From assembly GCA_017303635.1 (NCBI GenBank), contig JAFLCG010000008.1, forward strand, positions 1 through 64,000: a DNA stretch of 64,000 nt. Reading direction: 5' to 3'. The position numbers were made by a program, and so were the translations under genes. The stretch's first letter is position 1, and each line of letters starts with the position of its first letter. The stretch comes from Anaerolineae bacterium. Its GTDB lineage: Bacteria > Chloroflexota > Anaerolineae > Aggregatilineales > Phototrophicaceae. The notes beneath the pieces are model-generated. The model saw only the letters and a list, made by a program, of their open reading frames with translations. It searched no databases and was not told where the DNA came from. Shown here one piece after another: positions 1 through 64,000 of the stretch.

Positions 1-79
1 GCTCATCCGACCGTATGGCAGCTTCCAGTTGCTTTACTTCCACTTCCGGCAGCGTGTAGTTGGGATATCGTTTGTTCAT
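1..79 (-). CDS. 5' end of a truncated reverse-strand gene, possibly a transposase
   Basis: A reverse-strand frame opens with ATG at 79, preceded by a GAGGG ribosome-binding site, and runs open off the left edge. The 26 visible residues start MNKRYPNYTLPEVEVKQL. A short basic start followed by a helix ending in AAIRSDE resembles the N-terminal helix-turn-helix region of IS630-type transposases and related homeodomain-like proteins, but too little is present for an assignment. The start and ribosome-binding site are what is seen; the family is a guess. Confidence 0.4.
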   Translation of the reverse strand, partial: MNKRYPNYTLPEVEVKQLEAAIRSDE

Positions 80-189
80 CCCTCTATTCTATTTTACTTT
101 CTACCCTTTTCCACATACCTACTTATGCTTCGATGAGTTACTCAACTAGTGCTACGCTGTATATAAATCAACATCCCTTCAAATGAGTG

Positions 190-221
190 AAATGCGACGA
201 ATCTGAGGATTCAAATCGTCG
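190..221. terminator. hairpin between partial gene and beta-propeller gene
   Basis: An inverted repeat AAATGCGACGAATC ... GATT/TCGTCGCATTT surrounds a short loop, with an 11-bp perfect outer stem. It lies between the divergent start of the truncated left-hand gene and the stop of the reverse-strand propeller gene, so it could terminate transcription of the latter. There is no clear T run. It could equally be a small repeat unit. Confidence 0.35.
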
Positions 222-295
222 CATTTGAGGGAAAGAACTAGGGAATACTATAAAATTTACCAACCTGCACTGTCACGGACGTCCCTTTACCCATG

Positions 296-1318
296 CTACC
301 CGTTCATCCAGACAGGGGCGAAGCCTGTCAGGTAGTTGAAGCCCGCTGGACGGACGATGCCTTTTTCAATTTCGGCGATGTAGCTGATCCAGTGATCGTT
401 CTCGTAGGCACCGAAGAGCAGCAGCGCCCCCTCAGGCGACCACATGGGCATCCCTTGCGTTCCCCCGGCAGGATAGATCGGGTGGGCTTCGCTGCCGTCC
501 GGGTGCATGACATACAGACGGCGCACGTCGTCCCGGTCGCTGATGAAAGCGATCCAACGCCCATCGGCTGACCACAGCGGCAGACTGTCAAAAGTGGGGG
601 TGGTGGTTAACGAGCGGAGTTGACCACCATCAGCATCCATTCGATAGAGATCAAAGTCGCCACCTTCCGGGGAAGCAAAGACAATCTGCGAGCCATCCGG
701 GGCAAGTGCCGGGGAATAGACGGATTCTGCTAATCGTCGGGGTGAGGCCGCGCCATCGGCTCGCACAGACCAGAGGGCTTGTTGAGTATCCACGTAGTAG
801 AGGTACTGGCTATCGCTCGACCAGAGGATCGGCTGGAACAGTTTAAGCCCTTCGGCTATACGTCGTATGCGACCCGTCTCCAGATCTACCACCATCAGGT
901 AAACCGCTTCGCCACCAATGGGTCGACGAGCACCATAGGCAATGGCGCTGCCATCCGGCGACCACATTGGCTGCTGGGCGATCAGTTCTGTGCCGGGGAA
1001 GTGCTGCAGGGTGTTGCCAGTGGTATCAGCCAGATAAAGCCCAAATACCTCGTAGCCATAGGCCACCCGCCCCTGATCCGGTGACCAGGTGGTGTAATGA
1101 AAGCCGAAGTAAGGCATGGCAATGGGTTCTGCAGCCAGGCGATGGGCCATTCCACGAGACAGATCGAGCATATAGGGGCGATGGGCCACCCTTCGACCGG
1201 CCTGTGGCACATCTTCAAGATAGGCTAACGCCCGGGCAGGGCCGCCACCCGCCAGGCTCAAGGCCCCGGCGATCAGCAGTAGCGACAGGATCAACAGACG
1301 CAGGACAATAGGGAACAT
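296..1318 (-). CDS. secreted TolB-like beta-propeller protein
   Basis: 340 residues. The first 25 residues form a hydrophobic signal segment (FPIVLRLLILSLLLIAGAL), so the protein is probably exported or membrane-anchored. The rest consists of repeats with the TolB/PD40 signature, a W-S-P/A-D/E-G turn followed by an AF or AYG strand (for example MWSPDGSAIAYG, LWSADGRWIAFIS, MWSPEGALLLFG), implying a six-bladed propeller. Such proteins usually bind peptides or other proteins in the envelope; the ligand here cannot be told. It is transcribed away from the response regulator at 1553. Three relatives lie at 8778, 22485 and 54493. No TolA, TolQ or Pal gene is nearby, so a Tol-Pal role is not implied. 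Confidence 0.8.
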   Translation of the reverse strand: MFPIVLRLLILSLLLIAGALSLAGGGPARALAYLEDVPQAGRRVAHRPYMLDLSRGMAHRLAAEPIAMPYFGFHYTTWSPDQGRVAYGYEVFGLYLADTTGNTLQHFPGTELIAQQPMWSPDGSAIAYGARRPIGGEAVYLMVVDLETGRIRRIAEGLKLFQPILWSSDSQYLYYVDTQQALWSVRADGAASPRRLAESVYSPALAPDGSQIVFASPEGGDFDLYRMDADGGQLRSLTTTPTFDSLPLWSADGRWIAFISDRDDVRRLYVMHPDGSEAHPIYPAGGTQGMPMWSPEGALLLFGAYENDHWISYIAEIEKGIVRPAGFNYLTGFAPVWMNG

Positions 1319-1552
1319 AGGGTTTCGTCACAGCTTCCATTGCACGCGCGTGACGATAGCACATCCTGGCCCAGTCAGCCACGCGGAGCACGACCTCCGC
1401 CTTTCGACGGATTTTCCTTTCCCTTACGCACGCCGGTGTTATAGTCTGAGGAAGGAAGTAGAGAGGGCTGAGCGCGAAGCATACAGTCTTTTCCACAAGA
1501 GCTTGCTTCACGAAACTTGCAACCAGTCACTGGTTTTACGGAGATAACTACT

Positions 1553-2200
1553 ATGCCGATTCGCATCATGCTCGTGGACGATCATCAGGTCGTGCGGCAG
1601 GGTGTACGGATGTTCCTGACGCTCGATCCTGATCTGGAAATCATTGGCGAGACCAGTGATGGCAAGTCAGGCGTTGAGATGGCCCGTCAACTCAAGCCGG
1701 ATGTCATCCTGATGGATTTGCTCATGCCGGTGATGGATGGTGTGACGGCTATCGGGATTCTGCGGAAAGAACTGCCTGATACCGAGATCATCGCGCTCAC
1801 CAGCGTACTAGAAGATAACGCCGTCATGGGGGCTATGCGCGCCGGGGCTATCGGCTACCTGCTCAAGGATACGGCTGCCGAGGAACTCATCCGGGCGATC
1901 AAAGCAGCGGCTGAAGGTCAGGTGCAGTTGTCGCCCAAGGTGGCGGAGCGCCTGTTCCGCGAAATCCGCGCCCCGGAAAGCCCGGAAACACTCACCGAGC
2001 GCGAAACTGATGTGCTGCGGCTGCTGGCTTCCGGCCTTTCCAATAAGCAGATCGCCGCGCAGTTGGTCATCGGGGAAAAGACGGTCAAGACGCACGTCAG
2101 CAACATCCTGAGCAAGCTGGGGGTGAGCAGCCGCACGCAAGCCGCGCTGCACGCGGCTCGTATCGGGCTGGTCAGCGGGGTGGGTAATCCGTTCGGCTAG
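1553..2200 (+). CDS. NarL/FixJ-family response regulator
   Basis: 215 residues from ATG 1553, chosen because GGAGATAAC lies just upstream; an upstream in-frame start at 1517 lacks a site. The receiver domain (about 1-120) has the acidic pair D9/D10, the phosphoacceptor D55 in MDLLMPVMDG, and a Lys in YLLKDTA. A LuxR-type helix-turn-helix follows at about 145-205 (LTERETDVLRLLASGLSNKQ, then KTVKTHVSNILSKLG). It should bind DNA when phosphorylated. The histidine kinase that starts 56 bp downstream has a HisKA_3 domain, the usual partner type, so the two form a cognate pair. Targets are not evident. Confidence 0.95.
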   Translation: MPIRIMLVDDHQVVRQGVRMFLTLDPDLEIIGETSDGKSGVEMARQLKPDVILMDLLMPVMDGVTAIGILRKELPDTEIIALTSVLEDNAVMGAMRAGAIGYLLKDTAAEELIRAIKAAAEGQVQLSPKVAERLFREIRAPESPETLTERETDVLRLLASGLSNKQIAAQLVIGEKTVKTHVSNILSKLGVSSRTQAALHAARIGLVSGVGNPFG

Positions 2201-2256
2201 TTCCAGATCCACATACAAGCCGATTGCTAGACTGCGAGGGTGGCAAGGAATATACG

Positions 2257-5200
2257 ATGCTCAACCTGCAAGACTTTGCGGCCGATTTTCTGCAACAGAC
2301 GGCCAGTCAACTGCTGACTGCCCGCACACCTGAAGCCCTGCTGGAAGCAGCCAGTGTCTATGCGCGGGGTCAGGGGGCAACCGCCGGGTCACTGGTCTAT
2401 GCGGAAGTCGAAAGTGTAGACGATCAACCCCACTGGCGGATCGTGGCTGAATGGGCAGCAGAAGGCGTGCCGCTGCGGGGGCTAGGAGAACCCTCGCTGG
2501 AACATACAGACTCCGCTTCCGCGCATTTCTTCGCGCATCCTAACCAGCCTTATTTCCTCGAAGACGCACCTCAACACCCGGATTTGCATCCAGTCGTCCG
2601 CCAGCAGTGCCGTGATCTCCAACGACAGAGCATGGTGCTTATCCCGCTCAAGAATCAGGATCGGTGGGTGGGGCTGCTGGGGTTTTTCTGGCGCGACTCA
2701 TACACATTCACCCCGGACGATCACCGGGTATTTAGTTCCGTCATCTATCAGATCGCTCCGGTGATTGATGCCCTGCGCCTGATGCAATACAGCCAGCAGC
2801 AAGCAGCCCGATTGGAAACGCTCAACCGCATCAGCACCGCCTTGACGCAGGCTGTGGATGAAGTGGGCATTGTCGGGGCGCTGACTCCATTGGTCGAACA
2901 GTACGGCGGGAGCTACATCGAACTGGAATATCAGGATGTGGAAGAAGTCCGTTACCGGGCGACCACTACCACTGCCGAACACAACCGCTGTTTTCTTCCG
3001 GCGACCGTCGCCCGCTGGCAGGAAGGGGAAGGGGCCGTCCGCACCACATCCTATCAGCAGATGCCCCCGCATTCAGCCTGGGACTATGGCATTGATGCTT
3101 TGGCCATGGAAACACCGGACAGCCCATTATTTGTCGAGTATCTGCCCGATGAACCCCGCCTGAGCGCCGAGGCCCGGGCACGCATCCGCAGTGAACTTCA
3201 GTCCCGCGCATTGATTTACATGCAGCTTTACAGCGGCGGGCGTTTGCAGGGGAACCTGGCAATTGCCTGGTCGGAAGCCCACCCTTTCAGCGAAGATGAA
3301 CGTGCCATTTATACCCGTCTACGGCAGACCCTGGCGGATGTGGTCGCTTCGCGGCGGGCGTACCTGGCCGAACAGGAAGCACGCCGGGAAAGCGAAACGC
3401 TCTACCGGGCCGGGGAAGCGATCAACCGCGCACGTACTTTTGAAGAACTTCTGGATGTGCTGGTATCGTTTAATCTGGCCGGGGATGGGGTGGGCATCAG
3501 CATCTTCGATACCCCTTCGATCGAAGGGGCCAGCCGCCTGATTGTTTTCACCCGGGCGATTAACTCGCCTGACTACCTGAACCTGGAGATTTCGCTGGAA
3601 GACTTTCCGGCGGTCAGGCGAATGCTCACCGAGGGGCGGATCGTCCTCATCAACGACCCGGCGAATGACCCCCGGCTCGACCCGGTCAGCGCCCGCTTTT
3701 ACCAGCAGTATGGTATTCAGTCGGTTCTTGGTCTGGCCCTGCTGGTCGGTGGGGAATTCATCGGCACCTTATCGCTCACCGCAGTCCTGGCCCCGCAGCA
3801 GTTCACTGAACGCGACATCCGACAGATCACTGGTATTGCCAATCTGGTGGCCACGGCCGTCGAGCGTATCCGTTTGCAGGAGCAGACACTCAAGGCTAGT
3901 TTGCAGGCGGAAAAGCTGGCGCAGGTCAGCGCGTCACTGGCGCAGGCAACGGATGAAATGGGCGTGTTGCGGGCGCTGGTACCGCTGGCCCAAACCTGCG
4001 GCGCTACCCAGATGGGTCTGGAATATATGGATGTGGCCGAGGCGATGCAGGTGACTGCAGGCGCACATGGCGTGGAATTCGCCCCGGCCCCGGTGGCTAT
4101 CTGGCTGGACGGGGAAGTCAGTCAGGTGACATTCGGGAACTCCCCACTGCGTCCCGCCAGTGATTACGGCATTGATAAGATTGCTTTGCAGCATCCACAG
4201 GAACCGCTATTTCTTGAAAATCTGCTGGAAGATCCCCGCCTGACGGCTGAAGCACGTGAACGCCTGGGTCAGGAAGTCAAATCACGGGCGCTGGTGTACA
4301 TGGCGCTGTTCAGCGGTGGACGCTTCCAGGGAAATCTCAGCATTGCCTGGCGAAATCCACATCCCTTCAGCACAGAAGAACGGGCGATCTTCATCGCCTT
4401 GCGCCAGACTCTATCCGATGTCGTCGCTTCCCGGCGATCCTATCTTGCAGAGCAGGAAGCACGCCAGGAAAGCGACACACTTTACCGGGCGGGGGAAGCC
4501 ATCAACGGCGCACAATCGTTTGAGGAAGTCGTGCGCGCAGTTGCCAGATTAGGCTTGAAGACCGATGTGATCGGAATGGCGCTGTATGACCACTTTGACC
4601 TGGCGCGGGCGGAGGGCTACCAAGCCTATATTCTGCGCGTGCAGGATGAACCCCACAGGGTATATCAGCAGCATGAGCGCTTTGACCAATATTCCCATAT
4701 GAAGGAATTTGCGGTTCATGACGCGCTCGAAATTGCAGACATCGCCACTGATCCCGTGATGCCTGACAAATCGCGCGAGTTGTATCTGGGTCTGGGCCTT
4801 CAATCGTTGTTTGGGGTTACGCTCCGAGTCGGTGAACGGGTGATTGGCGGCATCGGTTTTCATGAGTGTGTGGCCCGACGCTACTCGGAACAGGAAAAGC
4901 GCCTGCTCACGAGTATTGCTGACATGATCAGCACGGCGATTGAACGCATCCGGTTGCAGGAGCAGGCTGAAGCCGGGCAGCGACGAGCAGAAAAAGTGGC
5001 CCAGATCAGCGCGGCTCTGGCGCGGGCCGCTAATCAGGCCAGCCTGGGTGAGGCTTTCAGCGCCTTCCTGCAGGAAACTGGCGCAGCCATGATGTCGATC
5101 AGCTATATCGACCCGGAAGAGTTGACGGAGCCGAGCCAGCATATCGACAATGTGCATCAACGCTACAGCACGACCATTTATGCGCTGTGGCCTGCACCGG

Positions 5201-7707
5201 AAGACGGTTCGCCGCTGCCACAAGAACATAAACCGGCGGGCGCACCGATGTTCGGGGGGGATCTGGATACCTTGCTGCGACGCGATCTGCAACAGATCGT
5301 GTATGTGGAAGATATGCTCAACGATCAGCGCCTGACCGCAGCCTATCGTACGGATTTTGTAGCCACTTTTGGCTTCCGTGCAGGGGTCTATATGCCGCTC
5401 TTCCACGGCAACCGCCTGCAGGGGTATGTGGCGGTCGGCTGGCGAGAAGCACATCACTTTAGCGAAGAAGAACACTATCTGTATGAACGGCTCAAGCGGA
5501 CGCTGGCGGCTCATGCGGAAGCGCGGCGCGCCTATATGGCGGAAGAGGCAGCCCGCAAGGAAAGCGATGTGCTGTACCGCGCCGGTGAACAGATCAACGG
5601 GGCCAACAGCATTGAGGAAATTGTCGAAGCGGTGGCGACGCTGCCCCTGAAGACGTCGCTGGTGGCGCTGGGTGTCTTTGAGAACGGGGATATGGAAGGG
5701 GCGACCTGGCAGGATGTATATATTCGGCAGCTCAAGCAAGGCGCGCCCATCACGGTCCGGCACCTCACCCGTGAAGAACATCCCGCCGGATTTTCCTTCC
5801 GCAACCGGGACATGATCGTGATCGAGGATACGCTGACCGAACCGGATGTGCCGGAGACTTCCCGACGGATCTACCTGAGTGGGGGTGTCCGCGCGCTGCT
5901 GACGATCACCCTCAAGATCGGTGATCGAATCATCGGTGGGGTGGGCTTTAATGATTACCAGCCCAAACGATATACCGACCGGGATAAACGGATCACTGTC
6001 GGCCTGGGTGGATTGGTCTCCAACGGGGTGGAGCGCATCCGCCTGCGAAAAGAAGCCGAAGCAGCCCGGCGCCGCGCTGAGACACTTTCCCACATTCATG
6101 CGGCGGTTTCCGGCAGCCATGACGAAGCCTCCATCCTGAGGGCGTTGGAGACGTTTACCAGCGCGATTGGCGCACACAGCATGAGCTTGCGTTATGTGGA
6201 CTGCGACGAGGATGGCGTGATTCTCCGGTCGTGGCTGGTGGCGGAATGGAAAGATGGGCGCACCCGCCCCATCAGCCGAGGCGAACGCCAATCCAACTTC
6301 CCGATGCAGGACTGGTGGGGCAAAGTGGTGGGTGGACTCTTCGTCAGCGAGGACGTGGAGACGGATGCGCGGATCAGTGCCGAATACCGGCAGCACCTGA
6401 TGCAAGAAGACATCACCTCGATGGCTTCCCTGCTGCTCTACGGGGGAGGCGGCATGCAAGCGCTGCTGAGCGTCTTCTGGCAACAGGCGCATCAATTCAC
6501 ACTGGATGAGCAACATATCTTTTCCCAACTGACCCGGACTCTGCCGACGGTCATTGCCACCCGCCGTGCTTTCCTGGCTGAACAGCAGCGCGCCCGTCAA
6601 CTGGAAACAGTGGCGAAGGTCAGCGCAGCGGTCACGGGACGGCTAAACCGGGATGCGCTGCTGCAAACCCTGACAGAGATGACCGAAGTCAGCTTTGAGA
6701 ACTTCCATATGGAGATCTTCCTGCTGGATGAACTGCAGTGCCTGGTGCAAGCGACCCACGTGGCCCAGGGCCTGCCGCGGCTAGAAATCGACCTCTATGA
6801 AGAACGCTCGTTGATCGCCCGCGCCGCCCGTGAACGGCAGCCGATGCGCGCCGATGACATCACGGCAATAAACGGCTGGTCACTGGCTCCGCTGATCCCC
6901 AATGCGCGGGCTGAACTGGCTGTCCCGATGACACTGGGCGAGCGCTTGATCGGTGTGCTGGTGGTGCAATCGACCGAGGCCGGGCGGTTTAGCGAAACTG
7001 ATAGCTGGGTCATGTCCACGCTGGCAGATTTGCTCTCGGTCGCGATCCAGAATGCGGACCTGTATGCCCAGGCTCAGGAAGGGGCGGCCTACGAGGAGCG
7101 CAACCGACTGGCCCGCGAACTCCACGACTCGGTTTCGCAGGCGCTGTATGGCATCGCGCTAGGCACCAAGACCGCCCGCGCCCTGCTCGACCGCGATCCT
7201 TCCAAGCTGAAGGAGCCTTTGGATTACATCCTGCAACTGGCGGATGCCGGTTTGATGGAAATGCGGGCGTTGATCTTCGACCTACGGAAGGACTCGCTGC
7301 AAGAGGAAGGGTTGCTGGCTGCGCTCACCCGGCAGACAGACTCGATGGGGGCGCGGTACGGAATCACCATCCACAAAGACTTCTGTGATGAACCCCTGCT
7401 GCCGCTGGCGACCAAGGAAGGTATTTACTGGGTCGCCCGAGAGGCTCTGCATAACATCGTCAAACATGCTAAAGCGACGCAGATTGATCTGTCGCTGGAT
7501 TGTAACGCGCACTCGTTGTGGCTGGAGATCCGCGACAACGGGCTGGGATTCGACCCCAACGCCGATTTCAAAGGGCATATGGGGCTGGGCAACATGCGGG
7601 AACGGACGTCCCGGCTTGGCGGCACGCTGGAGATCGAGTCCCAACCGGGCGGGGGGACGCTGGTTCGGGTGCGCGTCCCACGTCCGCTTGGGGAATGCCT
7701 AGCCTAA
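2257..7707 (+). CDS. nine-GAF sensor histidine kinase (NarL-partner type)
   Basis: 1816 residues from ATG 2257, which has AAGGAATATACG before it; an upstream TTG at 2224 is less likely. After an N-terminal GAF (about 1-180) the protein alternates two GAF-like modules: A at about 185-380, 551-735, 911-1100 and 1271-1445, and B at about 381-545, 741-903 and 1105-1265. A last GAF covers about 1448-1605. A-B junctions are nearly identical (ASRRAYLAEQEAR ... LYRAGEAIN), showing tandem duplication. The HisKA_3 phosphoacceptor is H1623 in ARELHDSVSQAL. The ATPase domain has the N box at HNIVKHAK and G boxes DNGLGFD and GMGLGN-like HMGLGNM. No transmembrane segment is evident, so it is probably cytosolic and senses several small ligands or redox states. 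It should phosphorylate the regulator encoded upstream. Its last 9 bp overlap the convergent gene. Confidence 0.93.
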   Translation: MLNLQDFAADFLQQTASQLLTARTPEALLEAASVYARGQGATAGSLVYAEVESVDDQPHWRIVAEWAAEGVPLRGLGEPSLEHTDSASAHFFAHPNQPYFLEDAPQHPDLHPVVRQQCRDLQRQSMVLIPLKNQDRWVGLLGFFWRDSYTFTPDDHRVFSSVIYQIAPVIDALRLMQYSQQQAARLETLNRISTALTQAVDEVGIVGALTPLVEQYGGSYIELEYQDVEEVRYRATTTTAEHNRCFLPATVARWQEGEGAVRTTSYQQMPPHSAWDYGIDALAMETPDSPLFVEYLPDEPRLSAEARARIRSELQSRALIYMQLYSGGRLQGNLAIAWSEAHPFSEDERAIYTRLRQTLADVVASRRAYLAEQEARRESETLYRAGEAINRARTFEELLDVLVSFNLAGDGVGISIFDTPSIEGASRLIVFTRAINSPDYLNLEISLEDFPAVRRMLTEGRIVLINDPANDPRLDPVSARFYQQYGIQSVLGLALLVGGEFIGTLSLTAVLAPQQFTERDIRQITGIANLVATAVERIRLQEQTLKASLQAEKLAQVSASLAQATDEMGVLRALVPLAQTCGATQMGLEYMDVAEAMQVTAGAHGVEFAPAPVAIWLDGEVSQVTFGNSPLRPASDYGIDKIALQHPQEPLFLENLLEDPRLTAEARERLGQEVKSRALVYMALFSGGRFQGNLSIAWRNPHPFSTEERAIFIALRQTLSDVVASRRSYLAEQEARQESDTLYRAGEAINGAQSFEEVVRAVARLGLKTDVIGMALYDHFDLARAEGYQAYILRVQDEPHRVYQQHERFDQYSHMKEFAVHDALEIADIATDPVMPDKSRELYLGLGLQSLFGVTLRVGERVIGGIGFHECVARRYSEQEKRLLTSIADMISTAIERIRLQEQAEAGQRRAEKVAQISAALARAANQASLGEAFSAFLQETGAAMMSISYIDPEELTEPSQHIDNVHQRYSTTIYALWPAPEDGSPLPQEHKPAGAPMFGGDLDTLLRRDLQQIVYVEDMLNDQRLTAAYRTDFVATFGFRAGVYMPLFHGNRLQGYVAVGWREAHHFSEEEHYLYERLKRTLAAHAEARRAYMAEEAARKESDVLYRAGEQINGANSIEEIVEAVATLPLKTSLVALGVFENGDMEGATWQDVYIRQLKQGAPITVRHLTREEHPAGFSFRNRDMIVIEDTLTEPDVPETSRRIYLSGGVRALLTITLKIGDRIIGGVGFNDYQPKRYTDRDKRITVGLGGLVSNGVERIRLRKEAEAARRRAETLSHIHAAVSGSHDEASILRALETFTSAIGAHSMSLRYVDCDEDGVILRSWLVAEWKDGRTRPISRGERQSNFPMQDWWGKVVGGLFVSEDVETDARISAEYRQHLMQEDITSMASLLLYGGGGMQALLSVFWQQAHQFTLDEQHIFSQLTRTLPTVIATRRAFLAEQQRARQLETVAKVSAAVTGRLNRDALLQTLTEMTEVSFENFHMEIFLLDELQCLVQATHVAQGLPRLEIDLYEERSLIARAARERQPMRADDITAINGWSLAPLIPNARAELAVPMTLGERLIGVLVVQSTEAGRFSETDSWVMSTLADLLSVAIQNADLYAQAQEGAAYEERNRLARELHDSVSQALYGIALGTKTARALLDRDPSKLKEPLDYILQLADAGLMEMRALIFDLRKDSLQEEGLLAALTRQTDSMGARYGITIHKDFCDEPLLPLATKEGIYWVAREALHNIVKHAKATQIDLSLDCNAHSLWLEIRDNGLGFDPNADFKGHMGLGNMRERTSRLGGTLEIESQPGGGTLVRVRVPRPLGECLA

Positions 7708-8214
7708 AGGCTCAGCGGTCGGCTGACCGGCAGCAGCCAACAGCGTATTGACCTGTGCATCTACATCCAACAGGCAGGACCCGGCCGGTGAGTTGAGCAG
7801 CTGCCACTGCACACGGGTGAAGGTGGACATGCCCAGCACCAGCCGCCCCATGGGGTCTTCCCCAATCGCCATTAGAATATCGGATGGGATGGTGGTTGGA
7901 TCGAGCAGCCAGGCGATGTGCTGGAGCATCTGACTGCGGCGCTCCGGGCCGTAGTCCGGGCAGGCATCCACCCCGGTTTTGATGTCCTGTACGGCTATCC
8001 GCTGGGACTCGGGCAGGGCCAGATTCGCCGCGTTTTGCACATTGGCGACGACCGTCGGGTTCATCGGTAGCGATTGCGCCGGGGTGGGCGTGACGGTCCC
8101 ACTCGGTGCACGGCTGATGGCAGCAAAGCCGATCACGCCGACGGTGAACAGGAAAAAGGCCAGACTGATGAAAAACCGGCGCTGATCCGCCGGCGTGTTC
8201 CCAGATGACTTCAT
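7699..8214 (-). CDS. membrane-anchored protein of unknown function, cytochrome c neighbour
   Basis: 171 residues. One transmembrane segment lies at about 13-34 (FFISLAFFLFTVGVIGFAAI) after a short charged N terminus, followed by a Thr/Pro-rich linker and a helical domain likely outside the membrane. It contains two Cys (in DACPDYG and GSCLLD) that might pair. No family was recognised. The start overlaps the stop of the cytochrome c lipoprotein gene by 4 bp (ATGA), so the two are translationally coupled and probably work together at the outer face of the membrane. The 3' end overlaps the histidine kinase gene tail to tail by 9 bp. Confidence 0.75.
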   Translation of the reverse strand: MKSSGNTPADQRRFFISLAFFLFTVGVIGFAAISRAPSGTVTPTPAQSLPMNPTVVANVQNAANLALPESQRIAVQDIKTGVDACPDYGPERRSQMLQHIAWLLDPTTIPSDILMAIGEDPMGRLVLGMSTFTRVQWQLLNSPAGSCLLDVDAQVNTLLAAAGQPTAEPLG

Positions 8215-8690
8215 GACCCGCCTTGCAGCGACATGAGATAAAGATACAGGTTGCGACCACCGCTCTCACTGAGGCGGTTGGTGGAATACTGATGATCGAC
8301 CCCTAGCTCGCCGCCGGAGCGCATGAAGCTGATGAACTCGGCTTCGGTGGCGGCGTAGGCCAGCAGAGACTTTTCCCCGTCAATGCCTTCCCCGACATCG
8401 CCATGACAGGAGGCGCAATCGAGGGCTTCATAACGCCCACGCCCCCGCTCGATGGCCTGGGTATCGACCGCGGCAGCGCCGACGGTCACAGTGGCGGCCG
8501 CGGTTGCCACAGACGGCGGGGCGGTCGGCTGGGTGAAGCTGAAGGTGGGGATGATGGCTGTGTTGGTGGGTGCCGGGGTTGCTGTTTCCGCCGGTGCAGC
8601 CGCGCCACCGCAGGCCGCAAGCGTGAGCAGGAGCAAGATGAAGGTCAGCAGTGACAGGTACAGACGTGTGTGCATAGCCGGTTTATCCAT
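8211..8690 (-). CDS. cytochrome c lipoprotein with one heme
   Basis: 159 residues. A lipoprotein signal ends in LLTLAAC (C27), so the protein should be lipid-anchored on the outer face of the membrane. A Thr/Pro/Ala-rich linker (about 30-75) leads to a small c-type cytochrome domain with the heme motif CASCH (C92, C95, H96); a Met in FMRSGGELG is a candidate distal ligand. ERGRGRYEALDCASCHGDVG is typical of class I cytochromes c that shuttle electrons to or from membrane complexes. No oxidase or dehydrogenase genes are adjacent, so the partner is unknown. It is coupled to the following membrane-anchored gene. Confidence 0.85.
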   Translation of the reverse strand: MDKPAMHTRLYLSLLTFILLLLTLAACGGAAAPAETATPAPTNTAIIPTFSFTQPTAPPSVATAAATVTVGAAAVDTQAIERGRGRYEALDCASCHGDVGEGIDGEKSLLAYAATEAEFISFMRSGGELGVDHQYSTNRLSESGGRNLYLYLMSLQGGS

Positions 8691-8777
8691 GCGTCAAATA
8701 GTATGGGTATCAGGTATCAGTTGGCAGTTGCGTCAGCACGATGATAGACCAAATCGAGGAAATAGACGAATGCAGTG

Positions 8778-9950
8778 CTATTGGCAGACGAGTGATCTGC
8801 CATTTGGCATACGCATGTTAATGAAGGTGCCTTGTACGACCGGCCTTATCCGCTCACCATCCCATCTTTGCAGCACTACGCTTTGCGGCTGCCGCTGGCA
8901 GAAGAGCAAGCTGCCAGCCTCTGTCCATATGGGATAGAGGATTCCGGGAACATCCAACAGAAGCTGCTGATCGTCGTTCCTTACCTGAATGCTATCGGCT
9001 TCATATCCAGCTTGATTCATCACACTGACCGCCCAGCGCCCATCCTGGCTCCATCTTTGGAAAGCATAACCTCGATTTGCATCCGGGCTGATATTGATAA
9101 TTTGCTCTCCATGCCGCCGGTAAATCTGAAACAGCGAGGAGGCATCTGGTTGTGCAACGCTCAAGGTCAATTCGTTTTCAGCATTCCAATACAATGTAAA
9201 AAAACCACTGACATCGGAGAATACCAGTGTGGAGTTCTCGCCATTCCAAATCAATACGCTGCTTGTATCGCCATAGCGAAGTCCATATGAGACATATGCT
9301 AGGCGACCATCCCGGCTCCAACCAAAAGGGTAATCATCTTGGTCTGGAGTCTGGCTGAGGTTAAGTGTTTGCTGACCATCCCAAATATAGACTTCGCTCG
9401 GAAAAGAGCGGCCTTCAACTTGCCCTAACGGCCGCATCCGAAATGCCAGACGATTATCTGGACTCCACCTTACAAAATTCACATCGTCGACAAGCCCCGG
9501 CGGATTGACGCTCACAACCATCTCACCATTCCAGACAAACACACGAGCGCCTTGATTATCCTCTGATCCGACAAATGCCAGGTAGTGCCCATCCGGACTC
9601 CAATAGAATTGGTAAAATCGGGTGCTAGCCGGGGCTGTATAAATCACTTGTGGGTTGTTCACCGAGGAGTGCACATTGAAGATTCGCACATCGTTTTGAT
9701 CATCGGCTGATCCCGCATAAGCCAATTCACCATGGGCGTTTAAATCCAGCGTAAAGGTATTAGGGAAGCCGGGGATGGGTGCGCTAAAGTGTCGTTCCAG
9801 GTCATGCAGGGTGACGATTTCTTGCTGACCCAATACGTAGACAATCCAGTCGCGGCGCGGGTTCATCTGCCCCAGAGCGGGCATCAGCAGCGACAGGAGG
9901 GTGATCGGCAGCGCCAACCAAAGGGTAAGTCGAAGCAGGTAGGGTAACAC
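8778..9950 (-). CDS. secreted TolB-like beta-propeller protein
   Basis: 390 residues. A hydrophobic signal peptide covers about 1-28 (LLRLTLWLALPITLLSLLM). The remainder carries propeller repeats of the PD40 type: YWSPDGHYLAFVGS, RWSPDNRLAFRM, GWSRDGRLAYVS and RWSQDGRWAVSV. Blades are interleaved with VFVWNGE/VYIWDGQ/LIWNGE strands, an internal repeat suggesting duplication. By eye the DNA is more A+T-rich than its neighbours, which may mean it was acquired separately. Role unknown; probably an envelope ligand-binding protein. Confidence 0.75.
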   Translation of the reverse strand: MLPYLLRLTLWLALPITLLSLLMPALGQMNPRRDWIVYVLGQQEIVTLHDLERHFSAPIPGFPNTFTLDLNAHGELAYAGSADDQNDVRIFNVHSSVNNPQVIYTAPASTRFYQFYWSPDGHYLAFVGSEDNQGARVFVWNGEMVVSVNPPGLVDDVNFVRWSPDNRLAFRMRPLGQVEGRSFPSEVYIWDGQQTLNLSQTPDQDDYPFGWSRDGRLAYVSYGLRYGDTSSVLIWNGENSTLVFSDVSGFFTLYWNAENELTLSVAQPDASSLFQIYRRHGEQIINISPDANRGYAFQRWSQDGRWAVSVMNQAGYEADSIQVRNDDQQLLLDVPGILYPIWTEAGSLLFCQRQPQSVVLQRWDGERIRPVVQGTFINMRMPNGRSLVCQ

Positions 9951-10012
9951 GGCGGGTCGCCTTCAAACTCGATAATTGCTTCAAGTATATATCGAGGTAT
10001 GGTCAGGGCGGC

Positions 10013-10051
10013 GGGAGGATATACGGCGCGGACGCCTAATCCTCCCCTACA
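10013..10051. repeat. palindromic repeat with CCCTAC tail
   Basis: The outer arms GGGAGGAT and ATCCTCCC flank a short loop and are followed by CTACA. The same layout (GGGAGGATATACG ... CATCCTCCCCTACG) recurs at 50898-50936, about 41 kb away. It lies between the propeller gene and the permease gene and could form a hairpin at the end of the permease transcript. Confidence 0.6.
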
Positions 10052-10062
10052 CAGCGGCGGAC

Positions 10063-10974
10063 TCACCGCGAACGATTCGGGTCGAGCGCCTCTTGCAGAC
10101 CATCGCCCACGAACGAGAAACTGAGCATGGTGAGGGCGACCAGCAGAGTCGGGAAGAGCGCCAGATGGTAGTAGACGCGGATGGTATTGCCGATGCCGGA
10201 GCCGACCATCTTGCCCCAACTGGCGGTCGGCTCGGTGATGCCGATGCCGAGGAAGCTCAATCCGGCTTCCGCAAAGATCGCCAACGGGACGGCGAAGGTG
10301 AAGGAGATCAACAGCGGGGAGAGCGCGTTGGGGAGGATATGCGTCAGGATGATGCGGAGGTCATTGGCTCCCAGCGCCCGCGCCGAGGTCACAAATTCTT
10401 TTTCGCGGTAGGTCAGGAACTGGGCGCGAGTCAGGCGTAATGGTTCGATCCAACTGGTGACGGCCAACACGAAGATGACATTCCCGACGCCGGTTCCGAG
10501 GACGGTCAGCAGAAAGAGCGCGAAGAGCAGCGGCGGGATGGCCGTGGCGATATCCACCACGCGCTGAATGGCGAAGTCAATCCAGCCACCACGATACCCG
10601 GAGAGCATCCCCAAGGGCACACCGATGGCGAAGGCGATCAAGGGCACCAGCAGGCCGACGGTGAGCGACGTCCGCGCCCCGTAAATCAGGCGGGTGAGGT
10701 AATCGCGGCTGGAGCTATCCAACCCCAGGGGATGCTCGGCATTGACGAACGGCAGCGTATTGGCCCGCAGGGTGAAGAACACCCGGTCATAGTCATAGGG
10801 CGCGATGACATCCGCCAGCAGCGCCAGCAGCAAAAAGACGACCAGAATGAACAGCCCGAGCATCGCCAGCCGATTGCGGCTAAAACGACGGGCAGCATCC
10901 CGCCAGAGCGAGCGCTGCTCTATGCTGGCTACCGGGGTAGAAAGGGAGGGCGTCACAGCGGCAGGTGCAGTCAC
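10063..10974 (-). CDS. ABC transporter permease, DppC/OppC type
   Basis: 303 residues. The N-terminal OppC-type segment (about 20-75) has DAARRFSRNRLAMLGLFILV and the DYDR motif, followed by five or so further membrane helices in the BPD_transp_1 domain. The EAA loop is visible as VTSARALGANDLRIILTHILPN, where the ATPase would dock. It is the second of two permease genes; its start lies 3 bp after the stop of the DppB-type gene. Together with the substrate-binding protein at 12237 it should import peptides or other extended solutes. No ATPase gene follows, so the ATPases must be encoded elsewhere. Confidence 0.92.
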   Translation of the reverse strand: MTAPAAVTPSLSTPVASIEQRSLWRDAARRFSRNRLAMLGLFILVVFLLLALLADVIAPYDYDRVFFTLRANTLPFVNAEHPLGLDSSSRDYLTRLIYGARTSLTVGLLVPLIAFAIGVPLGMLSGYRGGWIDFAIQRVVDIATAIPPLLFALFLLTVLGTGVGNVIFVLAVTSWIEPLRLTRAQFLTYREKEFVTSARALGANDLRIILTHILPNALSPLLISFTFAVPLAIFAEAGLSFLGIGITEPTASWGKMVGSGIGNTIRVYYHLALFPTLLVALTMLSFSFVGDGLQEALDPNRSR

Positions 10975-10977
10975 AGC

Positions 10978-11943
10978 TCAGGCGCTCCCGGTGATGCGGA
11001 CACGCGGGTCGATCACCGTGTAGAGAATATCGGTAATGAGATAGGTCAGGCCCCAGAAGAAGGCGACCAGCAGCACCAGCCCCATCACCATGGGGTAATC
11101 CCGATTGAAGATGCTGGTGATGAAGAATTTGCCGAGGCCGGGGATGCCGTAGACCACTTCAATGAACAATGAGCCCGTCAGCAGGTTCGGGATTTGTGGC
11201 AGCAGCACCGTAATCATGGGAATGAGCGCGTTCCGGAGCACATGCCGAAACATAATGGTCCGTTCGGAAAGCCCTTTGGAACGGGCCGTCCGCACATAAT
11301 CCGCCCCGAGTGCATCGGAAACACTGGCGCGGGTATAGCGGGCTACCAGCGCCAGCGGGGCCAGCGCGTAGGTTATCACCGGCAGGAAGTAATCCCACGA
11401 GAGGATAGCGGCTCCATCGGGCGTGATCGGCCCGATGATCCAGCGGTTGGGCTGCCCCCAGCCAGCCTGGAAGCCGAAAATGATCAAGAGGAAGGTAGCG
11501 ATGATGAAGTTCGGCAGGGTGATGCCGAGGGTCGCCGTAAAGGTGATGACGTTATCGATCCAGCTATTGCGGCGATAGGCCGCCACAATCCCCATCAAAA
11601 TCCCCAACCCAAAAGAGACAATGATGGTATAGAGGCCGACGTGCAGAGTCACCGGCCAGGTGCGGACGATGACATCCGTGACCGGCGGATTCCCGGCGAC
11701 GGCGAACGAGTTGCCAAAATCGAGGCGCAGGGCGCTGCCCAAGAAATTGAAGTAGCGTTCGATCGGGGGTTTATCCAACCCGTATTTGCGTTCCAGATTG
11801 GCGAGCGCATCCGCCGAATAGCCGCGTTCGCCCAGCGTGAACGGACCACCGGGAACGGCATTCATCAAGACAAAGACGATGACAGAAACCGCCAGCATGA
11901 CAAAAACCAGAGCGATCAGGCGGCGGATGATATAACCGGTCAT
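10978..11943 (-). CDS. ABC transporter permease, DppB/OppB type
   Basis: 321 residues. The N terminus MTGYIIRRLIALVFVMLAVS with FVLMNAVPGGPF is typical of DppB/OppB permeases, as is the EAA loop at YVRTARSKGLSERTIMFRHVLRNALIPMIT-type sequence near residues 220-245. About six membrane helices are expected. It pairs with the following DppC-type permease to form the membrane channel. A 293-bp gap filled with inverted repeats separates it from the upstream substrate-binding protein gene. Confidence 0.92.
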   Translation of the reverse strand: MTGYIIRRLIALVFVMLAVSVIVFVLMNAVPGGPFTLGERGYSADALANLERKYGLDKPPIERYFNFLGSALRLDFGNSFAVAGNPPVTDVIVRTWPVTLHVGLYTIIVSFGLGILMGIVAAYRRNSWIDNVITFTATLGITLPNFIIATFLLIIFGFQAGWGQPNRWIIGPITPDGAAILSWDYFLPVITYALAPLALVARYTRASVSDALGADYVRTARSKGLSERTIMFRHVLRNALIPMITVLLPQIPNLLTGSLFIEVVYGIPGLGKFFITSIFNRDYPMVMGLVLLVAFFWGLTYLITDILYTVIDPRVRITGSA

Positions 11944-11948
11944 TTAAG

Positions 11949-12222
11949 TTTCTCAAGCAAGCGACGTATCCCCACCCCTAGACTTTTTTCAGGGCAGGCG
12001 CAAAGAAGGAACCTCACCCCTAAATCCCCTCTCCTTATCGGCGGCGCGTAACCTGCTGGTCGAATTAAGGTTATCCTGCGCCGCCTGGAGAGGGGACTTT
12101 CGGAGGTGATCGCAGAGCCTGCGATCACCTCAAATTGCTTGGTAGAGAAAGTCTACCTATATGCGACTTTCGCTCAATCCCATAGGTTCTGTCTGCTTCC
12201 CCCTCTCCTGGTGGGAGAGGGG
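11949..12222. repeat. nested inverted-repeat block between transporter genes
   Basis: This gene-free stretch holds several inverted repeats. Outer arms TCCCCTCTCC (12025) and GGAGAGGGGA (12087) enclose GGCGGCGC (12040) / GCGCCGCC (12078) and TAACCT / AGGTTA, so about 70 bp can fold as one hairpin. A perfect 12-bp stem AGGTGATCGCAG / CTGCGATCACCT lies at 12104-12130 with a 3-base loop. A further CCCCTCTCC / GGAGAGGGG hairpin sits at 12200-12222. The CCTCACCCCTAA...CCCCTCTCC end recurs at 50738 and 61015. The block may dampen expression of the permeases relative to the binding protein, or be a mobile repeat. Confidence 0.7.
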
Positions 12223-12236
12223 TTGAAGTGAGAGCC

Positions 12237-13982
12237 TTACGACGAGCGATAGGTTTGGGCTTCGCTCACGGCGCTGGTGATGTAGAACGTCCCCCAGCAC
12301 CAGTCATTGCCCCAGTGCAGCGCACCGACGCCCTGAGCATCCGGGCGGAAGCAATCCCCGGCGACATAGGGTTGGAAGAGATCACCCTGGATACGATGGA
12401 CGAGGAAGATACCCCCCACGTCTTCAACCAAGATTTTCTCGGCATCCATGTACATCTGGGTACGAACAGCCGGATCGCCCACCATCACATTGGCATCGTT
12501 GACCAGTTGATCGAAGGTCTCGTTACGCCAGGAGTGACGACCGGTCGAGACCCACACGCCGAGCATGTTGGAGGGATCGAGGTAGTCCATACCGTAGGAA
12601 ACGGCACCGAACTGGACGGTGGTCGGGCGGGCCAGCAGACCTTCCATGAAGGCGCTGAATTCCATGTTGTTGACGGTGATTTCCACGTTCAGGCATTCGC
12701 TGATGGAAGCTGCCGAGGCAACCCACCAGGCCGCACGGGCTTCGGTCTCACCACGCAGCTTGAGTTCCTGCGCCGGGAAACCTGCGCCATCCGGGTAACC
12801 GGCTTCGGCGAGCAGCGCCTTGGCGGCTTCGCAGTCGTAGCCCTGGAACTGCTTCAGGTCGCCGGCTGTATCCGAGGCGGGGAAGCCCGGAGCCAGGAAG
12901 GAGTAAGCCGGGATACCGAACTGGGAACCGATGACGTTGGCGACGATGGCTTCACGATCCAGCGCTTTGGCAAAGGCCTGGCGCACCTGGAGGCTATCGA
13001 ACGGTGCGGTGTAGGTATCGAAGAACAGGTAGTCAGTACGGAAGTCACCGAAGTTCGGGCGGTAGTTGGCGCTGAGGGTCTCATCCGCCGCGATCACTTC
13101 GAAGTCTGCCGGGCTGATGTGAACATAGTTCACGCGGTCGATTTCGCCATTCTGGAAAGCCAGGAAGCTGCCATTGAGCTGATCGCCGTAGATGCCTTCC
13201 ATCTGCCGCAGGAAGGGCTGACGGAAACCGGTGTAGGTCGGGTTGGCGGTCAGGAGGAGGCGGCTGCCCGCTTCCAGTTCACTGAGCATGAAGGGGCCAG
13301 AGCTGACGCTGAGCGCCGGATCAATCACATAGCCGGGGCCGTGTTCAGCCAGGGCTTTGGCCTGCAGGGGCGGCCAGAAGTAGACGGTGCCGGGCAGGTA
13401 CGGACGGGGGCCGTTGGTTTCGATGACCAGGGTCAGGTCATCGACGGCGCGGATACCGACTTCATCGATACCGACTTCACCGGCAACCGCTTCCGACCAG
13501 TTCTTGATGGTGCCCTGCCACATCCAAACGAAGTCATAGGCGTTGGCGGGATCCACCATGAAGCGGTAGCTGGCGGCATAGTCTTCAGCGGTCAGCGGGG
13601 TGCCGTCGCTCCAGACCTGGCCGGGACGCAGCTTGAACGTCCAGGACAGACCATCTTCCGAGGCTTCCCAACTTTCGGCGGCACCGGGGATGAGGTTCAG
13701 ATTCTCATCGAGGTTGACCAGCGGATCGCTGAACAGGTCGAACAGGTTGGTATCACCGCAGATGCGCTGATAGACCGTCACGACAGAGGAGAGCGAGATT
13801 TCGGTACGGCTGGAATCGCAGATGGTGCGCCAGGTCTGCATTTCATAGGGGGCGGCATCCGCGGGCAGGGCACGCCCGTAGACATCGACATTCTCCTGGG
13901 CGCCGGCGATGGGCAGCGCAACGACTGCCAACCACAGGGTCAGGGAAAGCATAAACAACAAAACGGATAGTTTTCTATACAT
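12237..13982 (-). CDS. ABC transporter substrate-binding protein, peptide/nickel type (SBP_bac_5)
   Basis: 581 residues from ATG 13982, chosen because AAGGAG lies 8 bases upstream and the protein then begins with a signal peptide (MYRKLSVLLFMLSLTLWLAV); a frame extending to 14051 is less likely. The SBP_bac_5 signature is visible in LIPGAAESWEASEDGLSWTFKLRPG-type sequence near residues 85-110 and DGTPLTAEDYAASYRFM. No lipobox is seen, so the protein may be released or anchored by an uncleaved signal. It is the first gene of a transporter that continues with two permeases. The substrate (peptide, sugar oligomer or other) cannot be deduced. Confidence 0.92.
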   Translation of the reverse strand: MYRKLSVLLFMLSLTLWLAVVALPIAGAQENVDVYGRALPADAAPYEMQTWRTICDSSRTEISLSSVVTVYQRICGDTNLFDLFSDPLVNLDENLNLIPGAAESWEASEDGLSWTFKLRPGQVWSDGTPLTAEDYAASYRFMVDPANAYDFVWMWQGTIKNWSEAVAGEVGIDEVGIRAVDDLTLVIETNGPRPYLPGTVYFWPPLQAKALAEHGPGYVIDPALSVSSGPFMLSELEAGSRLLLTANPTYTGFRQPFLRQMEGIYGDQLNGSFLAFQNGEIDRVNYVHISPADFEVIAADETLSANYRPNFGDFRTDYLFFDTYTAPFDSLQVRQAFAKALDREAIVANVIGSQFGIPAYSFLAPGFPASDTAGDLKQFQGYDCEAAKALLAEAGYPDGAGFPAQELKLRGETEARAAWWVASAASISECLNVEITVNNMEFSAFMEGLLARPTTVQFGAVSYGMDYLDPSNMLGVWVSTGRHSWRNETFDQLVNDANVMVGDPAVRTQMYMDAEKILVEDVGGIFLVHRIQGDLFQPYVAGDCFRPDAQGVGALHWGNDWCWGTFYITSAVSEAQTYRSS

Positions 13983-14167
13983 CGGGTCGGCTCCTTCATG
14001 AACTTTCTCAAAAACGCACGGCATGGGCGTGTGTGAGCGACAATCGTACATCCCTTACGGGAATCCAGCAAATAGGCTGGATGGGAGCCTTAACGAGCAA
14101 TAAACGCTCCTATGTGAGCGAGATTGAACGCTTTTGCGCTTTGGATTATGCGGGGTGGAAAGCAGTT

Positions 14168-14190
14168 GTGGGGAGGCACTGCCTCCCCAC
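14168..14190 (-). terminator. stem-loop after the PPC-domain gene
   Basis: GTGGGGAGGC and GCCTCCCCAC form a perfect 10-bp stem with a 3-base loop, 10 bp beyond the stop of the reverse-strand gene at 14201. No T run follows, so it may be a repeat hairpin or a processing or end-protecting structure rather than a full intrinsic terminator. Confidence 0.5.
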
Positions 14191-14200
14191 AGACGTGAAC

Positions 14201-15004
14201 TTACTTGGAGGAGAAATTCAACTCGAAGGTGCCGACTTTGTTCTCACCCGCGCCTTCCAGGTCGAGGATGAAGACTGAGGTCACGAAGAAGATGTACTTG
14301 CCATCGTCCGGTAGCTCAAAACGCACGATGGACGAATCGGTCGAACCGTTGGAGTCGTCATTCGCCGTGATGCGTTCACCATTGGTAGCGAACAAGTGGA
14401 GTGCGGTGTCAAAGTCATTGCTGGATACATCAATGTTCACCACATCACCTTCGTTGCCAGTGAATGTATAGTAGTAGACCGGCTCCTGCAGGGTAATCTC
14501 GGCTTCCAGTGTGCCGACATCTTCCACATTGCCGTGATAGTAGGTGATCGAATCGGGTTCAGCACCGTCCGGGACGTTGTTACCGTTCAGTTCGAGGCGA
14601 TAGTCCTCATCACCGTTTTCGACCTCTTCCCAGGGGCCAAAGCGGGTCAGGAAGATGAAGTACCCGCCGTCCTGCGGCAATTCCAGTTCAATCTCCGGGT
14701 CAAGGCCGTTGGTATCATCGTCAGTGGTGTAGATTTCACCGCGTTCTCCCAGCAAAACCATGTACATATCCAGGTCATCGGTTAGCGCCTCGGCGCTGAT
14801 GGTCACTTCATCACCTTCGCTGCCGATGAAGGAATACAGGACAGCCGTCACATTGTCGCTGAAGGTGCCCTCGACTTCTTCGCCATCTTCGAGGATGGGT
14901 ATCGTGAGTTGCTCTTCTTCCTGGGCGGCAGCCGTCCCGAAGAGTGCCAACAACAGGGCCAGGACAGCAAAGATGAGTATGAACCGAGATGTACGCATTA
15001 ACAA
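14201..15004 (-). CDS. secreted protein with two PPC (pre-peptidase C-terminal) domains
   Basis: 267 residues. The signal peptide covers about 1-27 (FILIFAVLALLLALFGTAAAQ). Two PPC-like beta-sandwich domains follow at about 35-140 and 150-265, recognised by DVVTISAEALTDDLDMYM-like strands (here DEVTISAEALTDDLDMYMVL) and DVVNIDVSSNDFDTALHLF. Asp-rich turns (TTDDDTNGLDPEIE, TANDDSNGSTDS) may bind calcium. PPC domains normally sit at the end of secreted proteases and help folding or substrate contact; here they are alone with no catalytic domain. The C11 peptidase at 17576 is a possible partner, but that is conjecture. Confidence 0.8.
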   Translation of the reverse strand: MLMRTSRFILIFAVLALLLALFGTAAAQEEEQLTIPILEDGEEVEGTFSDNVTAVLYSFIGSEGDEVTISAEALTDDLDMYMVLLGERGEIYTTDDDTNGLDPEIELELPQDGGYFIFLTRFGPWEEVENGDEDYRLELNGNNVPDGAEPDSITYYHGNVEDVGTLEAEITLQEPVYYYTFTGNEGDVVNIDVSSNDFDTALHLFATNGERITANDDSNGSTDSSIVRFELPDDGKYIFFVTSVFILDLEGAGENKVGTFELNFSSK

Positions 15005-15153
15005 AAGCTCCAGATTAACGAGGATAACTGGCTTGTTCGCACTCGATGAGGGCGCAGCCTAGATTTAACTATACAGGCAACTGGTCGGGGAAAAGCCTTC
15101 AGATTGTACGTGATTGATGGTAATCCCCTTCTAATTGCTGTATCAGCTGCCTC

Positions 15154-15169
15154 GAACGTTTGTTACAAT
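15154..15169 (+). promoter_or_regulatory. LexA-box-like palindrome overlapping a -10-like sequence before pcrA
   Basis: GAACGTTTGTTA matches the GAAC-N4-GTTC LexA box known from Gram-positive bacteria except for its last base, and TACAAT directly overlaps it as a possible -10. It lies 35-50 bases before the pcrA start. SOS control of UvrD/PcrA helicases is common. A perfect GAACATTTGTTC copy is at 50547. Assignment as a LexA site is an inference. Confidence 0.4.
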
Positions 15170-15203
15170 CAGGCGCTCAGCAGGGCGATCAGGAGCGTGG
15201 ACG

Positions 15204-17453
15204 ATGGCGGCAGATTTACTCAAGGGATTGAACACGGCTCAGGGTGAGGCGGTCTCCGCCGGTGAAGGCCCGGTGTTGGTGCTGGCCGGGCCGGGCAGCG
15301 GTAAAACCCGCGTGCTGACCCACCGCATCGCCTGGCTGATCCGGGAGATGGGTGTGCATCCCTCTGCCATCATGAGTGTGACCTTCACCAACAAAGCCGC
15401 TGGAGAGATGAAAGGCCGTGTCGAGGCGATCCTCGGCGGACGGTTGCAAGGCTTGCAGATCGGCACCTTCCACGCCATCTGCGCCCGCCTGCTGCGCAAG
15501 GAAGCGACCCACACCGACCGCAAATCGGATTATGTCATCTATGACACCGATGATCAGCTGACGGTCATCGACCAGGCCATGAATGAGCTGAACATTGACA
15601 GCAAACGCTGGAAGCCGCGAACGCTGCTCAACCAGATTTCTGCCGCCAAGAATGAACTCATCACGGCGTCAATGTACCGGGCTGACGGCTATAACGGCGA
15701 GATCACCCGCCGGGTTTACGAACGCTATCAGGAAATTCTGGTGGCGGCCAACGCCCGCGACTTCGACGATCTGCTGCTGGATACCGCGGTGCTGATGCGG
15801 GATGACGCCGAGGTGCGGGAACGCTATCAGCGCTTCATCGAGTACCTGCTGGTGGATGAATTTCAGGATACGAACGCCGCACAGTATGCGCTGGTGCGGC
15901 TGCTGGCTGCGCCGCAAAACAATGTGTTTATCGTCGGGGATGAAGACCAGGCGATTTATGGTTTTCGCGGGGCGGATTACCGCAACGTGCTGCAATTCCG
16001 CAAGGACTTCCCTAAGGCCAAAGTGGTGCTGCTGGAACAGAATTACCGCTCGACCCAGATTGTGCTGGACGCGGCGCGGGCCGTCATTGACCGGAACCCG
16101 AACCGCACCCGCAAGGAACTTTTCACCGACCGACGCGGCGGCCTGCCGGTGAGCATCTTTGAAGCCTACAGCGAGACTGAAGAAGCCGAGTTCGTCATCA
16201 AAACGGTGCAGGAGTTGGTCAAACGGCAGGACATGGCGTATGGGGATTTCGCGGTCATGTACCGTACTAACGCCCAATCCCGCGCATTGGAAGATGCGTT
16301 CATCAAACAGCGGGTGCCTTACAAACTGGTCGGCGGCGTGGGGTTTTACAAACGCCGGGAAATCCGCGACCTGATCGCCTATCTACGGGTTATCCACAAT
16401 CCGGATGACACCGTCAGCTTCAGCCGCATCATCAATGTGCCTAAGCGCGGGATTGGGAAAAAGTCCCTGGAAGATTTCCAGTCGTGGGCGGGCAAACGGC
16501 GGATGAGCATTGGCGCGGCTATGGAGTCCCTGATGAATGGGGAAGCCTCCCCACTGGCAAATGCGGCGGTCAAGAAATTCATCGAATTCGGGACGCTGCT
16601 GAATGAATGGCGGACGCTGGCCGCAGGCGGTGACCTGACCGCGCTGCTGGATGAGATCATCGTGCGGATTGGCTACACCCTCTGGCTGCATGAGAGCAGC
16701 GACACCACCGACGAGGCACTGGAACGCGAGGACAACCTGCGCGAATTCCGGGCGCTGGTCGAAGCCAATAAAGAGAAAACGCTGCCGGAATTCCTGGAGG
16801 AGATCGCGCTGGTTTCTGACGTGGACTCGCTCAAGGAAGATGCCGATGCGGTTACCCTGCTGACGCTGCATGCGGCGAAGGGGCTGGAATATCCGGTGGT
16901 GTTTCTGACGGGGATGGAAGAAGGGATGCTGCCGCACTTCCGGTCACTGGATGACCCCGACGGCATGGCGGAAGAACGCCGCCTGATGTACGTGGGCATG
17001 ACGCGTGCCGAGCAGCGCCTGTTCCTGAGCTATGCTTTCCGCCGGATGATCTTTGGTGAAACCAACCCCGGCGTGCCCTCGCGCTTCCTGACTGATATTC
17101 CGGCTGACCTGACGGATGGCTTCAACGCCCGCCTGATCCAGCGGCGGGATAAGCAGCGGTATGATGAGGACATCACCTGGGAGCCGGAAACGCCGCGCGC
17201 ATTCCCCATGTCGCGACCCACCCCGGCCTTACCGACTCGGTCGGGGACTCCGAAGGCACTGCCCCCGGCGGTGGTGAGCAAGACTACCTATAAGAGTGGG
17301 CAGAAGGTCAAACACGGCAAGTTCGGTTCCGGCATCGTGATCGAAAGCAAAGCCATCTCCGGCGATGAGCAGGTCACGGTCAGCTTCAGCGATAAGAAGG
17401 TTGGCATCAAGACCCTGATCGCCAGCTTTGCCAATCTGGTGATTGAGGAGTAG
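15204..17453 (+). CDS. pcrA: ATP-dependent DNA helicase PcrA/UvrD
   Basis: 749 residues from ATG 15204, which has CAGGAG upstream; an open frame extends back to 15135 without a site. It unwinds DNA 3'-5' in excision repair, mismatch repair and replication restart. Superfamily 1A motifs are in order: Q motif LNTAQGEAV, Walker A AGPGSGKTRVL, motif Ia TFTNKAAGEM, Walker B VDEFQDTN, motif III GDEDQAIYGFRGA, motif IV QNYRST, motif V LTLHAAKGLEYPVVFL and motif VI EERRLMYVGMTRAE. The C-terminal 50 residues (KSGQKVKHGKFGSGIVIE) form the Tudor-like domain typical of PcrA, which contacts RNA polymerase. It is monocistronic, with a possible LexA box in its promoter. Confidence 0.97.
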   Translation: MAADLLKGLNTAQGEAVSAGEGPVLVLAGPGSGKTRVLTHRIAWLIREMGVHPSAIMSVTFTNKAAGEMKGRVEAILGGRLQGLQIGTFHAICARLLRKEATHTDRKSDYVIYDTDDQLTVIDQAMNELNIDSKRWKPRTLLNQISAAKNELITASMYRADGYNGEITRRVYERYQEILVAANARDFDDLLLDTAVLMRDDAEVRERYQRFIEYLLVDEFQDTNAAQYALVRLLAAPQNNVFIVGDEDQAIYGFRGADYRNVLQFRKDFPKAKVVLLEQNYRSTQIVLDAARAVIDRNPNRTRKELFTDRRGGLPVSIFEAYSETEEAEFVIKTVQELVKRQDMAYGDFAVMYRTNAQSRALEDAFIKQRVPYKLVGGVGFYKRREIRDLIAYLRVIHNPDDTVSFSRIINVPKRGIGKKSLEDFQSWAGKRRMSIGAAMESLMNGEASPLANAAVKKFIEFGTLLNEWRTLAAGGDLTALLDEIIVRIGYTLWLHESSDTTDEALEREDNLREFRALVEANKEKTLPEFLEEIALVSDVDSLKEDADAVTLLTLHAAKGLEYPVVFLTGMEEGMLPHFRSLDDPDGMAEERRLMYVGMTRAEQRLFLSYAFRRMIFGETNPGVPSRFLTDIPADLTDGFNARLIQRRDKQRYDEDITWEPETPRAFPMSRPTPALPTRSGTPKALPPAVVSKTTYKSGQKVKHGKFGSGIVIESKAISGDEQVTVSFSDKKVGIKTLIASFANLVIEE

Positions 17454-17575
17454 TTCACGGGGTTGGGTGAAAGTCTCTGTCTGGCTTATGCATTAAGGAA
17501 ATGATTGCGCGGGTTACCTGAAATAGTGCTACTCTGATTTGAGTATCTATTTTTATACCCCTTCAGGATAACCCA

Positions 17576-20086
17576 ATGAGAAAAGTCTTTCTGCTGACCC
17601 TGCTGATCATCAGCGTCATGGGGCTGGCGCAAGCACAGTCTGAACCAGCGAACTGGACGATCCTGCACTATACGGCCGTCGATAACAACCTCGAGGGCGC
17701 TGCCTTTAACGATTATTATGAGATGCAGGTTGTGGGCAGCGGCAACGGAGTCAACATCGTCACCCAGCTCGACCGGGCCGAAGGGTTTGAGTCTCGGTTT
17801 GGGGACTGGACGGATACCCGCCGCTTCTTCATCGAGCAAGTCCCCGCGTTGCCCGTGCTGGATCTCGAAGGCAAACGGAACGCGCTGGTGGATTACTTCG
17901 TCCAGATCGGGGCAGGCACGGCTGAGGACATTCGCGCCCAGGCTGCCGCGCTGGATGAAGCCACCATCAACAGCATTTTTGAGAATAACAACGTCGGGGT
18001 CTCTTTCGATCAAGCTCCCGTTCAGGAACTGGGCGAAGTCGATATGGGCGATCCGGAGGCGCTGACCGATTTCATCGTGTGGGGCGCGCAAAACTACCCC
18101 GCAGAACATTATCTGATCGTCATTGGCAGTCATGGCGGTGGTTGGCGCGGCATCGGGCCGGATGACGGCAGCGATCATTCGATGCTGCAACTGCCGGAAA
18201 TTGATGCGGCGCTGGGTGCGGCGCGGGAACAACTGGGCATCGACAAGTTTGATATTGTCGGCTTTGATGCCTGCCTGATGGGCGTCCTGGATGTGGCCGT
18301 CATGCTAGAACCGCATGCTGATTACGTTCTGTTTTCACAGGAAGTCATCCCCAGTAATGGCTGGGAGTACACCAATAGCATCGCCGCCATGCAGGCCAAC
18401 CCGGACTGGAGTGCCTACCAGGTGGGCGCGAACTTTGTCGACAACTACATCGCTTACTATGCTGGCCCGGGTGCGCGGACGAAAGTCGATCTGGGACTGG
18501 TTGAGACGGCGGGCTTGCCCACGCTGCTGCAATCCCTGAACGACTTTGCCCAGGCGGTTGCGGCTGAACCTGCTCAACTGCTCTCGGCGCTGGGGACTGC
18601 ACGCAATAACAGCCAGAACTTCGGTGCTTCGCTGGGCGACCGGGCGGAATATTACTCCTACATTGACCTGCGGGACTTCATGACCTGGTTCAGCGTGCAG
18701 ACCAGCGTCACGGAAGAGGCCTATCTGGCGTCACAGGCGGTCATCGGGGCTTTCGATCAAGCGGTTGTCTACGCAACGGCAGATAGCAAATTGCCCGGTT
18801 CCAATGGTCTGGCAGTGTATCTCCCGGCAACGCAGAATGTCTACGATGCCTTTGGAACCGACTACCCCGCCCTCGCTCCTGGTGGGGTGACCTTCTGGCA
18901 AGACTATCTCAACCAGTTCTACGCGACCATTGCCACCGAGCTGGATGGCAGCGCCTTGCAACTTGAAATCACCAATCTGTTCACGGTCAGCGGCAGCGCT
19001 AGCACGCTGGATACACCAGTGGTGTTCTTCAATGCGGCGGGCAAGGGCGTGATCGATCTGGGTTACACCATCGTCTACGTCCAGGACGACGGAACCCGCG
19101 TCATCGTGGATGCATCACCGCTGGCTTATACCACGATCCTGCCGACTGGCGAATCGGTGGTGGAATATCCAACTGAACTCACGCCCAGCACTTTCACCTG
19201 GAGCGTTGAATTCCCGTATCTAAGCGATGGGATCAATACGGTTCTGAGCCTGCCTAACTCGAGCGGAAGCTCCAATGAGATGTCCATCCAAGGGACTTAC
19301 GTCAACGCGCAGGGCAGCCAACCTGCCTACCTGATCTTTGATAACTCCACGTATACCTATAGCGGGATGCTGGCTATTGCCGACTCATCCCCATATGAAG
19401 TGCGGCCCGCCCCTGGTGACCAGTTCATCGTAGATCTGATCACCATTGCAGCGGATGGTTCTGTCAACGTTACACCGCAGGCCGCCGCGCCGCTGACCTT
19501 TGGGGTGGAGCCGTTCACCTTCCAGTATCAACCGGCGATCAGCGGCAATTATGAACTCAACCTCAACATGACTGATCTGGCGAATAACCGAGTCTTCACC
19601 AGTGTTGGCATTCAGGTCAATAACGACGGTGTGGATGGCAGCCTGCGCGGTTATACGGATACGAATGAGGGCATTTACTTCCAGTATCCGCGCACGTGGG
19701 GTGACTCCTTCACCTATACCAACGAGGATGGCAGCGAGACCTACGCCGTCGGTGATGATGACGGCGTGCAGACACTCTACATCACCAGCTACCCGGAGAC
19801 CGATGCGCTAGCGGCTATCGAAGCCGAACTGCAATTCGCTGTCGGCGAGCCGAGCGAGATTGGCGAAGGCACCCTGGGTGGCCTGCCCGGTTACAATGCC
19901 ACCTATACCTATGAGACCGAAGATGGGACGGCCTACCGCGTGATTGTTGCCAGCGTGTTCAATGAACTCTCGAACTCATCCACGGTGCTCCGGCTGGAAT
20001 CCGCCGCTCCTGAACAGGCGGATGTCGATCTCCTGACTGTCATTGATAGCAGCTTCCTGTTTTTCCCAGCCGTGATTGAACCGTAA
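17576..20086 (+). CDS. secreted C11 (clostripain-related) cysteine peptidase
   Basis: 836 residues, signal peptide about 1-22 (FLLTLLIISVMGLAQAQ). The peptidase C11 domain covers about 25-450. The catalytic pair is H186 in IGSHGGGWRG and C233 in GFDACLMG, both in the family's expected setting. The C-terminal half (about 470-836) has beta-rich, immunoglobulin-like segments and an Asp/Gly-rich stretch (YAVGDDDGVQT). It probably cleaves proteins outside the cell after Arg or Lys, as clostripain does, though specificity cannot be read here. A hairpin follows the gene at 20100. Confidence 0.88.
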   Translation: MRKVFLLTLLIISVMGLAQAQSEPANWTILHYTAVDNNLEGAAFNDYYEMQVVGSGNGVNIVTQLDRAEGFESRFGDWTDTRRFFIEQVPALPVLDLEGKRNALVDYFVQIGAGTAEDIRAQAAALDEATINSIFENNNVGVSFDQAPVQELGEVDMGDPEALTDFIVWGAQNYPAEHYLIVIGSHGGGWRGIGPDDGSDHSMLQLPEIDAALGAAREQLGIDKFDIVGFDACLMGVLDVAVMLEPHADYVLFSQEVIPSNGWEYTNSIAAMQANPDWSAYQVGANFVDNYIAYYAGPGARTKVDLGLVETAGLPTLLQSLNDFAQAVAAEPAQLLSALGTARNNSQNFGASLGDRAEYYSYIDLRDFMTWFSVQTSVTEEAYLASQAVIGAFDQAVVYATADSKLPGSNGLAVYLPATQNVYDAFGTDYPALAPGGVTFWQDYLNQFYATIATELDGSALQLEITNLFTVSGSASTLDTPVVFFNAAGKGVIDLGYTIVYVQDDGTRVIVDASPLAYTTILPTGESVVEYPTELTPSTFTWSVEFPYLSDGINTVLSLPNSSGSSNEMSIQGTYVNAQGSQPAYLIFDNSTYTYSGMLAIADSSPYEVRPAPGDQFIVDLITIAADGSVNVTPQAAAPLTFGVEPFTFQYQPAISGNYELNLNMTDLANNRVFTSVGIQVNNDGVDGSLRGYTDTNEGIYFQYPRTWGDSFTYTNEDGSETYAVGDDDGVQTLYITSYPETDALAAIEAELQFAVGEPSEIGEGTLGGLPGYNATYTYETEDGTAYRVIVASVFNELSNSSTVLRLESAAPEQADVDLLTVIDSSFLFFPAVIEP

Positions 20087-20099
20087 TTCCGGCTACCGC

Positions 20100-20129
20100 G
20101 GTGATGACCTGCACAAGCGGGTCATCACC
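20100..20129 (+). terminator. stem-loop after the C11 peptidase gene
   Basis: GGTGATGACC and GGTCATCACC form a perfect 10-bp stem with a 10-base loop, 13 bp after the stop codon, followed by a pyrimidine-rich TCTTCCTC tract. It is placed correctly for a terminator. Confidence 0.6.
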
Positions 20130-20243
20130 TCTTCCTCATCCTGTATCCTGTACCAATGGACAAGTCCGCACCCATCCAAGGCAGGATGTGTGGCTGTGTG
20201 CCTCTCCGGTATGCTTACCAAAGCTTAGGGAGGATTCGCAACC

Positions 20244-20942
20244 ATGTACATTCAGGAATTAATCCTGCAAACCGATAATCTGGACGCGCAGGCGACTTTC
20301 TACCGGGATATTCTGCGCCTGCCTGTTGAATTGGCGGCGGACCGTTTGCAGGTCACGGTTGGGCGCAGTCGGTTGGTCTTTAGCCATAAAACCGGCTGGC
20401 GAGGGGCTTATCACTTCGCGTTTGATGTGCCGGAAAACCAGCTCGAGGCGGCCAGCGGCTGGCTGACAGAACGCACTAACCTGATCGAACTCAACGGGCA
20501 AAGCCGCTTTCACTCGGACGGGTGGAACGCGGATATGAGCTACTTCCGGGATGCTGCCGGGAACATTCTGGAACTCATCGCCCGTCATCATCAGGCCAAT
20601 GCGACGACCCATCCCTTCAGCGAGCGCGATCTGCTGGCGATCACCGAGATCGGACTGGGGACGCGAGATGTCCGCAGTATGGTCGGGCATCTGATGGCCG
20701 AACTGGGTGTGCGCACATATGACGGCGGGGGCAGCAGCAGCTTCAGCGCGGTGGGCGATGAACACGGATTGTTCATCGTGGTTCACCATGAGCGCGAGTG
20801 GTATCCGCAAACGGGTCAACGGGGTGAACTGCATCCAGTGACCGTGCGACTGGGGCAGCCAAACGCCCTGGTGCAGGTCGAAAACGGCGTTATCCGAATC
20901 AATCAGCGAGCTACTGCCAACCGTATCTTCGAGGTGATTTAG
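20244..20942 (+). CDS. two-domain VOC-family (glyoxalase/dioxygenase-like) protein
   Basis: 232 residues with AGGGAGGATT before the ATG. The first half has the beta-alpha-beta-beta-beta layout of the VOC superfamily: ELILQTDNLDAQATFYRDIL, then RLVFSHKTGWRGAYHFAFDV, then YFRDAAGNILELIARH, with candidate metal ligands H56-region and E near ILELI. A second, less clear VOC-like half runs from ITEIGLGTRDVRSMVGHL. It resembles ring-cleavage dioxygenase-like proteins often annotated as CatE or glyoxalase; the substrate is unknown. It stands alone, facing a small membrane-protein gene. Confidence 0.82.
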   Translation: MYIQELILQTDNLDAQATFYRDILRLPVELAADRLQVTVGRSRLVFSHKTGWRGAYHFAFDVPENQLEAASGWLTERTNLIELNGQSRFHSDGWNADMSYFRDAAGNILELIARHHQANATTHPFSERDLLAITEIGLGTRDVRSMVGHLMAELGVRTYDGGGSSSFSAVGDEHGLFIVVHHEREWYPQTGQRGELHPVTVRLGQPNALVQVENGVIRINQRATANRIFEVI

Positions 20943-20954
20943 CCCGGTCGAATT

Positions 20955-21116
20955 TTAGCGCCGGGAGATGGCAATGCTGATGAGTCCCAGTACGCCAATG
21001 GCGACCGCACCCGCAGTCGAATAGGTGGCATCTGGCAGCAGGAACATCAAGGCAGCGATCAGCACCAGTACCAAACCCACTATCAGGCGAGACCAACCCA
21101 GTTGCCGGGTTGTCAT
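20955..21116 (-). CDS. small two-helix membrane protein (53 residues)
   Basis: A short reverse-strand gene not longer than 53 codons: MTTRQLGWSRLIVGLVLVL begins a protein with two predicted membrane helices (about 10-27 and 35-50) and an SRR C terminus. AGGAGG lies 5-8 bases before the tandem ATGATG start (21119 or 21116), and the frame stays open to TAA at 20955. The strong ribosome-binding site and clear membrane pattern support a real gene. No function was recognised. It converges with the VOC gene, leaving 12 bp. Confidence 0.7.
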   Translation of the reverse strand: MTTRQLGWSRLIVGLVLVLIAALMFLLPDATYSTAGAVAIGVLGLISIAISRR

Positions 21117-21291
21117 CATAGGCCTCCTGTCGATAGGAGCCGGTATCGGTTCATTGAGGGATACCGGCTTGCATGCTTCCGATACCGCTATCTTTCTATA
21201 CGCAAGCGGATGTGGCCTGGTTGTATTACAGGCATCGTTGCCTCAGGTGTGCTAGTATTTTGATAGATCACACATGGAGGTAAGACGTTTT

Positions 21292-22485
21292 ATGTTCCGC
21301 CGCCTGACTCCCTGGCTTTCTCTCATTCTTATCCTGATCCTACCGGCAAGAGCCCTTCTGCAAGATGGGGTCTGCCCGCCGCTGGTGCAGCGCGCCCTGG
21401 CTGAAGCTGGCAATCAATGTGCCAACCTCCCCCGTAACGCCGCCTGCTACGGTTTCAACCAGGTGAGCGCCCAGTTCAGTACCGATGTGGCGGATGATTT
21501 CTTCACCCGCCCGGCGGATACGACTGACCTGACTATGCTCCAGAACATCACCACCGCCGCGCTGGATGATGCTTTAGGACACTGGGGCGTTGCGGTGCTC
21601 AATGTGCAGGCCAACATCCCTAATTCCCTGCCGGGTCAAGGGGTGCGTTTTATCCTGTTTGGGGATGTCTCGCTGACCAATGAAGTTAGCCCAGCAGAGG
21701 CGCGGCAGCCGGTCACCCCGGTTGAAATCACCGTAACCATCGGGGCGAACTTCCGCAGCGGCCCTTCGACTCGGACGAATGCCCTCGGCGGCATTCTGGC
21801 CGGTACCACGTTATTTGCGGAAGGCATTAGCGAGGATGGTAACTGGGCTTATGCCCACGATAAAGCCCTGGGGTGGGGTTGGCTGGCGCGTGAGGTGATC
21901 ACGACCAATGGCGACCTGAGCACGCTGCCAGTCGTTACGGAAAGCAGCCGCGCTCCCATGCAAGCCTTCCAGTTCCGCACCGGCCTGGGGCGCATTAGCT
22001 GCGACCAGGCTCCTTCGGCGCTGATGGTGCAAGGGCCACAAGATCTGAAAGTGACGATTGAAGCCAATGGGGCCGCCATCACCTTTGGTTCAACCCTCTT
22101 GCTGCAAACGCTGGATAACCAGATGAAGATCACCACCGTTGAAGGTGAAGCCATCGTCAATGATCTGCTCATTCCAGAAGGGTATGAAGCAGGCGCAGTG
22201 CTGAATGAAGAGGGCGAAGCCGGAGAATTTGGTGGGATGGAGCGCGTTACAGAAGAAGAACTGGAAGCCTTTGATTGGCTGGAAGAAATCCCCGATGAGG
22301 TGTTGGAATACGAGGTCGAAGTCCCCACCTATGAGGAAGTTACTGAGTCATCTTTGATCTACACCCAGGATGAAGAAACGATCGAGGGTGAAAACAACGC
22401 TGAGGATGAATTCCTACAAGGGCTTGATGGCAACACGGATCAATCACTGATAGATGATGGAGCGGATGGAGACGGCGGCGGCTAA
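21292..22485 (+). CDS. secreted SH3-like domain protein with acidic C terminus
   Basis: 397 residues from ATG 21292; GGAGG lies upstream, whereas an ATG at 21274 has no site. The signal peptide is about 1-24 (LTPWLSLILILILPARALL). A bacterial SH3 (SH3b) domain covers about 145-205, seen in VTIGANFRSGPSTRTNALG and GWGWLAREVI; such domains usually bind cell-wall peptides or glycans. A domain at about 225-300 (PQDLKVTIEANGAAITFGST) resembles FecR-like repeats. The last 90 residues are very rich in Glu and Asp. The downstream propeller gene overlaps by one base (TAATG), so the two are coupled. Confidence 0.78.
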   Translation: MFRRLTPWLSLILILILPARALLQDGVCPPLVQRALAEAGNQCANLPRNAACYGFNQVSAQFSTDVADDFFTRPADTTDLTMLQNITTAALDDALGHWGVAVLNVQANIPNSLPGQGVRFILFGDVSLTNEVSPAEARQPVTPVEITVTIGANFRSGPSTRTNALGGILAGTTLFAEGISEDGNWAYAHDKALGWGWLAREVITTNGDLSTLPVVTESSRAPMQAFQFRTGLGRISCDQAPSALMVQGPQDLKVTIEANGAAITFGSTLLLQTLDNQMKITTVEGEAIVNDLLIPEGYEAGAVLNEEGEAGEFGGMERVTEEELEAFDWLEEIPDEVLEYEVEVPTYEEVTESSLIYTQDEETIEGENNAEDEFLQGLDGNTDQSLIDDGADGDGGG

Positions 22486-23438
22486 TGCAGGTCGGCATAC
22501 TATGCCCGGGTATGTTCGTGATCGCACTGGTCTGCTGTGCGGTGATGCTGACTCGGGCGGTGGCGCAGATCAGCGCGCCACCGCCCATGGTCATCTACAA
22601 CAGTAATGAACAAGACTCTGGCGACCTGTATCTGCTGGACATACGTCACCAACTCCGGCTTAATCTGACTCGCAGTCCGGGAATCGACAGTGCCGCTTCG
22701 CCTGCGCCGGATGGTCAGGCGATTGCTTTTCAATCCACGCGGGATGGCAACCGCGAAATCTATGTCCTTGATTTGCAGACCTTCGCCACGCGCAACCTGA
22801 CGCATCATCCGGCTGCGGATATGTTCCCGGCCTGGTCCCCTGACGGGGAGGTGATCGCTTTCGTCAGCGACCGGGATGGCGACCCGGAGATCTACGCCGT
22901 GAACCTTGTCAACGGCGCAACGGTCAACCTGAGCCGCAGCCCTGGCCCAGATGCCCGTCCGTCCTGGTCACCGGATGGGCGGCAGATGGTGTTTGCCTCC
23001 CACCGGGCGCTGGATACCGATCTGTATATCATGGATATGCCTCCGCGACCGGACCCTGTCTGGCCAGACCGCCCACAGGTTCGAGCACTCTCCCCCAGCC
23101 CGGCCAGCGACCTCGACCCAGCCTGGTCTCCCGATGGCCGCCACATCGTCTTTCGATCCAACCGGGGGGATAATATCGGGCGGCTGTATCTGCTGGATGT
23201 GGACAGCGGCGATTTACACTATCTCCCGACCGGCGACCGGGGAGTCGATCAAACGCCGTCGTGGTCCAGTGATGGAACACAACTGGTGTTCTGGTCATTC
23301 CGCGATAGCAGCAATGACATCTACCTGATGGATTTGCGGGGACGGTTGGCTGGAGAAGAAACCGAGCCACCCGTCATCAACCTGACGAACAGCCCGGCGC
23401 GAGAGACCCTCCCGGTGTGGTTCCCGGGCTGGCGCTGA
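22485..23438 (+). CDS. TolB-like beta-propeller protein, exported
   Basis: 317 residues. A hydrophobic N terminus (MFVIALVCCAVMLTRAVAQ, from residue 6) directs export. The body has regular PD40 repeats: APDGQAIAFQSTRDGNREIY, WSPDGEVIAFVSDRDGDPEI, WSPDGRQMVFASHRALDTDL, WSPDGRHIVFRSNRGDNIGR and WSSDGTQLVFWSFRDSSNDI. These are nearly ideal TolB blades, so a six-bladed propeller is likely. Its start codon overlaps the stop of the SH3-domain gene, suggesting that both are made together and may act on the same envelope target. It converges with def, 4 bp apart. Confidence 0.82.
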   Translation: MQVGILCPGMFVIALVCCAVMLTRAVAQISAPPPMVIYNSNEQDSGDLYLLDIRHQLRLNLTRSPGIDSAASPAPDGQAIAFQSTRDGNREIYVLDLQTFATRNLTHHPAADMFPAWSPDGEVIAFVSDRDGDPEIYAVNLVNGATVNLSRSPGPDARPSWSPDGRQMVFASHRALDTDLYIMDMPPRPDPVWPDRPQVRALSPSPASDLDPAWSPDGRHIVFRSNRGDNIGRLYLLDVDSGDLHYLPTGDRGVDQTPSWSSDGTQLVFWSFRDSSNDIYLMDLRGRLAGEETEPPVINLTNSPARETLPVWFPGWR

Positions 23439-23442
23439 CGCG

Positions 23443-23970
23443 CTATTCCATCTCCACCTCATCCTCTTCTTCGTCACGCGGCTGCCAGACCTTCTTGGCA
23501 ATGTCGATGTACAAGCGCCCATCCAGATGGTCGATTTCATGTTGGAAGACCCGCGCCAGCCAACCATTGGCCTTGATGCGGAGGGCTTTGCCTTTGCGAT
23601 CCTGCCCAGTGATGACGATGGACTCGTGCCGGTCAACCAGACCAATATAACCGGGAATGCTCAGGCAGCCTTCCACGCCTTCGACCAGCTCTTTGCTCTT
23701 CTTGATAATCTCCGGATTCGCCACCACAAACAGCTTACCCGCCAGATCACCAAACTCCTTGACGCTTTCTTCATCGTCCTGCAAACGCACGACGATCAAG
23801 CGTTGGCTAACGGCTATCTGGGGCGCAGCCAGACCGACGCCGGGCGCATCCAGCAACGTCTCCACCATATCATCGACGAGGGTCTGAAATTTGTGGTCAA
23901 ATGACTGAACGCGGATAGCCTTCTTTCGCAGGATCCCATTATCCGGTTGAATGATTGAACGAATGGTCAT
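23443..23970 (-). CDS. def: peptide deformylase
   Basis: 175 residues. It removes the formyl group from the N-terminal Met of new proteins. All three conserved motifs are present: GVGLAAPQ (45-51), EGCLSIPG with metal ligand C102, and QHEIDHLDG with ligands H144 and H148 and the catalytic E145. The acidic C-terminal tail (DEEEDEVEME) is beyond the usual end. It is a single reverse-strand gene lying between two unrelated genes; fmt is not adjacent. Confidence 0.97.
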   Translation of the reverse strand: MTIRSIIQPDNGILRKKAIRVQSFDHKFQTLVDDMVETLLDAPGVGLAAPQIAVSQRLIVVRLQDDEESVKEFGDLAGKLFVVANPEIIKKSKELVEGVEGCLSIPGYIGLVDRHESIVITGQDRKGKALRIKANGWLARVFQHEIDHLDGRLYIDIAKKVWQPRDEEEDEVEME

Positions 23971-24085
23971 GCCTGTGTCCTATTGAGGTATGAATGCTAA
24001 TGGGCAGCGATGGCTGCCCGGTTTTATCAGGTTGATTGACGATCAGTTATGCTGCCATAAAGTATGGCCTACAGTGCGCTTGCCC

Positions 24086-25879
24086 CTATCCCCCCGGCGG
24101 ATCACGCCGCACCAGCGGGATCCCTGGCGGACGCACACGATCACGGCTGTGCGGAATAATCGGTGTTTCGGGGGCTTGGGCAGGTTCGGCAAAGCCCTGT
24201 GAATAGGCGACTGATCCGCCCGATTGGATTCCGGAAGCCTGATGATACACCGCCAGATAGTCGACAATGGCCTGCCGCTGGCGGGCGGCATCGGCCTCAC
24301 GGGCTGCTTCGCCGGTACGCGCCTGTCGCCGGGAGATTTCTTCCTGAATGTCATCCGGACGGTAGACGTTACGGAAGTGTTTGGCACTTTTCTCATCCGT
24401 CCCGCTCAGCAGGATTTTCACATCGCCCATCTGGATGAGGGTATTGATGACACCAGCAGTCTCCGAGACTACGTTATCGACCTGAGCCAGCAAGACCTGC
24501 TCGGTACGGTCCTGCAACCAGAGCGGGCGTTTGTGGATGATGGTGATTTTTTCATCCCCCACAATGTACATATCATTGCGCCAGTCCCAGTCTGACCAGT
24601 ACATCCAGATCACGCTGATCACTGCCAGCACAACCGCTAACGCTTCCCCTGCCAAGCCGATGGCGGGTTGCCCCATGATGCCAAAGGTGGCTGCAGCAAA
24701 CAACAGCCCGGCGCCGATGAATAAACCAAAGGGGAACATCAGATGGCTAAACCATACCACCCGATGTTTGCGGTAGACGGTATCCCCCTGGGCATTGGTG
24801 AAGCGGGTGGACAGCCAACCCTCATCGGATTGACCCGGTTTGGAAGCCAACGGTTTGGATTCCGCCATTTGTGGATCAACGCCGAGCGCCCGGTCAATAT
24901 CGCCCCGGATGGCCTGCAAACGGGCATCACGTTCCGCCGAATTCTTATGTTCCTGGGCCGTTTTTCGGGCATCGAAGATAAACCCCTGTACCTGCTTGGG
25001 GTTCGGCGTGTGCTTCAGAACCAGATTATCGGTATCGCCTGTGGTTTTGATAATCAGTGTGCCGTAATTGAGAATGCGCGCCATGAAGTCTGTCATGGGC
25101 ACATCCACATTGATGACGTGGATGCCATCGATGGGAATCTCATTGCGAATGGTGCGGAAGGTGAGCAGGTTGCGGTGCTCGAACATGACCCGCTGCCCAG
25201 TGATGGTCAGCTTGTCATTACGCCACTCCAGATAGAAGTAGATCATGCCCACGCCCGTCAACGCCAGCAGGGGGAAGGCTAGGAATGGCCAAGGGACTGT
25301 GGGGGCAAAAATCGGCGCGACAAACAGACCGGCCAGCGCCAGGGCTGCGCCGAGCAGGGCCAACCAGGCCCGGGTGACAAAGGACCACCAGTGCAAATGC
25401 GTTTCCAGCAGGGCGTCTTCGTTAGCCCGCTGCGCCTTGAATGCCCGCGGTGGATCGTTGGAGAGGGCGTTCGCCTGGGGGATGGCCGGTTGGAAGGCCG
25501 CCTGCAAATCCGGGTAATACGAAAGTAGATTCGCCATATGCGCCCGGCTGAGTGACAGAATCACCGCTTCATCGGTAATCCGCAGTGTCGCCGGGGAAAT
25601 GATGTTGGCGAACAGCGCATCCTGGTTGACATATTCCCCGGATCGCACATGCCCGATGACTACTTCACCCCCGGTCTGGGGATTGAACTGCGTGAGCTGC
25701 CCTTCGCCGGAAACAAACATCGCCAGGCCATAGGCGGCCTGCCCCTGGGCGAAGATCATTTCGCCAGGGTTGACCCGCAGCACCTGCACCACGCTTGCCA
25801 CCAACTCCAGTTGTTCTGGAGTCAGGCGGGTAAAAAGCGGCTGGCGTCTCAATTGAGATAAAACGAAGCGATCAGCCAT
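24086..25879 (-). CDS. cyclic-nucleotide-binding domain protein with two membrane/PH modules
   Basis: 597 residues. A cNMP-binding domain occupies about 10-130 (LFTRLTPEQLELVASVVQVL, then GEYVNQDALF), but the ligand-contacting Arg of classical cAMP sites is not obvious. Two modules follow, each a pair of membrane helices plus a bacterial PH (DUF304-type) domain: helices about 165-215 with PH about 220-320, and helices about 375-435 with PH about 440-520. Both contain the DWR/EWRND sequence that leads into the PH domain (YLEWRNDKLTITGQRVMFEH and DWDWRNDMYIVGDEKITIIH). The C-terminal tail is charged and Pro-rich. It probably senses a nucleotide or lipid signal at the membrane; partner genes are not visible. 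Confidence 0.8.
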   Translation of the reverse strand: MADRFVLSQLRRQPLFTRLTPEQLELVASVVQVLRVNPGEMIFAQGQAAYGLAMFVSGEGQLTQFNPQTGGEVVIGHVRSGEYVNQDALFANIISPATLRITDEAVILSLSRAHMANLLSYYPDLQAAFQPAIPQANALSNDPPRAFKAQRANEDALLETHLHWWSFVTRAWLALLGAALALAGLFVAPIFAPTVPWPFLAFPLLALTGVGMIYFYLEWRNDKLTITGQRVMFEHRNLLTFRTIRNEIPIDGIHVINVDVPMTDFMARILNYGTLIIKTTGDTDNLVLKHTPNPKQVQGFIFDARKTAQEHKNSAERDARLQAIRGDIDRALGVDPQMAESKPLASKPGQSDEGWLSTRFTNAQGDTVYRKHRVVWFSHLMFPFGLFIGAGLLFAAATFGIMGQPAIGLAGEALAVVLAVISVIWMYWSDWDWRNDMYIVGDEKITIIHKRPLWLQDRTEQVLLAQVDNVVSETAGVINTLIQMGDVKILLSGTDEKSAKHFRNVYRPDDIQEEISRRQARTGEAAREADAARQRQAIVDYLAVYHQASGIQSGGSVAYSQGFAEPAQAPETPIIPHSRDRVRPPGIPLVRRDPPGG

Positions 25880-26298
25880 ACCGGGCGCTCCCGGAACTCG
25901 GTAAACACATCCAGTTGATTGTACCGAAATCGAAGATGAGCGACGAGAGATGGATCAGAAGCGGCTGCCCAAACTTCATATTTCCTCATCCAATTCCCCT
26001 TTTGAGGGGTGCCTTCCGCCTGTTATAATGCGATTTGAGCGTGTCCGAAAGTTTACGTAATGTAGTGTGCCCGTCCTATGCGAGATTCCTGCTCTCAGCA
26101 TTTCCATGAACGCCTGCTGGATGCCCATTCCGGCTGGGCGATTGTGGATGATAATCGCCTCCCCAGGTTGACCTAACCCCGCTGTTTTGATTCCAGTTTT
26201 GCCTGACATCCGCGTGATGCGTTCAGGATCTTTCATCAAGCCGATCTGACAGATCGGATCCGTTTGTTATTCATCTTCTATACATTGGAGCACTACGC
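25880..26298. other. gene-free region upstream of the mrp operon
   Basis: About 420 bp with no convincing gene. It contains the candidate mrp promoter at 26002-26029 and a leader of about 260 bases. Small hairpins can be drawn, such as GCGATT / AATCGC near 26137 and GATCTGACAGATC near 26246, but none matches a riboswitch class I know. Confidence 0.6.
26002..26029 (+). promoter_or_regulatory. sigma-70-type promoter for the mrp operon
   Basis: TTGAGG (26002-26007) and a perfect TATAAT (26024-26029) are 16 bp apart. Transcription would start near 26036, giving a leader of about 260 bases before mrpA. The strength of the -10 element makes this a good candidate; it rests on sequence match only. 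Confidence 0.6.
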
Positions 26299-29097
26299 AT
26301 GGAAATTGCGCTCTTTGCGGCTATTCCATTTTTGCTGGCGCTGCTCATGGCTGGTTTGCGGGAACGATCCAAGCCGGGACTACAGGGCGGGCTGTTGACG
26401 TTGGCATTGGCAGGCTTGAGCCTTTTCGGCCTGCTGCAACTGCCGACGGTTACAGCGCAACCGGGGATCTACATTCTGGAATGGGTTCCCCAGATTGGCC
26501 TGGCGCTTTCGTTCTACCTCGATGGTCTCGCGCTGCTGTTCGTCGTTTTGATTACGGCAGTCGGGGCGGTGATCACCTTCTACAGCGGAACCTATTTTGA
26601 GGATGGACGGAAATCGGGGCGATTTCTGGCGCTTTTGATGGCCTTCACCGGAGCCATGTTGGGGTTGGTTACTGCCGGGAACGTACTCACCCTGTTCATC
26701 GCCTGGGAACTGACCAGCATCATCTCGTTCCTATTGATCGGATTCTACGGGGATGAAAAAGCTCGACGGGGTTCGCTGCAGGCCTTGCTGGTAACGGGAG
26801 GTGGCGGGCTGGCCCTGCTGGTCGGACTGCTGCTGCTGGCAGGAGCTGCGGGGTCTTCCGAACTGGCTGTCATCCTGAGCAGCGGCGAAACTTTACGCGC
26901 ACATCCCTGGTATGGTGCTATTGCTATCCTGATCTTCATCGGTTGCTTCAGCAAAAGCGCCCAGTGGCCGCTGCACTTCTGGTTGCCCGGTGCCATGACT
27001 GCGCCAACCCCGGCGAGCGCTTTCCTGCACTCCGCGACAATGGTCAAAGCCGGTATTTACCTGCTGGCGCGGTTACAACCGGCTCTGGGGGAAACTGCGC
27101 TCTGGCAGGGTGCCTTGATTGGATTTGGCCTCATCACGCTGCTGGTGGGTGCGGCTCTGGCCCTGCGGCAAGATGATCTGAAAGGTGCCCTGGCTTATTC
27201 GACCGTCAGCCAATTGGGTGTCCTGGTCGCGCTGATCGGTCTGCCTGGTGGTGAAGGACTGAAGGCGGCCCTGGTCGGCATTCTGGCCCACGCGCTCTAT
27301 AAAGGGGCGCTGTTCCTGACTGTCGGTGCGGTCGATCATGCGACCGGTACTCGTGATCTCTCCAAGCTCGGTGGATTACGGTCCGCGATGCCTGCCTTTG
27401 CTCTGGTCGCTTTGATCTCAGGCTTATCCATGGCAGGCGTGCCTCCGCTGTTCGGATTTGTGGGCAAAGAACTGTTCATTGAGGCTTCTCTCAAGACATT
27501 GCCGCTGCTGGTTACTCTGGCGGTCGTCACGGTCAGCGCGGCGCTGACGGTCGCTATGGCATTCATCCTGTTTTGGGATGTCTTTATGCGAAAGGCCCCG
27601 GAACAGGCCGACTCACATGCGGAGTCCCATTTCCATCCTCCCCAACGCTGGATGGCCGCTGGGCCGCTGGGCATGGCAGCGCTCTCGGTCGGGTTGGGTC
27701 TGGGGATTAGCCCACTTGTCACCCCGCTGGTGGAAGCAGCAGTTGGTAAACCGATCAGTCTGTACCTGTTTCCACCCGGCGGAATCAATCAGGCGTTCAT
27801 CCTCAGTATGATCGCCCTGGCGGGTGGCGGCGCAATTTTCGCTACCCGTTCGATCTGGCGGGGATGGAGACTGCCGACGGCGCCAACCGGGGCGGCCATC
27901 TATCAAGGGTTGGTCAGGGGAGTCGAGTGGTGTGCCGACCAACTGTTGAAATCCCAGAATGGGCGCATTCGGCACTATCTGATTGTGATTTTGCTGGCTG
28001 TGATCGCCCTGATGTCGGTTACCAGTTTACAGAATGCGGTGGACTTCTCTCGGCTGACGCTGGAAATTCGGGATGCGGCAGATGTGTTGAAGATCGTATT
28101 GATTGTGCTCTCCCTGGGGGCCACCCTGACCAGCATCCTGTTCAGAAAGCATCTGCTGGCTGCACTGGCGCTGGGCGTCGCGGGTTACAGCATCGGCGGT
28201 TTGTTCCTGCTGGAACCTGCCCCAGATGTCGCCCTGGTTCAATTCCTGGTCGAGACACTGGCCACAGTGCTGATCATCATGATCCTCGTCCGCACCAGCG
28301 ATACGGAACGGGCCGAGGCCATGGCACAGTTATGGAGTGGTTCCCATCTGGGTCTGTGGCGGGATATTGCGATCTCCGGGGCGGTTGGGATCGGCGTGAC
28401 CCTGTTCGCGCTGGCAGCCGTGGCTAACCGCGGATCGACGCCAACGATAGCCACGTGGCATCTGGAAAATGCGCTGCCGCAAACTGCCGTTAGCGATGTG
28501 GTCGCCAGTATTGTGACTGATTTCCGGGGCATGGATACGCTGATCGAAATCAACGTTTTCGGTATGGCCGCGCTCGGCGTATTGGCCCTGCTGGCGGGCA
28601 CCCGGGCCAATGAGAAAAAAGAGGGTGAACACCCGGAAAAAGCCTTCCCCCCACCATACCGTTTTGAATTTTCCGATGCGCTCAATCGGCTGGCGGCACG
28701 AGTCGTTCTGCCGGTGGCACTGCTGATCGCTGTGGCCCATATCCTCTATGCGGGGGCGGCGCCGGGTGATGGTTTCACCGCCGGTGTGATTGCCGGGTTA
28801 GGGATTGCGCTGTGGTACATCGTCTTTGGCTATGAAGGCGTGCGAGCACGTCTTTATTGGCTGCATCCGGCCACCATGATCGGCATTGGGCTGGTACTCG
28901 CACTGATCAATGCTGCGTTGCCGCTGCTGGCAGAACGGGCCTTCTTCGCCTTCACGTTGTTCCCAGCCGATCTGCCCGCAGGCATCAAACTGGCATCGAC
29001 GACGATCTTTGAATTTGCAATCTTCGCGAGCGTATTTGGTGGCATCAGCGCCATTATGGAAGCGCTGACTCATCCCAAAGAGGTGGAAACCTTATGA
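26299..29097 (+). CDS. mrpA: Na+/H+ antiporter subunit A fused to subunit B
   Basis: 932 residues, nearly all membrane helices. MrpA is the large complex-I-like subunit of the Mrp antiporter, which exchanges cytoplasmic Na+ for H+. The proton-antiporter core (about 60-480) has the conserved Glu and Lys in SKSAQWPLHFWLPGAM (cf. NuoL). The region about 560-700 (RTSDTERAEAM) corresponds to the MbhD/E-like part. The C-terminal domain (about 795-925) is MrpB-like: ARVVLPVALLIAVAHILYAG, then PGDGFTAGVIAGLG. No separate mrpB follows, so B is supplied by this fusion. The stop overlaps mrpC by 4 bp (ATGA). Confidence 0.95.
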   Translation: MEIALFAAIPFLLALLMAGLRERSKPGLQGGLLTLALAGLSLFGLLQLPTVTAQPGIYILEWVPQIGLALSFYLDGLALLFVVLITAVGAVITFYSGTYFEDGRKSGRFLALLMAFTGAMLGLVTAGNVLTLFIAWELTSIISFLLIGFYGDEKARRGSLQALLVTGGGGLALLVGLLLLAGAAGSSELAVILSSGETLRAHPWYGAIAILIFIGCFSKSAQWPLHFWLPGAMTAPTPASAFLHSATMVKAGIYLLARLQPALGETALWQGALIGFGLITLLVGAALALRQDDLKGALAYSTVSQLGVLVALIGLPGGEGLKAALVGILAHALYKGALFLTVGAVDHATGTRDLSKLGGLRSAMPAFALVALISGLSMAGVPPLFGFVGKELFIEASLKTLPLLVTLAVVTVSAALTVAMAFILFWDVFMRKAPEQADSHAESHFHPPQRWMAAGPLGMAALSVGLGLGISPLVTPLVEAAVGKPISLYLFPPGGINQAFILSMIALAGGGAIFATRSIWRGWRLPTAPTGAAIYQGLVRGVEWCADQLLKSQNGRIRHYLIVILLAVIALMSVTSLQNAVDFSRLTLEIRDAADVLKIVLIVLSLGATLTSILFRKHLLAALALGVAGYSIGGLFLLEPAPDVALVQFLVETLATVLIIMILVRTSDTERAEAMAQLWSGSHLGLWRDIAISGAVGIGVTLFALAAVANRGSTPTIATWHLENALPQTAVSDVVASIVTDFRGMDTLIEINVFGMAALGVLALLAGTRANEKKEGEHPEKAFPPPYRFEFSDALNRLAARVVLPVALLIAVAHILYAGAAPGDGFTAGVIAGLGIALWYIVFGYEGVRARLYWLHPATMIGIGLVLALINAALPLLAERAFFAFTLFPADLPAGIKLASTTIFEFAIFASVFGGISAIMEALTHPKEVETL

Positions 29098-29441
29098 ATG
29101 TACTCTTTGCACTGGCAACGGGAGCCATGTTCGCCATGGGGGTATTCCAGTTACTCCGGCGAGATCTCATCAAGGTCGCAATGGGCTTCTATATTCTGTT
29201 CACGGCTATCAACTTCCTGCTGCTGGCCGTCGGCGCTTTTGAGGGTGAACATGCGGCTTACGTCAATGCTGCCAACCAGGTCGAAGGTGGGCAACCGAGC
29301 GATCCTCTGGTGCAGGCGCTCATCCTGACCGCTATCGTCATCAGCTTTGGCTCTTACGCATTGCTCACTGCCTTAATTGTCGTTGCATCACGGCGCTTCC
29401 GAACCGTGAATACGGACGGCATCGACCGGCTCCAGAGGTAA
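29094..29441 (+). CDS. mrpC: Na+/H+ antiporter subunit C
   Basis: 115 residues, three membrane helices, homologous to NuoK of complex I. The typical PLVQALILTAIVISFGSYAL sequence, with TAIVI in the second half, identifies MrpC. Its start overlaps the mrpA stop, and mrpD begins 6 bp after it. The conserved Gln-Ala-Leu-Ile-Leu-Thr-Ala stretch helps form the proton path. Confidence 0.95.
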   Translation: MNVLFALATGAMFAMGVFQLLRRDLIKVAMGFYILFTAINFLLLAVGAFEGEHAAYVNAANQVEGGQPSDPLVQALILTAIVISFGSYALLTALIVVASRRFRTVNTDGIDRLQR

Positions 29442-29447
29442 ACAGCT

Positions 29448-30929
29448 ATGAATATCCTGGTTTTAGGAACGGTATTCCTGCCCCTGCTGGGGGCCGCCCT
29501 GGGTCTGCTGATGGCGCGTAACCTCAAACTTCAACACGGACTTGGTCTGGCAACAGGCACCGGAGCCTGGTTATGCAGCATTGGCGTCCTGATCGCCAAT
29601 CTGGAAAGCGGCCCGCAAGTCTATCGGCTGGGAGGCTGGCCAACACCGTTTGGGATTGTGCTGGTGGCTGATTTGCTCTCCGCCGTTTTCGCCGTTATGT
29701 CGACCACGGTGGTTGCAGCCGGGATTCTGTACGCGCTGGGTTGCAAGGACAAGGTGGTCAGCGTACCGACCTTCATGCCTTTGTTCCTGTGTATGGGTGC
29801 GGGTTTGAACGGCGCACTGTATACCGGCGATATCTTCACGATGTTCGTCTTCATCGAACTCATGGTGATTGCCTCGGTCATTCTGGTTGCGATCAGCGAT
29901 AATCGGTTGGGGTTGGAAGCGGCCATCAAATACCTGCTCATCAGCAGCATGGGAACGCTCTTCCTCCTGGTTGGCATTGGTGCGCTTTACGCGACCTTTG
30001 GCACCCTGAACATGGCAGATATTGGTCGCCTGCTCGCCAGCGGTGAACGTCCACTGCTGGCACAAGCGGCTGCCGTCATGCTGATGTGCGCCTTTCTGCT
30101 CAAAAGTGCAGTTTTCCCTTTCCACTTCTGGCAACCCGATTTCCATACAACGGCCCCTACGCCTGTCCATTCGGTGCTCTCCTCGGTCGTGGTCAAAGTG
30201 GGAATCTACGGACTGATCCGCCTGATTACGCTCATGTTCACGGCTGAAGCCCCCCTCATCCAGAACCTACTGGTCATCCTGGGCGTGATTGGCATTTTCT
30301 TTGGCAGCCTGGGGGCGCTGCGAACCTATGATGCCAAGCGTCTGTTGGCCTACTCTACCTTTGGTCAGATTGGTTTCATCCTGGTCGGGATCGGCTGGGG
30401 GACTCCGCTCGCTCTGGCGGGGGCATTGGTCTATGCCGTCAATCATTCGTTCATCAAGTCCGCCCTTCTGATGATTACCGGCGCGATTTCCAGCCGCACC
30501 ATTGGTAAAACGTCGCGCCTCAGCGAGATTGGGGGCATCGGGCAGAAACTGGTTTACACCAGCGGCTTATACTTCTTGGGCGGAATGGCGCTGGCAGGAG
30601 TACCGCCGATGAACGGTTTCATCAGCAAGGTTGCACTCATCCAGGGCGGCATTGGCGCTGAAGGCTGGCTCGTACTGGGGTTGGCTGTTGGCGCGGGCAT
30701 GATCACTCTGCTCTACATGATGCGAACCTGGCAGCTCATCTTCCAACAGGAACCAGACGAATACACCAAGACCAAACCCACCGGTGATAGCCAACTGGCT
30801 CCTTCACTGCTGATTGCTCTGTGTATTGGTTTGGGGCTGTTTGCCACGCCACTGATCGACCTGGCGAGCCGGGTTGTCACCCAACTTGGTGAGCCACAGA
30901 TTTACATCCGCGCCGTACTGGGAGGTTAA
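29448..30929 (+). CDS. mrpD: Na+/H+ antiporter subunit D
   Basis: 493 residues, about 14 membrane helices, homologous to NuoN/M. Key features: the helix with Glu in FTMFVFIELMVIASVILVA (about residue 135) and the Lys in LLKSAVFPFHFWQPDFHTTA, both used in proton transfer, and LAYSTFGQIGFILVGIG in the broken-helix region. AAACAGCT precedes the ATG, a weak site; translation may rely on coupling with mrpC. It is followed by mrpE after 4 bp. Confidence 0.95.
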   Translation: MNILVLGTVFLPLLGAALGLLMARNLKLQHGLGLATGTGAWLCSIGVLIANLESGPQVYRLGGWPTPFGIVLVADLLSAVFAVMSTTVVAAGILYALGCKDKVVSVPTFMPLFLCMGAGLNGALYTGDIFTMFVFIELMVIASVILVAISDNRLGLEAAIKYLLISSMGTLFLLVGIGALYATFGTLNMADIGRLLASGERPLLAQAAAVMLMCAFLLKSAVFPFHFWQPDFHTTAPTPVHSVLSSVVVKVGIYGLIRLITLMFTAEAPLIQNLLVILGVIGIFFGSLGALRTYDAKRLLAYSTFGQIGFILVGIGWGTPLALAGALVYAVNHSFIKSALLMITGAISSRTIGKTSRLSEIGGIGQKLVYTSGLYFLGGMALAGVPPMNGFISKVALIQGGIGAEGWLVLGLAVGAGMITLLYMMRTWQLIFQQEPDEYTKTKPTGDSQLAPSLLIALCIGLGLFATPLIDLASRVVTQLGEPQIYIRAVLGG

Positions 30930-30933
30930 CACG

Positions 30934-31443
30934 ATGATCTTTTATCTGCTGCTGGCATTTCTCTTCGCTGTCATCTGGATGATTATGACCGCCCAGGTCA
31001 ACCTGGGTGGTTTTGGCATCGGTTACGGGATCAGCCTGGTGGTCATTCTGATATTGCGCCCGAGTATTCGGCCCGTCCGGCTGACTCGTCTCCCACAACA
31101 ATTGTGGGCGGCAATCATCTATGTGCTGACCCTGTTTCGCGACATTACGCTTTCCAGCGTAGATGTCGCGCGGCGGGCGCTTTCCCCGGATATGCGTCTG
31201 AAGCCCGGCATCATCGCCGTCTCAACTCAAGATCCTGACGGGCGGGAAATCATCGCCGCGATGGCTGCTCATCACATTACGATCACACCCGGTGAACTGG
31301 TGGTCGATTTTGATGCCGATAACCGCACGATTTACGTCCATTGCCTGGATGTCGAACAATCCGCAGCTACGGCTGAAGCCGCCGAACAGCGCCGAGTCCG
31401 GCAATTGCGAAACTTACTGGGAGATACAGCATGGCCCCGCTGA
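30934..31443 (+). CDS. mrpE: Na+/H+ antiporter subunit E
   Basis: 169 residues from ATG 30934, chosen because GGAGG lies 8 bases upstream inside the end of mrpD; a frame running back to 30874 overlaps mrpD. Two or three helices near the N terminus (FYLLLAFLFAVIWMI) are followed by a cytosolic domain with SVDVARRALSPDMRLKPGII and the MrpE signature HHITITPGELVVD. It is needed for assembly of the complex. The stop overlaps mrpF. Confidence 0.94.
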   Translation: MIFYLLLAFLFAVIWMIMTAQVNLGGFGIGYGISLVVILILRPSIRPVRLTRLPQQLWAAIIYVLTLFRDITLSSVDVARRALSPDMRLKPGIIAVSTQDPDGREIIAAMAAHHITITPGELVVDFDADNRTIYVHCLDVEQSAATAEAAEQRRVRQLRNLLGDTAWPR

Positions 31444-31706
31444 TTCAGGTAATCATCCAGATCGCACTGATGTTTATGATCGGACTGCTCATCCCGGCCA
31501 CGTACCGGGTCGTCATCGGCCCGACCCCCAGCGACCGCCTTCAGGCCATTGATACGATTACCACCTTGCTGATCGGCATCATCGTGTTGTTAGGCCTGGT
31601 TCAAGGTAGCAGCCTGGTGATTGATGTGGGTATTGCGCTGGCAGCCTTGAGTTTTGTCGGTACGCTGGCCGTGGCCCGCTATATCTCTGATGGTAAGGTT
31701 TTCTAG
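31431..31706 (+). CDS. mrpF: Na+/H+ antiporter subunit F
   Basis: 91 residues, three membrane helices. The motif YRVVIGPTPSDRLQAIDTIT, with the Gly-Pro-x-x-x-Asp-Arg core, is the family signature and includes the Asp thought to take part in ion passage. It overlaps the end of mrpE by 13 bp and is followed by mrpG after 12 bp. Confidence 0.94.
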   Translation: MAPLIQVIIQIALMFMIGLLIPATYRVVIGPTPSDRLQAIDTITTLLIGIIVLLGLVQGSSLVIDVGIALAALSFVGTLAVARYISDGKVF

Positions 31707-31718
31707 GAGAAGTCTAGC

Positions 31719-32075
31719 ATGACGATAGAAGACATACTGAGTCTGGTCGCCCTGATCATCGGGCTGTTTTTTTCACTGGTGGGGATCATCGGTCTGATCC
31801 GATTCCCGGATGTCTACTGCCGGATTCATGCCTCCGGTAAGGTGGCAACGCTGGGCCTGGTCGGCTTGTTGGCGACTTCTGCCTTGCTGATGCCCGAAAC
31901 CGCCTTAAAAGCCGTCGCACTGGCCTTGTTTGTCATCATCACTTCGCCGGTAGCCTCGCATGTGATTGCGGCCGCCGCTTACCGTCAAGGTGTACCGGTC
32001 GACCCATCTCATGATGACTTAGCACAACCGACGGCGGCTGGGCAAACCTCCAGCCCCCACGGGAGCAGTGCCTAA
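31719..32075 (+). CDS. mrpG: Na+/H+ antiporter subunit G
   Basis: 118 residues, three membrane helices in the first 90. The signature GLIRFPDVYCRIHASGKVAT identifies MrpG. The last 25 residues (after AAYRQGVPVDPSHD) are a polar tail. It ends the operon; a hairpin follows at 32106 before the convergent kinase gene. With mrpA, C, D, E and F all present the antiporter is complete. Confidence 0.95.
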   Translation: MTIEDILSLVALIIGLFFSLVGIIGLIRFPDVYCRIHASGKVATLGLVGLLATSALLMPETALKAVALALFVIITSPVASHVIAAAAYRQGVPVDPSHDDLAQPTAAGQTSSPHGSSA

Positions 32076-32105
32076 GACAGCAGCCTCGATATGCTGATGA
32101 ATATA

Positions 32106-32132
32106 TGGAGGCATGGTCAATGTCGCCATGCC
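32106..32132. terminator. stem-loop between mrpG and the kinase gene
   Basis: GAGGCATGG and CCATGCCTC form a perfect 9-bp stem with a 9-base loop. It lies 30 bp after mrpG and 43 bp beyond the stop of the convergent gene, so it can serve both strands. There is no T run on either side. Confidence 0.5.
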
Positions 32133-32174
32133 TCGAAAAAACAGTGAGGATCAGGAAAATCGCTCAGCGCTGCC

Positions 32175-35100
32175 TCATCCACTCTGATCCGCCAACTGTA
32201 CTCGGACAATGGAGATAATATCGTCTATCGTGCGGTGGCGGTTACGTTGATGAATTTCAGCGCGAATTTCTTCACTCAGTTGTTGTTGATTGTCCGCGAA
32301 GATTTGTTCAACTTGGGCAAAGTCGCTTTGTGAGGTTTGCGGGTCATGCTTTAAGAAATCATAGATTGCGTAACCTTCATGCAAATTGCCTTCTTCGGCA
32401 ATTCCCGCCGATACCATGATCAGGATCGCATTGATGGCCCAGCGGATGTTGCCCGCGATTACCATATCAAGGGCTTCAGAAATCAACAACTTGCCCGACC
32501 GATAATCCTGACGCATCCGTTTGATTTCGCTTAAGTTCATCAAGTTGCGAATGATCCCGTTTGACCACTTGATTTTGCGCGAGATGTCCAGCGCTTCGGC
32601 AATCAATGGCTCGGCTTCATCAAGACGATTTTGAATGAGCGGAATCATCGAACAATCACCTAAAGCATTCGCCAAAACATTCGGCGAACCCAAAGCACGG
32701 GCCAAACTCAGTTCGCGGTCAAACTGTGTGGTTGCCAGATCTAACTGTTGCAGGTTGAAGTAAGTCATGCCGAGATTGCTCAGGGTAAAGATGGCTTGTT
32801 CAAAGCTGCCTAAGCGGTCAAAGGTGCTTAAAGCATGGGTAAATCCATCTATGGCAGCTTCAAATTGACCCATATGCATATCCATTAAGGCAATTTCGTA
32901 GCGGCTGTTGCCGATCATTATTTCATCCTGTAAAGCCTGTGCCAGCTCGAGGACGCGCAGCAAAGTCACTTTGCTATCCGCATAGTTGCCTTGTAATCCC
33001 TGAACCCGCGCACAATTACGCAAGGTCATCACCATCATTAGTCGATCCTGGAGTTCCTCGGCCAGTTGGGCAGCCTCCTTATAATGCTGTTCGGCCAGGT
33101 CAATTTTCCCCTGCCAACGATCATTGTTGCCTGTTTCATTAAGCACGTATAAACGAATGCTGCGATCATTTAGCAACGCAGCCATAGCCAGTGCTTCCTC
33201 TAATAGTTGCGAAGAACGGTCAACATCACCGGCTTCGCGCAGCGCATTTGCCAGTTTCACCAACAATTGCCCACGGCGTATATGAGGTATGTCTTTGGGC
33301 AACGGCTGCAAGGCGCGTTCAAAGAACTGGACGGCGCTGGCATAGGCGCTGGAATTGGCAGCGTGTATGCCTGCCACTTCGGCATATTGCCCGGCTTTTT
33401 CAATCTCGCCCGCTGCGAACCAATAATGCGACAGGCGCGGTGCCTGGTTAGCATCTGCCGGATATGCTTGTTCGATGGCTTCAGCTAAAGTGCGGTAGAG
33501 CATTGAATGGGGTTCCGCAGCAATTATGCTTTGGAGATGCTCGCGCAATTTATCATGGCTGAAACGCCAATTTTCATCCTGAATGTCCAAAATGCCGACA
33601 TCACTGCACTGAGTCAGCCATGTTTCTAAGGTTTGCTCACTCAGCCCGGCGTGACCCTGCTCAACTAATGCTTTGAGGACGGGCAATTCGAGTTGTCGCC
33701 CAAGCAAGGTTGCAAAGCGGAGGAGTTTACCCCCCCATTCTGGTACGCGATCCAATCGCCGCCGAATGAGCTTTTCGATGCCACCGGCGAAAATGGTGCG
33801 GGGGAGCGTCATCTGACTGATGTCGTCCAGTCGCCCTGCGGCCTCCGCCAGCGCACGAACGACTTCCACCATGAAGAAGGTGTTGCCCTCGGTCTCCTGC
33901 TGCAAGCGCTCGATAATGACCGGGTCGCGCCCGCCTTCGCCCAGCATCCCTGCGCTTAACTCTGCCACTTCGGCGGTGCTCAGGCGCATCAGTGACAGCG
34001 GTATCATCCCCGGTAACTTGTCTGGCAGATCAGGGCGTTCATCGCTGCGGTAGTTGGCGACCATCAACAGTGGCAGATCAGCCAGTAGTGGCGTCAAGCG
34101 CTTGAGGGGTTCCAGGCTTTCTTCGCACCACTGCAAATCTTCCAGCAACAAAACCATGGGATGTGGCTGACGTCTGATGACATCTAATATGGTCTGTACC
34201 AGGCGCTGCTGGCCGGCCTCACCGGGGAGTTCCGGGGCATCCGGGATGTCGCGTTCGAGCAGACTGCCGATGTCCGCTACAATCGGTTTCAGCACGCTCG
34301 CTTCCAGGTCACTCAGTTCGACCGAGAGCACCAACCGACGCAGGGGTTCGCGCCAGAGTTGGTAGGGCAGACCGCCGCCTTCGACCGCCTGGCCTCGTAC
34401 GACCAGTGCACCATCAACCAGGGCCTGTGTCCGCAGCTCATCCAGCAGACGGGACTTGCCGACCCCGCTCTCACCACCCACCAACCAGGCACTGCCTTTG
34501 CTGTTCATTGCTTCCTGGAGCGCATCTTTGAGCTGGTGAAGTTCCTGCTGCCGCCCCACAAACTCCGCGGACTGAATGAAACTCTCTCGTAAGGCGACGG
34601 TTTCTGAAGGCGGTAGCTGACCGACGGCCTGTGATAAGGCGATCATGGCCTCGGTTGCGTTGGTATATCGGTCAGCGGGTGTCTTCGCCAATAACCGGCC
34701 GATCACATCCTTCAGCGCCGCATCAATCGGGAGAGGGTTCACATCTGCAAGCTGAGTGGTAACGGCCTCGATCAAGTTCTCCAATCCATCATCGCTGTCG
34801 AAGGGGAGAGTAAGTGCGAACAGTTGATAAGCCATCACGCCCACCGCATACAGGTCGCTGCTGAAGCTGGCAGATTGTCCATTCAGCACTTCCGGGGCCA
34901 TGTAGTGCAGTGTGCCCGCTGGTGTGTCCTCTGTCTGTTGACTTCTGCTTACGGCTAAGCCGAAGTCAAGGACTTTGGCTTGGCCGCCCACTACCAGCAC
35001 ATTGTCCGGTTTCAGATCCCGGTGGATCACACCACGTCGGTGCAGATATGCCAGCGCCTGTAAGACCTGAATGATGAGGTTGATCTTCTCAGAGACGGTC

Positions 35101-35447
35101 AGGTTTGAGCCATAGTCCAACAGATTAGTGGGTTGGCTCAACAGTTCCATGGTGTAATACGGTTGGCGATGGGTGTCAAAACCGTAATCCAGCACACTGA
35201 TGATATGGGGATGGCGCAATGAAGCCAGCGTCTTGAACTCTTCAGCCAGGGCCATCCACAGTCCAGTGGTCGCGCCCAGACTCGCCCGTGACATGAATTC
35301 GAGGAACTCCAGCGGGATGTTGACCTGCTTGAGCGCCACCTCGGTCCCATTGAGGCGGTCATAGGCGCGGTAGACAGCACCCATCCCACCCTCACCAAGC
35401 TGCTCACCCAGGCGATAACGATACCCAATCTTCCCGACAGCATTCAT
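32175..35447 (-). CDS. Hanks-type Ser/Thr kinase fused to AAA ATPase and TPR repeats
   Basis: 1090 residues. The kinase domain (about 8-270) has the Gly loop GEGGMGAVYRAYD, catalytic Lys K40 (VALKQV), the HRD loop VIHRDLKPDNVL, DFGLAVS, and the APE motif in HYMAPEVL. A predicted AAA/STAND-type ATPase (about 293-600) has FVGRQQELHQL, Walker A GGESGVGKSR near 325, Walker B VLLLEDLQW and an NYRS sensor. TPR-like repeats fill about 700-1010 (ALSTFDRLGSFEQAIFTLSN, GDVDRSSQLLEEALAMAA). This is the layout of large transcriptional or signalling hubs such as PknK. No transmembrane or DNA-binding domain is seen. By eye, the TPR half is more A+T-rich than the kinase half. The small gene at 35452 lies just upstream. 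Confidence 0.92.
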   Translation of the reverse strand: MNAVGKIGYRYRLGEQLGEGGMGAVYRAYDRLNGTEVALKQVNIPLEFLEFMSRASLGATTGLWMALAEEFKTLASLRHPHIISVLDYGFDTHRQPYYTMELLSQPTNLLDYGSNLTVSEKINLIIQVLQALAYLHRRGVIHRDLKPDNVLVVGGQAKVLDFGLAVSRSQQTEDTPAGTLHYMAPEVLNGQSASFSSDLYAVGVMAYQLFALTLPFDSDDGLENLIEAVTTQLADVNPLPIDAALKDVIGRLLAKTPADRYTNATEAMIALSQAVGQLPPSETVALRESFIQSAEFVGRQQELHQLKDALQEAMNSKGSAWLVGGESGVGKSRLLDELRTQALVDGALVVRGQAVEGGGLPYQLWREPLRRLVLSVELSDLEASVLKPIVADIGSLLERDIPDAPELPGEAGQQRLVQTILDVIRRQPHPMVLLLEDLQWCEESLEPLKRLTPLLADLPLLMVANYRSDERPDLPDKLPGMIPLSLMRLSTAEVAELSAGMLGEGGRDPVIIERLQQETEGNTFFMVEVVRALAEAAGRLDDISQMTLPRTIFAGGIEKLIRRRLDRVPEWGGKLLRFATLLGRQLELPVLKALVEQGHAGLSEQTLETWLTQCSDVGILDIQDENWRFSHDKLREHLQSIIAAEPHSMLYRTLAEAIEQAYPADANQAPRLSHYWFAAGEIEKAGQYAEVAGIHAANSSAYASAVQFFERALQPLPKDIPHIRRGQLLVKLANALREAGDVDRSSQLLEEALAMAALLNDRSIRLYVLNETGNNDRWQGKIDLAEQHYKEAAQLAEELQDRLMMVMTLRNCARVQGLQGNYADSKVTLLRVLELAQALQDEIMIGNSRYEIALMDMHMGQFEAAIDGFTHALSTFDRLGSFEQAIFTLSNLGMTYFNLQQLDLATTQFDRELSLARALGSPNVLANALGDCSMIPLIQNRLDEAEPLIAEALDISRKIKWSNGIIRNLMNLSEIKRMRQDYRSGKLLISEALDMVIAGNIRWAINAILIMVSAGIAEEGNLHEGYAIYDFLKHDPQTSQSDFAQVEQIFADNQQQLSEEIRAEIHQRNRHRTIDDIISIVRVQLADQSG

Positions 35448-35451
35448 ACCC

Positions 35452-35910
35452 CTACTCCCGAGTGTCTTTGAGAAACCTGTTTACCCATTCAAGGGCTGCG
35501 TCGACGTTATCAAATATTCGGCTTTCGACCTGCTCGTGATCCGCGTTCGAACTCCGACCGCGTTTCATCGTCATCTGACCGGAGAGTGCAGTAGAGACAA
35601 CCACCGCCAAACGAACGCGCTGCGCTGGATGCGCCTTCATCCATTCACGGAAGCGGAGTTGGCTATTGGGGGTCAACCAAGGATCCAGAATATTGTTGCT
35701 GGTCAGCAGCAGCAACTGCATACTCATGCCACTGTTCGACATATCATGGATGGCGATGTAGTCGGCACCTTCTGGCCACTGTTCCAAGGAATCGGCGACG
35801 GCTTTGCTCCATTCGATCAGGTTTGCTGGTCCAAGGGATTTGACTGTATAAACGGCTGCTCGTCGGTCTTGAAGCCAGTTTCGTTCAACCCCTCTGCATA
35901 CAATTTCCAT
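35452..35910 (-). CDS. small protein of unknown function, kinase operon
   Basis: 152 residues from ATG 35910 with GGGGGCAGACTT before it; an open frame continues to 35940 without a site. It lies 4 bp upstream of the Ser/Thr kinase gene on the same strand. The sequence has alternating strands and helices (AVYTVKSLGPANLIEW, then EGADYIAIHDMSNSGM, RVRLAVVVSTAL, and the helix NVDAALEWVNRFLK), a pattern seen in STAS/SpoIIAA-like proteins, but that resemblance is weak. It could be a substrate or regulator of the kinase encoded next to it. Confidence 0.7.
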   Translation of the reverse strand: MEIVCRGVERNWLQDRRAAVYTVKSLGPANLIEWSKAVADSLEQWPEGADYIAIHDMSNSGMSMQLLLLTSNNILDPWLTPNSQLRFREWMKAHPAQRVRLAVVVSTALSGQMTMKRGRSSNADHEQVESRIFDNVDAALEWVNRFLKDTRE

Positions 35911-36150
35911 AAGTCTGCCCCCAGGAAAATTGGACTGCAATGCATGACATATTCAGTATAGGAGTGAACAGAGGAACCGATCATTGATGTCGCAGGCAAG
36001 GAAGTTCGATATACAAGCCCGGTAAAATCTTCAAGTGGACTTTCGTCCGCTTACTCATCAGCTTCTCATGCCGTAAAGAGATTCAAACTCCTATACTGGG
36101 GGTGATCGGTTTTCGACCGATTCCTATCTACTTCGAGAGGGAGAAAATCT

Positions 36151-37218
36151 GTGTTGAAGAAAGCTGTTGTACTCCTGATGGCGCTGGGACTGCTGGCTGG
36201 AGCTGTGGCCGCGCAAGAACCCGCTACCACACCGGAAGCCGGCGCAACCGCCCCAGGTGAAGTTATGGTTGAGGGACTGAACAATCCTCGCCACCTGACC
36301 CTGGGTGCAGATGGCACCCTGTATGTGGCAGAAGCGGGCAGCGGTGGCACGGAGACCGGTCAGGGGCCGTTCGGTGAAATCGTCTACGGCACCACCGCGC
36401 AGATCACGGCTATCGCCAATGGGGAGAAATCAGCAGTCATCCCTGGCCTCGTCAGCATGGACGCAGGCTTTGGGCAGATTGAAGGCGCGATGACCGTGAC
36501 GGTCACCGATACCGATTACTGGGTCGTACTGGGCATGGGGCCGCAAGACCCGCCAGAAGGCACTTTCGTGGAATCGGTTGTCCAGATCAGCCGCGACTCG
36601 ATGGCAGCGGGCACGGTTATCGACCTGCGCGCGTTTGAAGCCGAGAACAATCCGGATGGCGCCGAAGAAGTTGTTTCGAACCCATCGGATATGGCAGTGG
36701 CGGCTGATGGGTCGCTCATCATTGTGGATGCCAGCGGCAACTCGGTGATCCGTTGGACCCCTGATGGTGGCTCAACCCTTTTCGCTTCATGGCCGGGGGC
36801 TGATGGTGAGGCGCAAGCCGTTCCCACCTCGGTCGCGATTGGTGCAGATGGTGATGTTTACATCGGTTTCCTGGGCGGGTTCCCTTTCGAGGCACAGACC
36901 ACCCGCATTGAACGCTACAGCGCCGATGGTGAACTGAAGGAAGCTTATACCGGTCTGACCCTGGTCACGGATATTGCTATCAGCGCTGACGGTACGCTCT
37001 ACGCCGTTGAAATGGCGAGTGGCTTTGGTGATACTGGCTTTAACCCCAACAGCGGACGCATTGTCATGGTGAGCGCCGATGGTGTGACCCCGGTCGCTGA
37101 AGGCCTGAATATCCCCTATGGCATGGTCATCGATGGCGAGGGCAACTTCTGGGTGACGGTCAACTCGGCCTTCGCTGGCCCGGATAGCGGCCAGATTGTC
37201 CGTATCCCCGGTATGTAG
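36151..37218 (+). CDS. secreted ScyD/ScyE-family beta-propeller protein
   Basis: 355 residues from GTG 36151, with GAGAGGGAG 8 bases before it. The signal peptide is about 1-22 (VVLLMALGLLAGAVAAQEP). The NHL-like propeller follows: LNNPRHLTLGADGTLYVAEA, PSDMAVAADGSLIIVDASGN, TDIAISADGTLYAVEMASG and IPYGMVIDGEGNFWVTVN. The order and spacing fit the ScyD/ScyE family, proteins of unknown role first named from the scytonemin clusters. No scytonemin genes are nearby. A terminator-like hairpin follows. Confidence 0.83.
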   Translation: MLKKAVVLLMALGLLAGAVAAQEPATTPEAGATAPGEVMVEGLNNPRHLTLGADGTLYVAEAGSGGTETGQGPFGEIVYGTTAQITAIANGEKSAVIPGLVSMDAGFGQIEGAMTVTVTDTDYWVVLGMGPQDPPEGTFVESVVQISRDSMAAGTVIDLRAFEAENNPDGAEEVVSNPSDMAVAADGSLIIVDASGNSVIRWTPDGGSTLFASWPGADGEAQAVPTSVAIGADGDVYIGFLGGFPFEAQTTRIERYSADGELKEAYTGLTLVTDIAISADGTLYAVEMASGFGDTGFNPNSGRIVMVSADGVTPVAEGLNIPYGMVIDGEGNFWVTVNSAFAGPDSGQIVRIPGM

Positions 37219-37231
37219 TTTTGGTATCTCC

Positions 37232-37260
37232 AGGGGCAGTCCACAAGACTGCCCCTTTCC
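37232..37260 (+). terminator. terminator after the ScyD-like gene
   Basis: AGGGGCAGT and ACTGCCCCT pair over 9 bp with a 7-base loop, followed by TTCCTTA. It lies 14 bp after the stop codon, in the right place for an intrinsic terminator. Confidence 0.7.
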
Positions 37261-37359
37261 TTACGCATTTGCGCTCACTGATGCTTTGCCGGTAAGACTT
37301 GGCTGGTCGCTGGCGTCTTCCAGGTTACACCTAAATTGATATGCGCTGAGGCGTAACCC

Positions 37360-38145
37360 ATGACCGCTGCATTCCCCCTGCAAGAAACTGCTATCACACC
37401 TGGTTTTGTGCGTGATTTGCCTTTCCAGCATATAACGGCGGATACATTTCCTACCATTCGCCCGATCCATTGGTTGACTTCCCATTTTGCTGTCGGCGGG
37501 TGGAGCCCTCTACAACGCTTAAGCGGGATGCTGACTGCACATATGACGCGCATTGCCCCGCAGAACGGCTTCACCTGGCACCCGCATCGTGGACTCGAGA
37601 TTTATACCTGGGTGATTGAGGGGCAACTGTATCATGAAGATACAACGGGCGGGAAAGGTGTGATCAAAACCGGGGAAATTCAGCGTATGTTTTCCGGTGA
37701 CTGGATCGAACATCAGGAACTCAATCCCTGGGATGAACCCGCTCGCGTTATTCAAATCTGGTTCATCGCGGATCGACATCATCAGGGTTTACCTGCCCAC
37801 TATCAGCAGGCGGGTTCGGATGAACTCCCGGCGCGGCGGGTGGGCGATGCAACCGTGTGGAACCTGATTGGGGATGGTTCACCGCTGGAGCAACATATGA
37901 AAGGTCGACTGAGTGCGATGACGGTTGATCCGAATGGTACGACGAGGCTGGAGGCTCCGCACCCTGGTGAAAGCCTGTTCTGGTATGTGACCGACGGCAG
38001 TGGAAATGCCCTCCATCAGGGACGGCAGATGTCGCTCGGACAGTATGATGTCGCACTTGCTCGACCGGATATGGAGCCAACCGAGATTACCGCAGGCGAT
38101 CAACCGCTGCACGCCCTTAGTTTCTATCTGCCCACGTTTCTATAG
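37360..38145 (+). CDS. pirin-family cupin protein
   Basis: 261 residues. It has the two-cupin layout of pirins. The first cupin contains FTWHPHRGLEIYTWVIEGQL with metal-binding His in HPHRG, then HEDTTGGKGVIKTGEIQRM, and SGDWIEHQELNPW; the second covers about 150-255 (SLFWYVTDGSGNAL, QPLHALSFYLP). Pirins bind iron, and some have quercetinase activity; function here is unknown. No ribosome-binding site stronger than AGGCGTAACC lies before the ATG. It converges with the E2-like gene, only 1 bp apart. Confidence 0.9.
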   Translation: MTAAFPLQETAITPGFVRDLPFQHITADTFPTIRPIHWLTSHFAVGGWSPLQRLSGMLTAHMTRIAPQNGFTWHPHRGLEIYTWVIEGQLYHEDTTGGKGVIKTGEIQRMFSGDWIEHQELNPWDEPARVIQIWFIADRHHQGLPAHYQQAGSDELPARRVGDATVWNLIGDGSPLEQHMKGRLSAMTVDPNGTTRLEAPHPGESLFWYVTDGSGNALHQGRQMSLGQYDVALARPDMEPTEITAGDQPLHALSFYLPTFL

Positions 38146-38146
38146 C

Positions 38147-38617
38147 TCATACCCGTCGACGCGGCGGCAGCGGCGTATTGGGGTCAACGCGCTCTTCGAT
38201 GCCGGGCCAGTCATTGGTCGCCCGCCAGGTATAGTAGGCGTAAATCCACTGTACGGCCCAGGCGGTGACGGTCACGGCGGTGGATTTACCGGGGTTCCAA
38301 CCGTACTGTTCCCCATCTTTGGGATTAAACAGGCACAACTGCCCATCTTCATATTGATGTTTTTCGCTGTAGATACGCGGCTTCAGGCAGTAGGCTTCTG
38401 CCGGGCGGTTGGGATACTCGTTGGGATAAACAATCTTCAGCCGGTGGACCGGATCTTCCAGCGTCGCCAGATTGATTTCGACATCGCCATCCCAGTACAA
38501 GACGCCCCCACTGGGCGGCACGACCAGCTTGAATGTATTGCCAAAGGTGGCGCGCATGGCTTCCACCTCTAAACGCAGGCGTGGCGAGACGTTGTTACGT
38601 GTTCCCCACCAGTTCAT
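38147..38617 (-). CDS. stand-alone ubiquitin-conjugating-enzyme-like (E2-fold) protein
   Basis: 156 residues from ATG 38617, which has AGGAG 10 bases upstream; the longer frame to 38821 would run through the neighbouring glycosyltransferase gene. The UBC fold is recognisable: LYWDGDVEINL, then HRLKIVYPNEYPNRPAEAYC (as YPxxYPxxPP in eukaryotic E2s), then RIYSEKHQYEDGQLCLFN with the HxxxxDGxLCL pattern around the candidate catalytic C95, then YGWNPGKST (the W-x-P turn) and WAVQWIYAYYTWRATNDWPG helices. E2 enzymes carry ubiquitin or a ubiquitin-like modifier on this Cys. No E1-like, JAB-type peptidase or modifier gene is seen in the window. It is downstream of a glycosyltransferase gene on the same strand. 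Confidence 0.82.
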   Translation of the reverse strand: MNWWGTRNNVSPRLRLEVEAMRATFGNTFKLVVPPSGGVLYWDGDVEINLATLEDPVHRLKIVYPNEYPNRPAEAYCLKPRIYSEKHQYEDGQLCLFNPKDGEQYGWNPGKSTAVTVTAWAVQWIYAYYTWRATNDWPGIEERVDPNTPLPPRRRV

Positions 38618-38687
38618 CGGCGGGCTACTCCTGATACATATAAACGGATTCCAAAATGATTGTACCATCCAACCGCGGTCAACGTGC

Positions 38688-39851
38688 CTACCCGAAAATG
38701 GGGGTTCCCAGGAGTTGTTCGTACACACGCACAGTTGCGGCAGCCACTTGAGCGTGTGTGAAATGTGCCAGCACCCGCGCCCGACCCGCCTGACCCAAGC
38801 GCGCTCGTTCCGCCGGGTCATCCCGTAAGCGGCGCAGGGCGGCTGTCAGCGAGTCTATGTCGCCTTCGGGGACGATCATGCCCGCGCTGCCCATGACATC
38901 CGGGATGGCACCACTATCCGAGCCGATCACCGGCAGCCCGCTGGCCATCGCCTCGGTGATGACGCGCCCGAACTGCTCTTTCCAGTTCAAGCGGGTCAGC
39001 GAAGGAATCGCCAGCACATCCATTTTTTGATACTGCATGGGCATCCCGGCGGATTCCACCCATTCGATCCGATCCAGACGATCCCCAATCCCTAACTGCT
39101 GCGCCAGCGCCTCCAGGGCATTCCAGTAGGGGCCGCTGCCGACCAATCGCAAGCGCCATTCGCCGTCCAGTCGAGCTGCTGCCCTTAGCAGCAAATGGAT
39201 GCCCTTTTCCTCGACCAGACGGCCTACATAGCCAATCGTGAATACCCTCGCCCTCTCTTCCAAATCCGCTGGAGAGAGGGGATTCAGAACAGGAGCAAAC
39301 AAGTCAGGGTCAACGCCAAACTGAGGGATGACAGTCATTGGCCCCGCATAGCCTTTGGCTCGCCAGACATGAGCGGCACTTTGAGTCCCCGCCAGCACAT
39401 GATCAACCTGACTCAGCGTCCAGCCTTCGCCCCATGAAAAAGGCGATGGATACACCCGGCGAATATTCTGCCAGCTAAAGATCAGCGTCTTCGCGCCAAT
39501 TTTCCGGGCAATCCGCAGGGCCTGCCAGGTAGCGAGGTTGTAGGGTTCTTCATCAATGTGGATGATCTGCGGCTGAAAGTCCTCGATTCGCTTTGCCAGA
39601 CCCGGATACCAGTGCAGATGAAAGTTGCCGTTCAACGCAATGGGCACTGTCTCCAACCGATAGCCGGTGGTATAGACTCGCTCCAGGTTGGTTTCCCCGC
39701 GCTCATCTTTCCATGACGGTGGTGTGAGCGCCAGCAGGTCAATTCCCAGCCGAGCCATTTCCTCCAGCTTGCGCTGGTAGATGCCAACCACTAAGGCTTT
39801 TGACAACAGCAAAACGCGAGGGCGTGATTTCGACGCATGGATATTGGACAC
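38688..39851 (-). CDS. family 4 glycosyltransferase
   Basis: 387 residues starting at GTG 39851, chosen because TTGAGGG (overlapping the stop of the upstream gene) is 4-5 bases before it. It shows a GT-B layout: N-terminal ARPRVLLLSKALV-type strand, LAKRIEDFQPQIIHIDEEPY, and a C-terminal domain with FTIGYVGRLVEEKGIHLLL, the conserved E-x7-E type motif FGRVITEAMASGLPVIGSDS, and GSAGMIVPEGD. It should transfer a sugar from a nucleotide donor. A short palindrome at 39251-39280 lies in the linker between domains. It is the middle gene of a three-gene reverse-strand cluster. Confidence 0.93.
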   Translation of the reverse strand: MSNIHASKSRPRVLLLSKALVVGIYQRKLEEMARLGIDLLALTPPSWKDERGETNLERVYTTGYRLETVPIALNGNFHLHWYPGLAKRIEDFQPQIIHIDEEPYNLATWQALRIARKIGAKTLIFSWQNIRRVYPSPFSWGEGWTLSQVDHVLAGTQSAAHVWRAKGYAGPMTVIPQFGVDPDLFAPVLNPLSPADLEERARVFTIGYVGRLVEEKGIHLLLRAAARLDGEWRLRLVGSGPYWNALEALAQQLGIGDRLDRIEWVESAGMPMQYQKMDVLAIPSLTRLNWKEQFGRVITEAMASGLPVIGSDSGAIPDVMGSAGMIVPEGDIDSLTAALRRLRDDPAERARLGQAGRARVLAHFTHAQVAAATVRVYEQLLGTPIFG

Positions 39852-39858
39852 GTCGCCC

Positions 39859-40533
39859 TCAATCGATCCCAGCGGATTTGGCTGCCTGGGCGAAGGCCCG
39901 CACTTTGGCGATGTCCTTGCGGAAGCCACCTGCAGCCAGCGGTTGGTTGGTATGGGTCAACGAATCGACGCCCCAGGGACGCACCATCCGGATGGAATCT
40001 ACGACGTTGTCCGGGGAAAGCCCTCCCGCCAAAATTACGGGCACCCGCACCGCCTCGACAATCGCCCGGCTGATGGACCAGTCATGGGTTTTGCCAGATG
40101 CGCCGATCCCGGCAATATCGGGTGCTTGTGTATCGAGGATGAGATATTCACAAAGTGACTCGTAAGCCCTGGCTTCCATGATGGCATCCCGTCCTGCGAC
40201 CGAAATGGCTTGCATGATGGGCAGACCTGGAAAGTGCAGCCGCAGTTCGGCCACATCTTCAGGGCCGAAGGTTCCTGTCAGGGGGCACAGGTGGAGCACA
40301 TCGGGCCTGACCGCTTCCACCATCTCCACAATAGGCGGCAGGGTCGTTTCGACCGTCAGGGCAACCCGTATGGCTTTGCCCGCTGTTGCCTGCATGATCG
40401 CCTGGGTGGTTGGAATATCAATCTCACCGGGAAGGCCACGCGCCGAGGGGGTCAGGCCAATATGGTCAGCCCCGGCCTCGATGACGGCCAGGGCTTCTTC
40501 AGGGGTTTGCATGGTATAGAACTGCACAATCAT
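39859..40533 (-). CDS. TrpF-like (phosphoribosylanthranilate isomerase-type) TIM barrel
   Basis: 224 residues. The fold shows beta-alpha units: MIVQFYTMQTPEEALAVIEAG, KAIRVALTVET, VEAVRPDVLHLCPLTG, LPIMQAISVAGRD, EYLILDTQAPDIAGIGASGK, RVPVILAGGLSPDNVVDSIR and PWGVDSLTHTN. The LAGGLSPDNV phosphate-binding loop is as in TrpF, but the classic catalytic Cys near the N terminus (as in KICG) is not present, the equivalent place reading VQFYT. It therefore may not act in tryptophan synthesis. No other trp gene is near. The downstream glycosyltransferase starts 7 bp after the stop. Confidence 0.8.
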   Translation of the reverse strand: MIVQFYTMQTPEEALAVIEAGADHIGLTPSARGLPGEIDIPTTQAIMQATAGKAIRVALTVETTLPPIVEMVEAVRPDVLHLCPLTGTFGPEDVAELRLHFPGLPIMQAISVAGRDAIMEARAYESLCEYLILDTQAPDIAGIGASGKTHDWSISRAIVEAVRVPVILAGGLSPDNVVDSIRMVRPWGVDSLTHTNQPLAAGGFRKDIAKVRAFAQAAKSAGID

Positions 40534-40600
40534 GAGCCATCACTCCGCTACCCGCATTGCAACGGAGTGATGGTACTGCATAGGCAGGAAGAAACGCCAG

Positions 40601-41008
40601 TCAGATGGCTTGTCGCCGCAGCATATACCAGGTTGCTACCAGGAACACGGCTGTCAGGACGTGCCGTACAACTGTCCCAGTGGGGCCGCCTTCCACACCC
40701 ACCAGTATCGCATCTCCGATGGGCATGAGGCTGGCAACCAGCGCATACAAAGCCAGGGCGTTGAAATCCCTGCGGATGAGTAATCCCAAGCCGAACACGC
40801 CCAGGAATAGGGCGCGAATGGCATACACGAAAACAAAGGCCGTATTCCCGGGATCGACCAAGGGCAGACCATAGTAGGCGGCAAACTCCACCGGGCCGAG
40901 GGTTGCCCGCACTGCATTAAACAGGATATACACGATCAGGATGCCGACCATCCAGATTCCAGGTGCGCGCCAGAATGCACGAGCCGGAGATTGAGCAGGG
41001 GTAGACAT
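40601..41008 (-). CDS. DUF4267-like small membrane protein
   Basis: 135 residues from ATG 41008 with GGAGG upstream. Four membrane helices are visible, including GIWMVGILIVYILFNAVRAT, AFVFVYAIRALFLGVFGLGL and LALYALVASLMPIGDAILVG, plus an end helix. The spacing and the MPIGDAILV sequence fit the DUF4267 family of unknown function. It stands 63 bp downstream of the ECF sigma factor gene, on the same strand, and may be one of its targets or a partner. Confidence 0.78.
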   Translation of the reverse strand: MSTPAQSPARAFWRAPGIWMVGILIVYILFNAVRATLGPVEFAAYYGLPLVDPGNTAFVFVYAIRALFLGVFGLGLLIRRDFNALALYALVASLMPIGDAILVGVEGGPTGTVVRHVLTAVFLVATWYMLRRQAI

Positions 41009-41070
41009 GAGATGAGCCTCCAATAGAACCAAAACGGATAGGTTTGTTCAACAGGTTTGAGACAGGTTCG

Positions 41071-41907
41071 TTAGCGATCCGGATTCCCAGCATTCAGAAT
41101 GCGCTCGATCATGGCGTGGCAATCGGTACGCGCACTATAGGCTGGATGCGCCCGGATCAGGGCCAGAGTCCGTTCTTCGACCGTCAGATCAGGCTGAGCC
41201 GCCCGGAGTGACTGCCTATCTGTAGCGGGATCTCGAACCGTGGCATACGAGAGGTTGGCAGGGTCGAGCAAGCCCAGGCGGAGTTTATTCTGGACATGTT
41301 TGTGGCAGCGACAGGGATTGGCCGGATTGACGATCCCGCATTGGGCGGAAACGAAGCTGACCAATGCTTGCCGGGCGCGGGAGAGCCGTTTACGGTATGC
41401 TGCCGGACTGATCCCCAGGATATCAGCGCCTTCGTCACTGTTCACCCCTAACAATTCGCCCAGAACGAGTGCAATGCGGTCTTCCTGACTCAGGCACATG
41501 AGCATCCCCAGCGTACAATTCCGCCGGACTTCTTCTGCCAGTTCAGTCTGCTCGTATACACTCTCAGGACTTTGGGCGTGGAGTGAGAGACTTGTTTCCA
41601 GGAGGCTGGATAGTTCCTCGAAGGACGTTTGTCTGTGTGCTGGATTGCGCTGTGCCAGGTTGAGCAAGGTGTTGCTGGCAAGCCGATACATCCAGGTGGA
41701 AAAGCTGCTCTCCCCCCGAAACTGACCCAGATGGGTGATCAATTTGATCAGAATTTCCTGGGTGGCATCTTCAGCATCGGCTGGATTTTGCAGCATCCGC
41801 AAGGCTAGATTGTAGATGTAGCCTTGAGCATCGCTGGCCACCTGCTCGAGGGCATCCCGATTGCCTGCTTGAGCGGCTGTGACCAGTTCATGAATGTCGG
41901 TTCTCAA
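41071..41907 (-). CDS. ECF sigma factor with C-terminal extension and zinc-like site
   Basis: 278 residues. Region sigma-2 is seen in ALRMLQNPADAEDATQEILI (about 30-55) followed by FSTWMYRLASNTLLN; region sigma-4 is at about 135-185 (LSQEDRIALVLGELLGV, then ILGISPAAYRKRLSRARQAL). A Cys/His cluster CGIVNPANPCRCHKHV follows at about 190-205, like the zinc-binding motifs of some ECF or anti-sigma proteins. An extension of about 70 residues (ends in NAGNPDR) may be regulatory in place of a separate anti-sigma factor, which is not found next to it. The downstream gene encodes a small membrane protein. Confidence 0.9.
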   Translation of the reverse strand: MRTDIHELVTAAQAGNRDALEQVASDAQGYIYNLALRMLQNPADAEDATQEILIKLITHLGQFRGESSFSTWMYRLASNTLLNLAQRNPAHRQTSFEELSSLLETSLSLHAQSPESVYEQTELAEEVRRNCTLGMLMCLSQEDRIALVLGELLGVNSDEGADILGISPAAYRKRLSRARQALVSFVSAQCGIVNPANPCRCHKHVQNKLRLGLLDPANLSYATVRDPATDRQSLRAAQPDLTVEERTLALIRAHPAYSARTDCHAMIERILNAGNPDR

Positions 41908-41985
41908 CGATGGCCTCCTGTCCGTTCACCTGTTGATGTTCATTAGACACATCATCTGAGAGATTGTGACAGGATTGTTGACAAA

Positions 41986-42012
41986 GGGAGAGCCTGGCAT
42001 CCAGGCTCTCCC
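41986..42012 (-). terminator. terminator of the cobalamin-binding-protein gene
   Basis: GGGAGAGCCTGG and CCAGGCTCTCCC form a perfect 12-bp stem with a 3-base loop; on the reverse strand the stem is followed by TTTGTC. It lies 8 bp beyond the stop of the substrate-binding protein gene. Confidence 0.8.
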
Positions 42013-42020
42013 TCATGAGA

Positions 42021-43223
42021 CTACTGCAACTGGCGCAGGTAGATCATCTCATGATCGGGCAGTAAATCCGGGTGAAACAGGTGGATTAAATCGGACAGGA
42101 CGCCGGAAGGATTGGTGACGCCGTTCTCATAGATGTCATTGCCGCCGTTTGGATTCACGCGGGCGTCGTTGTTCCAGACGCCACCGGATTCGGTCGCTGC
42201 GAATTCGGCATAGCGTTCATCCTGGGCGATGAAGCTGGCGAGATCGGTCACACCGAAGGCACCGGGTAGCCAGAAATCTGCCGCCTGGCCGGCATCTAAC
42301 ACGGCTTCAAAGTCAAACAACACGCTGCCGCTGACTTCAGCCGCTTCTGCCGAATCGCTCAGGATCAGGCGTGCACCGGCATCCTGCATGATTGCGGCCA
42401 CAAAGCTCTGTCCGCCGGGGATGGCCCACGAATCCCCGTAGTACAACCCCCATAACACTGTGGGCTGCTCATTCGCGGGAATGCCCGCTGCCAAGCCAGA
42501 AAGCTCGGCATAGCGGGCTGCCTCGTCCGCAAAGACCTGATTGGCAGCGGCCTCGGCATTGAAGAAGGCTGCCGTGAACTTGATCCACTCGGTGCGTCCC
42601 ACTGGCGTCGTCTCCATCCATTCGCCGTTGACGACCACCGGCACGCCCGCTGCGATCAGGACGGGGTGGGCATCAAACTCCGGGGTGCCGCTACCATAGG
42701 TCATCACCAGATCACTTTCGCTATCCAGCACCTGCTCGACGTTTACGCCTGAGCCAAAGCCCACTTCAAGGAGTTCACCTGCCTCGGCTTTGGCAATAAC
42801 CTCCGGCGTATTGATATAGAAGGCGCTGTCGACCCCGATGAGCCGATCAACCAGACCTAACTGCGCCAGATGCGGCAGATAGGAAGTTGACATGGCGATC
42901 ATGCGTTGTGTGGGGATGGTGATGACTGGCACGCCATCAAAACCTTCTGGCGTCGGGGTGCCGCACTGCACCAGCAAATAGCGGAAGGCATCGGCTTCGG
43001 TTGAACCCGGCCAGGGCGTATTGACCGACAGCACCTTGTAGTGATTGAAATACTCGATGCTGAAGCCCGTGGCGGTCTCCACGCTACTCTTATCCGGGAA
43101 ATAATCCACGGACGGATCATAATCCGTCACGCAGACGGCGGATGGAGACGAGTCCTGGGCGGCAATGGGTGAGAGCAGGAACAGCAGAACACAACAAACG
43201 AGGAGCGAAACACGCACTTTCAT
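42021..43223 (-). CDS. ABC transporter substrate-binding protein of the iron/cobalamin class
   Basis: 400 residues with a signal peptide (about 1-22, SLLVCCVLLFLLSPIAAQ). The fold is of the BtuF/FepB type: PTQRMIAMSTSYLPHLAQLG, LIGVDSAFYINTPEV, EQVLDSESDLVMTYGSG and VLWGLYYGDSWAIPGGQSFV. It captures cobalamin, a corrinoid or a metal chelate outside the cell and hands it to a BtuCD-type importer. The upstream cobalamin riboswitch points to cobalamin or a corrinoid. No permease or ATPase gene adjoins it, so these must lie elsewhere. AAAGGGG lies 7 bases before the ATG. Confidence 0.88.
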   Translation of the reverse strand: MKVRVSLLVCCVLLFLLSPIAAQDSSPSAVCVTDYDPSVDYFPDKSSVETATGFSIEYFNHYKVLSVNTPWPGSTEADAFRYLLVQCGTPTPEGFDGVPVITIPTQRMIAMSTSYLPHLAQLGLVDRLIGVDSAFYINTPEVIAKAEAGELLEVGFGSGVNVEQVLDSESDLVMTYGSGTPEFDAHPVLIAAGVPVVVNGEWMETTPVGRTEWIKFTAAFFNAEAAANQVFADEAARYAELSGLAAGIPANEQPTVLWGLYYGDSWAIPGGQSFVAAIMQDAGARLILSDSAEAAEVSGSVLFDFEAVLDAGQAADFWLPGAFGVTDLASFIAQDERYAEFAATESGGVWNNDARVNPNGGNDIYENGVTNPSGVLSDLIHLFHPDLLPDHEMIYLRQLQ

Positions 43224-43344
43224 GAGGAACCCCTTTTACGGCCCCTCACGAGGAAAGCGCCGCTGCGAAGGGGAGACCTGTTGTGGTGGAACAGGGGAAC
43301 CCTGACGCCCGGCTGCCCTTCTCGCGAAGGCAGAACGAGTAAAC

Positions 43345-43463
43345 ATCAGGGCGGGTAATCGGACTTTGGTCAAGCGACCATTACCGTTGCGGGACAGTGC
43401 CGGACTTTCACCGGGCTTCCCCCATTGTGCGTTCTGCATCCGGGCAGCAACGCACCCTGACAG
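43345..43463 (-). ncRNA. cobalamin riboswitch aptamer
   Basis: Read on the reverse strand, the element contains the family's most conserved stretch (AAGCCCGGTGAAAGTCCGGC, then CTGTCCCGCAAC), followed by AAGTCCGATTACCCGCC, the equivalent of AGTCAGGATACCTGCC. The P1 stem is TGTCAGGG with CCCTGAT at the two ends. The expression platform (about 43230-43344) has GCGTCAGGG, which could compete with P1, and hairpins near the ribosome-binding site, so control of translation or termination is expected. It precedes the substrate-binding protein gene by about 120 bases. Confidence 0.9.
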
Positions 43464-43549
43464 TCCGATAGACTAACCCTGATTGCAGTAGATGGCAAGA
43501 GTTTGTCCAGTTGGCGAATCCTGATTGGACCCTGAGAGTTCAACCCGAC

Positions 43550-43653
43550 TAAGCCAGTAGCCGAAACATGTCCATGATCCACGACCGATATTTGTGCGCA
43601 AAACCATTCCATGACCGGGAAACGGTCGTGGAGTACTTTTGGCTACTGGCTTA
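43550..43653. repeat. 104-bp palindromic mobile-repeat element, copy 1
   Basis: Ends are the perfect inverted repeat TAAGCCAGTAGCC / GGCTACTGGCTTA. Inside, CCACGACCG and CGGTCGTGG pair, so the whole unit can form an imperfect hairpin. A second 104-bp copy at 48511 is about 91% identical by eye. It lies between the riboswitch and the tsaE promoter. It has no coding capacity, so it fits a MITE or REP-type unit. Confidence 0.85.
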
Positions 43654-43672
43654 GTCCGAATAGTCATTCACG

Positions 43673-43703
43673 TTGCAGGAGTGGTATAGTAAAACGGTAT
43701 AAT
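43673..43703 (+). promoter_or_regulatory. promoter of the tsaE-tsaB-rimI operon
   Basis: TTGCAG (43673) and a perfect TATAAT (43698-43703) are 19 bp apart, a slightly wide spacer. Transcription would start near 43710, leaving a leader of about 26 bases to the preferred tsaE start at 43736. A GTG at 43712 would be almost leaderless. Confidence 0.55.
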
Positions 43704-43735
43704 GCTCCCAGGTGTACTCAACAGGGTTCGCAGGC

Positions 43736-44236
43736 GTGGCTATCCTCAAAGCTGGACAACTGGATATCATCAGCCACAGCGCCGACCAAACCAAACGGTT
43801 GGGGGCGAGGCTTGGCGCGCTCCTGCAAGCGGGCGATTTCATCTGCCTCTCCGGGGATATGGGCGCGGGCAAAACGGTCTTTGCCATTGGTATCGGTCAG
43901 GGGTGGGGTTCGGCTCTGCCGCTGACCAGCCCGACTGTTAACCTGATCCATGCGCACAGCCGGGTGGCGGATAAACAGCACCTCTACCATATTGATTGCT
44001 ACCGCATTGACGAAGAAGATGAAATCGACTCGATCAACCTGGACCGCCTGCTCAAGAAAAAAGGCTGTGTGGTGATGGAATGGCCGGAGCGTGTACCCGG
44101 CATCCTGCCCAAGAACCGCCTGTGGATTGAACTGCGTGTGACTGAACCTACTCGGCGTGGCTTCTCCTTTGAAGCTGTTGGGCCACGCTATGAAGAACTG
44201 CTGAACCGTTTCCGTGAATCGACCTTCGGCGTCTGA
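43736..44236 (+). CDS. tsaE: tRNA t6A biosynthesis ATPase TsaE
   Basis: 166 residues from GTG 43736; a GTG at 43712 is possible but would start right at the presumed transcription start. The P-loop is GDMGAGKT (residues 41-48), preceded by RLGARLGALLQAGDFICL, as in all TsaE. Further motifs are SPTVNLIHAH and HIDCYRI-DEEDEIDSINL, and EWPERVPGILP. TsaE activates the TsaB-TsaD complex that makes N6-threonylcarbamoyl adenosine in tRNAs. It is followed by tsaB after 3 bp. tsaD is not in the window. Confidence 0.92.
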   Translation: MAILKAGQLDIISHSADQTKRLGARLGALLQAGDFICLSGDMGAGKTVFAIGIGQGWGSALPLTSPTVNLIHAHSRVADKQHLYHIDCYRIDEEDEIDSINLDRLLKKKGCVVMEWPERVPGILPKNRLWIELRVTEPTRRGFSFEAVGPRYEELLNRFRESTFGV

Positions 44237-44239
44237 ACC

Positions 44240-44923
44240 ATGCTCCTGGCACTCGATACCGCAACTGAAATGATCAGCCTGGCGCTGCACAATGGCAATC
44301 GCCTGCTGGCCGAAAATACCTGGCAAATGACCAGCAGCGCGACGGCTGAACTGGCCCCGGCGGTTCAGGATTTGCTGGAACGTGCCGGAGTCGCTCCATC
44401 CGCGCTGGAGGCGGTGGGGGTCTGCGTCGGGCCGGGAATTTATACCGACTTGCGGGCGGGCGTTGCTTTCGCCAAGGGGCTGGCTGTGGGTTCCGATCTG
44501 CCGATTATTGGCGTGACCACGTTGGATATACTGGCCTATGCTGCCCCCTATCATCAGGGGGCACTGGTCGCTGCCATCCCGGTTGGACGGAGCCGTGTGG
44601 CGGTGGGGCGCTACCAGTGGCGTAAAGGTCAGTGGGTCGTGCGCGGTGAACCAGCCCTGATGACCTGGGAAAGCCTGCTCAACAGTCTGGATGGCCCGGC
44701 AGTGCTCACGGGTGAACTTGATGCCGAAGGCGCCGACCTGCTGCAGTCTGTTGAAGTCAGCAAACTCAACCTAACCGTCGCCCCAGCCGCGCACCGCCTG
44801 CGGCGAGCAGGGTACCTGGCTGAACTCGCCTGGTCCCGTTTGAAAGCCCGCAAGGAAACCTTTCCTGCAGCAGATCTGCAACCCCTCATTTTGAAGCTGG
44901 AAACAAAAGCCGAACCCGCATGA
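44240..44923 (+). CDS. tsaB: tRNA t6A biosynthesis protein TsaB
   Basis: 227 residues. The start LLALDTATEMISLALHNGN and the VGVCVGPGIYTDLRAGVAFAK-type signature (about 60-80) define TsaB, an inactive actin-like fold that partners TsaD. It has an extended C-terminal part but lacks a metal-binding site, as expected. It overlaps rimI by 4 bp and lies 3 bp after tsaE, so the three genes form an operon, a common arrangement in bacteria. Confidence 0.92.
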   Translation: MLLALDTATEMISLALHNGNRLLAENTWQMTSSATAELAPAVQDLLERAGVAPSALEAVGVCVGPGIYTDLRAGVAFAKGLAVGSDLPIIGVTTLDILAYAAPYHQGALVAAIPVGRSRVAVGRYQWRKGQWVVRGEPALMTWESLLNSLDGPAVLTGELDAEGADLLQSVEVSKLNLTVAPAAHRLRRAGYLAELAWSRLKARKETFPAADLQPLILKLETKAEPA

Positions 44924-45573
44924 GTCTGCATTTGCGTTATATGCTGCTGCGTGACGTGCCGGAAGTCGCCATGATTGACCGGCTTTCGTTCGATCTATCA
45001 TGGTCGCCCCGCACCTACGAATTCGAGATTGCCGAGTCTGACCAGAGTTACATGGTCGTACTGGAAACGGATACCCCGCTGGCAGTTCCATTCTGGCGGC
45101 GCTGGTGGAATCGACCGGCCTGGTGGGGGCGTGATACCCTACCGCAGCGCCTGATCGGTTTCGGTGGGCTGTGGAAAGTTCAGGATGAAGCGCATATCAG
45201 TACCATCGCGGTACATCCGGCTTATCGCGGGCAGGGATACGGGGAAATTTTGCTGGCGGGGATGGTCGGGCGAGGCCTAACGCTCGGCGCTTCCTACAAT
45301 GCGCTGGAGGTGCGGGTCAGCAATATCCGGGCGCAAAATCTATATCGCAAATACGAATTCCAGGTCAAGGAAGTCAAGCCCCGCTACTACCGCAATAACG
45401 ATGAAGATGCCTACGATATGCGGGCCTACTATCACACGGCGGGTTTTGCAGAACGCCTGGCTGCTCGGCAGGCGCTGCTGCAGGAGCGTTTTTCCCTGAT
45501 CGACTCCTATACTCAGTCGGAGCGTCCCTACACGGTCAAGCCATCCTCAGTCCAAATCAGTGACTACCTATAA
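44920..45573 (+). CDS. rimI: RimI-like GNAT N-acetyltransferase
   Basis: 217 residues, longer than the roughly 150-residue standard. The GNAT core has ISTIAVHPAYRGQGYGEILL (motif A with the acetyl-CoA loop RGQGYG), EVRVSNIRAQNLYRKYEFQV (motif B), and an ending RYYRNNDEDAYDMR typical of RimI. The extra length consists of an insertion between residues 45 and 75 (FWRRWWNRPAWWGRD) and a C-terminal tail of about 45 residues. RimI acetylates ribosomal protein S18 or other N termini; TsaE-TsaB-RimI grouping supports this name. Confidence 0.85.
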   Translation: MSLHLRYMLLRDVPEVAMIDRLSFDLSWSPRTYEFEIAESDQSYMVVLETDTPLAVPFWRRWWNRPAWWGRDTLPQRLIGFGGLWKVQDEAHISTIAVHPAYRGQGYGEILLAGMVGRGLTLGASYNALEVRVSNIRAQNLYRKYEFQVKEVKPRYYRNNDEDAYDMRAYYHTAGFAERLAARQALLQERFSLIDSYTQSERPYTVKPSSVQISDYL

Positions 45574-45580
45574 GGGAAAA

Positions 45581-45603
45581 GAGGAAGGCGAATAACCTTC
45601 CTC
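45581..45603. terminator. hairpin between convergent rimI and dhaL
   Basis: GAGGAAGG and CCTTCCTC form an 8-bp stem with a 7-base loop, 8 bp after the rimI stop and 27 bp beyond the dhaL stop on the other strand. It could terminate both. Confidence 0.5.
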
Positions 45604-45629
45604 TCGATCTGGTCACTTGTGATCGCTTC

Positions 45630-46268
45630 CTAAACGGCGTGACGCGCCGCTGCGGCCAGCATCATGGCGATAGCTCGCGCCCCGGGGTCCATCTTCCCGG
45701 CAGAGCGTTCGCCCTGCCAACTGGCGCGCCCGATTTGCGACTGCATATGCTGGGTTTCCTCAGCTCCGCGCTGGGCAGCCTGCGCTGCGGCCTCGAAGAA
45801 AGCGCCCAGAGCGGCATCCGCGCTTTGCCCCCGCATGGCCTGGATGGCCGGGTGCATGGCATCGAGCATGGTTTTGTCGCCCAGCTTGGCTCCGCCGCGC
45901 TCCATCAGTGCATCCAGCGCGGTCTGGACGGCTCCGGCGATATCGGCTAGTTCTGCCGTTGTCTTACCCTTGAGCGCCATACCGCCTTTCATGAAAGCCG
46001 CCCCCATCAACGCTCCAAAGCTAGACGGCGCTTTATCAGCAAAGGCTTTGCCACACTTGAAGAGCAGCTTTCCCATATCCGGCTCTGCGCCAGCTTCCCC
46101 GGCCAGCGCCTCCCGGATGGCGGTGAAGCCCCACTCGGTCGTGCGGCCCAGGTCGCCGTCACCCAGTTCGGCATCCAGTGTAGTGAGTTCGTCTTTATCG
46201 CGGATCATATCGGCAGCGACCGCGTCCAGGAGCGCCACCAATTGATCGCGGGTGAGTGTCGTTGGCAT
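45630..46268 (-). CDS. dhaL: dihydroxyacetone kinase-type subunit L (pair 1)
   Basis: 212 residues. The nucleotide-binding motif LDAELGDGDLGRTTEWGF (about 26-45) carries the Asp residues that hold Mg-ADP. FGALMGAAFMKGG and GDKTMLDAMHPAIQAM match the family. It transfers phosphate to the substrate bound by DhaK. The start lies 2 bp after the dhaK stop. In the PTS version, DhaL keeps ADP and is recharged by DhaM; no dhaM or PTS gene is in the window. Confidence 0.9.
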   Translation of the reverse strand: MPTTLTRDQLVALLDAVAADMIRDKDELTTLDAELGDGDLGRTTEWGFTAIREALAGEAGAEPDMGKLLFKCGKAFADKAPSSFGALMGAAFMKGGMALKGKTTAELADIAGAVQTALDALMERGGAKLGDKTMLDAMHPAIQAMRGQSADAALGAFFEAAAQAAQRGAEETQHMQSQIGRASWQGERSAGKMDPGARAIAMMLAAAARHAV

Positions 46269-46270
46269 GG

Positions 46271-47281
46271 TTATACAAACTGCCCTTGATCGAAGAATGG
46301 GGTGGAAGCCGGCGCGTCCAGCAACCGCTTCAGTTCGTCATCCAGTTTCATGACCGTCAAGGAAGCCCCGGCCATTTCCATCGAGGTGGCAAAACGACCA
46401 ATATACGGGCGGTAGATGCGCACATCCTTCGACTTCAGATAGCCCACCAGGTAGTTGTACATAATATAGAGTTCTTCCAGCGGGGTCGCGCCCAGGCTGT
46501 TGACCATCAGGGCGATCTCGCTGCCTGCCAGCGGCATATCCGCCAGAATCGGATCAATCAACTGCTGGGCGATCTCATCCGCAGTTTGCAGCTTGCCCCG
46601 GCGGACACCCTGCTCACCATGGATGCCCATGCCGATTTCCATCTCATCTTCGCCCAGCGTGAAGGTCGGTTTACCCACCTGGGGGACAATACACGGCCCC
46701 AGCGCAACACCCATACTGCGGGTATTGGCGAGCGCGTGTTCGGCGGCCGCTTTGACTTCGGCCAGGCTCGCCATCTCATCCGCCCGTGCCCCGGCAATCT
46801 TGAAGGCGAAAATCATCCCGGCCACACCGCGACGGTTCTTGGCCCGTTCCGGCGGTGCACTGGCGACATCATCCGCTACCAGCACCGTGGCGATTTCAAT
46901 ATCATCTTCCATGGTGGCCAGATCAGCCGCACCGGCGAAGTTCATCACATCCCCGCCGTAATTCCCGAACAGATGCAGTACACCCGCCCCGCCACTGACT
47001 GCTTTGGTAGTCTTGTACATCTGGTCGATGCTTGGCGACGCGAAGACATCCCCCACCGCGCAGCCATCCAGCATCCCTTTGCCCACATAACCGAGGAATA
47101 CCGGCAAATGCCCGGAGCCACCGCCCGTGATGATACCTACCTTGCCCCGCACGGGTGCATCCGCCCGCACGATAGCGTGGAGTTCACCATCCGCAGCCTT
47201 CAACCGACCGGGATGGGCGGCCAGCAGGCCCTGCAAGAGTTCCGGGACATAATGCTTGGGATCGTTCAGGATCTTTTTCAT
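46271..47281 (-). CDS. dhaK: dihydroxyacetone kinase-type subunit K (pair 1)
   Basis: 336 residues from ATG 47281, with GAGGC upstream; the frame opens further to 47377 without a site. The substrate-binding subunit: GGGSGH (53-58) and the covalent substrate-binding H221 in GMGIHGEQG, the equivalent of E. coli H218. VADDVAS and HLFGNYGGDVMNF are also typical. It binds dihydroxyacetone or a related ketose through a hemiaminal bond. It is divergent from the second dhaK at 47521, with 239 bp between. Confidence 0.93.
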   Translation of the reverse strand: MKKILNDPKHYVPELLQGLLAAHPGRLKAADGELHAIVRADAPVRGKVGIITGGGSGHLPVFLGYVGKGMLDGCAVGDVFASPSIDQMYKTTKAVSGGAGVLHLFGNYGGDVMNFAGAADLATMEDDIEIATVLVADDVASAPPERAKNRRGVAGMIFAFKIAGARADEMASLAEVKAAAEHALANTRSMGVALGPCIVPQVGKPTFTLGEDEMEIGMGIHGEQGVRRGKLQTADEIAQQLIDPILADMPLAGSEIALMVNSLGATPLEELYIMYNYLVGYLKSKDVRIYRPYIGRFATSMEMAGASLTVMKLDDELKRLLDAPASTPFFDQGQFV

Positions 47282-47520
47282 GAGTGTTTTGCCTCTATCA
47301 GATATGCATTGAGCCATGCAAAAGGGCATTTCAGAGTAGGTAGATTTTAACGCGAAGCGTTGGGCTGCAACACTCAAAATAGATGAGAAAGACTGATGGA
47401 CTTACGGCATCACAAGCGTTGCTTCTCACGGCCCACACAGTTATGATCCAGTAAAATGTATTCTTAAGGGTGCCCACACTATCGGTTAGCCGGTCTCAGC
47501 GCTGACTGGGAGGATTTCCC

Positions 47521-48513
47521 ATGACGAAGGTCTTTAATAACCCACTTGATTTCAGGGAACAGATGTTAGACGGCTTTACCGCTGCCTACAGCCGCACTAT
47601 CGAGCGTATTCGGGATGCGTCTGGCGTGATGGTCAGAGGAGGACCGACTGCGGGTAAAGTGGCTGTGCTGATCGGTGGGGGTGGTGGGCATTATCCCCTT
47701 TTCGGTGGATTGGTGGGAAAAGGCTTTGCCACCGGCGCGGTCATGGGCGAAATCTTCACCAGCCCTTCCGCCGAACAATGTTACCGCTGCGCCAAAGCTG
47801 TCGATGGCGGCGCAGGCATTGTTTTTGCCTATGGTAACTACAGCGGCGATGTCATGAACTTCAGTATGGCAACCATGCGCCTGAAACTGGAGGGACTTGA
47901 TGTTCGCCAGGTGCTGGTCACCGATGATGTCGCATCTTCGACGGATGTGGACTCTCGGCGTGGGGTAGCCGGGGACTTCTTTGTCTTCAAAGTGCTGGGG
48001 GCTTCTGCCTGGCGCGGTGATTCACTGGATACGGTCGAAGCGCTGGGACGCCGCGCCAATGCCATGACCCGTTCCTTTGGGGTGGCTTTTGGTGGATGCA
48101 CTGTTCCCGGTCAGGGGCAGCCCTTATTCACGGTCGCGCCGGATCAGATGGAACTCGGGCTGGGCCTACATGGTGAGCCGGGTGTGGAAACCTCCAAGCT
48201 GTTGACGGCGCAGGAAGTTTCTGGTCTGCTGGTCGATAAATTGCTGTCCGATATTCCGCGTGGGGCGGGTACACGAGCTGCTGTACTGGTCAATGGGCTG
48301 GGCGCAACCAAGTATGAGGAGCTGTTCGTCCTCTACAGTGATATGCACCGCCGGTTGTCCGCTGCCGGGATTGAGACATATAAGCCAATTGTGGGGGAAC
48401 TGGCGACCTCGCTCAATATGGAAGGGTGCAGCCTGACCCTGATGTGGCTAGATAAAGAGCTGCAAGCCTTAGTCGATGCCCCGGCGGAAACCCCCGCCTG
48501 GACTAACTACTAA
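47521..48513 (+). CDS. dhaK: dihydroxyacetone kinase-type subunit K (pair 2)
   Basis: 330 residues with GGGAGGATTTCCC before the ATG. GGGGGH (52-57) and the covalent H217 in GLGLHGEPG are intact, and AYGNYSGDVMNF matches. The sequence differs clearly from pair 1 (for example IGGGGGHYPLF versus TGGGSGHLPVF), so the two pairs probably prefer different ketoses, such as dihydroxyacetone, erythrulose or another tetrulose. The TAA stop is the first three bases of the repeat element at 48511. Confidence 0.93.
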   Translation: MTKVFNNPLDFREQMLDGFTAAYSRTIERIRDASGVMVRGGPTAGKVAVLIGGGGGHYPLFGGLVGKGFATGAVMGEIFTSPSAEQCYRCAKAVDGGAGIVFAYGNYSGDVMNFSMATMRLKLEGLDVRQVLVTDDVASSTDVDSRRGVAGDFFVFKVLGASAWRGDSLDTVEALGRRANAMTRSFGVAFGGCTVPGQGQPLFTVAPDQMELGLGLHGEPGVETSKLLTAQEVSGLLVDKLLSDIPRGAGTRAAVLVNGLGATKYEELFVLYSDMHRRLSAAGIETYKPIVGELATSLNMEGCSLTLMWLDKELQALVDAPAETPAWTNY

Positions 48514-48614
48514 GCCATTCGCCGAAACACGTCCATGATCCACGACCGTTATTTGTGCGTAAAACCAGTCCATGACCGGGAAACGGCCGTGGATTACTTT
48601 CGGCTACTGGCTTA
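48511..48614. repeat. 104-bp palindromic mobile-repeat element, copy 2
   Basis: Same 104-bp unit as at 43550, about 91% identical by eye, with the right end GGCTACTGGCTTA perfect and the left end TAAGCCATTCGCC diverged. It fills almost the whole gap between dhaK2 and dhaL2 (48514-48624). Its first three bases are the stop codon of dhaK2, so its insertion may have set the end of that gene. A hairpin here could lower dhaL2 expression. Confidence 0.85.
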
Positions 48615-48624
48615 GGAGACACTT

Positions 48625-49257
48625 ATGAATCAGGCCGACCTGACTGCTCGCTGCCTGGATGCTGCCCTGAGTGTTATTCTGGAAAAAGAAACTGAACTGG
48701 CGTACCTCGATTCTGTGGCTGGTGATGGTGATCATGGGGCGGGGATGGCGCGGGGGTTCCGTGCCGTGGTGGCCTCCGGGGCAGGTTCCAGCACCGCCGG
48801 GGAAGTGCTGGCAAAGGCCGGGATGGCTTTCTCCAATGCGGCGGGTGGCTCTTCCGGGGCGCTAGTCGGCATGTATCTCATGACTCTGGGCATGAACTTA
48901 TCCGGTGAGATCACGAGGGCTGCACAACTGCATACGGCGCTGCTCAAAGCACAGGAAGCCGTCATGAAGCTGGGCAAATCGCAGGCGGGGGATAAGACGC
49001 TCCTCGATACGCTGGTGCCTTTCACCACGGCCTACGGTGAAGCTGCCTCTGCCGGGGCGTCTCTTACTGCTGCCTGGTTGAGCGCCCTGGGAGCGGCCCG
49101 CGCGGGTATGGAATCCACCCGTGACATGATCAGCAAACGGGGCCGTTCTGCTGTGCTGAAAGAACGCAGCCTCGGCACACAAGATCCCGGCGCGACTTCC
49201 GTTTACTATGTGTTGCAAGCGGCGGGAGACGTTTTACAATCCCACTGTCCACAGTGA
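48625..49257 (+). CDS. dhaL: dihydroxyacetone kinase-type subunit L (pair 2)
   Basis: 210 residues, with AGGAG 9 bases before the ATG, partly formed by bases just after the repeat element. [20 protein letters not shown] (about 22-42) is the Mg-nucleotide site, and [12 protein letters not shown] the second family motif. It is part of the dhaK2 operon despite the inserted repeat. The next gene, a sugar isomerase-like TIM barrel, starts 40 bp on. Confidence 0.92.
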
Positions 49258-49297
49258 CCGATTATTTAGAACCTGTTCATCTCGAAAGGATGCTAAG

Positions 49298-50296
49298 ATG
49301 GCGAGGCCAGTCACTTTGTTTACCGGTCAATGGGCCGATCTCCCGTTGGATACGCTGGCGGGCAAAGCCGCCGGCTTCGGCTACGACGGCCTGGAACTGG
49401 CCTGCTGGGGGGATCACTTCGATGTCGAACAGGCGCTTTCCAGCGATGGGTATGTTCAGACCCGGCATGACATCCTGGCGAAACATGGCCTGAAATGCTT
49501 CGCCATCAGCGCCCACCTGGTCGGTCAGTGTGTGGCGGACGCCCACATTGATGAACGCCACAAGAGCATCCTGCCACCGAGACTGTGGGGGGATGGGGAC
49601 CCGGAAGGCGTGCGCCAGCGCTGCGCCGAAGAGATCAAGAACACGGCCCGCGCCGCGGCTTTGTTCGGCGTCAAGGTGGTCAACGGGTTCACCGGCAGCC
49701 CGGTCTGGCACCTGCTGTATCGTTTTCCGCCGACCAGCGATGCCATGATTGAGGCGGGTTACCGGGAGTTTGCCGACCGTTGGAACCCCATCCTGGATGT
49801 GTTCGACGAGGTGGGCGTGAAGTGGGCGCTGGAAGCACACCCGGCGGAGATCGCCTACGACCTGTACACGGCGGAAAAAACGCTGGCGGCGCTCAACCAG
49901 CGGGCGGCCTTCGGCTTCAACTTTGACCCCAGCCACTTCATCCATCAGTTGTTTGATCCGACCAAGTTCATCGAGCGCTTCAGCGACCGCATCTTCCACG
50001 TCCACGTCAAGGACAGCAAAGTGCGCCTGGATGGGCAGCGCAGTATCCTCGGTTCGCATCTCAACTTTGGTGATGCGCGGCGGGGGTGGGATTTTGTCTC
50101 GCCGGGGCATGGCGACCTGGATATGGATGCGATGATCCGGGCGCTCAATCGGGCGGGTTACAACGGGCCGCTCTCGGTCGAATGGGAAGACAGCGGCATG
50201 GATCGGGAGTTCGGGGCGGCAGAAGCCTGCGCCTGGGTCAAGAAGAACGACTTCAAATCCTCGACGGTCGCTTTTGACGCGGCCTTTGCAGAGTAG
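49298..50296 (+). CDS. sugar phosphate isomerase/epimerase-like TIM barrel
   Basis: 332 residues from ATG 49298 with AAAGGA 7 bases before it; the open frame runs back to 49208 across the dhaL end. It belongs to the AP endonuclease 2/xylose isomerase-like family. Candidate metal ligands are in ALEAHPAE (Glu), [12 protein letters not shown] (Asp/His), [11 protein letters not shown] (His) and [10 protein letters not shown] (Glu), and [13 protein letters not shown] is a typical first unit. Such enzymes interconvert ketoses and aldoses. With dhaK2-dhaL2 upstream it may feed or drain the phosphorylated ketose, for example in tetritol or tetronate breakdown; this is an inference. Confidence 0.88.
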
Positions 50297-50546
50297 TCTG
50301 GGTCGGTCTTTTGCGGCGGCGGCGACGGCGGCGGGGGTGCCGACAAACTCCAGGCGATCTGACCGCATTCATATCGCGGCTCGTCAACTGTCATGGTTCG
50401 GGGTGCCAAGCAGGCGGATGGGCGAACGTCCCCTGCGGCAAATCGACCGGGGGACTGTTGCAGCAATCGCTGCAATTCCGGCCCGATGGTTCTGAACCAG
50501 CATTCCTATCTGACGAGATCATACTCTATTTTGCGGTAAAGAATCG

Positions 50547-50558
50547 GAACATTTGTTC
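50547..50558. promoter_or_regulatory. perfect GAAC-N4-GTTC (LexA-type) palindrome
   Basis: GAACATTTGTTC matches the LexA box consensus of Gram-positive bacteria exactly. On the reverse strand a TATGAT sequence lies about 30 bases downstream, followed by AGGA and ATG, which may be the relic of an SOS gene start running into the degraded segment 50297-50500. It is a sequence match only. Confidence 0.45.
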
Positions 50559-50737
50559 TGATTTTGTGTCGGTTTTTGCAGGGGAGGTTGCAAAGAGGGC
50601 ACCTTCCCTAAAGGGATGGCCTTCGGCGCACTGATAGGGGCGTTCGGAGTTGGTCGCACGCGAGCTTCCTTTGGTCGTATCCCTGGCATCTGTTCAAAGG
50701 TGGGTTTATTCGTAAGGCAACCGCAAAGACGGAGGCC

Positions 50738-50820
50738 TCACCCCTAACCCCTCTCCCGCGCGACCCTTAGGTTATGGGAAAGGTAGATCGTGTGTGAGTC
50801 GGGTCGCTGGAGAGGGGGAT
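50738..50820. repeat. CCTCACCCC-type inverted-repeat element
   Basis: The left end CCTCACCCCTAACCCCTCTCC pattern (split here as CCTCACCCCTAA then CCCCTCTCC at 50748) pairs with GGAGAGGGG at 50809; inner GCGACCC pairs with GGGTCGC (50801). It is the same family as the block at 12009-12096 and the in-gene copy at 61015. Confidence 0.7.
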
Positions 50821-50843
50821 TCGGAGTTCGTCGCATGGGCGGC

Positions 50844-51038
50844 GGACGGCATGAATGGCGTCCCTACGAGTGGGATGGTGGGGTGATGGATCTTGACGGG
50901 AGGATATACGCCCTGACGGGTTCATCCTCCCCTACGGGTGGCGGGGCTGCGGACGCCATTCATGGCGTCCCTACGAAGGCGGCGGTGGGGCGGGCCCCTT
51001 ACAATAGCCTGCCGGACGAGGCACGCCTCGTCTCTACA
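50844..51038. repeat. cluster of four short palindromes with a CTAC tail
   Basis: Four units: GGACGGCATGAATGGCGTCC at 50844, GGGAGGATATACG...CATCCTCCC at 50898, GGACGCCATTCATGGCGTCC at 50951, and GGACGAGGCACGCCTCGTC at 51013. Each is followed by CTACGA, CTACG or CTCTACA. The second is shared with 10013-10051. A shared 3' tail on different stems suggests one class of small mobile hairpins. Confidence 0.7.
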
Positions 51039-51090
51039 CATGGTCGGATTATTTCTGAAACGCTCAACAAGGCGATCCGGCGGGTCATCC

Positions 51091-52596
51091 CTACTCGTCG
51101 GAGGCCCACGAGCGGAGGGCGCGCAGGCGGGCGGTCTTCTTCAACTGATGGTCGGCCATGCGGCGGAGCACGTCATCCAGAATGGTGACGGCATCGCGGA
51201 TATAGGTTCCTTTATTGAGCATGACGCATTCGGCGCGTTCGGCGAGGGCGGCATCGGACATCTCCGCGCGGGAAGGTCGCCCTTTTTTGACCAACTGCTC
51301 CAGCACCTGGGTCGCCCAGATGACCGGCACATGGGCGGCTTCGCAGAGCCACAGGATTTGCTCCTGCATCTCCGCCATGCGCTGATAGCCGATCTCGACA
51401 GCCAGGTCGCCACGGGCGATCATCACCGCCATGGGGTTGCGTCCACCCGCGGTGACGATCAATTCGGGTAGGTTGTGGATGGCGCGCTGGGTTTCCACCT
51501 TGAGCACAATCGCCACCTGTTTACCGGCTGGGGCGCGGGCCGCCAGCGCATCCTGCAACTCCACCACATCAGCGGCTTCCTGCACGAATGAGTAATTGAC
51601 TATATCGGCGTTGGCGGCGATGAAATCCAGGTCAGCGATGTCCTTGGCGGTCAGTGCCGGGATTTGCAGATCGGTATCCGGGAAGTTCAGCCCCTTATAG
51701 GGCTTGAGCCGTTCGCCCTGAGTGCGGGCGGCGGTGATGCGCAGGGCCAGCCCGGCTTCTTCGACGGACTCGATGACCGCGCCAAGCTTGCCATCATCAA
51801 TGAAGACGCGCTGCCCCGGCTTGACCTGCTGGAAGACTTCCTGCAAAGTACAACTGGCCTGGAAGGGATACTCGGTACTATAACGAGGTTCCCCCGGCAC
51901 GATCAGCAGCTTATCCCCCACGCGCAGCCGCCCATCGAGCGGGGTGAAGATGGTCTCGGTGCGGACTTTGGGCCCGCCCAGATCCATGGCCACTTTGCAG
52001 GTGCGGCCGGTTTCAGCTTCGGCACGCCGCAAATGCGCGATCATATGTGCCCATTCGTCCGGGGTGTCATGCGCGCAGTTAATGCGGATGCAATCCATCC
52101 CGCGCACCAGCAGATCTCGCACGAGATCGTAATCATCCGCCGCTTCCGAGGGCATGGTCACCATGATGCGAACGCGCCGTTCACTCGGCTCTGGCCCGAA
52201 GATGGCGCGGGAACTATCACTTAGTAGGCGTTCACCACGGGCAAAGAGGCTCAGGCGGGGGCGGGGCGGCAGGTTGGCAGGCGGGGACTGGCACAAGTTC
52301 CCCAAGGTCGCCAGCACCGCATCCAGGTTTGGCATCACCCGGTTCTCCAGGCGCCCCAGGGAGGACAGTCCCCACGGCACCAGCGCCGCCTGCAATGGAC
52401 GCAGGTCACGGCGGCGCAACGCCAGATAGTAGGCCAGGTTGAGGGCACCGGGTAAAAAGCGCTGCCGCTGAATGCGGTTCCGCCAGGTGGCGAAGGTCTG
52501 TTGGCCTTCTTCATACACGGCCTGACGCAGATCGAGCAGGGCAGCCAACAGCGCGTCAGGGGTCGAAAGATCGTCTGGAATGGGGTCTTGCGGCAT
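51091..52596 (-). CDS. pyruvate kinase-like protein with N-terminal extension
   Basis: 501 residues. About 135 N-terminal residues (LRQAVYEEGQQTFATWRN) precede a pyruvate kinase barrel with VRIMVTMPSEAADDYDLVRD, CIRINCAHDTPDEWAHMI, KVAMDLGGPKVRTE (the MDLxGPKVR substrate loop), RVFIDDGKLGA, the catalytic Lys region IVLKVETQRAIHNLPELI, MIARGDLAVEIGYQRMAEMQ and PVIWATQVLEQLVKKGRPSRAEMSDAA. The usual C-terminal allosteric domain is missing. It probably makes pyruvate and ATP from phosphoenolpyruvate without the standard allosteric control, but may have another role. The start has a weak AAGGACGC site. Confidence 0.85.
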   Translation of the reverse strand: MPQDPIPDDLSTPDALLAALLDLRQAVYEEGQQTFATWRNRIQRQRFLPGALNLAYYLALRRRDLRPLQAALVPWGLSSLGRLENRVMPNLDAVLATLGNLCQSPPANLPPRPRLSLFARGERLLSDSSRAIFGPEPSERRVRIMVTMPSEAADDYDLVRDLLVRGMDCIRINCAHDTPDEWAHMIAHLRRAEAETGRTCKVAMDLGGPKVRTETIFTPLDGRLRVGDKLLIVPGEPRYSTEYPFQASCTLQEVFQQVKPGQRVFIDDGKLGAVIESVEEAGLALRITAARTQGERLKPYKGLNFPDTDLQIPALTAKDIADLDFIAANADIVNYSFVQEAADVVELQDALAARAPAGKQVAIVLKVETQRAIHNLPELIVTAGGRNPMAVMIARGDLAVEIGYQRMAEMQEQILWLCEAAHVPVIWATQVLEQLVKKGRPSRAEMSDAALAERAECVMLNKGTYIRDAVTILDDVLRRMADHQLKKTARLRALRSWASDE

Positions 52597-52721
52597 GGAA
52601 GAGCGTCCTTATTGGGGAAATCTCTCCTATGCTACGTCTATCGTCAAGCCACCTGACAGGTGATTCCTCACCGCTGCACCCTGCCGAGTGTCACTCACAT
52701 TGTTAATGGATCAAGAAGGGG

Positions 52722-53120
52722 TCAGGTGGCGGCACTGGCAATGCCGAGGTTCTGCATCACCCGTTGAATATCCATCAGGCGGAAGGGTTTGGGGATAAAG
52801 GCATCCACGCCGCTGTCGATAATTTCCTGCCGGTACAGGCGCTCGCTGGCGGCGGTCATGATGACAAACGGGATGTTCTGCCAGTAGGGATGGTTGCGGA
52901 CTTCGCGCAGGAAAGCCAACCCATCCATCTGCGGCATGAGCAAATCGCACAGAATGAGTACAGGAAGCTCGCTAGCGGTCTGGAGGTATTTCACCCCCTC
53001 TTCACCGCTGCCTCCGCCGACGATCTGATAGCCAGTGGGCTTCAGAAACATGCGGAGCATGGTCACGGTTTCCGGGCGGTCATCAAGGACAAGGATACTA
53101 GGCATGGTAGATGTCGACAT
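52722..53120 (-). CDS. single-domain response regulator
   Basis: 132 residues, receiver domain only: SILVLDDRPETVTMLRMFL at the start, the phosphoacceptor D59 in LILCDLLMPQMDG, and conserved Thr (VIMTAAS) and Lys (FIPKPFR). With no output domain it probably passes phosphate on or binds a partner protein. No histidine kinase is next to it. A start at the second Met (53105) is possible. Confidence 0.92.
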   Translation of the reverse strand: MSTSTMPSILVLDDRPETVTMLRMFLKPTGYQIVGGGSGEEGVKYLQTASELPVLILCDLLMPQMDGLAFLREVRNHPYWQNIPFVIMTAASERLYRQEIIDSGVDAFIPKPFRLMDIQRVMQNLGIASAAT

Positions 53121-53339
53121 TCATTCGGCACTGTACTTCCATCATAAAGGAAAATTCTGAGCACAAGCATTGATAATCACAGTTTTGAGACAATTCTAAC
53201 AGGTTGGCTTACGCCAGAACCCCCTTTTTCCGGGGGTATACACTCACCCCCCTCTATGATAGAATATCTGTGCTAAATCGGGTAGGGAAAATAGTGTGTT
53301 ACACTGGTTCTCAACCCTGGCACACAAGAGGAGCGCGCC

Positions 53340-53759
53340 ATGTCCTGGCAACAAACCATCATCGTCGGCAATGTCGGTCGTGACCCTGAATTGCGATACC
53401 TGCAAAGTGGCACTGCCGTTTGTGATTTCAGCGTGGCCGTCAGTGAAAGCTGGACTGACCAGCAAAGTGGTCAGAAAAAGGAAAAGACGACCTGGTTCAA
53501 GGTAAGCGCCTGGGGCAAGCTGGCCGAAGTCTGTAACCAGTATGTACAGAAAGGCCGTCAGGTGATGGTCGTGGGCACGGTCGAAGCGCGCGCCTACCTG
53601 GATAAGAACAACCAGCCGGCCTCCTCGCTCGATCTGCGGGCGCGGGATGTTCGCTTCCTGGGCGGTCGTCAGGATGGCGGCCAGGGTGGTATGGGCGGCG
53701 GCAACCAGCAGTATGACTTCGCCCCACCGCCGGACAATATGAACGAAATTCCCTTCTAA
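53340..53759 (+). CDS. ssb: single-stranded DNA-binding protein
   Basis: 139 residues with AGAGGAG 8 bases before ATG. The OB fold spans about 1-105 (QQTIIVGNVGRDPELRYLQS, KTTWFKVSAWGKLAEVCNQY), followed by a Gly/Gln-rich linker and the acidic tail ending NMNEIPF, the conserved tip that recruits repair and replication proteins. It binds single-stranded DNA as a tetramer. A TAGAAT sequence near 53262 is a possible -10. A hairpin follows at 53810. Confidence 0.96.
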   Translation: MSWQQTIIVGNVGRDPELRYLQSGTAVCDFSVAVSESWTDQQSGQKKEKTTWFKVSAWGKLAEVCNQYVQKGRQVMVVGTVEARAYLDKNNQPASSLDLRARDVRFLGGRQDGGQGGMGGGNQQYDFAPPPDNMNEIPF

Positions 53760-53809
53760 CCATCGGTCACTGACCTGATGCGATTTGTCAGAAAAGATCG
53801 GTAATGGGC

Positions 53810-53830
53810 GGGCGTTCCATCGGGACGCCC
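53810..53830 (+). terminator. stem-loop after ssb
   Basis: GGGCGTTCC and GGGACGCCC form a 9-bp stem with one mismatch and a 3-base loop, about 50 bp after the ssb stop. No T run follows. Confidence 0.45.
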
Positions 53831-53934
53831 CCACAACAACCTCATTACCAAGGCCTCATCCCACGCTCACACCCTGCTGATCGGTTCAGACGTATACTAC
53901 GCCTTATGTTGAAGCCATTTCATGAGGATCGATC

Positions 53935-54414
53935 ATGCTGCAAATTGGTCAGCCCGCGCCAGATTTCACTCTGACAAACCAAAACGGCGAGGCCGTCACA
54001 CTCAGTTCCCTGCGCGGCAAACGCGTTGTCCTGTTCGCCTTTCCCAAAGCCTTCACCGCCGGTTGCGATGCCCAGGCCTGTACTTTCCGTGATGAACTTC
54101 CGCAGATCAGCGCCACCAATGCGGTCGTCTTTGGTGTCAGCGCGGATTCGCCGGAGACCCTCAAGAAGTGGAAACAGTCCAAGAAGCTGAACTATGATCT
54201 GCTGTCTGACAGCAGTCATGCCATGCTGGAAGCCTGGGGGGCCTGGGGGATTGCGCTCGGCAGCCTGATTCGCCTGCCGATTGCGGCCACCCGTTCCTAC
54301 TGGGTTATTGATGAAAACGGCATTCTGGTCGATCAGCAGATCGGCGTTGGTCCCGGCGAAAGCGTGACCAAAGCTGTTGCCTCCGTCCAACGACTGAACG
54401 CCACACCCGCCTAA
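53935..54414 (+). CDS. bcp: thiol peroxidase of the BCP/PrxQ type
   Basis: 159 residues. The peroxidatic Cys C44 and resolving Cys C49 are in FPKAFTAGCDAQACTFRDEL, five residues apart as in atypical two-Cys PrxQ. The thioredoxin fold is clear from QPAPDFTLTNQNGEAVTLSS and SYWVIDENGILVDQQ. It reduces peroxides, recycled by thioredoxin. Its stop is followed at 54493 by a propeller gene after 78 bp. AGGATCG lies before the ATG. Confidence 0.94.
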   Translation: MLQIGQPAPDFTLTNQNGEAVTLSSLRGKRVVLFAFPKAFTAGCDAQACTFRDELPQISATNAVVFGVSADSPETLKKWKQSKKLNYDLLSDSSHAMLEAWGAWGIALGSLIRLPIAATRSYWVIDENGILVDQQIGVGPGESVTKAVASVQRLNATPA

Positions 54415-54492
54415 GGCCGCTGGTCACCCAGCCCAACCCTCGTGTAGTGTGAGTTTCATCCGAAATGGATACTCACCTATACGAGGGCGATC

Positions 54493-55605
54493 ATGCGTTT
54501 CAAATTCAATCCTCTCATCCCATTGCTCGCAATCATAATGCTCGGCTTGCTGCCGGTTGGCGCACGGGATATGGGACCTGTGCGGCGTCTGAGCTATTTT
54601 CAGGCTGCCGATGTCAACGGTATCCAGCAGGTCTATCAACTGCTGCTCGATGGTCAAAGCCAACCTCGGCAAATCACGCAGGCTGACCGTGATGTGGTCA
54701 CCTTTGGCGTCAGTCATGATGGCCTGGCGATTACCTACTTGAGCAACGGTCAGCTTTGGCTTCAACCGCTCCATACCGATATGGCAGAAGCCCTAACGCC
54801 CGTCAATAACACCCTCTTCTTCACACCGGTCTTTAGCCCGGATGGTCAGTACATCGCCTATGCCTCACAGGGCATCTGGCTCTATGACCTGGGTGCGCGG
54901 GAAAGCCGTCAGATTTTGGCTGATGTGCCGCTGGCAGCGGATGGCTCCAATATGGCTGCTTATCGGGTCTATCGCCCGGATCGTTTTGTGATGGGAGTCG
55001 ATGGGAAAGCCAGTCACCTGATCCTACGAGTGGGCGTTTGGGAATGGGAGACACCCGGTGTTTACAATCTGGCTACGGGCGCCTATCAGGAATTGGAGGG
55101 TCAGGTGCACACACGCCTGCTGCCACTCTACGGCGATAAAGTCCTGCTCTATGGAAATGGTGGCGTTGCGGGGGAGATGGCGCTGCATCTGGCGGATAGT
55201 CTCGATGACATCAACCAGTATCAACTGGTCGTCACCTTCAGCGAACTGACCACGGAGACTCTCTTCGCACAAACGGCCACGGAGATTCATCCCGGTGTGG
55301 TGCGGTTGTTTGGGCCAAGCCTGTATCAGATGCCGGATGCGGATCACTGGTTCAGCTTCGACTACGACCTCATGAATAACGTCGCCAGCGATGTGCGCTA
55401 TCTGCCGATGCCGACAAGCACGATTGGCAGCAGCCTGGGCGGTGATCTCTCACCGGATGGCGCGCTTGCCCCGGTCTATGCAGATGCGCGCTGGAGTGAC
55501 TACGGCTCGATCTTTGGCAACCTTACGCTGCGCGATCTGCTCACGGGCGCAGAGGTGGCCGCGCCCTTCCCGGCAACTGTGGGCGAACTTCGCTGGCAAC
55601 CTTGA
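54493..55605 (+). CDS. TolB-like beta-propeller protein, exported
   Basis: 370 residues. The N-terminal hydrophobic segment (FNPLIPLLAIIMLGLLPVGA) is a signal or anchor. Propeller-like repeats are less regular than in the other three relatives: FGVSHDGLAITYLSNGQLWL, VFSPDGQYIAYASQGIWLYD, and DLSPDGALAPVYADARWSDY. Function unknown. It ends 28 bp before the convergent ppk1 stop. Confidence 0.72.
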   Translation: MRFKFNPLIPLLAIIMLGLLPVGARDMGPVRRLSYFQAADVNGIQQVYQLLLDGQSQPRQITQADRDVVTFGVSHDGLAITYLSNGQLWLQPLHTDMAEALTPVNNTLFFTPVFSPDGQYIAYASQGIWLYDLGARESRQILADVPLAADGSNMAAYRVYRPDRFVMGVDGKASHLILRVGVWEWETPGVYNLATGAYQELEGQVHTRLLPLYGDKVLLYGNGGVAGEMALHLADSLDDINQYQLVVTFSELTTETLFAQTATEIHPGVVRLFGPSLYQMPDADHWFSFDYDLMNNVASDVRYLPMPTSTIGSSLGGDLSPDGALAPVYADARWSDYGSIFGNLTLRDLLTGAEVAAPFPATVGELRWQP

Positions 55606-55632
55606 TCCTACGAGCGGAATCAATGGGGTGCC

Positions 55633-57762
55633 CTAGACGGGCACCTCATCCAGCCCGAAGCTGTCCAGCATAAAGGTATGGTGCGAGTCGATGGGCCGAT
55701 CTCCTGGTTCCAAGTGCAGGAATTGACCATCGGGCTGCATCATCCAGGTATTGACCGTATCCCGCAGGCAGGTTGCCAGCACACGCATGGCTTTCACCCG
55801 CAAGCGCGGATCCATCAACGGGAAGACCACTTCCACCCGGTTGTAGAGGTTGCGGCGCATCAGGTCGGCACTGCCCAGGTAGATTTGCTGGTCTGGTGGG
55901 GCATTCTGGAAGTAGAAGATGCGGCTGTGTTCCAAATAGCGCCCGACGATGCTTTGTACGCGGATGTTCTCGCTCACGCCCGGTACACCCGGTCGTAAGC
56001 ACGACAAGCCGCGTACAATCAGGTCGACCTGCACCCCAGCCTGAGAGGCCTGATACAACTTCTGGATCACCAGATCTTCTTCAAGCTGGTTCATTTTGAA
56101 GATCATCCGAGCAGGTTTTCCCGCTTTGGCAGCTTCGATTTCGTTGTCCATCAGCATCAGCAGACGCGGCAACAGATATTCCGGCGCGACCAGCAGTCGG
56201 TTGTAAAGCGTCCCCGGTGCGAATCCGGTCAGGCGGTTGAAGAGGCGACTGGCATCCTCGGCGATTTCCGGGTTGGCTGTCATCAATCCCAGATCAGTAT
56301 AGAGTCGGGCGGTGCTGGCATTGTAGTTGCCTGTTCCCAGGTGGACGTAGCGCCGCACGCCATCACTCTCGCGGCGGACCACCAGCGCGACTTTGGCATG
56401 AGTCTTGACCGGGAGTTCCTCGACGCCGTAGGTGACGTGTACACCCTTGCGCTCCAGCGCACGCGCCCAGGTCAGGTTGTTTTCCTCATCAAAGCGGGCT
56501 TTCAGTTCAACCAGCACCGCGACCTGTTTATCGTTATCGCGGGCATCGAGCAGCGCCTCGACAATCGGGGAATTCTTCCCAGCACGGTAGAGGGTAGCCT
56601 TGATCGCCAGCACGTTGGGGTCTTCGGCAGCGGTGCGGAAGAAATCAATGACTGGTTGAAAAGAATCGTAGGGGTGATGCAGCAGGATGTCCCCCTGACG
56701 GATGACATCAAAAATGTTGCGTTCGACCAGCGCATCCGGGATGCGCGGCACATAGGGCGTGTATTTCAGGTCAGGCTTATCGATGCTGCTCAGTTCAAAC
56801 AGCGATGCCGCCCCTAGCGCCCCATCAATCAGGTAGACATCTCGTTCCGGGTCGACTTTCAACTGGTCAATCAGGGTGTTCAGGGTGCGTGTGCTGATGT
56901 TTTCCGGCACGCTCAGGCGCACGACCGAACCGAAGTCGCGTTCGCGGACGCTTTCCTCGATCATATCGCGCATGCTGCTGAATTTGTCTTCTTCCTGTTC
57001 GTAATCAATATCGGCATTGCGCGTCAGGCGGAAGGGGTAATGTTCCAGTACATCCATGCCGGGGAAAAGCAGATCGAGGTTGTCTTCGATCACATCCTCC
57101 AGCCAGAGGAAGGTATCCCTGACATTGGAATAGCCGGTGTAGCGTTTGACAATCTCCCCCAGGCTGACCATGCGCGGGAATACATCCGGCACTTTGATCC
57201 GCACAAACTCATGGTCGTAATCGCCGTCATCGTGCCGCCGCAGCCAGACACCCAGGTTCAGGCTGAGGTTGGAGATAAAGGGGAAAGGCCGTGCGTGATC
57301 GACGGCCAGCGGGGTCAGCACCGGGAAAATATCATCCTGGAAGTATTGACGCACCGCTTCTTTTTGATCGAGCGGCAAACCGGGGACATCGACGATACGG
57401 ACGCCCTTTTCTTCCAGTTTCGCAAAGACATCCCGCATGATATTGCGCTGCTCGCGCACCAGCGGCAGCACCTGATTGCGAATCTCATGGAGCAAGACAT
57501 TGGGCAGCAGACCGTCGGGCCGGATACCGGGCATGCGGGCCTGCATCTTCTCGTGCAGGGAGGCGACCCGCACCATGTAGAACTCATCGAGGTTGTTGCT
57601 GAAAATCGCCAGGAATTTGATACGTTCCAGCAGCGGCAGGGCCTCATCCTGCGCCAGCGCCAGTACGCGCCGATTGAACTCGATCCAGGCGAGTTCCCGG
57701 TTGATGTACGTGTCCGGCGTTAGCTCCGGCAGGTGGAGATCAGGCAGGTCAATGACGGTCAT
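55633..57762 (-). CDS. ppk1: polyphosphate kinase 1
   Basis: 709 residues. It builds polyphosphate from ATP and can run in reverse. The order is N-terminal helical domain (YINRELAWIEFNRRVLALAQ), head domain, and two PLD-like catalytic domains. The autophosphorylated His is H474 in YVHLGTGNYNAST; FMVRVASLHEK-type and SSMRDMIEESVRERD sequences are also present, as are RGLSCLRPGVPG and FYFQNAPPDQQIYLGSADLM. The acidic-basic C terminus ends with a short tail. No ppx gene lies nearby. Confidence 0.97.
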   Translation of the reverse strand: MTVIDLPDLHLPELTPDTYINRELAWIEFNRRVLALAQDEALPLLERIKFLAIFSNNLDEFYMVRVASLHEKMQARMPGIRPDGLLPNVLLHEIRNQVLPLVREQRNIMRDVFAKLEEKGVRIVDVPGLPLDQKEAVRQYFQDDIFPVLTPLAVDHARPFPFISNLSLNLGVWLRRHDDGDYDHEFVRIKVPDVFPRMVSLGEIVKRYTGYSNVRDTFLWLEDVIEDNLDLLFPGMDVLEHYPFRLTRNADIDYEQEEDKFSSMRDMIEESVRERDFGSVVRLSVPENISTRTLNTLIDQLKVDPERDVYLIDGALGAASLFELSSIDKPDLKYTPYVPRIPDALVERNIFDVIRQGDILLHHPYDSFQPVIDFFRTAAEDPNVLAIKATLYRAGKNSPIVEALLDARDNDKQVAVLVELKARFDEENNLTWARALERKGVHVTYGVEELPVKTHAKVALVVRRESDGVRRYVHLGTGNYNASTARLYTDLGLMTANPEIAEDASRLFNRLTGFAPGTLYNRLLVAPEYLLPRLLMLMDNEIEAAKAGKPARMIFKMNQLEEDLVIQKLYQASQAGVQVDLIVRGLSCLRPGVPGVSENIRVQSIVGRYLEHSRIFYFQNAPPDQQIYLGSADLMRRNLYNRVEVVFPLMDPRLRVKAMRVLATCLRDTVNTWMMQPDGQFLHLEPGDRPIDSHHTFMLDSFGLDEVPV

Positions 57763-58041
57763 GGTGGGTTCCGTCCCAGTAGGCTTGAAACAGGTTCGTT
57801 ATCTTAACGAAGCGGGGAACGGTACGCCAGCGACGGTGAGTCCGCTTAACAGGGACTTAACGGAGAAATGCTAAAGGCAGTAGGCTCCATTTTCTGAATA
57901 GCTTTGCGGATAAATTATAAAATGTTTGACGTTTGCCATGGCTAAAGCGTGATGTATGGCGTAGGAGATAAAGAACAATACCCATAGGATACGATACATC
58001 AGAGAGAGAGATAACTTCAACTGCATGCAAAGGATCGTATC

Positions 58042-58671
58042 ATGAAATATTTGAGCCATCGCCTCTCCGCCGCCATGTGGGCAAGAGTGCTGCTACTGTG
58101 GCTGGCACTCGGCCTGGGAGCCATCGTCCTGGGTGCCATTGCCTTAGGATTGGGTAATTTTGTTCAGGGGAATGTTCGCGCTGAACTGGAAGCCCAGCAG
58201 ATCTCATTTGCGCCAGCCGACCGGCTTCGTGACCCGGAACGGGCGATACCTGGCATGGTTGAAAACGCCGGTCAACCCCTCACCACCGGCAACCAGGCGC
58301 GCATTTACTCGGAGTTGATTGGGCTGCACATGCGGGAATCCGCTGAGGAAGCTGGTTATACCGATGCGTCCTACGCGACTCTGGGTGGTATCCAGCGCGA
58401 ATTGAGAGCGGCTCTGGCGACCGCCAAAGAAGGCGGCGATGAAACTGTAATTGCCGAAGCCGAAGCCAATTTGACCGCCGTCACCAATCTCCGCAATACG
58501 ATGTTGACGGGCAGTAACCTCCGTGGAAACCTGCTCTCGGCGTTCGGCTGGGACAATGTGGCGACAGGGGTCACAGCGGCGGGTGCATTTGTTCTAGTGA
58601 TGGGTGTGCTGTTCTTCGTCCTGTTCATCTATGAATGGCGGCGCGGTCACTTACCCCCCACCGAGGCATAA
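58042..58671 (+). CDS. two-helix membrane protein of unknown function
   Basis: 209 residues with AAAGGATCG before the ATG. Helix 1 is at about 15-38 (LLLWLALGLGAIVLGAIALG), helix 2 at about 178-202 (VTAAGAFVLVMGVLFFVLF). The 140 residues between them would face outside and contain an Ala-rich helical region (LRAALATAKEGG, AEAEANLTAVTNLR). The C-terminal tail is basic and Pro-rich. No family was recognised. A strong terminator follows. Confidence 0.7.
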   Translation: MKYLSHRLSAAMWARVLLLWLALGLGAIVLGAIALGLGNFVQGNVRAELEAQQISFAPADRLRDPERAIPGMVENAGQPLTTGNQARIYSELIGLHMRESAEEAGYTDASYATLGGIQRELRAALATAKEGGDETVIAEAEANLTAVTNLRNTMLTGSNLRGNLLSAFGWDNVATGVTAAGAFVLVMGVLFFVLFIYEWRRGHLPPTEA

Positions 58672-58703
58672 GCGCTCAGTCGACCATCAGTCGCACTTCA
58701 ACG

Positions 58704-58739
58704 ATACCTCCGTCTGCCAACCGCAACGGAGGTATTTTT
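58704..58739 (+). terminator. intrinsic terminator after the two-helix membrane protein
   Basis: ATACCTCCGT and ACGGAGGTAT form a perfect 10-bp stem with a 12-base loop, followed by five T. It is the clearest rho-independent terminator in the window. Confidence 0.85.
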
Positions 58740-58781
58740 GTGCATCATCAGCCCGAACTCAAGTAGTACCTGCATGCCAAT

Positions 58782-59378
58782 TCAGCGAGCGCAGTAGCGA
58801 TCCACCCAGCAGGCAACTGATTGACAGAACTCCGACAGGCGTTCTTCGGCAAAGTTGACAAAGACGGTGTACTCCCGCGTCAGTGTGGTGGGGGCGTCTC
58901 CGTAAGCCTTGCACAACCCAACGACTATGCGCTGATCGGATGGATTCTGGAACAGGTGAGCCAGATGTTCAGCGGGTGGGTCAATGGGTAGAGAAACCCA
59001 GCCCCAACCCTTTATTGCCAGCTCAAACGCCGCATAGACTCGTTCCGGGCTTTCTTCGGAGAGGTAGCGTCTGGTAGCCAGGGCAACGCCATAACGATCC
59101 GCGCCATCAGATAGTCCCATCGCATAGGAACCGAAATCTGGCCCGGAAGCATTCGTTAGCCGGGCAGAAGGTGGCATGGCAGAGTCCAATCGATCCAGCG
59201 CAGAGTTTATCTGCGGTAGTGCCAGACGTGCGTTCCCTTCTGCACGTTCCATGCGCCCGGCTTCACTATTCCAAAAAACGATGAAATAAATGATGCTGCA
59301 ACTTAACACGAAGAAAAGGAGAATCAAGGCAAATGGCGAGCGAAGAACATCACCGAGGCGGCTGTTTGATATAGACAT
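58782..59378 (-). CDS. single-helix membrane-anchored protein of unknown function
   Basis: 198 residues from ATG 59378; an open frame continues to 59441 but would give an unlikely basic leader. One membrane helix at about 16-36 (LILLFFVLSCSIIYFIVFWN) is followed by an extracytoplasmic domain with ALPQINSALDRLDSAMPPSA, DRYGVALATRRYLSEES and RIVVGLCKAYGDAP. Three Cys lie in the C-terminal half. No family recognised; it is divergent from the flippase fusion gene. Confidence 0.65.
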   Translation of the reverse strand: MSISNSRLGDVLRSPFALILLFFVLSCSIIYFIVFWNSEAGRMERAEGNARLALPQINSALDRLDSAMPPSARLTNASGPDFGSYAMGLSDGADRYGVALATRRYLSEESPERVYAAFELAIKGWGWVSLPIDPPAEHLAHLFQNPSDQRIVVGLCKAYGDAPTTLTREYTVFVNFAEERLSEFCQSVACWVDRYCAR

Positions 59379-59493
59379 GAGCAGACTTCTACTTCTCACA
59401 CAAATCCACATTATACAGTCACTCCACCTTGTCCGTCCCATTCACCCACAGGTAGACTGAGCAGTTAAGGACACACCCATCAAGGACGCCTTC

Positions 59494-62400
59494 ATGCGCC
59501 GTTTTGCCCCAGATTTTGCCGCCATAGCCCTGCTATTCATCCTGCCGCTGGTCATGTTCTGGCAGCAGACGGTGGGCGGACGGACACTCCTCCCGACTGA
59601 GAACCTCTACCAGTATGAACCGTATGCGACCTATGCCGAGGTTGTGCGCGCACCCGCCCCGCATAACCCGCTGCTTTCTGACCTCGTGCTGCAAAACTTC
59701 CAGTGGAAGAGCTTCATTCGGGAGAGTATCAACCGGGGGGACATCCCGCTGTGGAACCCGTACCAATTCAGCGGGATTCCATTTTTTGCGGCTGGTCAGC
59801 AATCGACGCTGTATCCATTCAGTATCCTCTACTATGTGCTTCCGCTGCCCGCCGCTTATGGCTGGTTCACGGTCAGTCAACTGTGGTTGGCGGGCGCGTG
59901 TATGTATCTGCTGGTACGCGGGCTGGGAGTCACCCGCCGACCAGCAGCACTGGTGAGTGGAATCACGTTTCAACTGAGCGGATTCTTCCTCGCCAGCGCC
60001 GTCTTCCCCATGATGATCGCGGCGGCGGCCTGGATTCCGTTACTGGTGCTGATGGTGGAGTTGGTCATCCGGCAGCAACCGTTCCTGCGGGGGCGACCGA
60101 GCAGCCTACCCTGGGTGCTGATCGGGGCGGTGGCGCTGGGCTGCAACATCCTGGCCGGGCATGTTGAGATTACGTACTATGCCCTGCTCATTAGCGGCTT
60201 CTACGCGGCGTGTCGCTTGGGGTGGGGATTGTTCACCACAGAGGCACAGAGGACCTACAGTGGGAAAGTTACTGCAGAGGCGCAGAGAAGCAAAGGGGCA
60301 GAGGGTGATGTTGTACGGGCGTCCGCTGACTCCGCCAAGCCCTCACCCCCTGCCCACTCGCCCAGAGGGCGAGTGGGAACACGACTTCGGTGGACGGTGG
60401 GGCGAGGTGTGTGGCTACTGGTGATGATCGCCCTGGGGTTAGGACTGGGTGCGGTGCAGTTCATCCCCCTGTTTGAGTTCGCCGGGCTGAATTACCGTGA
60501 TGGTCGCACGACTTACGATCAGGTCGTCGGGTGGGCACATCCCCTGCGCGGGCTGATTCAGTATCTGATGCCCAACTTCTACGGTAATCCGACCCATACC
60601 AGCACTTTCGACTGGTTCACGATGCAGACCGTCCCGGTGACGGTCAACGTGGCGGGCGAACCGATCCGCGCCATCGACTGGGGCATCAAGAACTACGTCG
60701 AGGGGGCGCTGTACGTGGGGATTCTGCCACTGCTGCTGGCGGTATACGGGCTAACAGCAACAGCTTCAGATGGCAGGCTAGCAGCTAGCAGCTACCGGCT
60801 ACCGGCAGATCAAGGGCGGACGCCACCCTACAAATGGATATTCCTGGTGCTGACCGTGTTGGCGCTGACGTTTATGTTCGGGCTGCCGACCTATGCCCTG
60901 CTGTATAACTTTCTGCCGGGGATCAACCAACTGCACTCGCCCTTCCGCTGGGTGTTGGCGGTGACGATAGGCGTCGCGGTGCTGGCAGGCTTTGGGGCTG
61001 AGGCGCTGCTGAGGCCCTCACCCCTAATCCCCTCTCCCATCTGGAGAGGGGCAGGGGTGAGGGCGAGGTGGTTCGGTATCGGTGTGATGGCAATGGGTGG
61101 GTTAGTCTTGGTCGGCTTGATCGGTGGGCGGGTCTTTTGGTCGCAGATCGAGCCGCTGGTGGATACCGTCTTCCGGGGGCTGGCGTTGGCACCGCTTGCC
61201 TACCCGAATGCACAAGCTTTTTTCAGCTACCAGTTCACCAACCTGCTCATCCTCGCCTTGATGCTCATCGGTTCCGGGCTGGTATTCTGGCAAGCGAAGA
61301 TTTTTACTACAGAGATGCAGAGAAACAGAGAAACAGAGGGGAATGCGACCACAAGCACACCGGTCGAGGCACCCACTCATCACCAATCACCTGCCACCCG
61401 CCACCCGCCACTCATCACTTCGCTTCTCCTCGTCCTTACTGCGCTCGACCTGATGATCGCCTCATGGGGATTCAACCCGGCGAGCGATCCGGCATTATTG
61501 GATTTCACCCCACCTTCGATTGAATGGCTCCAACAGCAGCAGGCAGCCGAGGGGCCATTCCGTTTTATCACCGTGGATGATCCGGCGGCGGGCGAACGGG
61601 GCAAGCTGTTCAACGCCAACATGACCTGGCGCTATGGCCTCTACGATGTGCGCGGGTACGAGAGCATCATCCCCAAGCAGTATGTGGATTTCATGGGCGT
61701 GGCCGCTCCGCAGGTACAGTTGGATTTCAACCGCGTTTCTCCTCTCTACCCGGACCGGCTTACAGAGGTCGATTGGGGTCGGCTGGGCTTGCTGGGTGTG
61801 AAGTACATCATCACGCCGAGTAGCTTCAATTTATACGATAACTTGCCCCTGCCACGTGATTCTCGCAGCGGTCAGGAATTGGCTGAACCGGCTCCGGTCT
61901 ATGAGGATGAAGCCGTCCGCATTTGGGGTTGTCCCTGCCAATCTTTCCCTCGTGCTTATCTGATCGATGTGCTGGATGGTTCAGCGGGCAACCCGGTTGA
62001 GCCGAACCTCGATGCCGGGATTGGGCAGGGTTTCCCGGTGGTGATCGAAAGTGACAGCGGACGCGAACTGATCCTCCACACTAATGTCAGCGGTTATAAC
62101 AACGCAGTTGTCGCAACGTCATGGCTGACGGTCAACCAGACGTATCTGCCGGGATGGCGGGCGTTCGTCCGACCACGAGGCGGTGGGGAGGAGACCGAGC
62201 AACCGCTGCCGACTCAACTGGTGCTGGGCAACTTCCTGGGTGTGAACGTCAGCCCGGACGTGGTTCGCCCATTGTATGCCGATGCAACCCTCGAACCGGC
62301 ACAAGCCGAGGCACTGGCGAACGGCCAACTGACGCTGCGCGTCGTCTACAGCCCGGTCAGCTTTCAACTGGGATTGTTCGCTTCGTTCATCAGCGTTCTG

Positions 62401-63960
62401 GTGATGATCTTCATGGTAGGCATCTACCTGTGGCGGTTGTTCATCGCACGCGATGATGCAGAGAGCACTGGTGTGCAGACGGTGGCCCGGAACAGTGCTG
62501 CCCCGATCATCCTCAACCTGTTCAACCGGGGGATCGACTTCGGCTTTGCCTTCATCATGCTCCGCATTCTGGGGCCGGAAGGCGCGGGCATCTACACCTA
62601 TGCGGCGTTCATCTTTGGTTGGTTTGACATCTTCACCAACTTTGGCCTGAATGTGTACCTGATGCGGGAAGCCAGCCGCGACAGGGCCAAAGCATTCCGG
62701 TTACTGTTGAACACCAGTACACTCCGCATCCTCCTGATGCTGGTTGGTGTGGGGCTGCTGGCGGCCTTCCTCGGCGTGCGACAGACCGCAGTTAGCCCTC
62801 CATTGACGACTGAAGCAGTGCTGGCGATTGTGCTGCTCTATATCGGGCTGGTGCCCAACAGCCTCAGCACTGGCCTTTCGGCGTTGTACTATGCTTTTGA
62901 GAAAGCGGAAATCCCAGCAGTCATCCAGACCGTCAGCACGATCTGTAAGGCGGTCTTTGGGGTGGCGGCACTGGCGCTCGGCTGGGGCGTGATCGGTCTG
63001 GCGGGGGTCAGTATCCTGACCAACATCGTGACCCTGATGGTACTGGCGGGCAATGCCAGGAACCTCACCTCCCAGCCCTCTCTCCAAAGGGAGAAGGGAA
63101 GCCTGCGACCGAATTGGCAGACGATGCGCGGGATGGTCACCGAAGGCTTCCCGCTCATGCTCAATCACTTCCTGGCAACGATCTTCTTTCAGATTGATGT
63201 GGTCATCATTCAGGCCGTTCATGGCGACCGGATGGTCGGGCAGTACAGCGTGGCCTATAAGTGGGTAGCGGCACTGAACGTCATCCCAGCATTCTTCACG
63301 ATGGCGCTGCTCCCGGTGATGTCCCGGCAGGCACACGAAGATCGTCCCGGACTGAAACGGAATTACGGCCTGGCGGTCAAGCTGCTGGTGAGCGTGGCGC
63401 TCCCGGCGGCGGTCGCGTTCACCTTCATGGCGTTCACGCTCACACAAGTGCTGGGTGGGGCAGAGTTTTTGCCCGACGGCGCCATTGCCACCCAGTTGAT
63501 GATCTGGAGTATTCCTATCGGTTGGATCAACAGCCTGACGCAATATGTACTGATCGCACTGGATCTTCAGCGGCGCATCACGCGGACATTTGCGATTGCA
63601 GTCAGCTTTAACATCATCACCAACCTCATCTTCATCCCGGCCTACGGTTACCGGGCAGCCGCCCTGACCACGATTGCATCCGAACTGCTGATGCTCGTGC
63701 TGTGGGGTTGGATGCTGACCGGGGCGATTGGTCAGGTGGCCTGGGTTCGCATCCTGTGGAAATCGGTTGCGGCCACCCTGTCGATGATCGTGGTGCTGTT
63801 GATTGGCTGGCCCATTCAGCCGTTCGTGGCGCTAGTCCTGGCGACTCTAACCTATGGTGGCGTGCTATTGGCGCTGCGCCCGTTTGATACGGACGAGTGG
63901 GCGATCCTCTCCCCGATCATCCCTGGACGACTGCGGCGCTGGCTCCCGGCACCCGGCTAA
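59494..63960 (+). CDS. fusion of YfhO-like membrane protein and Wzx-type oligosaccharide flippase
   Basis: 1488 residues with AAGGACGCC before ATG. The N-terminal half (about 1-985) resembles the YfhO family: FQWKSFIRESINRGDIPLWN, many helices, and a periplasmic part (GYESIIPKQYVDFMG) ending in helix FIS-VLVMIFMVGIYLW. The C-terminal half (about 998-1480) is a MOP-superfamily flippase: APIILNLFNRGIDFGFAFIM, ILGPEGAGIYTYAAFIFGWF, FQIDVVIIQAVHG and LLPVMSRQAHED. YfhO proteins likely modify lipid-linked glycans, flippases move them across the membrane, so the fusion would link both steps. Repeat elements interrupt the reading frame without breaking it at about residues 247-271, 283-295, 425-448, 508-524, 603-643 and 1190-1202. 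Confidence 0.85.
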   Translation: MRRFAPDFAAIALLFILPLVMFWQQTVGGRTLLPTENLYQYEPYATYAEVVRAPAPHNPLLSDLVLQNFQWKSFIRESINRGDIPLWNPYQFSGIPFFAAGQQSTLYPFSILYYVLPLPAAYGWFTVSQLWLAGACMYLLVRGLGVTRRPAALVSGITFQLSGFFLASAVFPMMIAAAAWIPLLVLMVELVIRQQPFLRGRPSSLPWVLIGAVALGCNILAGHVEITYYALLISGFYAACRLGWGLFTTEAQRTYSGKVTAEAQRSKGAEGDVVRASADSAKPSPPAHSPRGRVGTRLRWTVGRGVWLLVMIALGLGLGAVQFIPLFEFAGLNYRDGRTTYDQVVGWAHPLRGLIQYLMPNFYGNPTHTSTFDWFTMQTVPVTVNVAGEPIRAIDWGIKNYVEGALYVGILPLLLAVYGLTATASDGRLAASSYRLPADQGRTPPYKWIFLVLTVLALTFMFGLPTYALLYNFLPGINQLHSPFRWVLAVTIGVAVLAGFGAEALLRPSPLIPSPIWRGAGVRARWFGIGVMAMGGLVLVGLIGGRVFWSQIEPLVDTVFRGLALAPLAYPNAQAFFSYQFTNLLILALMLIGSGLVFWQAKIFTTEMQRNRETEGNATTSTPVEAPTHHQSPATRHPPLITSLLLVLTALDLMIASWGFNPASDPALLDFTPPSIEWLQQQQAAEGPFRFITVDDPAAGERGKLFNANMTWRYGLYDVRGYESIIPKQYVDFMGVAAPQVQLDFNRVSPLYPDRLTEVDWGRLGLLGVKYIITPSSFNLYDNLPLPRDSRSGQELAEPAPVYEDEAVRIWGCPCQSFPRAYLIDVLDGSAGNPVEPNLDAGIGQGFPVVIESDSGRELILHTNVSGYNNAVVATSWLTVNQTYLPGWRAFVRPRGGGEETEQPLPTQLVLGNFLGVNVSPDVVRPLYADATLEPAQAEALANGQLTLRVVYSPVSFQLGLFASFISVLVMIFMVGIYLWRLFIARDDAESTGVQTVARNSAAPIILNLFNRGIDFGFAFIMLRILGPEGAGIYTYAAFIFGWFDIFTNFGLNVYLMREASRDRAKAFRLLLNTSTLRILLMLVGVGLLAAFLGVRQTAVSPPLTTEAVLAIVLLYIGLVPNSLSTGLSALYYAFEKAEIPAVIQTVSTICKAVFGVAALALGWGVIGLAGVSILTNIVTLMVLAGNARNLTSQPSLQREKGSLRPNWQTMRGMVTEGFPLMLNHFLATIFFQIDVVIIQAVHGDRMVGQYSVAYKWVAALNVIPAFFTMALLPVMSRQAHEDRPGLKRNYGLAVKLLVSVALPAAVAFTFMAFTLTQVLGGAEFLPDGAIATQLMIWSIPIGWINSLTQYVLIALDLQRRITRTFAIAVSFNIITNLIFIPAYGYRAAALTTIASELLMLVLWGWMLTGAIGQVAWVRILWKSVAATLSMIVVLLIGWPIQPFVALVLATLTYGGVLLALRPFDTDEWAILSPIIPGRLRRWLPAPG
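60232..60304 (+). repeat. CACAGAGGCACAGAGG-type repeat inside the flippase fusion gene
   Basis: Direct repeats ACCACAGAGGCACAGAGG and ACTGCAGAGGCGCAGAGA, then AAAGGGGCAGAGG, encode TTEAQRTYSG and TAEAQRSKGAEG. The sequence type, repeated CAGAG units, also occurs at 61301-61341. It lies in frame in a loop between membrane helices. Confidence 0.65.
60353..60377 (+). repeat. palindrome inside the flippase fusion gene
   Basis: CCCACTCGCCC and GGGCGAGTGGG pair perfectly over 11 bp with a 3-base loop, preceded by GCCCTCACCCCCTG. It encodes PAHSPRGRVG between membrane helices. It belongs to the same style of element as the copy at 61015. Confidence 0.65.
60767..60836 (+). repeat. AGCTACCGGCTACCGG-type repeat inside the flippase fusion gene
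   Basis: Short tandem units GCTAGCAGCTAGCAGCTACC then GGCTACCGG are followed by AGGGCGGACGCCACCCTAC, a palindrome with the same CCCTAC tail as the cluster at 50844. It encodes ASDGRLAASSYRLPADQG in a loop. Confidence 0.55.
61015..61064 (+). repeat. 50-bp palindrome inside the flippase fusion gene
   Basis: CCCTCACCCC and GGGGTGAGGG form the outer arms, CCCCTCTCC and GGAGAGGGG the inner arms, around CATCT. It matches the ends of the intergenic elements at 12009 and 50738. In frame it encodes PSPLIPSPIWRGAGVRA, a basic Pro-rich loop. Confidence 0.75.
61301..61420 (+). repeat. CAGAGA repeat plus CACC-rich repeat inside the flippase fusion gene
   Basis: Repeated ACAGAGATGCAGAGAAACAG-type units (61301-61341) are followed by a CACCAATCACCTGCCACCCG-type run (61371-61420). 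They encode TTEMQRNRETEG and PTHHQSPATRHPP, a polar loop between helices. Confidence 0.6.
63062..63100 (+). repeat. short inverted repeat in the flippase half
   Basis: CTCACCTCCCAGCCCTCTCT leads into CCAAAGG with GAGAAGGG, an imperfect copy of the same CCTCACC/CCCTCTCC family. It encodes SQPSLQREKGS in frame between two helices. Confidence 0.5.
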
Positions 63961-64000
63961 TCGTTAACGGACAATCGGGATTGTTCAGGGTATAGTGAGG

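Follow-up and report, generated by a model that had tools for sequence, protein, structure and literature searches.

A stand-alone E2-like gene of an Anaerolineae bacterium as the probable E2 of an E1-E2-JAB conjugation system kept across the Aggregatilineales

The genome of an Anaerolineae bacterium (GenBank GCA_017303635.1) carries, in the first 64,000 nucleotides of contig JAFLCG010000008.1 (hereafter the window), a gene for an E2 (UBC)-like protein with no visible conjugation partner beside it, which raises the question of whether this protein acts alone or belongs to a pathway encoded elsewhere. The coordinates assigned to the gene in a preliminary description of the locus are correct and its coding strand is the minus one (Table 1); a plus-strand reading of 38147-38617 contains a stop and was rejected as a gene. 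The encoded protein (MNWWGTRNN...YPNEYPNRP...KHQYEDGQLCLFNPKD...YGWNP...WAVQWIYAYYTWRATNDWPGIEE) displays the UBC landmarks, with H87 and C95, as they had been described. Profile searches report hits with the PADLOC E2 families (E down to 1.7e-14), a match that indicates homology of the domain and not of the CBASS system, and in the PDB with eukaryotic E2s (E to 3.5e-6) and with the Serratia CBASS E2 (0.0016). Pfam UQ_con scores 13.6 bits for a cut-off of 27, so that, judged by its sequence, the protein is not a standard annotated E2; the Pfam RWD family falls below its cut-off as well, and the HPN tripeptide is absent, H87 being followed by QY and not by PN. The AlphaFold2 model (mean pLDDT 74.5) adopts a UBC topology composed of a helix (residues 12-25), four strands (29-32, 41-47, 57-63, and 74-79) and a second helix (113-134), in which the α1 helix, the four-stranded meander, and the C-terminal helix of the UBC/E2 fold are all present, while the active-site loop has a pLDDT below 60 and is hence uncertain. 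The top Foldseek match of this model is 8hsb_B, from a CdnG-E2 complex (E 9.8e-5), VIA-align superposes it on the Serratia CdnG-E2 with a Z-score of 9.8 (rmsd 3.0, 131 residues), and the matches returned by both programs are E2s. The candidate catalytic residue C95, located after strand 4, does not vary in alignments A1, A2, or A3; across a diverse E2 alignment, this residue, H87, and about 50 further positions are invariant. Profiles, model, and structural comparisons all agree, well beyond what chance would give, on the UBC fold that had been surmised, and on these grounds of sequence and model the window protein is predicted to be a genuine E2-fold protein with an intact candidate catalytic cysteine.

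Table 1. Features of the window at the E2 locus
Feature	Coordinates	Strand	Remark
E2/UBC-like protein, 156 aa	38147..38617	minus	H87 codon 38357-38359; C95 codon 38333-38335
Glycosyltransferase, upstream of E2	38688..39929	minus	not kept beside E2 in relatives
TrpF (PRA isomerase)-like barrel	39859..40533	minus	not kept beside E2 in relatives
Pirin-like cupin, convergent with E2	37360..38145	plus	occupies the place of the relatives' JAB gene (on the E2 strand there)

The genes upstream of the E2 gene correspond to, or are consistent with, the glycosyltransferase and TrpF-like barrel of the preliminary description. Comparison of gene order shows that this neighborhood is not kept in relatives; the two genes are therefore uninformative on the function of the E2, and a functional link with them was rejected. 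In the relatives, a JAB gene directly follows the E2 gene on the same strand in all 80 named loci, and a gene for an E1-like ThiF protein comes next in 78 of them, the remaining two loci ending soon after. The usual order is E2, JAB, and E1-like ThiF, then often a small protein designated c5, a PCMT-like methyltransferase, and a NUDIX hydrolase, and the E2 gene also comes first in the other E2 loci examined beyond these 80. In the genome of the window, the JAB and E1-like ThiF genes lie together with c5 at positions 420582-422931 of contig C12, away from the E2 gene, and the PCMT-like gene completes the series JAB, E1, c5, PCMT up to position 424245. The proposal that the E2 might be an orphan is thereby refuted, whereas the guess that its partners are encoded in trans is supported by the JAB, E1, and c5 genes of C12. 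Among the genomes examined, E2 lies apart from JAB-E1 only in that of the window. Because neither flank is kept in relatives beyond the operon itself, a rearrangement probably parted E2 from JAB-E1-c5. Each of the two sites lies deep within a long contig, an argument against a simple artefact of contig ends, although a misassembly may still underlie the split. Downstream of E2, positions 32175-35940 of the window encode a 1090-residue Ser/Thr kinase-AAA-TPR protein beside a small SpoIIAA-like protein.

Regarding its distribution, orthologues of the E2 are found in 52 out of 61 relatives (53-90% identity), two of the weakest matches being short or paralogous. Of the 154 Aggregatilineales (Anaerolineae) genomes in an order-wide scan, 134 have it as a single copy, and orthologues from the same genus share 81-90% identity with the window E2 despite the split of the operon. 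The named E2 records are MAGs of Anaerolineae and Aggregatilineales. The E2 gene is thus apparently a core gene, vertically kept through most of the order.

The two partners encoded next to E2 in relatives have recognizable folds. The predicted structure of the JAB protein exhibits a clear MPN fold, with Z-scores of about 13 to chains of the BRCC36 complex, Rpn11, and CsRpn11 (13.4 for 6gvw_A, from the BRCA1-A complex, and 13.1 for 6fju_A, the Rpn11 homologue CsRpn11 of Caldiarchaeum), and the protein is matched by the JAB profile of PADLOC. Residues E36, H122, S132, and D135 are invariant. The second histidine of the motif is a glutamine in 85 of 88 matched proteins (HKQ or HRQ) and a histidine in three divergent ones (HKH); because it is mostly glutamine, zinc binding and activity of the JAB protein are uncertain. 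Its C-terminus comprises, in the model, a helix (residues 225-238), four strands, and a last helix (328-339), an order of elements that suggests a UBC/RWD-like domain; hhalign against the E2 yields a probability of 3.9% (E 0.011), and the list of structural matches spans the JAB part only. The E1-like partner is assigned a ThiF domain (PF00899, 119.5 bits) by Pfam, is matched by the PADLOC E1-E2 profile (E to 1.4e-28), and its profile reports MccB, ThiF, MoeB, and UBA5 in the PDB. MccB is relevant here because it adenylates the C-terminus of a peptide devoid of the ubiquitin fold. The other ThiF proteins of the window's genome were considered and rejected: the match of L001 is to a MoeB-like protein with a rhodanese domain, and L003 (G000:C21) and L004 (G000:C1) lie beside a gene that we take to resemble PRTRC system protein B, and probably belong to a separate system. 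The nucleotide-binding glycine motif of the E1-like partner and two CxxC pairs are invariant or nearly so. These pairs hold its only nearly invariant cysteines, one further cysteine occurring in 56 out of 65 sequences, and no separate catalytic cysteine is evident in the E1 alignment. In MoeB and ThiF, the CxxC cysteines are zinc ligands. In E. coli Cap2, a CxxC was presumed to be the E1 site and mutated (PMC10097602).

The small protein c5 ranges in length from about 60 to 120 residues; its disordered, variable, and proline-rich N-terminus precedes a near-invariant part of 55 residues ending in ...GVSLRKRRAWY, after which come 0 to 29 unconserved residues. In the c5 alignment, the residue following AWY varies and there is no conserved C-terminal glycine. 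Pfam analysis of c5 returns a single weak hit, DUF4129, in one member. All 14 E2-containing genomes tested possess c5, which in seven is encoded apart from the E2-JAB-E1 operon, and the eight E2-less genomes tested from the order yield no significant match to it. Across the order (154 genomes), 129 genomes have both E2 and c5, five E2 only, six c5 only, and 14 neither, which makes the two agree in 143 genomes, many of the single absences falling in fragmented MAGs. When c5 is unlinked from the operon, the PCMT-like and NUDIX genes travel with it; at L233, L234, L235, L237, L238, and L098, a PCMT-like methyltransferase gene is found after c5, often with a NUDIX hydrolase gene, even far from E1/E2. 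Another companion, c4, is a membrane-anchored and probably strand-rich protein encoded in tandem pairs. In several further families of this order the pair adjoins E2, while in the family of the window's genome it is located elsewhere (G000:C2:135788-137403). Like c5, both the c4 pair and JAB are present in 14 of 14 genomes with E2 and in none of the eight without, the co-occurrence of E2, c5, c4, and JAB being drawn from related genomes and hence not fully independent evidence. c5 and the c4 pair share the distribution of E2 even when they are encoded elsewhere. Of note, the C-terminal tail of the E1-like protein (SLxDL; L002:1471-2415) resembles those of the c4 membrane proteins (SLEELL; alignment A8), perhaps as a common docking site.

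The C-terminal motif of c5, GRVRT.RR.....G.SLRKRRAWY, also recurs in polymorphic-toxin-like proteins of E2-containing genomes, and in apparent phage proteins, the names of all of them resting on a reading of the sequences and of their neighbors. In L243 (3937-5070), it sits inside an RHS-type toxin, at the point where the RHS part meets the C-terminal domain; in L245 (4434-5075), it belongs to a toxin-like cassette beside RHS sequence; and in L248, on the minus strand, it is found within a frame of 2600 residues. In three genomes, apparent prophage scaffold proteins begin with it (L244:4201-4917; L246:3111-3797 and L247:4031-4738, both on the minus strand), and so does an apparent capsid protein in one of the three (L247:2594-3577, minus strand). 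The toxin copies have clade-specific letters in common with the c5 proteins of the clade to which they belong. As three of the motif-bearing sequences had already entered the alignment from which the order-wide scan was made, the independent finds are L246, L247, and L248 only, with E-values of 1e-4 to 4e-3 per genome that are individually weak over 154 genomes. The same scan reports no match to the motif below E 0.08 in the genomes of the three E2-less families. Among the viral contigs of IMG/VR, no match to the motif was confirmed, and the L247 capsid protein used as a query returned none. If one ventures a guess, the sites bearing the motif may share a theme, as places where proteins are cut or recognized.

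We favor, with a probability of roughly 0.6, the reading that the window gene encodes the E2 of a lineage-wide conjugation system of the Aggregatilineales, of which c5 is the likeliest client, and that it has been split from JAB-E1-c5 in this genome. The E1-like protein would adenylate the C-terminus of the client, the E2 would take it over as a thioester on C95 and attach it to a target through an amine, and the JAB protein would trim the client or reverse the linkage, while the c4 pair may hold this machinery at the membrane. Such a pathway would work like the Cap2/Cap3 pair of CBASS, but as a core function of the cell and without a CD-NTase. Two observations make c5 the most likely client: its co-inheritance holds even where the genes are unlinked, and 0 to 29 unconserved residues come after the ...RRAWY that closes its conserved part, as in a precursor that is processed. 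A non-ubiquitin client is documented in a related pathway, in which the cGAS/CD-NTase, with a C-terminal Gly or Ala, is the client of Cap2 (PMC10097602). Conjugation of cGAS was lost when its C-terminal glycine was replaced with Ser, Val, Arg, or Trp (PMC10097602); c5 has no conserved C-terminal glycine, and this counts against c5 as the client. In a bolder version, c5, with its disordered N-terminus and no recognized ubiquitin fold, would itself serve the core E1/E2/JAB pathway as modifier (or as an obligate client), and RRAWY would be a processing or recognition signal borrowed by polymorphic toxins and resident phages; this version is speculative and seems to us rather doubtful.

The main rival to c5 as the client is a modifier encoded in trans. 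The same E1-E2-JAB pathway would then act on a beta-grasp protein from another locus, which could be MoaD/ThiS-like, YukD-like, or a small UBL that escapes recognition, and c5 would be a substrate, an adaptor, or an E3-like factor. Beta-grasp UBLs are the substrates of E1, E2, and JAB proteins in related bacterial systems (PMC11354881; PMC1779556), the window's genome possesses other ThiF proteins, and the c5 C-terminus is not Gly-ended, but no ubiquitin-like gene was recognized at the operon in any relative examined; we consider this alternative possible, if on the unlikely side. YukD was tried as the missing modifier and rejected, as its best match in the window's genome is below the cut-off (E 0.13), only two of 16 E2-containing genomes have one above it, and the scan is negative at the operon. 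An improbable alternative is that the genes form a relative of type II CBASS that serves in defense and conjugates a nucleotidyltransferase or some other sensor: the best profile matches are indeed the PADLOC E2, E1-E2, and JAB families and the closest structure to the E2 is the Serratia CdnG-E2 complex, yet no CD-NTase gene is conserved beside E2, the single-copy presence and the high identity within the genus look core, and the tree splits the core E2s, together with those of L251 and L252 from another class of Chloroflexota, from the E2s located beside CD-NTase-like genes (support 100/98, tentative in view of long branches). Lastly, that the window's E2 is a decaying or repurposed leftover of a broken operon, acting without E1, would fit its separation from JAB-E1 and the stand-alone function proposed for the E2 of short type II CBASS (a proposal cited in PMC11153139), but is very unlikely given that the protein keeps all invariant residues, with 81-90% identity to its orthologues in the genus, and that its genome retains intact JAB, E1, and c5 genes.

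How does the proposed E1-E2-JAB system with c5 compare with known ones? The type II-short CBASS E2 of Serratia marcescens (CdnG-E2, PDB 8hsb/8yjy) shares the fold of the window E2 as its closest structural match, is likewise a stand-alone protein, and has a histidine ahead of its LCL active site, as do the CD-NTase-linked E2s of L093, L094, and L053. In contrast, the present system is devoid of a CD-NTase and possesses JAB, E1, and a core single-copy E2. Other loci of the class (L053:7525-8993; L093; L094; L096; L097) contain a CD-NTase-like gene paired with a short E2, an arrangement resembling type II-short CBASS, and one genome with such a pair also carries the core E2. The Cap2 (E1-E2) and Cap3 (JAB) proteins of type II CBASS form the same working set, whereas E1 and E2 are here separate proteins and the JAB motif is mostly HKQ and not HxH; the CD-NTase and effector of that system are absent among the conserved operon neighbors and the window neighbors scanned. 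The BilABCD pathway, of the UBL type, has separate E1, E2, and JAB genes as here, but no beta-grasp UBL (BilA) is recognized among the conserved genes of the present operon, and the CEHH active-site motif described for BilB (PMC11354881) is missing from the window E2, which has no histidine in the 30 residues after C95. ThiF-like, E2-like, and JAB proteins also co-occur in the operons of Iyer et al. 2006 (PMC1779556, rows 6a-6e), with another gene architecture, c5 and c4 being conserved extras of the present system; the taxa given for these rows, as read here, do not include the Aggregatilineales. Outside the order, the closest E2s are those of L251 and L252 (71.5 and 63.4 bits), which similarly adjoin an E1-like gene and one or more JAB genes, but in clusters with more genes, a JAB with HKH, and nothing resembling c5 noted among the genes displayed. 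These larger E2-E1-JAB clusters (L251:2789-13717 and L252:3680-10673) encode JAB proteins of 800-900 residues and membrane proteins. The system is therefore best called a variant among bacterial E1-E2-JAB conjugation systems. A search of the open-access literature found no paper on this Aggregatilineales system, its absence from the literature being unproven; Burroughs et al. 2011 reportedly deals with prokaryotic RING/E2 systems.

To our knowledge, bacterial E1/E2/JAB sets are sporadic and often tied to defense. Here, such a set appears to serve most of a bacterial order as an almost universal function encoded in single copy, with no recognized ubiquitin-like gene beside it and a co-inherited small protein as candidate client. 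It would thus offer a testable case of ubiquitin-type conjugation as bacterial housekeeping, and of whether such a pathway needs a beta-grasp modifier at all.
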